A stretch of 42,362 bases of DNA from positions 1-42,362 of the forward strand of contig JAAZDN010000035.1 in NCBI GenBank assembly GCA_012512805.1. The letters run 5' to 3'. The position numbers and the translations under genes were made by a program. A model generated the notes under the pieces. It worked only from the letters and a program-made list of their open reading frames with translations, searched no databases and was not told where the DNA came from. Positions 1 to 42,362 of this stretch are shown piece by piece. Source of the stretch: Erysipelothrix sp. (GTDB lineage Bacteria > Bacillota_I > Bacilli_A > Erysipelotrichales > Erysipelotrichaceae). Within the stretch, counting starts at the first letter, position 1, and each line of letters begins with the position of its first letter.

Positions 1-567
1 AAGGCGACGTTCACTACCTTCACCAGTACTGACTGTTTTAATGTTATTCATACCACTTAAGTAGTTATGGACAACACGACGTTCATCACTTGGTAAGAAA
101 TCTAATGTAGCATCAATTTTAGTCTCTTGAACTTCTCGAGCAATATTGTATACAAAGGATTCCAATTTTTCATAGATGTTTGCCTTGTAATTATTAACAT
201 CCATTACAAGACGGATATTCTTTTTAAAGTGAGCATTTACAGCGCTGCGGATAAGGTTGGTGTAGGCTTTAAGCGTACTTCCTTCTTTTCCAATAACAAT
301 ACTATTGTTTTCAGCATTAAGGAAAATTCGATACATGTTGTCTGAATAAAAGACATCAACGTGCACTGTATGTTGCATATTGTGAAAGAACGTTTCAATG
401 TATTCTTTTGTAAATTCAATAATATCAGCATCAGTAAAGATATTTAAAGTAATACTATCTTCACTTTTCTCTTGAATATTATAATGAATTATAGAAGGAT
501 CAATACCTTCTTCATAGGCAATATCATCTAAGATTTGCTTAATTGACTCTCCGCTGTAAGTTTTCAT
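1..567 (-). CDS. jag: Jag/KhpB (SpoIIIJ-associated) RNA-binding protein, 3' end outside window
   Basis: Manual translation from ATG (revcomp 565-567): MKTYSGESIKQILDDIAYEEG...NNSIVIGKEGSTLKAYTNLIRSAVNAHF (KH-like) ...LPSDERRVVHNYLSGMNNIKTVSTGEGERRL (R3H). Open to the window edge; adjacent to yidC as in other Firmicutes. Confidence 0.93.
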   Translation of the reverse strand, partial: MKTYSGESIKQILDDIAYEEGIDPSIIHYNIQEKSEDSITLNIFTDADIIEFTKEYIETFFHNMQHTVHVDVFYSDNMYRIFLNAENNSIVIGKEGSTLKAYTNLIRSAVNAHFKKNIRLVMDVNNYKANIYEKLESFVYNIAREVQETKIDATLDFLPSDERRVVHNYLSGMNNIKTVSTGEGSERRL

Positions 568-568
568 T

Positions 569-1480
569 TTATCGTCCTCGGTTTGCTTTTTCGCGTTCGC
601 GACCAATAATGACATCACCAAGATATGTTCTAACGATGGCCATTAATGATGAGAAGATGTAATAAATTGACATTGTAGTTGGTGTTGTAGCTGCAATGAA
701 GATCATCATCACGATCATCATGTTTGCCATACCACCCATTGGATCCTTAGGTACTTGTGCTTTATCATATGCTTTGAAACTACGTTCTTTTTCCATACGA
801 CGTTTGTTTAAGAACTGTGGAAGTTTCATTGAAATGTATTGTGATCCCATCATTAAGATGATAATAACAATAAAGATCCAACCATTAGGTCCTGCTCTAA
901 AGCCATCAAATGGTTTTTCACTTAAGTTTGCTCCTAAGAATAACCGCGGAGTACTTTCACTATGCCATAATGAGCTTGTATAGTATACCGCTGATAACAT
1001 TGCCATTAATAATGGTAATGGAATAAATGATCCCATTAAAGTTGAGAACATTTTGATATCGTTATCCTTGTACAATCTTTGTGTTTCTTGAGATTTCATC
1101 ATCATCGATTGTTGATCAGTACGACCTTCATATTTCTTTTCAATCTTATTAATTTGAGGTTGTAGAAGTTGCATCTTACTACTTCCTTTTTGTGAGTTAA
1201 GCATTAATGGCATTGTAATTAAGTTAACGAGAATTGTTGCGATTCCAATTCCAGCAATCGTTCCCCAACCTAATACTTCAATAACATAGTTAATAACATA
1301 TGTAATAGGTAAGACAAATAATGCGTTAAATTTACTGTTTGCCCACACTTCACCAAATGAAGTCGTTAACGTATAGAAACTCGTTGGATCATTTAAATCA
1401 GGACGTGAACATCCTACTAATACTACTAGAGCTATTATTGCGAATAAAATTCTTTTTTGCATTCTACTAAAATGGTTCAT
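569..1480 (-). CDS. yidC: YidC/OxaA/SpoIIIJ membrane protein insertase (lipoprotein)
   Basis: 303 aa ORF with lipobox LVGC and YidC core (GWGTIAGIGIATILVNLITMPLMLNSQKGSSKMQLLQPQINKIEKKY); jag-yidC-rnpA-rpmH synteny. Confidence 0.95.
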   Translation of the reverse strand: MNHFSRMQKRILFAIIALVVLVGCSRPDLNDPTSFYTLTTSFGEVWANSKFNALFVLPITYVINYVIEVLGWGTIAGIGIATILVNLITMPLMLNSQKGSSKMQLLQPQINKIEKKYEGRTDQQSMMMKSQETQRLYKDNDIKMFSTLMGSFIPLPLLMAMLSAVYYTSSLWHSESTPRLFLGANLSEKPFDGFRAGPNGWIFIVIIILMMGSQYISMKLPQFLNKRRMEKERSFKAYDKAQVPKDPMGGMANMMIVMMIFIAATTPTTMSIYYIFSSLMAIVRTYLGDVIIGREREKANRGR

Positions 1481-1815
1481 TAGTATCTCCTTTTTTCTAT
1501 GGTCTTAAATAAGTCTTCTAATTGTTGATAATTAGAATGATAGTCATCTTTGAAATATTTAAATCTCACGATAATGACACAATCAAATGAATAATCTGCT
1601 TTATAGATATCTTGCATCATCATGCGTAACTGGCGCTTTACCTTGTTACGAAAGACGGCATTCCCCATTTTCTTCCCAACGGAGATCCCAGCTCGAGCAT
1701 ATGCTTCAGTCTTGGGTTGATGATAAATCACAAAGTGATGGTTCTTATCTGATTTCTTACGTTCAATCAGTGCTTGAAACTCTGTAGCACTTTTAACTCG
1801 ATATTGTACTTTCAT
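1480..1815 (-). CDS. rnpA: Ribonuclease P protein component
   Basis: 111 aa; GISVGKKMGNAVFRNKVKRQLR signature; next to rpmH. Confidence 0.95.
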   Translation of the reverse strand: MKVQYRVKSATEFQALIERKKSDKNHHFVIYHQPKTEAYARAGISVGKKMGNAVFRNKVKRQLRMMMQDIYKADYSFDCVIIVRFKYFKDDYHSNYQQLEDLFKTIEKRRY

Positions 1816-1827
1816 ATTAAATTATAA

Positions 1828-1850
1828 AAAAGTCACCAATTGGTGACAGT
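1828..1850 (-). terminator. Terminator/attenuator-like hairpin between rpmH and rnpA
   Basis: On the minus strand, GTCACCAATTGGTGAC (perfect palindrome) is followed by TTTTTTATAAT, between the rpmH stop and rnpA start. Confidence 0.6.
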
Positions 1851-1851
1851 T

Positions 1852-1986
1852 TTATGCTGACAATACCTTTCTGCCTTTTTTTCTACGACGGGCTAAGACG
1901 CGACGTCCACCAGGTGTAGCCATTCTTGCTCTAAAGCCATGTACGTTTTTTCTTTTTCTTTTACTAGGCTGATATGTTCTTTTCAT
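1852..1986 (-). CDS. rpmH: 50S ribosomal protein L34
   Basis: Manual translation [44 protein letters not shown]; too short for the ORF track. Confidence 0.98.
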
Positions 1987-2313
1987 ATAAAGTTACCTCC
2001 AATTCTGTTTTCTTTATATATCAAATTACCAAATTACAGGAAACTACTTTGGACCTGCAATAGTATTTGCTAGTAGATTATACATAAAATCAGCACATAA
2101 GTCAATGAACATGGCTCAAATAGGCATCGAAACTTTATCCCCCATTTCATCCAAATAAATTCATAGGATCATATCTATTATGTATAGTATAGAAATAAAA
2201 TTATTTAACCGTTTATTAACCTCATATAACTACTTTTTAGCTCGATTATGTTTTGCAATTATTAATATTAAAATTAAGAACTCACTTACTATTTTATTTG
2301 ACTTATATTAACT

Positions 2314-2640
2314 TTATGTACCATTCTTTAATAACATCTTTCGACGGATGATGATTGCTGTCGTTTGAATAATAAGAACACCCATGAATATTCTAAATCC
2401 GAGTGCTAATTTGTTCATAAAAATATAGGTACCAATGCCTATAGCTAAAGGTGATACTATGTTAAACCAGCCGTGCCGCACATACTGCCACTATTCTCAT
2501 TTTTGACCTCCCATAATCGTAAATATTTCCTCTACATTTGTTGCATTGATCAGTGCATGATTATTATCATCATACACAAGACAACGTGCAATATCCGCTA
2601 TGATTATTAATTGATCAATAAATATATCCTTACTTTATAA
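2314..2640 (-). pseudogene. Decayed PTS operon remnant (EIIA C-terminus, EIIB N-terminus, hydrophobic fragment)
   Basis: Minus strand encodes ...FIDQLIIIADIARCLVYDDNNHALINATNVEEIFTIMGGQK* (EIIA-2-like tail). Its TGA overlaps ATG of MRIVAVCA-[frameshift]-TAGLT (fructose-family EIIB N-terminus-like). An out-of-context hydrophobic stretch follows: SPLAIGIGTYIFMNKLALGFRIFMGVLIIQTTAIIIRRKMLLKNGT*. Confidence 0.55.
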
Positions 2641-2697
2641 TGGTTTATTGGGGTTTATTATTTATTTTTTAATTGATTTTTATGTGATCTAATTATA

Positions 2698-2985
2698 CTA
2701 GTTTGTGTAAGATTGATCGAGTTCTTTCAACATGTCATACACTGCTTCATATGTTTCACAGACATCTGAAGGTACTGTATAGTTATTTGTGAAATCACGT
2801 AGGGCACTGAAATCTTCTTTAAGATTCTTTGTATCCTTTTCTTGAATTTTTAAGCTTAATCCTTCATATACTCTTTTGACATCATGAAACTCTGGGTGTG
2901 ATCCTCCATGTACACGTGCAACAACTGGAACGTATTGTTCTAGTTTTTCAAAGTTCTTTTCTAATACTTCATTAAATTTTTCCAT
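2698..2985 (-). CDS. Small protein resembling the C-terminal hemerythrin-like segment of ScdA/RIC proteins
   Basis: 95 aa; VVARVHGGSHPEFHDVKRVYEGL resembles the KVAxVHGxxHPEL motif of ScdA-type proteins; preceded by a purine-rich RBS-like region. Confidence 0.5.
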   Translation of the reverse strand: MEKFNEVLEKNFEKLEQYVPVVARVHGGSHPEFHDVKRVYEGLSLKIQEKDTKNLKEDFSALRDFTNNYTVPSDVCETYEAVYDMLKELDQSYTN

Positions 2986-3087
2986 TTTATGTCTCCTATC
3001 TTTCTCAAGGCTTGCTTGATTGTGTCTCCATCTTATCGTGATTTAGATTGTAAGTACTTGACGCCTGTCAAGTTTTAGCAAAAACTA

Positions 3088-3116
3088 GAAAAAAAGATTC
3101 TAGTTTTCACTAGAAC
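3088..3116 (-). terminator. Rho-independent terminator downstream of the uracil permease
   Basis: Minus strand TTCTAGTGAAAACTAGAATCTTTTTTT. Confidence 0.75.
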
Positions 3117-3141
3117 CCTTGAATATATTGTTTTATGTTAA

Positions 3142-4428
3142 CTATACGTCTTTTGGTAATACTAGGTTTAATACAATCCCTAGGATTGCAGCGAGTGCCA
3201 TTCCTTCTAACATGAAGCCTCCACCAAATTGGATGACTGCTCCACCTAATCCAACGACGATCATTGTACTTGCGATGATGACGTTGCGTTGTAGTGAGAA
3301 GTTTACTTTTTCATCAACTAAGATACTTAATCCGTTTGATCCGATAACTCCGAATAAGACGATTGATAGTCCACCGAGTACTGGATCTGGTATTGTTCTG
3401 ATTAATGCTGTGAATGGTGCGATGAATGAGAGGATGATTGCGATTACCGCAGCTCCCATAACAACGTATACTGATCCAACTTTTGTCATTCCGATAACAC
3501 CTGTATTTTCACCGTATGTTGTAGTATCTGGTCCACCGATTAAACAGCTGATTGTTGAAGCGACACCATCTCCGATTAATGTTCTTGCATATCCTGGATC
3601 TTTCGCAAAGTTTTTACCTGTGATTTTTGATAAGACAGAGTGTGCTCCGATATGTTCACTAATTGTTACAAATGCGATCGGTATAATTGCTAGGGCACGA
3701 CCTGTTACTCTAAAGTCGTATGTATCGAAGTTACCAACTTTTACTGGGAACATAAACTCAGGAACTTTAATCCATCCTGCTCTTGCTGCTTCAACGACGG
3801 GTGTGAAATCAATCATACCGAGTGCTGTTGCTGTAAGGTATCCTGTAACAATTCCAAGTAAGAATGGAATAAGTTTTGAGAAGCCTTTACCCCAGATTGT
3901 GAAGATAACTACTGTTGAGAATGATACGAGTGCTACGAGCGCTGTTTTCCATTCAAAACCATTTTCTCCGACTACAAGTCCTGCTTGTGATACTGCGTTT
4001 GCTGACATTCCAAACCCGATGATAATGATCATTGATCCAATAACTACTGTTGGAAGTAATTTATCAATCCAGTCTGTACCAATAAGTTTAACTACAAATC
4101 CTACTGCGATAACTGTTAGTCCCGCGAAGACTAATCCACTTTGTCCTGCTGACATTTCTCCAGCCATGTTCGCTGCAGTTACTGCTCCGATAAATGAGAA
4201 TGATGATCCTAAATACATCGGTACTTTTTTCTTCGTTAAGAAGATATAGATTAGTGTACCAATCCCTGATGTGAAGAGTGCAACCCCAATTGATCTTCCT
4301 GTTAATATCGGAACTAAAATTGTTGCTCCGAACATCGCAAAAACGTGTTGGAATGATAACATCAACCATTTAACTGGTTGTGGTTTCTCATCAATTCCAA
4401 TGACTAAATTATTTTCATTCATGTACAA
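3142..4428 (-). CDS. uraA: NCS2 family uracil permease
   Basis: 428 aa; VKWLMLSFQHVFAMFGATILVP, GGPDTTTYGENTGVIGMTKVGSVYVV motifs; preceded by a PyrR-type leader. Confidence 0.93.
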   Translation of the reverse strand: MYMNENNLVIGIDEKPQPVKWLMLSFQHVFAMFGATILVPILTGRSIGVALFTSGIGTLIYIFLTKKKVPMYLGSSFSFIGAVTAANMAGEMSAGQSGLVFAGLTVIAVGFVVKLIGTDWIDKLLPTVVIGSMIIIIGFGMSANAVSQAGLVVGENGFEWKTALVALVSFSTVVIFTIWGKGFSKLIPFLLGIVTGYLTATALGMIDFTPVVEAARAGWIKVPEFMFPVKVGNFDTYDFRVTGRALAIIPIAFVTISEHIGAHSVLSKITGKNFAKDPGYARTLIGDGVASTISCLIGGPDTTTYGENTGVIGMTKVGSVYVVMGAAVIAIILSFIAPFTALIRTIPDPVLGGLSIVLFGVIGSNGLSILVDEKVNFSLQRNVIIASTMIVVGLGGAVIQFGGGFMLEGMALAAILGIVLNLVLPKDV

Positions 4429-4452
4429 TCCCTCTTTCTCGTAGATCTCAAA

Positions 4453-4528
4453 TAAAAAGAACTCGCAAAGAGTCCTAAAGGGTATGTAATTCGCCTTATT
4501 AGTCTCACAGGACTAACTTAAAGGACCT
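4453..4528 (-). promoter_or_regulatory. PyrR-binding attenuator leader with intrinsic terminator
   Basis: Minus strand TTTAAGTTAGTCCTGTGAGACTAATAAGG matches the PyrR binding-loop pattern (AGUCC..GAGRCU..AAGG). It is followed by terminator AGGACTC-TTTGC-GAGTTCT-TTTTA. Confidence 0.85.
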
Positions 4529-4538
4529 ACTCTAATAG

Positions 4539-4566
4539 ATTATAGCACATAATTAATGCTTGGCAA
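4539..4566 (-). promoter_or_regulatory. sigma-A promoter for the uracil permease
   Basis: Minus strand TTGCCA - 16 nt - TATAAT directly upstream of the PyrR leader. Confidence 0.7.
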
Positions 4567-4703
4567 CTTGTAAACACTTTTTAATTTAAATTTTATATAT
4601 TTTCTATCTTACTTATTTGTAATGGTCTTATATTATATATAGTGATACTATTTTATTAAGAATACTGATGCATATTATTAATTTATAGTGAGGAGGAATT
4701 TTT

Positions 4704-5147
4704 ATGCAAAGGTTATATAAACTTGTGATTTTGAGTTGTCTATTATTTTTAGTTGGCTGTTCTTCAAATGATCGTGTCCTAATTTGTAACTACAGGGATA
4801 CAGGAATTGTTTATGACTTACTTGTTCGAGAAGTGAAGGGTGATATTACATATGCCACCACAACATTTTATGTTGAGCAGTTAAACAGTGACGTTTCTGA
4901 TTCAGATATTTCCAGTTATAAAGAACAACTTAAGTCTTTTGCTCATTTGGATTTAGATAGCGTATATCGATATACTGATGGAGTTGCTTTGAGTTCGTTT
5001 ATTAATCTTCAAGATTTTGATAAAAACCTTGATTATAGTATTTGGTTTGAAGATTTCAATTCATCTACTGAAATCTCATTTAAATCTTTACAAGAGCAAG
5101 CAAAGAATGCACTTGATTGTAAAGTAAGTAGTATAAAGACATCCTAG
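4704..5147 (+). CDS. Hypothetical lipoprotein
   Basis: 147 aa; N-terminus MQRLYKLVILSCLLFLVGCSS with lipobox; RBS aggagg. Confidence 0.75.
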   Translation: MQRLYKLVILSCLLFLVGCSSNDRVLICNYRDTGIVYDLLVREVKGDITYATTTFYVEQLNSDVSDSDISSYKEQLKSFAHLDLDSVYRYTDGVALSSFINLQDFDKNLDYSIWFEDFNSSTEISFKSLQEQAKNALDCKVSSIKTS

Positions 5148-5163
5148 AAATATTAGTTCTTTA

Positions 5164-5199
5164 GGGTACAAAATCATCGAGATTATGTACCTTTTTTGA
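5164..5199 (+). terminator. Rho-independent terminator after lipoprotein gene
   Basis: GGTACAAAATC-ATCGA-GATTATGTACC followed by TTTTTT. Confidence 0.8.
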
Positions 5200-5237
5200 T
5201 ATTTACTGTAAGATTACGCTTACAATAGTGATGTTTG

Positions 5238-5266
5238 TTGACAGGTGGTTTTTAATGTTTTATACT
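5238..5266 (+). promoter_or_regulatory. sigma-A promoter upstream of purine riboswitch
   Basis: TTGACA - 17 nt - TATACT. Confidence 0.8.
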
Positions 5267-5276
5267 TTCAGTGATT

Positions 5277-5354
5277 GAGATCAAATATAATGTCCTTAAT
5301 AAGGTAGGACAGTATCTACCAATAACCCGTAAAGTTATTGACTATCGTGATAAC
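5277..5354 (+). ncRNA. Purine riboswitch aptamer, guanine/hypoxanthine class
   Basis: ATATAAT; P2 GTCCT/AGGAC; J2/3 GTATCTACC; P3 AATAAC-CCGTAAA-GTTATT; J3/1 GACTAT. C at the specificity position (GACTAT, not GATTAT) predicts guanine/hypoxanthine. Upstream of a purine permease. Confidence 0.92.
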
Positions 5355-5409
5355 GTAACAATTATCCTCGATATATTTGCTTGATCAAATACAGGAGGAG
5401 AATAGAACT

Positions 5410-6777
5410 ATGGCTAAAAAAATTAGTAGCTTTTTTAAGCTTGACGAGAACAAGACAACAATCTCAACTGAAGTCTTAGCAGGCTTTACAACGTACTTTG
5501 CGATGGCATACATTTTAATTGTTAACCCGCAAATTTTATCAGAAGCAGGACTTCCAAGTAACGGTGTCTATGTGGCAACAATCGCAGCAGCATTTGTTGG
5601 GACAATCGTTATGGGATTATTTGCAAACGTTCCTTATGCGCAAGCACCAGGGATGGGATTAAACGCATTCTTTACGTACACAGTAGTATTTAAATTAGGT
5701 TATACACCTTATGAAGCATTAGCATTGGTCTTCATTTGTGGGATGATCAACATCTTAATTACTGTTACAAGTGTTAGAAAACATATCGTTCGTGCAATTC
5801 CAGAAACACTTCAACAAGCAATCGGAGCTGGTATTGGATTATTCATCGCATACATCGGATTATTAAACGTAAACTTTATCGGATTTGGAGCAGGTGTTCC
5901 AGAATTATCAGGATTTGCTGATCCATCAGTACAACTTGCAATGATCGGTTTAGTAATTATGATTGTTCTATTAATTAAGAAAGTAAAAGGTGCAATGTTG
6001 ATCGGTATCATTGCTACTACATTAATCGGTATTCCTATGGGTGTTGTTGACGTGAGCAACCTTAGCCTCGTAAGTGGATATTCAGAAGTATTTGCTGATT
6101 TCGGATCAATCTTCGGAAAAGCATTAGGTAGTGAAGGAATTGTAAGCTTATTTAAAAACCATAGCTTAATTGCAGTCTTCCCAATTATCTTTGCATTCAG
6201 CTTAACTGACACATTTGATACAATTGGAACATTCATTGGTACAGGACGTCGTTCAGGTATCTTCACTGATGATGATGTTGAAAACTTAGAGAATGGAAAA
6301 GGGTTCTCATCAAAAATGGACCGTGCAATGTTCGCAGACGCAATCGCAACTTCAGTAGGATCAATCTTCGGAACATCAAACACAACAACATTCGTTGAAA
6401 GTTCTGCAGGTATTGAAGCAGGTGGACGTACTGGATTAACTTCAGTTGTTACAGCATTATTATTTGTCGCATCATTAATCATTGCACCAATCGTTCAATT
6501 AGTTCCTGCAGCAGCAACTGCTCCAGCATTAATTATCGTAGGTATCCTTATGAGTTCATCATTTGCTGATATCGACTGGTCAGACTTCAGTGTTGCTGTA
6601 CCAGCGTTTATTACAGTTGTAATGACAGTATTAACATACAGTATCTCTAATGGTCTAGCATTTGGATTCATTGCTTACATCGTTGTTAAAGTTGCCCTAG
6701 GCGAAGCAAACAAAGTACACCCAATTGTTTATGGAAGTACATTACTATTCATCTTAAGTTTCATCATCGGAGCTTAG
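5410..6777 (+). CDS. pbuG: AzgA/PbuG-type hypoxanthine/guanine permease
   Basis: MAKKISSFFKLDENKTTISTEVLAGFTTYFAMAYILIVNPQ...FGTSNTTTFVESSAGIEAGGRTGL. ATG at 5410 has RBS aggagg; the track start at 5377 is less likely. Confidence 0.93.
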   Translation: MAKKISSFFKLDENKTTISTEVLAGFTTYFAMAYILIVNPQILSEAGLPSNGVYVATIAAAFVGTIVMGLFANVPYAQAPGMGLNAFFTYTVVFKLGYTPYEALALVFICGMINILITVTSVRKHIVRAIPETLQQAIGAGIGLFIAYIGLLNVNFIGFGAGVPELSGFADPSVQLAMIGLVIMIVLLIKKVKGAMLIGIIATTLIGIPMGVVDVSNLSLVSGYSEVFADFGSIFGKALGSEGIVSLFKNHSLIAVFPIIFAFSLTDTFDTIGTFIGTGRRSGIFTDDDVENLENGKGFSSKMDRAMFADAIATSVGSIFGTSNTTTFVESSAGIEAGGRTGLTSVVTALLFVASLIIAPIVQLVPAAATAPALIIVGILMSSSFADIDWSDFSVAVPAFITVVMTVLTYSISNGLAFGFIAYIVVKVALGEANKVHPIVYGSTLLFILSFIIGA

Positions 6778-6800
6778 TAAAAATCAATTAGAATATTTTA

Positions 6801-6835
6801 AAGCCATATCTTAAATACAAGATATGGCTTTTATT
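6801..6835 (+). terminator. Rho-independent terminator after pbuG
   Basis: AAGCCATATCTT-AAATAC-AAGATATGGCTTTTATT. Confidence 0.85.
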
Positions 6836-6894
6836 ATGCATTAATTTCTTTTCTAAAATTGATTAATCAATAATATTAACTACTCTCCATACAA

Positions 6895-7044
6895 TCAATC
6901 CTTTGGTTTCAATGATAATTTAAGTGCCAAGGCGTCTAAATCATTCTTAGTCACACATCTAATCGGCTCTTTAATAGAAATATTTACTATATTTGCATGT
7001 TTCATTGCCTTTTCAAAACTATTGTATTCTTCATTCGTTAAATT
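6895..7044 (-). pseudogene. Possible degraded ORF fragment
   Basis: Minus strand reads NLTNEEYNSFEKAMKHANIVNISIKEPIRCVTKNDLDALALKLSLKPKD*; no credible start codon or RBS. Confidence 0.3.
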
Positions 7045-7226
7045 AAATTACAATACACTCTAACCTTTGATCATACTTCAAAAGACTTAGTGGTATCAGT
7101 TATCAACAATAGTATTTTTCCACAATTACTATTGAAATACATTACTATTTTATATTTATGATCATTATTGGTTTATTGATAGCAATGGTAAGCTTTCCCC
7201 ATCTTATCCATATTACTTTTTAAATG

Positions 7227-7477
7227 TTATCCACAGTGTGTGGATAAGGTGTATAACTAAGTTTAGCCTTTATACATAAGGTTTATTGCCACTTATCAAC
7301 TAACAATTACATTTTATTTTTTTATTCTTTACACCTTTATTAACAGTTTTAAATACCAAGGGGATAAGTCTTTAAATATTTATCTTATTTTATCCCCTAA
7401 AAAACTTGTGGATAACTGTGGATAACTTTTCTAAAGGTATGTGTAAAGGCTTGTTGAGAACTATCTGTTGTGGATAA
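7227..7477. other. oriC part 1: DnaA-box cluster upstream of dnaA
   Basis: Perfect TTATCCACA boxes: 7227-7235 (+), 7239-7247 (-), 7407-7415 (-), 7417-7425 (-), 7469-7477 (-), in an AT-rich intergenic region. Confidence 0.92.
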
Positions 7478-7550
7478 TTTTTTATATAATATTTTTACTT
7501 TTAACTTACACAGTTTTAAGGTAGAATATTAATAATAAGGCGGTGATATA

Positions 7551-8924
7551 ATGACAAATAAGAATTCAAAATATAATGGTTATTGGGATAATATCGCCAC
7601 ACTTTTAAAAGAATCAATGGATAATGATGTTGTATTCGATACGTATTTTTTAGAAACACAGATTCATGAAATTACGGAGAATAATATTATTCGGTTGGAA
7701 GTAAAGTCTAATATGGATAAAATGGTTCATGGACAGTTTACAGATTTGATTAGTGCGGCAGCGAATACCGTTCTTGAAGGTAATTATAGTATTGAAGTAT
7801 ATAGTAAAGATGAATTAGAAGTACTCATTAAGAACAGTAAACCTAAAAAAGTTAATATGAAACTAGATTTGGATATTGATCTTGTCGATAACTTATTGGA
7901 TAAGTTTACCTTTGAAAATTTTATTGTTGGGGAAAGTAATAAAGAGAGTCATGCTGCTTCATTAGCAAGTGCAATTCGTCCTGGTGAGTTTTATAACCCA
8001 CTCTTTATTTATGGTAACTCTGGACTTGGAAAAACTCATTTACTGCATGCAATTGGAAACTATGTTAAGAAAAGTAGTAAGGGGAAGTTAAAGGTCTTAT
8101 ACATTACAAGTAATGATTATGTGACTCGTGTTGTAAATAGTTTTAAAAACAATAGTATTGAAGAGTTTAAACAAGACATGTATAACTTAGATGTACTCTT
8201 AATTGATGATATCCAATTTTTAGCTGGTAAGGAAAAGTCACATGAAATTTTCTTCTCCATCTTTAATGAACTTGTGAACAATAGAAAACAGATTGTCATA
8301 ACAAGTGATAAGCATCCTACTGAAATTAATGGACTTGAAGATCGTTTGATCAGTCGTTTCTATTCAGGATTGTCTACAAGTCTTGATTCTCCTGAGTTTG
8401 AAGTTGCTTATCGTATATTAGAGAAGAAGATGGAACAACAGATGATTAGTCCTGAGAGTGTTGATCCTGATGTTATATCCTATTTAGCAACAAACTTCTC
8501 TAAAGATGTTCGTAAACTTGAAGGAGCACTCAATCGTTTAATTTTCTTTGCAATTAACTTTGGTAAGGATTCACAGATTACGATGCAAGTTGCAACGAAG
8601 GCATTTAAGAATGATCATAAGAAGGTTAATGATATTCTTAGCTTAGATTCCATTAAAGAGACGGTAGCAACCTATTATGGCTTAACGATTAAACAAATTG
8701 ATTCTAAGAATAGAACGGGGATTATTGTTAACGCACGACATATCTCAATGTACTTAGTTCGTAAACATTTGGATATATCATATAATCAAATAGGACAAGC
8801 CTTTGGTGGGCGTGATCACTCAACGGTTATTAGTGCATATGATAAAATAATGGCGAAACTAAAGTCTGATACGAGTTATCAATTAGCAATATCAGAAATA
8901 GAAAAGAAGATTTTAGTGAATTAG
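7551..8924 (+). CDS. dnaA: Chromosomal replication initiator protein DnaA
   Basis: 457 aa; GNSGLGKTHLLHAIGNY Walker A, LLIDDIQFLAGKE, C-terminal GGRDHSTVISAYDKI. Confidence 0.99.
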   Translation: MTNKNSKYNGYWDNIATLLKESMDNDVVFDTYFLETQIHEITENNIIRLEVKSNMDKMVHGQFTDLISAAANTVLEGNYSIEVYSKDELEVLIKNSKPKKVNMKLDLDIDLVDNLLDKFTFENFIVGESNKESHAASLASAIRPGEFYNPLFIYGNSGLGKTHLLHAIGNYVKKSSKGKLKVLYITSNDYVTRVVNSFKNNSIEEFKQDMYNLDVLLIDDIQFLAGKEKSHEIFFSIFNELVNNRKQIVITSDKHPTEINGLEDRLISRFYSGLSTSLDSPEFEVAYRILEKKMEQQMISPESVDPDVISYLATNFSKDVRKLEGALNRLIFFAINFGKDSQITMQVATKAFKNDHKKVNDILSLDSIKETVATYYGLTIKQIDSKNRTGIIVNARHISMYLVRKHLDISYNQIGQAFGGRDHSTVISAYDKIMAKLKSDTSYQLAISEIEKKILVN

Positions 8925-8945
8925 TTAACCACAATAATTCACATG

Positions 8946-9035
8946 TTATTCACAGGTAAAAATGATATAATAGACTATATATAAAGGTTGTTTGTGACTT
9001 ATCCACGTTATCCACAGCCCTAATAGTAATAAGTA
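8946..9035. other. oriC part 2: DnaA boxes and DnaA-trio-like tract between dnaA and dnaN
   Basis: TTATTCACA 8946-8954, TTATCCACG 8999-9007, TTATCCACA 9008-9016, then GCCC and TAATAGTAATAAGTA (9021-9035). Confidence 0.8.
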
Positions 9036-9066
9036 CTTAAAGACATTAATACATAGGAGGAAATTT

Positions 9067-10188
9067 ATGCATTTTAAAATATCGAAGAAAACATTTTACC
9101 AAGCTTTAGATCGTGTTGCTCGAGCTATTTCTGCGAGTTCACCAATTCCAGCATTATCAGGAATTAAGATTGTTTTATTAAATGATGAAATTCAATTAAC
9201 CGCTAGTGATTCTGATATGTCTATTTATGATGTCATTAAAAGTGATGAAGATAATCAACTTGTTATTTATAAAACTGGATCCATCGTTATTGAAGGAAAA
9301 TACATTTTAGACATCGTTCGTAAAATTGATGCGACATCATTAGAAGTAAATTCAGAAGATGGCTATCTCACAAAAATTTCAGGAGGTAATACTGAATTCA
9401 AAATCAATGGTGTACCCACAAGTGACTATCCTTTAATTGATTTTGCGAAACCTGAAGACACATTTGTATTAAGTGCAAATGAACTTCATCAAATGATCGT
9501 TCAAACAAGCTTTGCAACAACAGATCGTGAAAACCGTCCAATCTTAACTGGTGTTAATGTTACACTTGAAAACGGTCGTTTAACATTCGCTGCAACAGAC
9601 AGTAATCGTTTAGCGCGTAAGACCTTAACAATTGATAATGAAAATAACATTAATTTTATTATTCCAGCATCTTCATTACAAAAAATCGCACGTATTATTG
9701 ATCGTAATACGGATGTTGAAGTTGCGGTATCAGATAAGAAGGTTCAATTCTACTTTGAAGACATGATCATTCAAAACCGTTTAATTGATGGAATATTCCC
9801 AGATACAAACCGCTTTATTCCAAATACATATCAAACAATCATTACCTTAGACAGCCGTGATTTACTAAATGCAATTGGCCGTGCTTCATTTATTAAGAGT
9901 ATTGATGGTGTTTCAATCGTAAACTTCCAAATTACTGAAAATAATTTCGTAATTTCAAGTCGTTCACAAGAAGTTGGATCATCAGTTGAAGAAATTATTA
10001 AATATACCTTTGAAGGAGAACCTTTAAACATATCATTCAGTGGTAAATTCCTATCAGAAGCCTTACGTGCAATTGATGGATCAGACATCAAAATCTCATT
10101 TGAAGGTGAAATGAAACCCTTCGTTGTTCGAGAAATTGAAGACTTGGATACAACACATTTAATCTTACCTGTTAGAACAAATTACTAA
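9067..10188 (+). CDS. dnaN: DNA polymerase III beta subunit (sliding clamp)
   Basis: 373 aa; MHFKISKKTFYQALDRVARAIS...C-terminal THLILPVRTNY. Confidence 0.98.
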   Translation: MHFKISKKTFYQALDRVARAISASSPIPALSGIKIVLLNDEIQLTASDSDMSIYDVIKSDEDNQLVIYKTGSIVIEGKYILDIVRKIDATSLEVNSEDGYLTKISGGNTEFKINGVPTSDYPLIDFAKPEDTFVLSANELHQMIVQTSFATTDRENRPILTGVNVTLENGRLTFAATDSNRLARKTLTIDNENNINFIIPASSLQKIARIIDRNTDVEVAVSDKKVQFYFEDMIIQNRLIDGIFPDTNRFIPNTYQTIITLDSRDLLNAIGRASFIKSIDGVSIVNFQITENNFVISSRSQEVGSSVEEIIKYTFEGEPLNISFSGKFLSEALRAIDGSDIKISFEGEMKPFVVREIEDLDTTHLILPVRTNY

Positions 10189-10210
10189 TTCTAATAATAT
10201 AATTATAAAA

Positions 10211-10245
10211 ACGAGTTATCATACTACGATAGTTCGTTTTTTTTT
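10211..10245 (+). terminator. Rho-independent terminator after dnaN
   Basis: ACGAGTTATC-ATACTAC-GATAGTTCGT followed by a T9 run. Confidence 0.8.
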
Positions 10246-10404
10246 GATGTCCTAAAAAATACAATCATGCTTTAATTACAAAATAAGCAATATAAGCACT
10301 TTAATAGTCCAAGTACTCACTTTATTTAAGAACGCTATAAATAGAATTAAAAGACGATTTATGATATAATAGAGGGTGTAAAATGAATATTTAGGAGTGA
10401 TATT

Positions 10405-10603
10405 ATGGTAATAACAACAGAATATATTACATTAGGCCAATTGCTTAAATTTGCGGGTCTAGCATACTCTGGAGGCGACATAAAAGCGATCCTAGCAAAC
10501 AGTGAAATTTTTGTTAACGGAGAAGCTGAAAACCGTCGTGGTAAGAAATTATATGCTGGTGATATTATCAAAATTGATGATAATGACGAAATCATTATAA
10601 AAA

Positions 10604-10620
<17 letters not shown>
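10405..10620 (+). CDS. rlbA: S4 domain RNA-binding protein YaaA/RlbA
   Basis: 71 aa S4 domain (LGQLLKFAGLAYSGGDIKAILANSEIFVNGEAENRRGKKLYAGDII) between dnaN and recF. Confidence 0.9.
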
Positions 10621-13602
<2,982 letters not shown>

Positions 13603-13612
13603 GAGAATGACT

Positions 13613-16144
13613 ATGAATAATAATGATGATCAATTCCTTGAACATGAAGGAATAAAAACAAGAGATATATCCAAAGAAATAAAAACATCGTTTTTAGATT
13701 ATTCGATGTCAGTTATTGTAGCACGGGCACTACCAGACGTTCGAGATGGACTAAAACCTGTACACCGTCGTATTTTATATACAATGAATGATCTAGGAAT
13801 GTACAGTGATAAACCACATAAAAAATCAGCCCGTATTGTTGGGGATGTTATGGGGAAATATCACCCTCACGGTGACTCTGCAATTTATGAATCCATGGTA
13901 AGAATGTCACAAGACTTCTCATACCGTTATGAACTTGTAGATGGACACGGTAACTTCGGATCCATCGATGGTGATGGTGCCGCAGCGATGCGTTATACAG
14001 AAGCCCGTATGTCAAAGATCGCGATGGAAATGCTTCGTGACTTAAATAAAAATACGGTAAACTTCGTCGACAACTACGATGGGGAAGAACAAGAACCATC
14101 GGTACTACCAGCTCGTATTCCAAACTTACTCGTAAACGGAACAACAGGTATTGCGGTTGGTATGGCTACAAACATTCCACCACATAACCTAGGTGAGACG
14201 GTAGATGCTGCGATCGCAGTTATGGAAAATCCAGATATTACAATCTTAGAATTAATGGAAAACCATATTTTCGGACCAGACTTTCCAACCGGAGGTTACA
14301 TATTAGGACGCTCTGGCATTAAAAAAGCCTTTGAAACCGGACGCGGCTCTGTTATTATGCGCGCTAAGGTTGAAACAGAGACAATGAGCAATGGAAAAAT
14401 TCGCTTAATCGTTAAAGAAATTCCTTACCAAGTAAACAAGGCACGACTCGTTGAAAAAATAGCACAACTTGTCCGTGATAAACAAATAGAAGGTATTACT
14501 GATTTAAGAGATGAATCAAACCGTAATGGTATTCGAATCGTAATTGAACTTAGAAAAGATGTTCAAGAAGAAGTTATTTTAAATCAATTGTACCGTATGA
14601 CACAACTCCAATCTTCATTTGGAGTAAACATGTTAGCACTTGTTCGTAATGTACCACGCGTATTAAACTTAAAAGAAATACTCGAATACTTTATTGAACA
14701 TCAAATTGAAGTTGTTACAAGAATGACACAATTTGACTTAGACAAGGCACTTGATCGTGCACACATTCTTGAAGGATTGAAAATTGCACTTGATAATATT
14801 GATGAAATTATTAATATTATTCGTAATTCAAAGGATGATGCGAGTGCACAAGCTGAATTGAGTGAGAAGTTTGATTTAAGTGAACGTCAAACAAAGGCGA
14901 TCTTAGATATGCAACTTCGTCGTTTAACTGGATTACAACGTGATCGTATCGAAGGTGAATATGATGCCTTAGTCATTACCATTGAGGATTTAAAAGATAT
15001 ACTTGCAAATGAAGTGAGAATTCACAACATCATTAAAGAAGACCTACTTGAAATTAAAGCGAAGTTTGGCGATGAACGCCGTAGTGAAATCTCAACAGTT
15101 GAATACGGACTTGAAGATGAGGATCTTATCCCTGTTGAAGATATCTTTGTAACCTTAACAACAAATGGATATATTAAACGTGTTCTCGAAGATACATACC
15201 GTACACAAAATCGTGGTGGTCGTGGTATTCGAGGAATGAGCATGAATGATGATGATGCCATTGATTCAATCGTCAAAATGTCGACTCATGATGACCTCAT
15301 GATCTTTACAAACAAAGGGAAGGTATACCGTATTAAGGGATACAATGTTCCAGCCTCAGGCAGAACATCAAAAGGTATTCCAATCGTGAACCTTATTCAA
15401 CTTGAATCAAATGAAGTCGTTAATGCGATTTTCGCAAGTAACAATGATGAAGCGAAATATTATTTCTTCGTTACAAAACAAGGACTTGTGAAACGTGTTG
15501 AAATGAGTGAATTTGAATCCATCAGACAAAATGGTAAGATTGCGATTGCACTACGCGAAGACGATGAACTTGTAGGTGTTCGTCAAACAACGGGTAATAA
15601 TGAAATTATTATTGGTGGATCTAACGGTAATGCTGTCCGCTTTGAAGAGACTGATGTTCGCCAAATGGGACGTACTGCCTTCGGTGTTCGTGGATTTAAC
15701 GTTGGAGAGGGCGAAGTTATTGGTATCGCAACTGACATTGCTGGACAATACATTTTATCGATTACTGAAAATGGATACGGTAAGAAAACACCACTTGATA
15801 CATACCGACTCACAAAACGTGGTGGTAAGGGTGTTAAATCCATTCAACTTACAGAACGTAATGGACAATTAATTGCCCTAAGAGCTGTAGAAGGTAATGA
15901 AGACCTCATGATTATTTCAGACAGTGGTATTATTATTCGAATTAACCTTGAAGAGGTTGGAACGTACAGCCGTAATACACAGGGCGTTAAACTCATTAAC
16001 TTAACTGAGGGCAGTAAAGTATCGGCAGTCGCAATTATTGAACCTTCTGAAGACGAAGATGATCTCAATAACGAAACAGAAAATGTTGAGGAAAAAACAG
16101 AAGACATTATTGATGAAGCTCTAGTTAAAGAGAGTTTATCGTAA
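13613..16144 (+). CDS. gyrA: DNA gyrase subunit A
   Basis: [47 protein letters not shown] at 13613 has better RBS spacing than 13607. Confidence 0.98.
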
Positions 16145-16203
16145 ACGACTTCAAATACAATCAAAATTGAAATAAATGAGTGATTACGTTATAATTTATT
16201 AAA

Positions 16204-16398
16204 GCAATAAGAAAACAAAGTAAATGTTATTCCATGTATAGAGAGGTAGCGGTTGGTGTAAGTTACTCATGGATGCATTGAAATCTACTTTCTTGCACGG
16301 GAAACCCGGTAGCACCGTTATCGCTTAGAGGATGTTACACGTGTAACATCAAATTAGGGTGGCAACACGAGATATCGTCCCTGGCGATATCTTTTTTT
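16204..16398 (+). ncRNA. T-box leader (serine) upstream of serS
   Basis: AGAGAG..GGTTGGTGTAA stem I elements, specifier region GAAATCTAC (TCT = Ser), T-box TTAGGGTGGCAACACGAG, terminator GATATCGTCCCTGGCGATATCTTTTTTT. Confidence 0.93.
16333..16348. promoter_or_regulatory. parS-like palindrome copy 1 (inside serS T-box leader)
   Basis: TGTTACACGTGTAACA, within the perfect 20-bp palindrome GATGTTACACGTGTAACATC (16331-16350). Matches TGTTNCACGTGNAACA. Confidence 0.75.
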
Positions 16399-16416
16399 AT
16401 TTTAAGGAGAGATAAA

Positions 16417-17700
16417 ATGTTAGACATTAAATTGATTAGAGAAAATCCAGAACTCGTACGTGAGAATATGCGTAAAAAATTCCAAGAAGAACGCGTTGGT
16501 CTTGTTGACGAAGTACTATTGATTGATAAAGAACTTCGTGAAATTCAAACAGAAGGTGACCAGCTTCGTTCTAAACGTAATACATTAAGTAAAGAAATTG
16601 GAGGCTTAATGCAAAAAGGTGATAAGGATGGAGCTGAACGCATCAAAAATGAGGTTAAACAAATTGGTGAAACCTTAGTACAACTAGAAACAGACTTAAC
16701 AGATAAACAGGAACGCTTCCAACAAATCATGTTAACAATACCAAACATCATTGATGATAGTGTACCAATTGGAAAAGATGACAGTGAAAATGTTGTAATT
16801 GAACAACACGGTTCAATCGTAGATCGTGACTTTGAAGTTCCATACCACGCAGACATTATGACGACACTAGGTGGTCTTGATTTAGAATCAGCACGTAAAA
16901 CAAGTGGCTCAGGATTCTACTATCTCTTAGGCGATATTGCGCGTCTTCATACGGCCGTTATTTCATATGCCCGTGAGTTTATGATTTCAAAAGGCTTTAC
17001 GTACGTCATTCCACCGTACATGATTCGTGAACAAGTTGCAAGTGGTGTTATGAGCTTTGAAGAAATGGATAACATGATGTATAAGATTGAAGGTGAAGAT
17101 CTTTATCTTATTGGAACAAGTGAACACTCTACAATTGGCCGCTACATGGATGAAATTATGAGTAAAGAATCACTTCCACAAACCTTAACAAGCTTCTCAC
17201 CATGCTTTAGAAAAGAAGTTGGGGCACATGGTATTGAAGAACGTGGAGTATACCGTGTTCACCAATTTGAAAAACAAGAGATGGTTGTCCTATGTGAGCC
17301 AGAAGAAAGTAAAGAATGGTTCGATAAACTATACAAATATTCAGTAGAGTTATTCTTAAACTTAGATGTTCCAGTACAAGTGCTTGAATGCTGTAGTGGG
17401 GACTTGGCTGACCTTAAAGTGAAGAGTGTTGATATTGAAGCATGGTCACCACGACAACAAAAATACTTTGAAGTGTGTAGCGCATCTAACCTAGGAGAAG
17501 CACAGGCACGTCGATTAAAAATACGAGTAAATGGAGAGAACGGAACATACTATCCACATACACTAAACAATACAGTTGTTGCACCACCAAGAATGCTTAT
17601 TGCCTTCTTAGAAAATAATGTGAACGCTGATGGATCTGTAAACATCCCAGAAGCACTCCGTCCATACATGGGCAATCAAGCTGTTATTAGTCCAAAGTAA
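16417..17700 (+). CDS. serS: Seryl-tRNA synthetase
   Basis: 427 aa; MLDIKLIRENPELVRENMRKKF; GTSEHSTIGRYMDEI; FRKEVGAHGIEERGVYRVHQFEKQE. Confidence 0.98.
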   Translation: MLDIKLIRENPELVRENMRKKFQEERVGLVDEVLLIDKELREIQTEGDQLRSKRNTLSKEIGGLMQKGDKDGAERIKNEVKQIGETLVQLETDLTDKQERFQQIMLTIPNIIDDSVPIGKDDSENVVIEQHGSIVDRDFEVPYHADIMTTLGGLDLESARKTSGSGFYYLLGDIARLHTAVISYAREFMISKGFTYVIPPYMIREQVASGVMSFEEMDNMMYKIEGEDLYLIGTSEHSTIGRYMDEIMSKESLPQTLTSFSPCFRKEVGAHGIEERGVYRVHQFEKQEMVVLCEPEESKEWFDKLYKYSVELFLNLDVPVQVLECCSGDLADLKVKSVDIEAWSPRQQKYFEVCSASNLGEAQARRLKIRVNGENGTYYPHTLNNTVVAPPRMLIAFLENNVNADGSVNIPEALRPYMGNQAVISPK

Positions 17701-17716
17701 TGTTACACGTGTAACA
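17701..17716. promoter_or_regulatory. parS-like palindrome copy 2 (abuts serS stop codon)
   Basis: TGTTACACGTGTAACA in the perfect 22-bp palindrome TAATGTTACACGTGTAACATTA (17698-17719). Confidence 0.75.
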
Positions 17717-17745
17717 TTACTAAAACACAAAATAAAAGTTGTATA

Positions 17746-17791
17746 TAAAAATCCAAGTAGTCGAATTATTCAGATTATTTGGATTTTTGTT
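17746..17791 (+). terminator. Rho-independent terminator downstream of serS
   Basis: AAAAATCCAA ... TTGGATTTTTG with T-rich tail. Confidence 0.65.
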
Positions 17792-17812
17792 TAGTAATAA
17801 ATAATCTAACAA

Positions 17813-17828
17813 TGTTACACGTGTAACA
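17813..17828. promoter_or_regulatory. parS-like palindrome copy 3 (upstream of ffs promoter)
   Basis: TGTTACACGTGTAACA in the 18-bp palindrome ATGTTACACGTGTAACAT (17812-17829). Confidence 0.75.
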
Positions 17829-17849
17829 TAATTAAAGGGGTGAATCTGG

Positions 17850-17878
17850 TTGCTTTAATCCTTTAAAAAATGTATAAT
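17850..17878 (+). promoter_or_regulatory. Promoter for SRP RNA
   Basis: TTGCTT - 17 nt - TATAAT just upstream of ffs. Confidence 0.65.
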
Positions 17879-17883
17879 AACTA

Positions 17884-17960
17884 CGGCACAACAATTATAT
17901 TGTAACCAGGTCAGGTTCGGAAGAAAGCAGCCTTACTCAATCCCTATTTGTGTGTGCCTT
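17884..17960 (+). ncRNA. ffs: Small bacterial signal recognition particle RNA (4.5S-like)
   Basis: Diagnostic apical core CCAGGTCAGGTTCGGAAGAAAGCAGCC, closed by terminal GGCACA/TGTGCC pairing. Confidence 0.93.
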
Positions 17961-18061
17961 TATTATTTCTAATAAACAAAATAATCCACAAGAGTCAGCC
18001 TAATAACTGCCTCTTTTTTGTTCGGTATGCTACAATATAGAGGATGTATGAGGTGAATCTA

Positions 18062-18526
18062 ATGATAAAAAATGATGAATATTTTATGCGGATTGCCTTG
18101 GAAGAAGCAGAGCTAGCATTTAGTAAGGGTGAGATCCCTGTAGGTGCTGTAATAGTACATGAAAATGAAATTATTGCACGAGGTCATAATTTAAAAGAGT
18201 TAAATAAAGATGTGACAGCTCATGCTGAAATTGTTGCGATACGCACTGCATCTCAACAAATAAATAACTGGCGTTTGGAAGACATGACAATGTATGTAAC
18301 CTTAGAGCCCTGTCCAATGTGCGCAGGAGCCATTGTTCAATCTCGTTTTAAACGGTTGGTCTTTGGTGCCCTAGATAATCGAGAAGGGGCTGTGGTCAGT
18401 TCTAAACATATTGTAGAGAACAACCATAATCACAACATGTTGGTTAGTAGTAAGATTTTAGAAGAAGAATGTCAAAATATCATTAATAAATTTCTCAACA
18501 GTAAAAGAAGATTGGTGAATGAATGA
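18062..18526 (+). CDS. tadA: tRNA-specific adenosine deaminase TadA
   Basis: HAEIVAIRTA and TLEPCPMCAGAIVQSR motifs. The track ORF begins at 18044, but ATG 18062 has the better RBS. Confidence 0.93.
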   Translation: MIKNDEYFMRIALEEAELAFSKGEIPVGAVIVHENEIIARGHNLKELNKDVTAHAEIVAIRTASQQINNWRLEDMTMYVTLEPCPMCAGAIVQSRFKRLVFGALDNREGAVVSSKHIVENNHNHNMLVSSKILEEECQNIINKFLNSKRRLVNE

Positions 18527-19362
18527 ATAAATTAATATTGATCTATAAGGAAGAAAATATGACCTCACATGATGTTGTAAATATGGCACGACGTAGTTTG
18601 AAGACAAAAAGAATTGGTCATACCGGAACACTGGATCCCAATGCAACAGGTCTAATGGTCTTAGCGATAAATAAGGCAACAAAGTTAGTCAACTATTTAC
18701 AGTATGATGATAAGGAGTACATTGTACAGATGGCCTTTGGTCAAATGAGTGACACGCAAGATCAGTGGGGAACAATTGTTAAAGAACAAGATGTAATGCC
18801 TTTTAGTAAAGAAGAGTTAGAACGTGTCCTTCAATCCTTTGTAGGTGATGTTATTCAAACACCACCCATATATTCCGCAATTAAAGTTAAGGGCAAGAAG
18901 TTATATGAATATGCTCGTAATAATGAACCGGTAGACATACCATCACGTACGATTACGATAAAAGAAATTGAACTATTGGATTTTGATGATGAGTATAAGT
19001 TTCGGGTTGTCTGTTCTGCAGGAACGTACATTAGAACACTTGTCAGTGATATTGCCGAAAAACTTAATAATATTGGGTTTATGACATCACTTGTTAGAAC
19101 ACGTGTTGGAAGTATGCACCTTGAAGATGCGAACTCTATTGAACAGTTAAAAGTAGGTGATGTACAGTTTATTGACTTTGAAGAGGTCTTAAGTGAGTAT
19201 CCTAAAATTGAATATCACACAGCGGCTGATATCTTTAACGGTCGTCGTATTGAATTAGAAAGTAAAGATGATCTGGTCATCATCACCATTGATAAGGTTA
19301 GCGTAGCGTTTTATGAACGTGAGCACAATCAAACATTTAAATGTAAGCGAGGTTTATGGTAA
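18523..19362 (+). CDS. truB: tRNA pseudouridine(55) synthase TruB
   Basis: GHTGTLDPNATGLMVLAINKATK; QTPPIYSAIKVKGKKLYEYAR. Confidence 0.96.
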   Translation: MNKLILIYKEENMTSHDVVNMARRSLKTKRIGHTGTLDPNATGLMVLAINKATKLVNYLQYDDKEYIVQMAFGQMSDTQDQWGTIVKEQDVMPFSKEELERVLQSFVGDVIQTPPIYSAIKVKGKKLYEYARNNEPVDIPSRTITIKEIELLDFDDEYKFRVVCSAGTYIRTLVSDIAEKLNNIGFMTSLVRTRVGSMHLEDANSIEQLKVGDVQFIDFEEVLSEYPKIEYHTAADIFNGRRIELESKDDLVIITIDKVSVAFYEREHNQTFKCKRGLW

Positions 19363-20315
19363 TGCGAATAATATATATGGAAGTAGATGGACATTTAGAA
19401 AAACAACTGGCACCTAGTGTGTGTACTGTTGGTTTTTTTGATGGACTACATAAGGGACATCAAGCACTAATTAGCAAGGCGGTTTCTATTGCTAAAGAGA
19501 GCGGCATGGCGGCGTCAATGATCACATTCTCACCTTCACCTAAGGCCTTCCTTACAAAGACGCCAGAACAGTTATTAACGACGGTATCTGAACGTGCTAA
19601 GGTAGCGAAAGACTTAGGTATTGAACAGTTTATCGTCTTAAAGTTCAATAAAGAATTATCAAGTTTGAGTCCAGATCAATTTCATGAACTCTTTATTAAC
19701 AGTTTAAATATTAAACATGTTGTCTGTGGAGAAGACTTCCGCTATGGACATAAGGGCGCTGGATCTGTTATAACACTTCAAAAAGACCCTCGTATTAAGG
19801 TGAGTGTCATTAATGATGTTATTGAAGACGATGAACGCATCAGCTCAACACTCATTAAAGAAGGACTTACAAATGGTGATATTGATATGGTAACAAAGGC
19901 TTTAAACAAACCATACAGTATTGATGGTTTTGTAAAGCATGGACGAAAGGTTGGGCGTACGATTGGCTTTCCAACGGTAAATCTATCCTATCCATATAAT
20001 AAGATTCTTATTAAAGATGGTGTATATACAGGTATCACTACAGTTAAAGGAAAGCATTACATTTCAACGATTAATGTTGGACACAACCCAACGGTAAATC
20101 ACATGAGTAAAAAATCGATTGAATCCTTTATTCATCACTTTGATGAAGATATTTATAATGAGGCAGTTACCTTCAAATTTGTGAAGCGTCTACGTGATGA
20201 ACAGAAATTTGACTCTGTTGAGGCACTCATTGAACAAATGCATCGTGATATCGCGAACAGTGAGGCTTATTTTAGTCCTGATGTTAGAAAAGAGTATGAC
20301 ATTGAAGCTCTTTAA
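19356..20315 (+). CDS. ribF: Bifunctional riboflavin kinase/FAD synthetase RibF
   Basis: 319 aa; TVGFFDGLHKGHQALI; GRTIGFPTVNL; INVGHNPTV. Confidence 0.95.
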   Translation: MVMRIIYMEVDGHLEKQLAPSVCTVGFFDGLHKGHQALISKAVSIAKESGMAASMITFSPSPKAFLTKTPEQLLTTVSERAKVAKDLGIEQFIVLKFNKELSSLSPDQFHELFINSLNIKHVVCGEDFRYGHKGAGSVITLQKDPRIKVSVINDVIEDDERISSTLIKEGLTNGDIDMVTKALNKPYSIDGFVKHGRKVGRTIGFPTVNLSYPYNKILIKDGVYTGITTVKGKHYISTINVGHNPTVNHMSKKSIESFIHHFDEDIYNEAVTFKFVKRLRDEQKFDSVEALIEQMHRDIANSEAYFSPDVRKEYDIEAL

Positions 20316-21642
20316 TCTTATCGACGAAACAATCGTCCTCTACAATGAAAAGAAGAATCACTATCGTGTTGTGGAACAATATGTTAATAATTTTCTTACT
20401 AACGCCGTTAAACAAAGTGACAACTATATTGGGAATAACTCACGCATTAAACAAGACTTAAGCCTTCGTAATAAAATTATTCAAAGATAGTACTACTTAG
20501 AATTCGATAATGCGGAAGCAATCATTGAGAATCTAACGGATCTTATAGGAATCACCATCGAGTGTCGCTTTAAAGAAGATGAACAAAAAATATACGAACT
20601 GTTAAAGTCACAGTTTGATGTCATCAATGGAGCATATTCTAAAGCAAAAAATGATGAACTTATATACATGAACTTTGCTATGGAACAACCACAGGTACAA
20701 AGTAAAGGCTTTGATATTTACCGTATTGATGGATATTATGAATTAGAAGGCGTAAGAACGAACTTTGAACTTCAAATACGCTCACTTATAAATACGTTTT
20801 GGTCAGGCATAGAACATGAGGTTATTTATAAAAACAATAACTACATTATGTTTGATAGTTTTCTTAAAGAATTACTCATATCAGTAAAAGGGAATCTCGA
20901 TATAATTGATAGTCAGCTCACTCAAATCTATTCTGAAATGAAACATAAGGATAATGAGAGTATCGGTATGGATGGAACAAACTTCAAAGCCTTTTTAAGC
21001 AAAGAAGTAAACAATATGTTTGCTCAAAAATTAAAAGAAGCCTCACATATTGATTTAGATATTAAAAAGATCAGCGCTCTTATTGGACATTATCTCTATT
21101 TAGAAGATTTTGTAACATCCGATCATCCCCAACTTGTAATGCTCAGTATGTTTGAGAAGATTGATTTGATTGCTAAGATGGAAATGGATTTTACAAAGGC
21201 AATCTACTTTAAAGATGATTTTGAATATAGAAATGAATTTGAACGTATATTTGGGAACTACTGTTATCGCGTCATAAATAGTGATTTTGATTGGCATGTG
21301 CTCTTTGTCATGCTCTTTGTCTTACGAGATGATGAGACAAGTCATAAGTTTTATAATTTCATTCAGTTTATTCAAAACTTAATTTTGGAGCCACGTTGGT
21401 TTGAAAGTATCACAAATGAAATTAGTGATGGTTTAGAACTTACTGATCTTCAGGCAAGAATCTATACACTCGTTGGACAAAGTATTGTTAAACAAAATTC
21501 TGTTGAAGCAATTTATGAAGAAAACTTGTACAATATTATGGTGAATGTCCGTCAAGCTTTAGAAGACTTAGCTTCCAAAGCAAAGCATAAGATTGATATT
21601 GATATTGAAGATTTTTATTTAAAATTAGAAGCATTAATATAA
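20296..21642 (+). pseudogene. RelA/SpoT nucleotidyltransferase-like protein interrupted by an in-frame UAG at 20488-20490
   Basis: Frame from ATG 20296 reads MTLKLFNLIDETIVLYNEKKNHYRVVEQYVNNFL...SRIKQDLSLRNKIIQR*YYLEFDNAEAIIENLTDLIGITIECRFKEDEQ...NFELQIRSLINTFWSGIEHEVIYKNNNY, continuous with the 20668-21642 ORF. Confidence 0.82.
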
Positions 21643-21670
21643 AGAACTATTGTAGTGAAAGGGGAAGCAT

Positions 21671-23518
21671 ATGTCATATACCGCATTATATAGAAAATAC
21701 CGTCCATCAACCTTTGAAGAAGTCGTTGGGCAAAAGCATATCGTTCGTACGTTAAATAACGCACTTAATCGAAATCGCTTAGCTCATGCCTATCTTTTTA
21801 GTGGTCCAAGTGGAAACGGGAAAACAAGTATTGCTAAACTGTTTGCCAAGGCAATCAACTGTACAAGTGAAACAGAAGTCATTTGTGATCAGTGTGAAAA
21901 CTGTTTAAATACAAAAGCAAATACCCATCCTGATATTATTGAAATTGATGCCGCAAGTAATAACGGTGTTGACGAAATCAGATCTTTAATTGAAAAAGTA
22001 AAATATGCTCCACTTACTGGTAAATACAAAGTATATATTATTGATGAGGTCCATATGCTTTCAATTGGTGCTTTTAATGCCCTGTTAAAAACATTGGAAG
22101 AACCACCTGGTCATGTCATCTTCATTTTAGCGACAACAGAACCGCATAAGGTCATTCCAACAATCATATCCAGAACACAGCGTTATGACTTTACACGCGT
22201 TAGTGAAGAAGACATTCAATACAATATTGAACGTATCTTAAAGAATGAAGAGGTTGCCTATGATCAAGATGCAATCAATCTAATTAGTGTCCTTGCAGAT
22301 GGTGGAGTCCGTGAAAGTCTCTCAATACTTGAACAAACCATTGCCTACGCAGATGACAAGATTCAACTTGAAGATGTACAACGTATTTATGGAGTTGTGA
22401 CACCACAATTAAAACTTGAATTACTCAATCATATTCTCAATGGAAACATGGAAGAAACACTATCCTTACTCCGCAATATTGTCGATCAAGGAAATAACTT
22501 AGATCGTCTCATCGTAGACTACATTAATCTTTTAAAAGAAAGTGTCATATATAGTTATTCTAAAAGTGAAGGATTACTTAAGTTTTTAACACGTGATGAA
22601 GTAGAACATATTACAACAAAGGTAAGTGCAGAACAGATTATACAAATGATTGATATACTCGTAGATTTAACGAGCAGTCGAAAAAGTATTTCGGATCTTC
22701 CCTCATTTCTACAATTAGCGACAATTAAAATGATAAATATTGTTGAAAATTCACAAGTGAATACAGTAAGACCAGAAGTAGAACAACGTAATGATCAAAC
22801 CGTAAAACCAGAACCAAAACCAGAACCAAAACAAGTTTCACGAGTTCACGAAGCACCTGAAGAAAGTAAAGATGAACCACAGGCTGAAGCACCAGTTTCA
22901 ATGGACGCTAGAAAAGAAGAAACAATCATTCAAACAGAAGATAAAGTGGTGGCTAAAAATGAGAAGAATGAAGAATCTTCTACAACACCACCAGTAGTTA
23001 AACCAGAGCAAAAAAGCGTTCAACGATCAGCACAACGCATTAAAAAAGAAATTGATTTTGAAACATACTTATCACTGCTTGCCCATGCAAATAAGACAAA
23101 ACGGATTGAAATGGAAGCACAGTGGTCCAGCATTAACACCTATCTAACAGATCTAACCTTTGCGAAATATGTTCATAAATTAAAATTTGCTAAGCTCATG
23201 GCAGTAGGAGACGCATATATTTTAATTAATGTAGAAAACCGAATTACGGCAGATGACATTAATGATGATCTCAATCAGGCTGGACTGACAGATTTAATGC
23301 AAACTATCTTTAAAGATAAGTATCGTGTCTTTGCGATTTCTAAATTAGACAGTAATCAACTCATCTCACAATTTATGGAGCGCTCGAAAGCACAGAGTCT
23401 ACCTCTTCCAATAACCATTGAATTTGTTGAAGCTAAAAAAGATCAAAGTGTAAAAACTCTCGAAGATAAGGCAGCTGAACTCTTTGGGGAAGATAACTTT
23501 ATTGTTGAGGAAGACTAA
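21671..23518 (+). CDS. dnaX: DNA polymerase III subunit gamma/tau
   Basis: 615 aa; YRKYRPSTFEEVVGQKHIVRTLNNAL; SGPSGNGKTSIAKLFAKAINC; CDQCENC zinc motif. Confidence 0.97.
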   Translation: MSYTALYRKYRPSTFEEVVGQKHIVRTLNNALNRNRLAHAYLFSGPSGNGKTSIAKLFAKAINCTSETEVICDQCENCLNTKANTHPDIIEIDAASNNGVDEIRSLIEKVKYAPLTGKYKVYIIDEVHMLSIGAFNALLKTLEEPPGHVIFILATTEPHKVIPTIISRTQRYDFTRVSEEDIQYNIERILKNEEVAYDQDAINLISVLADGGVRESLSILEQTIAYADDKIQLEDVQRIYGVVTPQLKLELLNHILNGNMEETLSLLRNIVDQGNNLDRLIVDYINLLKESVIYSYSKSEGLLKFLTRDEVEHITTKVSAEQIIQMIDILVDLTSSRKSISDLPSFLQLATIKMINIVENSQVNTVRPEVEQRNDQTVKPEPKPEPKQVSRVHEAPEESKDEPQAEAPVSMDARKEETIIQTEDKVVAKNEKNEESSTTPPVVKPEQKSVQRSAQRIKKEIDFETYLSLLAHANKTKRIEMEAQWSSINTYLTDLTFAKYVHKLKFAKLMAVGDAYILINVENRITADDINDDLNQAGLTDLMQTIFKDKYRVFAISKLDSNQLISQFMERSKAQSLPLPITIEFVEAKKDQSVKTLEDKAAELFGEDNFIVEED

Positions 23519-24123
23519 TGTTATATCCTAAATCTTTAAATACTGTTATAGAACAATTACAAAAATTGCCTGGTGTCGGTCAAAAAACAGCTGAACGTTA
23601 TGCCTTAAGTCTATTAAATTTTGAACTTGAAGATGTTAACGCATTGAAAGACGCCATTGAAAGTGTTAAATTGAACATAAGATATTGTGAGCAGTGTGGT
23701 AATTTGACTGAAACACAGAAGTGTTCAATCTGTGAGGATACACAACGTGATCAAAGTATCATTTGTATTGTAGGACAAACTACCGATGCGATCGCAATGG
23801 AAAAAACCGCAAGTTACAATGGTTTATACCATGTACTTAACGGTTTAATATCACCATCAAAAGGTATTTTACCCGATGACTTAAATATTGAGAGTTTAAA
23901 ACACCGACTCACAGATGAGTACTTAAAAGAAATTATTATCGCAACAAACCTCACCATCGAAGGGGATACTACATCACTCTATTTATCAAAACTTATTAAC
24001 AGTTTGAATCCCAATATTATTGTTTCACGAATTGCCCAAGGACTACCTGTAGGTGGACACTTGGATTATGCCGATGATCTCACGATCATCAAAGCCCTAG
24101 AAGGTCGTAATAAAATTTTATAA
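23518..24123 (+). CDS. recR: Recombination protein RecR
   Basis: LQKLPGVGQKTAERYAL; CEQCGNLTETQKCSIC; immediately downstream of dnaX. Confidence 0.97.
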   Translation: MLYPKSLNTVIEQLQKLPGVGQKTAERYALSLLNFELEDVNALKDAIESVKLNIRYCEQCGNLTETQKCSICEDTQRDQSIICIVGQTTDAIAMEKTASYNGLYHVLNGLISPSKGILPDDLNIESLKHRLTDEYLKEIIIATNLTIEGDTTSLYLSKLINSLNPNIIVSRIAQGLPVGGHLDYADDLTIIKALEGRNKIL

Positions 24124-24133
24124 GGAGGAATGT

Positions 24134-24919
24134 ATGCTTTATACAATTGTACATAGAAACGATGAACTTTCAATTGCAACGAGTAACTATATTAAAAGCA
24201 AATTAGAGAATACGAAGATGCACTATGATGAAGAACATCCAGAATTAATTATTGTTGTAGGGGGAGATGGAACCTTTTTACTCGGTGTCCATAAGTACCT
24301 TGAAAATATCTCCAATATCATTATGGTAGGTATTCACACTGGAACACTTGGATTTTTTGCGGACTTCCAACTTGATGAAGTCGACTATCTTATTGAATGT
24401 ATTCTAACAAAAGAGCCACGTGTCAATACAAAACGACTTTTAAAAGTAGATCTTCAAACAAAAGATGATCATAAAGCATACTATGCCTTAAATGAAGCGC
24501 GTATTGAAAATATAATTAAAACACAAATATTAGATGTAACGATTGATAATGTCCATCTTGAAACATTTAGAGGAACAGGATTATGTCTTTCAACCCAACC
24601 AGGATCAACAGGATACAACAGATCTTTAAAAGCTGCGGTAATTTCAGATAAAATAGAAATGATTCAAGTAGCAGAAATTACAGGAATCCATCATCGCTTG
24701 TTCCAATCCTTACAAGTGCCACTCATCTTACACCCTGATTCAGAAATTAAGCTTACAAGTCCGAGCTTCCATGAAGCAATTATGTGCTATGATCATTTAA
24801 GTATTCCAATTCATGATGTCACTGAGGTAAATGTGACATTATCCAAGTCAAAATCAGTAAACTTTGCCCGCTATCATGAAAACATTACGTATACACACCG
24901 TATTCGATCATTATTTTAA
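24134..24919 (+). CDS. nadK: NAD kinase
   Basis: IIVVGGDGTFLLGVHKYL; GIHTGTLGFFADF; TQPGSTGYNRSLKAAV. Confidence 0.94.
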   Translation: MLYTIVHRNDELSIATSNYIKSKLENTKMHYDEEHPELIIVVGGDGTFLLGVHKYLENISNIIMVGIHTGTLGFFADFQLDEVDYLIECILTKEPRVNTKRLLKVDLQTKDDHKAYYALNEARIENIIKTQILDVTIDNVHLETFRGTGLCLSTQPGSTGYNRSLKAAVISDKIEMIQVAEITGIHHRLFQSLQVPLILHPDSEIKLTSPSFHEAIMCYDHLSIPIHDVTEVNVTLSKSKSVNFARYHENITYTHRIRSLF

Positions 24920-24922
24920 ACA

Positions 24923-24961
24923 GAAAAACCCCTGATTTTACTATAAAATCAGGGGTTTTTG
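24923..24961. terminator. Bidirectional terminator between convergent nadK and rodA/ftsW
   Basis: AAAAACCCCTGATTTTA-CTA-TAAAATCAGGGGTTTTT. Confidence 0.92.
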
Positions 24962-24985
24962 TGAGGTATCATCAAGATTAAATAA

Positions 24986-26179
24986 TTATTTGAAGAAGGC
25001 ACCATTTTTTTGAATGTTGTCACTCGACATTTTGAAGATGACTGCAAGTGGAATCATATAAGACCAGAGTGATGATCCACCATAAGATATAAAGGGAAGG
25101 GTAATTCCCGTTATCGGTAAGAGTCCGGTGATCATTCCCATATTTTCTACTTGTTGAAAGACGATCATTCCAAGCACGCCAGCAACCATTAATTTATCAC
25201 GTTGATTATCACTGTTGTATGCAATACTTAAGAATTTTAGATCAAGGATTCCGCTGAGTGTCACAACAAGTGTTGTTCCAATAAATCCAAAGTTTTGTCC
25301 AATGACCGCAAAGATGAAGTCATTTTGTGGTTCTGCAAAGGATACGACAACTTCTTTGAGAGGATGTCCTGTAAGTCCAGCTGATCCAAGGGCTAAGAGT
25401 CCTTGATACAGTTGATTACCCCAAGATCTAACATATTTTTCAGGTTCTAACCAACCATAGAAACGACTGATTCTTAGGGAGTCTCCAAATAGTTTAACGA
25501 GCAGTTGTTGATTCGTAAAGAAGATAAAGAGAAAGCCAATAAAGATTGCGGCGAAACCTAAGACAGAAACATAGATCCATGCCTTTTTTATACCACTGAC
25601 AAAGACCATGGCAACTAAACTAAAGATAATAATGAGTGGAATTCCTGTATCAGGTTGTAAAATAATTAATATTAATGGTGGGATCGCCACTTTAAATATT
25701 TTCATAAAGAGACTAAAGTCTTCAGCATATGAATTTGAGAGTTTTGTTTGATTGTGTGTACTGATAATTTCAGCAGATCTTAAGATTAAGACAATTTTCA
25801 TAAACTCACTCGGCTGGAAGTTTCCAATACCTGGAAAGACAAACCAAGCACGTGCATTATTAATTTCACGGACAAAGGGAACCATGTTTGTAAAGCGATC
25901 GATGATTAAGAGTGAGAGCATAAACATTAAAAACCAATAAATATAAGGAAGCATACCGTATAGATTATTAATTCCAAAGTTTAATAGCACTCCAACAAGC
26001 ATTGCCCCTGTAACATACCAGACAATTTGTCGATTCACAAGTCCACTAATACCAGCACTTAAGAGAGGTGTTGCCATGTAAATTGAAAGAAGGCTGACGG
26101 AAAAGAGACATCCGAGTATACCAAGCAGAACCCAGTCCATATTGAATTTCTGTTGCACAAGATTACTTGCTAAGCGCAT
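24986..26179 (-). CDS. FtsW/RodA/SpoVE family peptidoglycan glycosyltransferase
   Basis: 397 aa; ARAWFVFPGIGNFQPSEFMKIVLIL; AEPQNDFIFAVIGQNFGFIGT; TGLLPITGITLPFISYGGSS. Confidence 0.93.
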   Translation of the reverse strand: MRLASNLVQQKFNMDWVLLGILGCLFSVSLLSIYMATPLLSAGISGLVNRQIVWYVTGAMLVGVLLNFGINNLYGMLPYIYWFLMFMLSLLIIDRFTNMVPFVREINNARAWFVFPGIGNFQPSEFMKIVLILRSAEIISTHNQTKLSNSYAEDFSLFMKIFKVAIPPLILIILQPDTGIPLIIIFSLVAMVFVSGIKKAWIYVSVLGFAAIFIGFLFIFFTNQQLLVKLFGDSLRISRFYGWLEPEKYVRSWGNQLYQGLLALGSAGLTGHPLKEVVVSFAEPQNDFIFAVIGQNFGFIGTTLVVTLSGILDLKFLSIAYNSDNQRDKLMVAGVLGMIVFQQVENMGMITGLLPITGITLPFISYGGSSLWSYMIPLAVIFKMSSDNIQKNGAFFK

Positions 26180-26598
26180 AAGTCTAACTCCATATCATAA
26201 TGTTCAATATTTGCATCCAAGTACATTGGACCATAAGCTTTAAATCCCAGTTTTTCATAAAATCTAAGGGCATGTGTTTGAGCACCGAGTCGTACTTTTT
26301 TACATCCTTCATCTTTTAAAATGTTGAGGAGGTGTTCTATTAATGCATATCCATATCCTAAATTTCGATGTTCCTTTAAAATCGCAACACGTCCAATGAG
26401 TGCAGCATCTTCAATATATACAATACGAGCAGTTCCCACATAGGTATCATTACTTTCAATTAAGAAGTGTCTTGCCTCATAGTCTAATGTATCTAGTTCT
26501 TCTTCAACCGCAACATTTTGTTCAATCATAAATACATCTTTACGAATATTAATGACTGCAAATATTTCAGTTTGTGTTTGTGCATTAACTATTTTCAA
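26170..26598 (-). CDS. GNAT family N-acetyltransferase
   Basis: 142 aa; IGRVAILKEHRNLGYGYALIEHLL acetyl-CoA motif; ALRFYEKLGFKAYG. Confidence 0.9.
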   Translation of the reverse strand: MKIVNAQTQTEIFAVINIRKDVFMIEQNVAVEEELDTLDYEARHFLIESNDTYVGTARIVYIEDAALIGRVAILKEHRNLGYGYALIEHLLNILKDEGCKKVRLGAQTHALRFYEKLGFKAYGPMYLDANIEHYDMELDLCA

Positions 26599-26659
26599 AA
26601 TAACCCTCCTTATTGATAGTACTATGTAATAATGGTATCATATTTAAGAGGTGTAGTGT

Positions 26660-28204
26660 ATGCGTAAATTCAAAATTGATTTTGAAACAATCAAATATCC
26701 ACTCATTATAATGTTAATGATGTCGGTTCTTAAAGGAATAAGTAATACCATTTTAAGTGATGCCGTTGCACCTTATATTGGAAGTAGTTACCAATGGTTA
26801 ATTGGGCTTATGGGTATTATGCAATACTTTAGTAGTGTTGTTATCCAATATTTACCTTTTATATTTATTATTATGTATTTAGTGAAAACGTATCGTGATC
26901 AAAGAATTATTGTTATGTTCTTTGTTTCATTTATTTTAATTGCCACAACAACAGCCGTTGTAGGATCGACAAGTTTACCGCAGCAAGCCTATGGTTCACT
27001 CTTTTCTCTAAACCTTGAAAAAACATTGAGCATTAACTCAATACAAGTAATACTACAACCGTTTCGGATTGGATTCTTTGCGACATTAATTTCCGCAACC
27101 ATTGTAGCCTATTCATACCGTGCTACTCGAACACGAACACGATATGCACTCTTTAACTTTATTGATAAAGATTCTTTAGCAACAATGTATACCGTTGTAA
27201 TTTCATTTATTGTCGGACTCATCCTTGTATTTGTGTGGCCAATAGTTATAAATATTTTATTTTCAATTATAAATTGGATTGGCAGTGACATTTCTAATCC
27301 AACACATTTATATGCCTATGGTATCCTTGATAAATTATTAGGAATCTTTGAACTCTCACCATTAAATAAAAGCACCTTCCTCTTCCAAGGAATGGGAGGT
27401 ACGTGGATCAGTAACACAGGTGTTAGTTTTGTAGGTGACGCCAACATCTGGAAGGCAGTCCTAAACTTTAGTGTCTTTGATACAGGATTTGGTCGTTACA
27501 TGACACCGTACTATATTATTAATCTCTTTGCGATACCAGGTATATTTGTAGGACTCATTAGTTTATATACAAAAAAGAGTGAACGTTACAATCATGCAGT
27601 GCTCTTAATTTTCTTAACAATATTTACCTTTATTGCGGATTTATCCTTACCAGTAGAAATTTTTATCTTTATTACAGCACCCTTACTGTTTGTCTTCCAT
27701 ATTATTATTACGGGCTTTCTCTTTGCGGTACTATCAACATCAAAGATCGTATTGGGGAGTGTCTTTGCGGATGGCGTAAATAATATAGCGTATGGTAACG
27801 GTCTTGAACTTATTGGTTATTTAAAAAATCATAACCTTGTCACAACCGTTATAAGTATCTTTATTATCGGAGTTATCGTACTCTTACTCTATGTCTTTGT
27901 TACTCGAATCTATTACAAGCACTTTGCAATTGGACTTATAAACAAATATGAGATAGATCATACCGTAGATCAATTCCTTGAAATTGTAGGTGGTATTGAT
28001 AATATTGAAGAAATTAACTCAAGTCCATTTAGAGTTTCCGTAAAATTAAAACGACCACAAATGTTTGATTATGATTTATTAGAACAATCAAATGTTTCAC
28101 GTGTTAATGAAACACGATCTGAATATGCACTGTACTACGGAACAATCAGTACAATTATTCGTAGTAATGTCTTACTTCGTAAACAATTAATCAGCGAGGA
28201 TTAA
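26660..28204 (+). CDS. PTS EIIC-like membrane protein with C-terminal EIIB-like domain lacking the phospho-cysteine
   Basis: 514 aa polytopic protein with glucose-superfamily EIIC-like features (LPVEIFIFITAPLLFVFHIIITG at the GITEP region) and EIIB-like FLEIVGGIDNIEEINSSPFRVSVKL. No cysteine in the translation. Confidence 0.7.
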   Translation: MRKFKIDFETIKYPLIIMLMMSVLKGISNTILSDAVAPYIGSSYQWLIGLMGIMQYFSSVVIQYLPFIFIIMYLVKTYRDQRIIVMFFVSFILIATTTAVVGSTSLPQQAYGSLFSLNLEKTLSINSIQVILQPFRIGFFATLISATIVAYSYRATRTRTRYALFNFIDKDSLATMYTVVISFIVGLILVFVWPIVINILFSIINWIGSDISNPTHLYAYGILDKLLGIFELSPLNKSTFLFQGMGGTWISNTGVSFVGDANIWKAVLNFSVFDTGFGRYMTPYYIINLFAIPGIFVGLISLYTKKSERYNHAVLLIFLTIFTFIADLSLPVEIFIFITAPLLFVFHIIITGFLFAVLSTSKIVLGSVFADGVNNIAYGNGLELIGYLKNHNLVTTVISIFIIGVIVLLLYVFVTRIYYKHFAIGLINKYEIDHTVDQFLEIVGGIDNIEEINSSPFRVSVKLKRPQMFDYDLLEQSNVSRVNETRSEYALYYGTISTIIRSNVLLRKQLISED

Positions 28205-28224
28205 ACAATCTAAAAATTATATGA

Positions 28225-28258
28225 GATGGACACCACGTAACTGTGATGTCCATTTTTT
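28225..28258 (+). terminator. Rho-independent terminator
   Basis: GATGGACACCAC-GTAACT-GTGATGTCCATTTTTT. Confidence 0.8.
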
Positions 28259-28305
28259 AAATTAGGAAGACTTAAAATAATCATCTATATTTAATTGGTG
28301 ATAAG

Positions 28306-29190
28306 ATGATCGACGTAAAAAACATAACAAAATACTATCGGAAACAAAAAGGAGTTGCTAACTTCTCACTTCAAGCAAAAAGTGGAGAGTGTATTGGTAT
28401 TATTGGAATCAACGGAAGTGGAAAAACCACCTTCTTTAAAGTGCTATTAAATCTTTTGAATCGAGATACAGGTACGATGCACTATCAAGGAAAAGACTTA
28501 AGTACATATAACAATACAATCCTGGGCTATCTACCAGAAGAACGGTGTCTCTATCTTGATCTTACCGTATACAAACAGGTACAACTTTTAGGACGCTTAA
28601 AAGAGATGAGTGATCAAAAAATTGAAGAGAGACTAGATAAGTATTTAAAACTTTTAAAAATAGTGGACTATAAATACAAAATCATTGGAAAATTATCAAA
28701 AGGCAATCAACAAAAGGTCCAAATCATTTGTTCACTCATCCACGATCCAAAAATCGTTGTCTTGGATGAGCCTTTATCAGGATTAGATATTATTAATGTG
28801 AACATTCTTAAGAAACTCATCTATCAATTAAAACGTGAGAATAAAATAATTTTAATGGCAAGTCATCAATTTGAACACATTGAACAATTTTGTGAACATA
28901 TCATTATTTTAAAACATGGAGACACACAGTTTAAAGGTAGCTTGAATGAACTTCAATCACTTTCAAAAAGATTTTATCTCACACTCGATCAGAGCGTATC
29001 AAAAAAATATCATGACAAAATAAACTACAGTCAAATTACACATAATGAACTCACAACGACCTATGAACTGAATGATTATGAGGAGTCATTAGAGCTTGTC
29101 AAAGAAATTATGAACAACAATGATGTGACAAGCATCAGTTTAAAGCCATCAAGTATTGAACAAATTGTAAGGGAGTTTAATCTCATATGA
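28306..29190 (+). CDS. ABC transporter ATP-binding protein
   Basis: GIIGINGSGKTTFFKVLLNLL Walker A; LSKGNQQKVQIICSLIHDPKIVVLDEPLSGLD. Confidence 0.95.
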   Translation: MIDVKNITKYYRKQKGVANFSLQAKSGECIGIIGINGSGKTTFFKVLLNLLNRDTGTMHYQGKDLSTYNNTILGYLPEERCLYLDLTVYKQVQLLGRLKEMSDQKIEERLDKYLKLLKIVDYKYKIIGKLSKGNQQKVQIICSLIHDPKIVVLDEPLSGLDIINVNILKKLIYQLKRENKIILMASHQFEHIEQFCEHIIILKHGDTQFKGSLNELQSLSKRFYLTLDQSVSKKYHDKINYSQITHNELTTTYELNDYEESLELVKEIMNNNDVTSISLKPSSIEQIVREFNLI

Positions 29191-30416
29191 AACACCTTAT
29201 CCAATTTGCACTTTCTCGACGCTTTAAAAATAAGGTGACGATCTTATTACATGTACTTACAATAACCTTAATGAGCGCAGTCTTTTTTGCTGATAAAATA
29301 ATAGTATGGATTCTACCACATGCTCAAGAACAAACGATAATTTACTATCCTGAAAGCTTGGAGTCCACGATCAATGACTATATCGATGAGAATTTTCGGT
29401 TCGAACGCGGATATGAATCAAAGGCTATTAATATTATCGAACAAGAATCAATCATTATTGAAAGTGAGTTCGCACTCGATCCAATTGTACAATTAGAAAT
29501 TCATACGATACTCACACGTTTAATATCTGAACAGTGGCTTAATCAACTTAACGATCAGGCCTATGCTGAGATTATAAATAATATTTCCCCGGAAATAAAT
29601 TTTGTAACGTTGTCAGAAAACAATCTGAGTCAAGATAAGATGAACATGAGTATGTTTCTCATTACTGGAATCTACTTTGCAATGTTATCTTTCTCAACAA
29701 TGATTGCGAACGAAGTTGTATATGAGAAGACATCCAAGGTATTGTCAATGATCCTTACATCTATTAGTACGACTGAACATTTTATTTCAAAGATGATTGT
29801 AGCGTGGTTAACGGTCACCATCCAAACAACAATGGTTGTAGCAGAAATCGTAAGTATAATGATGTTACGTAATCTGTATGATGAAGGCCATGGTCTGTTA
29901 AAAATTTTAAGTCGGTATAAACTTATTCAAACGCCCGCCTTAACATTCCAAAGTTTTATAGAGCACTTAGATATTGATGCCAGACTCATTACAATATTAG
30001 CGATAAGTCTTTTGTATATGTTTGTTGGAATTATACTTGTACAAATTATAATGGTTTGTCTATCCAGTTTTATTACTTCAATCGAAGAATCTTCCGGATT
30101 ACATGCACCTGTGTATATCATCTTTTTAGTCATATATTATATTGCCTTAGCGCTTAACTCTCCACTGAAACTTAGTCAAGGTTTAGGCTATTATTTTTCA
30201 ATGACGCCGATATTGTCGATGCTCTTTATGCCAATGCGCCTTATGCTCATGCGTGTCAGTATGTATGAGATTCTCTTAGGCCTACTGTTAAATCTTATAA
30301 GCTTAGTTATCTTTTTATATATCGGATCAAAAATATACAATCTTGGAATACTGGGTGGCTTTAGCTTTAGAAAGTATCACTTAAAGAGTACAAAAAATGA
30401 CGCCTCTTCTCACTGA
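29187..30416 (+). CDS. ABC-2 type (NatB-like) transporter permease
   Basis: 409 aa membrane protein, 4-bp overlap with the ATPase gene; FSTMIANEVVYEKTSKVLSMILTSISTTEHFISKMIVAW motif typical of NatB-like permeases. Confidence 0.88.
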   Translation: MKHLIQFALSRRFKNKVTILLHVLTITLMSAVFFADKIIVWILPHAQEQTIIYYPESLESTINDYIDENFRFERGYESKAINIIEQESIIIESEFALDPIVQLEIHTILTRLISEQWLNQLNDQAYAEIINNISPEINFVTLSENNLSQDKMNMSMFLITGIYFAMLSFSTMIANEVVYEKTSKVLSMILTSISTTEHFISKMIVAWLTVTIQTTMVVAEIVSIMMLRNLYDEGHGLLKILSRYKLIQTPALTFQSFIEHLDIDARLITILAISLLYMFVGIILVQIIMVCLSSFITSIEESSGLHAPVYIIFLVIYYIALALNSPLKLSQGLGYYFSMTPILSMLFMPMRLMLMRVSMYEILLGLLLNLISLVIFLYIGSKIYNLGILGGFSFRKYHLKSTKNDASSH

Positions 30417-30459
30417 GATATAATAGGTGTATAATACGTAAGAAGTTGAGGCGAAGTAA

Positions 30460-30801
30460 ATGCGTTTATTAAAAGGAATAAGTATTATTTTTGGTTTTAC
30501 GTTTTTAGGAGAGTTCTTAAGTTTAAACCTAAACTTGTTTATACCAGGGAGTATTGTCGGTTTATTACTACTCTTTGGAGCATTACAATTTAAAATCATT
30601 AAGCTTGAAGCAGTAGGAGATGTAGCAATGGCTTTTCAAAAAAACATGGCCTTTCTCTTTGTGCCATTAGTCGTGAATTTAACGAGTCAAAGTCGACTCT
30701 TAATAAAATATGGAATTCAATTACTCTTAATTATTGTGGTCTCAACAACGATCACATATTTTAGTGTTGCGAAAGTTAGTGAGCGATTAGATCATGAATA
30801 A
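30460..30801 (+). CDS. lrgA: CidA/LrgA family holin-like protein
   Basis: 113 aa; LFIPGSIVGLLLLFGAL; MAFLFVPLVVNL; followed by lrgB. Confidence 0.9.
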   Translation: MRLLKGISIIFGFTFLGEFLSLNLNLFIPGSIVGLLLLFGALQFKIIKLEAVGDVAMAFQKNMAFLFVPLVVNLTSQSRLLIKYGIQLLLIIVVSTTITYFSVAKVSERLDHE

Positions 30802-31480
30802 TATATCATTTGGAATTGCAATGAGTTTAATTGCTTATTATTTCGTAGATGTGCTACAGAAGAAAACAAAGCAAGCATGGTTGAATCCGCTCTTATTTAG
30901 TGGTCTATTAATCATACTAATATTAAGTATATTTAATATTAGTATTGACGACTACATGCTTGGTGGTGATTTGATTAAGGCGTTGATTGCACCTGCAACG
31001 ATCTCTTTAGCCATTCCCTTATATAAGAATAAACAACTTATACTTGATAATGCAAAGCTCCTGTTTACTGCAGTGTGTTGTGGGATTGTGAGTAATCTTA
31101 TACTCGTACTTGCTGCGAAGCATCTTTTATCATTAAAAAATGAAGTGTTCTTATCGATTGTTCCTAAGTCGATCACAACTGCAATTGCAATAGATGTAGC
31201 AACGTATCTTGGTGGAATTACTGAGATAACGATCGCAACGGTTTTAATTACTGGAATCTTTGGTGCAATGTTATCACCACTATTCAATAAAATATTAAAC
31301 GTGAAGTCCGATAAAATTATAGGTTTAGCCTTAGGTACAAGTGCCCATGCGGTTGGAACTGCTAAGGCAGTAGGGACAAATGAAGTTCAAGGAGCCTTTG
31401 CAAGTACATCATTGATATTGAGTGGTTTATTAACCGTTTTACTTAATCCACTCTTTGTACAACTATTTAAGCTCTTATAA
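30794..31480 (+). CDS. lrgB: LrgB family protein
   Basis: 228 aa; LKNEVFLSIVPKSITTAIAIDVATYLGG; GLALGTSAHAVGTAKAVGTNEVQGAFASTSL. Confidence 0.94.
   Translation: MNNISFGIAMSLIAYYFVDVLQKKTKQAWLNPLLFSGLLIILILSIFNISIDDYMLGGDLIKALIAPATISLAIPLYKNKQLILDNAKLLFTAVCCGIVSNLILVLAAKHLLSLKNEVFLSIVPKSITTAIAIDVATYLGGITEITIATVLITGIFGAMLSPLFNKILNVKSDKIIGLALGTSAHAVGTAKAVGTNEVQGAFASTSLILSGLLTVLLNPLFVQLFKLL
30914..30945. repeat. Near-perfect 32-bp inverted repeat inside lrgB
   Basis: ATACTAATATTAA-GTATAT-TTAATATTAGTAT; 15 of 16 symmetric pairs complementary. Confidence 0.85.
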
Positions 31481-31546
31481 AAGATAATAATTTGACTAAG
31501 GAGGCTTAATTACTTATAATTCTATTGAAGTCTAAGGGATGATAAA

Positions 31547-32620
31547 ATGGCAAAATCTAAATTAACGATATCAGATGTCGCAAAGTTGGCAGGTGTTTCT
31601 AAAACAACGATATCACATTTTCTCAATGATAAATTTGAGTTTATGTCGGAATCAACACAAGAACATATTCGTAAAGTAATTATCGAATCTGGATACCAGC
31701 CAAGTAAAATTGCACAAAGTTTAAAAAGTCAAAATAGTTTTATTATTGGTGTTATTGTCTCTGATATTGAGAGTCCTTTTGTTGCGGGTTTAATTAAGAG
31801 TGTAGAGCGTGCCTTAGAAGGTACAAACTATCTCATTATGACCGCAAGTACGGATAATAGCTTAGATAAGGAAATTCAAGCCATTGAAGCGATGCGTGCT
31901 CAACAAGTTGATGGGCTTATCATCCATACGAGCAATAATGAAAACAATTATGTTCGAGAACTTGCAAAGAGTAATCTACCGATTGTTCTAGCAGATCGTT
32001 CCATAAAAAATGGTCAATTTGATATCGTATATGTCGATAATGTTCAACCAATTCAAAATGTGTTAGATCACTTACATGAAGAAGGATATGAAGATATTTA
32101 CTTCTTTACTGAAGATCCTGAATTTGTATCAACACGTGCCAATCGTGCAGAGGCCTTTAATGAGGCAATCAAAGCACATGATACTGATAATAAGGTACGT
32201 ATTATTAAGAGTGATGATTTTGATATGATTAAGGCTGAAATTGTTGAAATAATGGAACGCTATGTTCGTGAAGGAAAAAAACCAGCAATTGTTTGTGAGG
32301 GTGGACTGGTCCTCTTTGTCGTAGCGAAGTGTATGCGTGAGTTAGGTTTAAGCTTACCTGCAGAAATTGCCCTAAGTGGTTATGATGATTGGGGAGTCTT
32401 CTCACAATTAGGATGGGCAGACATGTTAGTCGATGGGATAACAACCGTAACACCATCCGTCTATGAACTTGGACAACGCGTCACAGACCTTCTTTTAACA
32501 CGTATTGCGAATCCAATGAGTGATCATGAGTCAGTCATTATTGAGGCTCCATTAATTATTCGTAACAGTACTGAACTTCGTAGCTATAACTTAAAACAAG
32601 CACAAAAGAAAAATGATTAA
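31547..32620 (+). CDS. LacI/GalR family transcriptional regulator
   Basis: 357 aa; N-terminal HTH LTISDVAKLAGVSKTTISHFLNDKFEFMSESTQEHIRKVI. Confidence 0.94.
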   Translation: MAKSKLTISDVAKLAGVSKTTISHFLNDKFEFMSESTQEHIRKVIIESGYQPSKIAQSLKSQNSFIIGVIVSDIESPFVAGLIKSVERALEGTNYLIMTASTDNSLDKEIQAIEAMRAQQVDGLIIHTSNNENNYVRELAKSNLPIVLADRSIKNGQFDIVYVDNVQPIQNVLDHLHEEGYEDIYFFTEDPEFVSTRANRAEAFNEAIKAHDTDNKVRIIKSDDFDMIKAEIVEIMERYVREGKKPAIVCEGGLVLFVVAKCMRELGLSLPAEIALSGYDDWGVFSQLGWADMLVDGITTVTPSVYELGQRVTDLLLTRIANPMSDHESVIIEAPLIIRNSTELRSYNLKQAQKKND

Positions 32621-32624
32621 TCAA

Positions 32625-32647
32625 GGGATGTCACTGACATCCTTTTT
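32625..32647 (+). terminator. Terminator after lacI-family gene
   Basis: GGATGTC-ACT-GACATCC followed by TTTTT. Confidence 0.75.
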
Positions 32648-32654
32648 AAATGAA

Positions 32655-32675
32655 AAGAAACCCTTAAGGTTTCTT
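32655..32675 (-). terminator. Terminator hairpin overlapping the rarA stop codon
   Basis: Minus strand AAGAAACC-TTAAG-GGTTTCTTTTC. Confidence 0.6.
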
Positions 32676-33923
32676 AGGATTGGATTTTAACTGTCTTATT
32701 TTGGAACTGCGTTTTAAACTATTCAACTTCGTATAGTTTTTCGCAAGTTGAACTTCATAAGCACTGGATCCTTTTAGCGTTAAAAATTTCTTGTTTTTAA
32801 TCGGTTCTGGTAAATACTGAATACTCATCCATAAATCAGGACGATCATAGGGATACTTATCTTCCTCATCCATATTGACGGGTGTATACCGAAGATAGTC
32901 TGGCATTTGATGAGGATTGTGTGTGACATATTGAATGGCTTCATCTAAGGCATCACAGGCTGAACGTGATTTTGGAGATAAGGCCAAATCCACAACGGCC
33001 ATACTGAGTGGAAGTTTAGCCTCGGGTAGTCCAAGTTGATTGGACGCAGTAACAGCCTCAATAGTTCGTGCAACTGCCGCCGGATTTCCAAGACCCACAT
33101 CTTCATAGGCAATGGCCACAAGCCGACGTTCAATCGATTGAAGATCACCTGCAAGAATAAGTTTAGCCAAATAGTATAAAGCAGCGTTCACATCACTACC
33201 TCGTATTGATTTTTGAAGCCCACTTAAAACATCATAGTGACCATCACCATCACTATCCATATCTAAGGATGGCTGTTTAGAGAGTGACGAAACAGTATGA
33301 TGATCTATTTCATTCGTACTTAAAATACACAGTTCAACAAGATTAATTGCGGTTCGCATGTCTCCATTTGAATGTTGGACGATTAAGGTAATCGCATCAT
33401 CAGTAATTGAAACGTCTTTAAACATCTCACGTGACATAATATTTCGAAGTGCAACAAAGAGACTGTCTTGATCAATGGGCTTTACTTCGAATAAATGCAA
33501 ACGCGATCGAATTGCGGGATTGATCGCAAAGTATGGATTTGAAGTTGTTGTTCCAATGATTGTGATCGTACCATCTTCAAGATGGGGTAATAATAAGTCC
33601 TGCTTATCCTTATTCAATCGATGAATCTCTTCAACAATGACGATCAGACCATTTGAAAGCTTTCCTTCTTCAAAAATAGCGTTTAAATCCTTCTTACTTC
33701 CAATGACCGCATTAAACATTCGATAGGGACGTTTTAACTCTTGAGCAATAACCGTCGCTAAGGTTGTCTTACCAGTTCCAGGATTACCAAAAAGAATCAT
33801 TGAAAGCAGTGCGTCTTCAGTGACCATTTTACGAATAATTTGTCCAGGTCCTGTTAAATGCTCCTGTCCGATAATATCGTCCAATAATGTTGGACGTAGT
33901 TTATGTGCTAATGGTGTTTTCAT
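32664..33923 (-). CDS. rarA: Replication-associated recombination protein RarA/MgsA AAA ATPase
   Basis: 419 aa; LRPTLLDDIIGQEHLTGPGQIIRKM; FGNPGTGKTTLATVIA; C-terminal AYEDVGLGNPAA. Confidence 0.94.
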   Translation of the reverse strand: MKTPLAHKLRPTLLDDIIGQEHLTGPGQIIRKMVTEDALLSMILFGNPGTGKTTLATVIAQELKRPYRMFNAVIGSKKDLNAIFEEGKLSNGLIVIVEEIHRLNKDKQDLLLPHLEDGTITIIGTTTSNPYFAINPAIRSRLHLFEVKPIDQDSLFVALRNIMSREMFKDVSITDDAITLIVQHSNGDMRTAINLVELCILSTNEIDHHTVSSLSKQPSLDMDSDGDGHYDVLSGLQKSIRGSDVNAALYYLAKLILAGDLQSIERRLVAIAYEDVGLGNPAAVARTIEAVTASNQLGLPEAKLPLSMAVVDLALSPKSRSACDALDEAIQYVTHNPHQMPDYLRYTPVNMDEEDKYPYDRPDLWMSIQYLPEPIKNKKFLTLKGSSAYEVQLAKNYTKLNSLKRSSKIRQLKSNPKKP

Positions 33924-33984
33924 GTTTATACCTCTTTACTATTCTAGCATTGTTTGTATAATTAATGTAGAAAAGGGTGCTAAG

Positions 33985-34440
33985 ATGCGAGTACTCGTTC
34001 AAAAAGTAAGTAAGGCCTCGGTTAAAATTGAACAAGAGGTTTATAATAGTATTGGCGATGGACTGCTCTTATTTGTGGGCTTTTCAATCGATGATCATCA
34101 TACAATTATTGACAAAATGGTTGAAAAACTCATTAAACTTCGAATACTTGAGGATGAACATGGTAAAATAAATAATGGAATTTTAGAAAGTAACTTAGAA
34201 ATATTAAGCATTTCGCAGTTTACTTTGTATGCCGCAACAAAAAAAGGACGTCGACCAAGCTTTTCAATGTCAGCCAATCCTGAAGTTGCACGTGAATATT
34301 ATGATTATTTTAATGAACAATTAAACAATCATATACCCGTAAAGACCGGACAGTTTCAAGCTGATATGCAGGTGGAGCTGATCAATGATGGGCCCTTTAC
34401 GATAATGTTAGATAGCGAGGAATATCAATGGCACAAATAA
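33985..34440 (+). CDS. dtd: D-aminoacyl-tRNA deacylase
   Basis: MRVLVQKVSKASVKIEQ...SISQFTLYAATKKGRRPSFSMSA; start corrected from track 33820, which is antisense to rarA. Confidence 0.95.
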   Translation: MRVLVQKVSKASVKIEQEVYNSIGDGLLLFVGFSIDDHHTIIDKMVEKLIKLRILEDEHGKINNGILESNLEILSISQFTLYAATKKGRRPSFSMSANPEVAREYYDYFNEQLNNHIPVKTGQFQADMQVELINDGPFTIMLDSEEYQWHK

Positions 34441-35270
34441 TCAAAGGTGATGAAATCGCCAAAACTATTACAGATAAAATTAAAGATGAAATTTCAAACT
34501 TAGATGTCAAACCAAAGTTAGCAGTCGTACTCGTTGGTGAAGACTTTGCAAGCGAAGCCTATGTTCGTGGTAAAGTTAAGGCAGGTAAACGCGTAGGTAT
34601 TGAGGTAGACATTGTTCGCTTTGAACAAGAAGTTAGTGAAGAGAAAGTAATTGATGTGATCAAACAATTAAATAGTGATGAGAAGGTTGACGGTATTATT
34701 GTTCAACTTCCACTGCCTGAGCACTTTGATGTTGCGAAGATCGTGAATGAAATTAGCGTAGAAAAAGATGTTGACGGCTTTACCTATTATAATGCAGGAC
34801 GACTCTTTAGAGGAAATCCATTATTAAGTCCATGTACACCACAGGGCGCAATGTACATGTTAGAAGCGATGAATGTTGAAATAAGTGGGAAACATGCAGT
34901 TGTCGTAGGACGAAGTAACTTAGTAGGACAACCTTTAGCACGCATGTTAACGGCAGCCGATGCGACCGTAACACTGTGTCATAGTAAAACAAAAAACTTA
35001 AAGAACATAACAAGTCAAGCTGATATTCTCATTGTGGCAATAGGACAAAGTCGATATATTACTGCGGACTACGTCAAAGAGGGAGCAATCATCCTTGATG
35101 TTGGTATTAGTCGCGATGAACATAATAAACTATCTGGAGATGTGGACTTTGACAACGTCTTTGATAAAGTAAGCATGATCAGCCCCGTACCAAAGGGTGT
35201 CGGCCCATTAACGGTAGCGATGTTACTGCATAATACATTGAAAGCATACAAAGGTGAGCTCTGTGGATAA
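34428..35270 (+). CDS. folD: Bifunctional methylenetetrahydrofolate dehydrogenase/cyclohydrolase FolD
   Basis: 280 aa; DGIIVQLPLPEHFDVAKIVNEISVEKDVDGF; VVVGRSNLVGQPLARML. Confidence 0.97.
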   Translation: MAQIIKGDEIAKTITDKIKDEISNLDVKPKLAVVLVGEDFASEAYVRGKVKAGKRVGIEVDIVRFEQEVSEEKVIDVIKQLNSDEKVDGIIVQLPLPEHFDVAKIVNEISVEKDVDGFTYYNAGRLFRGNPLLSPCTPQGAMYMLEAMNVEISGKHAVVVGRSNLVGQPLARMLTAADATVTLCHSKTKNLKNITSQADILIVAIGQSRYITADYVKEGAIILDVGISRDEHNKLSGDVDFDNVFDKVSMISPVPKGVGPLTVAMLLHNTLKAYKGELCG

Positions 35271-35475
35271 TTATAAATTAAACGATATTGTTGAAATGAA
35301 GAAACAACATCCATGTCGAAAGTCAGTCTATTGGCAAATTATTCGTATGGGTGTCGATATTAAAATTAAATGTTTAGGTTGCGGTGCAGTCGTAATGTTA
35401 GAACGTCCGTATTTTGAACGACGTTTGAAAAAAATATTGACTGCACAAGAGCAAGAGAACTTAGATGTGCTATAA
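35254..35475 (+). CDS. DUF951 family protein
   Basis: 73 aa; DIVEMKKQHPCRKSVYWQIIRMGVDIKIKCLGCGAVVMLER. Confidence 0.88.
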   Translation: MSSVDNYKLNDIVEMKKQHPCRKSVYWQIIRMGVDIKIKCLGCGAVVMLERPYFERRLKKILTAQEQENLDVL

Positions 35476-35508
35476 TAAATAAACAAAAAAGAATCTGGAG
35501 ATGAAAAT

Positions 35509-36609
35509 ATGGCTTTAGTAGCTGGGATCGTTGGTCTACCTAACGTTGGTAAATCAACATTATTTAATGCAATAACAAAATCAAAGGTTGAAGCTGCGAA
35601 TTATCCATTCGCAACAATCGATCCAAACGTAGGTGTCGTTGAGGTACCTGACCAACGTTTAGAAGAAATTACAAAAAGAATCGTTCCTCAAAAAGTAATC
35701 CCAGCAACATTCGAATTCATCGATATTGCGGGACTTGTTGAAGGTGCAAGTAAGGGTGAAGGTTTAGGTAACCGTTTCTTAGCCCACATTCGTGAAGTTG
35801 ATGCAATTTGTCATGTTGTCAGATGTTTTGATAATGATCAAATTACTCACGTGGCAGAAAGTGTCGATCCAATTCGTGATATTGAAATTATCAATTTAGA
35901 ACTCATCTTTGCGGATCTACAATCGATTGAAAACCGCCTAGGTCGTATTAAAAGCAAGGTTAAGGCAAAAGATAAAGAAGCGATTGCTGAAGATGTACTT
36001 TTAACTCGTTTTCAGACTGCACTTGAAGACAATCAACTTATTCGTAATCTTGACTTATCAACAGACGAAAAGAAACTTGCGAAAAGTTTCCATCTACTCA
36101 CGTCAAAACCAGTCTTATATATTGCGAACATGAGTGATGAAGAGGTAGGAAATCCAGAAGCAAATGCTTACTACAATTCAGTTTTAGAATTCGCTGAAAA
36201 AGAAAAAAGTGAAGTCATTCCAATTAGTGCAAAAACAGAAGAAGATTTAATGGACATGGATGCTGAAGATAAGGCAATGTTCTTTGAAGAATTAGGCATT
36301 AATGAAAGTGGACTTGATCGTGTTATTCGTCAAGCATATTCACTCTTAAGTTTAAGAACGTATTTCACAGCAGGTGAAAAAGAAGTACGTGCTTGGACAT
36401 TTAAGGCTGGAGCAAAGGCTCCTGAGGCCGCAGGTGTAATCCATTCTGACTTTGAACGTGGATTCATTCGCGCTGAAATCTATGCATATGATGATTTAAT
36501 TGAATATGGTAGTGAACAAGAAATTAAAAACGCAGGTCGTTTACGATCAGAAGGAAAAGAATATGTTGTTGCAGATGGCGACATCATCCTATTTAGATTT
36601 AATGTTTAA
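35509..36609 (+). CDS. ychF: Redox-regulated ATPase YchF
   Basis: 366 aa; VGLPNVGKSTLFNAITKSKVEAANYPFATIDPNVGVVEVPD. Confidence 0.98.
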   Translation: MALVAGIVGLPNVGKSTLFNAITKSKVEAANYPFATIDPNVGVVEVPDQRLEEITKRIVPQKVIPATFEFIDIAGLVEGASKGEGLGNRFLAHIREVDAICHVVRCFDNDQITHVAESVDPIRDIEIINLELIFADLQSIENRLGRIKSKVKAKDKEAIAEDVLLTRFQTALEDNQLIRNLDLSTDEKKLAKSFHLLTSKPVLYIANMSDEEVGNPEANAYYNSVLEFAEKEKSEVIPISAKTEEDLMDMDAEDKAMFFEELGINESGLDRVIRQAYSLLSLRTYFTAGEKEVRAWTFKAGAKAPEAAGVIHSDFERGFIRAEIYAYDDLIEYGSEQEIKNAGRLRSEGKEYVVADGDIILFRFNV

Positions 36610-36645
36610 TGTGTTAAAATAAGGTTATAAGAGAGGTGGATATTT

Positions 36646-36969
36646 ATGAAATTAATATTAGCAATCGTATCAAACGATGATAGCCAAAACGTATCAACTT
36701 TATTAACGAAAGAAAATTATTCAGTCACACGCTTAGCGACTACCGGAGGATTTTTAAAAGCCGGAAATACCACAATTATTATTGGTACAGAAGCAAAGAA
36801 TGTTGACCGTGTTATTGAGCTTATTGCTCAAGAAAGTAAAAAACGTGTTGAAGTCGTTCCATCTTCAGCATCTTACGACTTAGGTCGTTTTGCATCATTC
36901 CCAGTAGAAGTTGAAGTGGGTGGCGCAACGGTCTTTGTTATCGATGTACAACAATTTGTAAAACTATAG
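36646..36969 (+). CDS. darA: Cyclic di-AMP receptor (PII-like DarA/PstA, DUF970)
   Basis: 107 aa; MKLILAIVSNDDSQNV...RLATTGGFLKAGNTTIIIGTEAKNVDRVIELI. Confidence 0.92.
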   Translation: MKLILAIVSNDDSQNVSTLLTKENYSVTRLATTGGFLKAGNTTIIIGTEAKNVDRVIELIAQESKKRVEVVPSSASYDLGRFASFPVEVEVGGATVFVIDVQQFVKL

Positions 36970-37014
36970 TAATGAATATGCTTAGTTATTAATTTAGAAG
37001 GAGTTAATTTATAA

Positions 37015-38457
37015 ATGAAAAGAGTTAGAGTAAGATATGCCCCAAGTCCAACTGGACACTTACACATTGGAAACGCCCGTACTGCATTGTTTAACTATTT
37101 ATTTGCGAAACATCACGGTGGCGATTTCATCTTAAGAATTGAAGATACTGATATTGAACGTAATGTGGAAGGTGGCGAAGAGTCACAGTTAGAATACTTA
37201 CAGTGGCTAAACATCTTACCTGATGAAGCTCCACATCTTCCAAATCCAAAGTATGCACCATACCGTCAGATGGAAAGATTGGACATTTATAATGAATACG
37301 TAGATCAACTCATTGAAGCAAAACATGCATATAAATGTTACTGTACACCAGAAGAATTAGAAGCAGACTACGCAGAACAAAAAGCTGCTGGACATGCGAG
37401 TACACGTTATAATCAAAAATGTTTACATTTAAGTGATGAAGAAATTGCTGCAAATGAAGCAAATGAAAAACCATTCATGGTTCGTCTTCGTGTTCCTGCA
37501 AATGAAACATACAAATTTACAGATATGATTCGTGGAGAAGTTTCCTTTGAATCAAAAGACATTGGAGACTGGGTCATTCGTAAATCTAATGGTATTCCAA
37601 CATACAACTTTGCGGTTGTAATTGATGATCATTTAATGGATATTACACATGTCTTCCGTGGTGAAGAACATCTAAGTAACACACCACGCCAATTAATGGT
37701 CTACAACATGTTTGATTGGGAAGCTCCAATCTTCGGACATATGACATTAATTGTAAACAGCGAAGGTAAAAAACTTTCAAAACGTGATAATTCAATCATG
37801 CAATTTATGAGCCAATATAAAGAAGCAGGATTCTTATCCGATGCGATGGTAAACTTCATGTCACTTTTAGGATGGTCACCAGCAACTGAAGATGAAATCT
37901 TTACGCACGATCAACTTATTGAAATCTTCGACGAAAACCGTTTATCAAAATCACCTTCAATGTTTGATAAAGATAAACTCATGTGGATGAACAATAAGTA
38001 CATTCAAGCCTTAGACAGTGAAACATACTATGATCTTGTCATGCCATTTGTAGAAGCTGCCTTTGACATTAGTGATAAAGATGAAGCATGGTTACATACA
38101 CTTGTTAATCTCTATCAACCACAGTTAGCATACGCAGAAGAAATCGTTGGACTCATTGCACCATTCTTTAACGCATTTGAAGTCATTGAAACAGCACGTG
38201 AATACTACGATGCTGAAACAACAGAAACCGTTCGACTTGCACTACGTGAACAACTCAATGCTTTATCAGAATGGAACGTTACGGAAATTAACCAAGCAAT
38301 TAAAAATGTTCAAAATGAAACTGGAATTAAAGGAAAACCACTCTTTATGGGGGCACGTACTTTAGTTACAGGTAGTGATCATGGTCCAGACTTAGGAAGT
38401 TCAATTTATTCAATTGGACAAACTGAAGCCGTCCGTCGTTTAACTGAAAAAATATAA
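37015..38457 (+). CDS. gltX: Glutamyl-tRNA synthetase
   Basis: 480 aa; RVRYAPSPTGHLHIGNARTALFNYLFAK; KLSKRDNSI. Confidence 0.98.
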   Translation: MKRVRVRYAPSPTGHLHIGNARTALFNYLFAKHHGGDFILRIEDTDIERNVEGGEESQLEYLQWLNILPDEAPHLPNPKYAPYRQMERLDIYNEYVDQLIEAKHAYKCYCTPEELEADYAEQKAAGHASTRYNQKCLHLSDEEIAANEANEKPFMVRLRVPANETYKFTDMIRGEVSFESKDIGDWVIRKSNGIPTYNFAVVIDDHLMDITHVFRGEEHLSNTPRQLMVYNMFDWEAPIFGHMTLIVNSEGKKLSKRDNSIMQFMSQYKEAGFLSDAMVNFMSLLGWSPATEDEIFTHDQLIEIFDENRLSKSPSMFDKDKLMWMNNKYIQALDSETYYDLVMPFVEAAFDISDKDEAWLHTLVNLYQPQLAYAEEIVGLIAPFFNAFEVIETAREYYDAETTETVRLALREQLNALSEWNVTEINQAIKNVQNETGIKGKPLFMGARTLVTGSDHGPDLGSSIYSIGQTEAVRRLTEKI

Positions 38458-38462
38458 AAAAT

Positions 38463-38507
38463 AAAATGAACTACTTATCCATTTTCAGATATGTAGTTCA
38501 TTTTTTA
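38463..38507 (+). terminator. Terminator downstream of gltX
   Basis: AAAATGAACTAC ... GTAGTTCATTTTTT. Confidence 0.8.
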
Positions 38508-38616
38508 TTGAAAAATGATAGTTCAATATATTTATAGGATTTTGAATAGTAATTTCATTGTTATCCAAAAGTAAAAGGTATACTACAAACAAGGGACTTA
38601 TACAAGGAGGTAAACA

Positions 38617-39225
38617 ATGGCTGAACAAGTGTTAAGTGCAATAATATCTGTAATATTGATTACATGTTTGACAATTATTTTTTTATATCTATATTATCGG
38701 TATATATATGAAATTTTAGAAAATAAAGAATTAAAAGAAAAGGGAATAGTTAGATTTTTTCATATATTTATTTCAGATAAAATTGTTGACGGAATATTAA
38801 TAGATATTTTGAATTCTGATTAAATATTTGAAAACAATGAAATATTAGAAAACAATGAAATAAGCAAATTAACAATAAAAAATAACTCTAACCTAATAGA
38901 ACAGAAAGAAAAGATCTATTTTAGAAATAGTAAAAACTATGGAGAAGATGAAAAATTTGCAGTGAGAACTTGGTATGGTGTTTATAGACAAAAAATTGAA
39001 CTAGAGGACTATAATTACATATGTTTTAATATAAAAGGGAAAAGAAAATTCTATTTTGAAAAAGAACAGTTTATTGGACTTATAGAAAATATTATTACAA
39101 AACCCGAGCAAGTAAAATATGATAAACGTAAATCATATGATAATTACATCTATCAAAATCATCAAGGAGATTGGTACATTAAACGCTTAGGATCTCACCT
39201 ATTAACGCATATTAAAATAGTTTAA
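38617..39225 (+). pseudogene. Small membrane-anchored hypothetical protein interrupted by an in-frame UAA at 38821-38823
   Basis: ORFs 38617-38823 and 38962-39225 share one frame. The intervening sequence is open after the single TAA (IFENNEILENNEISKLTIKNNSNLIEQKEKIYFRNSKNYGEDEKFAVRTWYGVYRQK...). Confidence 0.72.
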
Positions 39226-39228
39226 AAG

Positions 39229-39270
39229 AAATACAGCCCTTAATCATAAGATCAAAGGCTGTATTTTTTT
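39229..39270. terminator. Bidirectional terminator between convergent genes
   Basis: AAATACAGCC ... GGCTGTATTTTTTT. Confidence 0.85.
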
Positions 39271-40753
39271 ATTTTCTAAATAAACGATTATTACGATAAG
39301 AAGGGTTGGTTGTTAGGTTAATGTCTAACTCCTTTATGACCTTTTTATCAGTTGACGATAAAATAACGGATGAGTGCATTTCACATGCTGCAAGTTTAGG
39401 CAGTTGCTCAAGCGCAAGTTTTGCGTACTTGTTATCAATTGCAGCAATCGATAACATAATAAGTACTTCATCAATGTGTAACATCGGGCTACTGTTTCCA
39501 AGTCGTGTGACCTTTAATTGTTGGACAGGTTTAATGACACTACTTGAAATTAATGGAATCGCATCATCAATATTACCAAGATGTTTGAGTGCATTAAGTA
39601 ATGCAGCACTTGCGGCACCAAGTAAGTCAGATGTTTTACCCGTAATGATCACTCCGTCATTTAACTCAATAGCAACAGCTGGTTTTTCAGTAGCTTTAGC
39701 AACAGCAATTGCCGCATCCACAACCTTACGATCACTAACGGTTAATTCAGATTGATTCATGATCATTTCCAAACGCTCTACAGTTTCAACAACTTCTTTT
39801 TGACGCTTTAAATTTACGACAGCTTCCATATAACGACGAATGATCTCATCATTGGACGCCTTACGAACAACCTCATCATCAACAATACAACTTCCAATAA
39901 CGTTTACTCCCATATCAGTTGGAGACTTATATGGAGAATCTTTATATATACTTTTGAAGACACTGTTTAAAACAGGGAAGACTTCACTATCACGATTGTA
40001 TGATGTTGCGACTTCATTGTAGGCCGCATAGTGATAGGGGTCTATAATATTAACATCCACAAGATTTGCAGTTGCGGCTTCATATGCTAATTGTAAAGGA
40101 TGGTTAAGTGGAACATCCCAAACTGGGAATGTTTCAAATTTGGCATATCCGGATTTTAAACCCTTAGTAAAATCTTGATACAACTGGGATAAACAGAGGG
40201 CCATCTTACCACTACCTGAACCCGGTGCAGTAACCATAACGAGAGGACGACTTGTTTCAATATAGTCATTCTTACCAAAACCTTCTTCACTTAAGATAAG
40301 TGGAACATTACTTGGATATCCTTCAATACGATAATGAAGATATGTTTTCATACCTAAGACTTCTAGTTTATGTTTAAATTTTAATGAACTGTCTTGTCCA
40401 TCAAACTGTGTAATAACAACACTACCAACAAAGAGTCCGTTGGCCTTAAAAACATCAACCAAGCGTAAAACTTCTTGATCGTAGGATAAATCATTATCAT
40501 TACGCATTTTATTATGTTCAATATCTAGAGCACTTATTGCGATAACAATTTCAATATCATTTTTTAATTGTTTCATTAATTCTATTTTATTGTCTTTAAG
40601 AAAACCTGGTAAAACCCGTTGGGCATGGTAGTCATCAAATAACTTTCCGCCAAATTCCATGTATAACTTATTATCAAACATTGAAATTCTATCCTGAATT
40701 TTTTGTTTTTGCAATCTAAAATACTTATCGTTATCAAATCCAATTTTATTCAT
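39269..40753 (-). CDS. DUF1846 (UPF0371) family protein
   Basis: 494 aa; MNKIGFDNDKYFRLQKQKIQDRISMFDNKLYMEFGGKLFDDYHAQRVLPGF; VMVTAPGSGSGKMALCLSQLY. Confidence 0.93.
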   Translation of the reverse strand: MNKIGFDNDKYFRLQKQKIQDRISMFDNKLYMEFGGKLFDDYHAQRVLPGFLKDNKIELMKQLKNDIEIVIAISALDIEHNKMRNDNDLSYDQEVLRLVDVFKANGLFVGSVVITQFDGQDSSLKFKHKLEVLGMKTYLHYRIEGYPSNVPLILSEEGFGKNDYIETSRPLVMVTAPGSGSGKMALCLSQLYQDFTKGLKSGYAKFETFPVWDVPLNHPLQLAYEAATANLVDVNIIDPYHYAAYNEVATSYNRDSEVFPVLNSVFKSIYKDSPYKSPTDMGVNVIGSCIVDDEVVRKASNDEIIRRYMEAVVNLKRQKEVVETVERLEMIMNQSELTVSDRKVVDAAIAVAKATEKPAVAIELNDGVIITGKTSDLLGAASAALLNALKHLGNIDDAIPLISSSVIKPVQQLKVTRLGNSSPMLHIDEVLIMLSIAAIDNKYAKLALEQLPKLAACEMHSSVILSSTDKKVIKELDINLTTNPSYRNNRLFRK

Positions 40754-40887
40754 CTTAACACCTCTAAACCATTATAACAAAAGAGCGCACCAAAAAACCG
40801 CTAGTGAGTAAAAATCTATTCAAAAGTTTCCAAAAAGTGATAAGATATAGGGGTAGAAAATATATAAATAGATAAAGGAAGGTAATT

Positions 40888-42362
40888 ATGGAAAGAAGAC
40901 CCGTTATACTTGCTATTATGGATGGAGTTGGACTTAGCGATTCAACAGAAGGTAATGCCGTACGTAATGCACACATGCCAAATTTACAATATTTAATTGA
41001 AAATGGAGCTTATACAACATTGAAAGCACATGGTACAGCAGTTGGATTACCATCAGATGATGATATGGGTAACTCAGAAGTTGGACACAACGCACTTGGA
41101 TCAGGACAAATCTATAGCCAAGGATCAAAACTCGTAAATGAATCAATCGCATCAAAAGAATTATATAGTACAGATACATGGAAACAAATCGTGAGTGTTT
41201 CAGATGATAATACTGTCCACTTTATTGGATTATTATCAGATGGTGGAATTCACTCAAACATTGAACATATTAAAGACTTAATCGTTAATGCAAAAGCAGC
41301 TGGTGTAAAAAATGTTCGTCTACATACACTTATGGATGGACGTGACGTTCCGGAAACATCAGGATTAGAATACATTGAAGTAATGGAAACATTATTTAAT
41401 GAATTAAACGATGAAAACTTTAACGCTAAAATCGCAAGTGGTGGTGGAAGAATGTACATTACAATGGACCGCTACGATGCAGACTGGGATATGGTTGAAC
41501 GCGGATGGAAGGCACACGTACTTGGAGAAGGACGTCAATTTGAAAATGCCGCAACCGCAATCACAACATACCGTGAAGAATTAGGTGTTAACGACCAAGA
41601 CTTACGTGAATTCGTAATCGTTGAAGATGGTAAACCAGTTGGAACAATCGAAGATAATGATAGTGTTGTGTTCATTAACTTTAGAGGAGACCGTGCTATC
41701 GAAATTACAAAGGCATTCACATATGGTGATGAATTTGATAAATTTGATCGTGTACGTGTTCCAAAAGTATTCTATGCAGGAATGTTACAATATGATGGTG
41801 ACTCAAACTTACCAGAACATTACCTCGTACAACCACCACACATTACAAATACATTAACTGAAAGATTAGTTGAAGAAGGATTAAACGAATACGCAATTTC
41901 AGAAACACAAAAATACGGTCACGTAACTTACTTCTGGAATGGAAACAAATTAAATAAAGTATCAGAAGAATTAGAAACATGGGTAGAAATTAAATCAGAC
42001 ATGGTTCCATTTGAACAACGTCCTTGGATGAAGGCTGCTGAAACTACGGATCTATTAATAGAAGCTCTAGAATCAAACGCGTACCAATTCTTAAGAATCA
42101 ATTATCCAAACGGAGACATGGTTGGACATACTGGTAGTTATTTAGCAACATTAATCAGTGTTGAAACTGTAGATCTACAAGTTGGACGATTATTAAAAGC
42201 TGCTCAAAAAGCAAATGCAATTCTTATCGTTACAGCAGATCATGGTAATGCAGAAGAAATGTTAGAGAAAAAGAAAAAACCAACAGATGCAGATGCACCA
42301 AAAACAAGTCACACTACAAACCTTGTTCCATTTGTTATTTACAATGCAGATGTTGAATTAAA
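40888..42362 (+). CDS. gpmI: 2,3-bisphosphoglycerate-independent phosphoglycerate mutase, 3' end outside window
   Basis: Manual translation MERRPVILAIMDGVGLSDSTEGNAVRNAHMPNLQYL...DDDMGNSEVGHNALGSGQIYSQG...LIVTADHGNAEEM; open to window end. Confidence 0.97.
   Translation, partial: MERRPVILAIMDGVGLSDSTEGNAVRNAHMPNLQYLIENGAYTTLKAHGTAVGLPSDDDMGNSEVGHNALGSGQIYSQGSKLVNESIASKELYSTDTWKQIVSVSDDNTVHFIGLLSDGGIHSNIEHIKDLIVNAKAAGVKNVRLHTLMDGRDVPETSGLEYIEVMETLFNELNDENFNAKIASGGGRMYITMDRYDADWDMVERGWKAHVLGEGRQFENAATAITTYREELGVNDQDLREFVIVEDGKPVGTIEDNDSVVFINFRGDRAIEITKAFTYGDEFDKFDRVRVPKVFYAGMLQYDGDSNLPEHYLVQPPHITNTLTERLVEEGLNEYAISETQKYGHVTYFWNGNKLNKVSEELETWVEIKSDMVPFEQRPWMKAAETTDLLIEALESNAYQFLRINYPNGDMVGHTGSYLATLISVETVDLQVGRLLKAAQKANAILIVTADHGNAEEMLEKKKKPTDADAPKTSHTTNLVPFVIYNADVEL

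Follow-up and report, generated by a model that had tools for sequence, protein, structure and literature searches.

A PTS EIICB-like protein of Erysipelothrix sp. without the phosphorylation site, and its Cys-less homologues in the same bacterial class

Introduction

The enzymes II of the phosphotransferase system (PTS) are textbook machines that transport sugars and phosphorylate them. In PtsG, the EIICB-Glc of Escherichia coli, glucose is contacted by E202, R203, H211, H212, N215, K257, T297 and E298 of the EIIC domain (PMC11393339). In mycoplasmas, an 'orphan PTS EIIB' has been described, MG_129 of Mycoplasma genitalium, with MPN_268 in M. pneumoniae. According to the available part of that study, an interface between MG_129 and FtsY is predicted, and one crosslink in M. 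pneumoniae joins the homologue to FtsY, the crosslinked residues being 33.4 Å apart in the model; in addition, AF3 sets PtsH and MG_129 together on FtsY. Neither Cys loss nor a wider clade is mentioned in that part of the study (PMC13047044). Here, we describe a full-length Cys-less EIICB-like protein encoded in a 42,362-nt contig of Erysipelothrix sp. (JAAZDN010000035.1), hereafter called the window, and its homologues.

Results

An intact gene for a PtsG-related protein

The gene of interest (26660-28204, + strand) is an intact open reading frame with an ATG start and a TAA stop, and it codes for 514 residues, none of which is Cys. It is preceded by the Shine-Dalgarno-like sequence AAGAGGTG (26646-26653, +), 6 nt upstream of the ATG, and followed by a stem-loop with a T-run (about 28223-28258, +; fold of -15.6 kcal/mol, z=-4.3), a probable terminator that a simple terminator scan missed because of a mismatch. 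The initial annotation, which described a Cys-free, intact frame with a ribosome-binding site and a terminator, was thus accurate. Promoter matches near the gene start were no commoner than in shuffled sequences.

With the single sequence as a query, the Pfam and NCBIfam matches were sub-threshold (25.6 bits for the PTS_EIIC model PF02378, cut-off 30.7; 77 bits for TIGR02002, a glucose-type EIICB model, cut-off 592), and profiles were therefore needed. A family profile made from 22 Cys-less full-length relatives, with no canonical row, matched E. coli PtsG (8qsr/9hnp) at E=1e-40 over positions 13-511. This whole-length match makes the EIIC-EIIB relationship secure, including the likeness of the C-terminal part to glucose-type EIIBs that had been proposed from the letters alone. 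The order of the domains is EIIC then EIIB, with an EIIC-like domain of approximately residues 1-425 (26660-27934, +) predicted by hydropathy to harbour about 10 hydrophobic segments, and an EIIB-like domain of approximately residues 432-505 (27953-28174, +).

In the profile alignment, the phospho-acceptor C421 of PtsG is replaced by S455 (codon 28022-28024, +), and T423/R424 of the same C-x-T-R-L-R motif align with F457/R458. Of the residues that contact glucose in PtsG, E202, R203, H211 and H212 correspond to D224, K225, S233 and P234, and N215, K257, T297 and E298 to K237, N288, S329 and L330, respectively. Both the missing phospho-acceptor Cys and the changed GITEP motif (T297/E298), which had been noticed at the outset, were therefore found again by alignment. 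The replacements follow a pattern in the 22 relatives. The Cys421 column holds Ser in 14 of them, Thr in 4, Asn in 2 and Ala and Gly in 1 each; in the E298 column, Leu is found in 17 and Glu in none; the K257 column (N288) has Asn in 21; the N215 column is Arg in 17 and the Q219 column Trp in 19. R or K is kept in the R203 column in 20 of 22 sequences, and D260 and Y220 are invariant polar residues of EIIC. As these active-site changes are common to the family and not scattered, they argue for remodelling over decay.

Conservation in the family of the window

We searched 36 genomes of the family to which the window belongs, its own genome included. A scan of contigs had found one relative only. 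Full-length orthologues, 25-57% identical, are present in 22 of the 36 genomes, none with a C-x-T-R motif. Together with three from a later search, all 25 full-length relatives lack the phospho-acceptor Cys, and most of them sit at the same locus, near the genes for NAD kinase (NadK) and RodA. Most orthologues harbour 1 to 8 Cys elsewhere, and the phospho-acceptor is the only Cys that is consistently gone; the family as a whole is not Cys-free.

The mean pairwise identity in the family is about 33% for EIIC and 31% for EIIB; both NadK (42%) and RodA (49%) are better conserved. Relative to its nearest relative, the window protein is 57% identical, with pS of 0.71 and pN of 0.28, and codon-position differences are 0.37, 0.21 and 0.55 for the first, second and third positions, the last being the highest. 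The frame is under amino-acid constraint. As dS is near saturation (2.1), the dN/dS ratio is not usable as a measure. With a family-wide loss of the Cys and constrained substitutions, the view that this is a repurposed PTS fold and not a decaying gene is upheld.

Genetic environment

The gene lies downstream of those for NadK (24134-24919, +), a conserved neighbour of the family that is also found in M. genitalium, and for a RodA/FtsW-type protein (24986-26179, -), a conserved divergent neighbour in this family and in its sister family (both identified from Pfam and synteny). Further along, at 30460-32620, the window carries an LrgA/LrgB-type gene pair and then a gene for a LacI-family regulator.

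No gene for HPr, EI or EIIA was found on the 42-kb contig; single genes for these proteins are present on other contigs of the genome (C6, C117 and C106, respectively). The initial remark that no EIIA or HPr gene is nearby thus holds for the contig, but not for the genome.

Short homologues across the class

The full-length form was found in the family of the window only. Elsewhere in this GTDB class, in 14 further families, the homologues are short (about 100-225 residues) and lack EIIC, usually consisting of one helix (up to four) and a Cys-less EIIB domain. The sister family has, beside the rodA and nadK genes, a gene for a protein of 108-177 residues with one helix and a Cys-less EIIB-like domain, and this locus is thus common to its short form and to the long form. 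The gene is found away from the nadK locus in several further families of the grouping, and no single neighbour is conserved class-wide. A class-wide search gave matches in 274 of 346 genomes, some of which are canonical EIIBs, and a phylum-level search returned genomes of the same class only.

Of the 110 short homologues examined in these 14 families, 109 are without the Cys. The remaining one (locus L108, 6407-6895, -) has kept it (SCLSRIRI), with ptsH directly downstream, and may represent an intermediate state. Thus, Cys loss is common to more than 130 relatives over 15 families, and the window protein is not a lone degenerate copy. Other genes accompany the short form in some lineages: in family f12, a gene for a sensor histidine kinase usually follows on the same strand (e.g. 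L133, 7405-8607), immediately downstream in 20 of 32 loci, and in family f17 a transketolase gene is downstream in 8 of 8 loci (e.g. L118, 7405-9348).

We built a tree of the EIIB domains from 67 columns, after removal of the CxTR columns and disregarding as a canonical sequence the row L011_canon, a full-length Cys-less protein with another Cys. Canonical EIIBs, PtsG included, are split at 95/88 from all Cys-less homologues, and the EIIB-like domain of the window protein is on the Cys-less side. The inner branches are weak and their order is poorly resolved; the helix of some short homologues aligns with the last helix of EIIC. The short form may derive from a truncated EIICB, or the long one from a later fusion with an EIIC. 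No named family corresponds to these homologues in Pfam or NCBIfam, and we found no description of the clade in the open-licence papers searched. The EIIB fold and MG_129 are already known; the Cys-less grouping is proposed here and is not a named family.

Carriers devoid of PTS components

A Pfam search identified neither HPr nor EI in 42 of 78 carrier genomes. In particular, both are absent from all 28 carriers of family f12 and all 8 of family f8, nearly all of which are 93-99% complete. In those organisms, the function of the short form therefore cannot need the PTS.

The mycoplasma orphan EIIB

One of the genomes, G384, which we take to be M. genitalium G37, shows the gene order Cof-TrpS-Spx-NadK, a gene for a 117-residue protein, and one for a 484-residue protein that is presumably RNase Y, given its position and the gene order of M. 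genitalium. The 117-residue protein has a Thr at the Cys position and matches the profile at E=1.4e-19. By its profile match, Cys loss and gene order, the orphan EIIB MG_129 is assigned to the Cys-less homologues.

Discussion

We lean towards the view that the gene codes for a non-phosphorylating, PTS-derived membrane protein with an EIIB-like domain to which a partner in the cytosol docks. It would be a pseudo-enzyme II that has a glucose-type PTS permease (EIICB) as its ancestor but has lost the ability to import and phosphorylate sugar in the PTS manner. Its EIIB-like domain would be cytosolic, held at the membrane by the complete EIIC in the family of the window and by one to four helices in the other families, and it would offer a docking surface rather than act as a phospho-carrier. 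Loss of the Cys and of the sugar site is recurrent, often in species without such an uptake pathway, and the protein therefore probably has another job. Among candidate partners, the SRP receptor FtsY comes first, a tentative proposal suggested by the published M. pneumoniae and M. genitalium data (PMC13047044), which provide the only physical evidence for any partner, albeit weak; HPr is a plausible second candidate in the lineages that have it. The initial annotation had offered a transporter, a sensor or a scaffold: a repurposed fold is supported, and which of the three it is has to be inferred.

The conservation of EIIC, at about 33% identity with D260 and Y220 invariant and Asn in 21 of 22 sequences at N288, suggests that this domain itself does something. 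If it served as an anchor and nothing else, there would be no need for conservation over 425 residues, which counts against a docking-only view. Accordingly, it is conceivable, if rather unlikely, that EIIC is a transporter, facilitator or sensor for a different, unphosphorylated ligand, and that the EIIB-like part is regulatory or a remnant. EIIC is as conserved as EIIB, and its former sugar site is altered alike family-wide (N215, Q219, K257 and E298 columns, with R or K at R203), a conserved and remodelled pocket that leaves some room for a new ligand. However, EIIC is missing from 14 other families in which the EIIB-like part persists, and the AlphaFold2 model, calculated from a two-row alignment of the window protein and L005, has a pLDDT of 37, which is not adequate for pocket geometry.

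Somewhat less probable still is a role as a regulatory partner of HPr, with the protein acting as a membrane tether or sink that would read HPr phosphorylation on Ser46. In 18 loci of 6 families, ptsH is directly downstream on the same strand, often with a 4-nt overlap, and the joint placement of PtsH and MG_129 on FtsY mentioned above would agree with such a role. Three of these 18 linked HPr proteins lack His15 and have kept the Ser46 region; in the genomes of L121 and L174, the HPr without His15 is the single one, and HPr kinase is present without EI. The three genes are at 7423-7689 (+) of L121, 5336-5602 (+) of L174 and 4755-5027 (-) of L181, with Gln (GLQARPA) or Cys (GLCVKPA) in place of His. 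Nevertheless, the ptsH gene of the window genome is on another contig, and since so many carriers lack both HPr and EI, partnering with HPr cannot be the universal function.

It is very improbable that the protein is still a PTS permease in which Ser455, or some other residue, has taken over from Cys as the phospho-acceptor. Ser or Thr occupies the position in 18 of the 22 full-length relatives, and EI, HPr and EIIA are present in the window genome, but many homologues have Asn, Glu, Lys, Asp, Ala, Gly or others there, the residues equivalent to Glu298 and Thr297 of GITEP, His211/212 and Lys257 are replaced as well, and many genomes with short homologues lack EI. Lastly, although the assembly is fragmented and has 6.6% contamination, a pseudogene, chimera or assembly error is refuted by the conserved family, since the frame is intact, differs most from its nearest relative at third codon positions, and is found again at this locus in numerous independent genomes.

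Returning to the docking model, we tentatively propose a broader reading, that of a PTS-independent membrane protein, close to universal in the Erysipelotrichia/Mollicutes class and retained even by M. genitalium, that arose from a sugar permease and might take part in a core process, e.g. by docking FtsY. The window gene would then be the full-length form that shows the origin of the mycoplasma orphan EIIB. A class-wide EIIB clade without its phosphorylation site, persisting even where EI and HPr are gone, points to a second life of the EIIB fold that has been overlooked. For the orphan EIIB in the near-minimal cells of mycoplasmas, this provides a family, a likely origin and tractable relatives, and opens its function to experiments in more easily cultured organisms.

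Comparison with known systems

One of the closest known systems is E. coli PtsG (IICB-Glc; 8qsr, 9hnp; TIGR02002-type EIICB), with which the window protein is collinear over EIIC and EIIB. Unlike PtsG, it lacks the equivalents of Cys421, Glu298, Thr297, His211, His212 and Lys257, and its scores against PtsG-type models are far under the curated cut-offs. The canonical EIIBs of the same genome (contigs C92, C101 and C106) belong to the same EIIB fold family; in contrast with the window protein, their Cys motif is intact (NCMTRVRV, YCVTRLRL, HCVTRLRF and TCMTRLHI), and they fall in the canonical clade of the tree. The mycoplasma orphan PTS EIIBs MG_129 and MPN_268 (PMC13047044) share with it a Cys-less EIIB-like domain and a membrane anchor. 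The MG_129 gene directly follows that for NAD kinase in M. genitalium, as the window gene is near the nadK/rodA locus, and both proteins are on the same side of the EIIB tree. They differ in their membrane parts, since MG_129 lacks EIIC and has a single helix at its N-terminus, whereas the EIIC of the window protein is complete.
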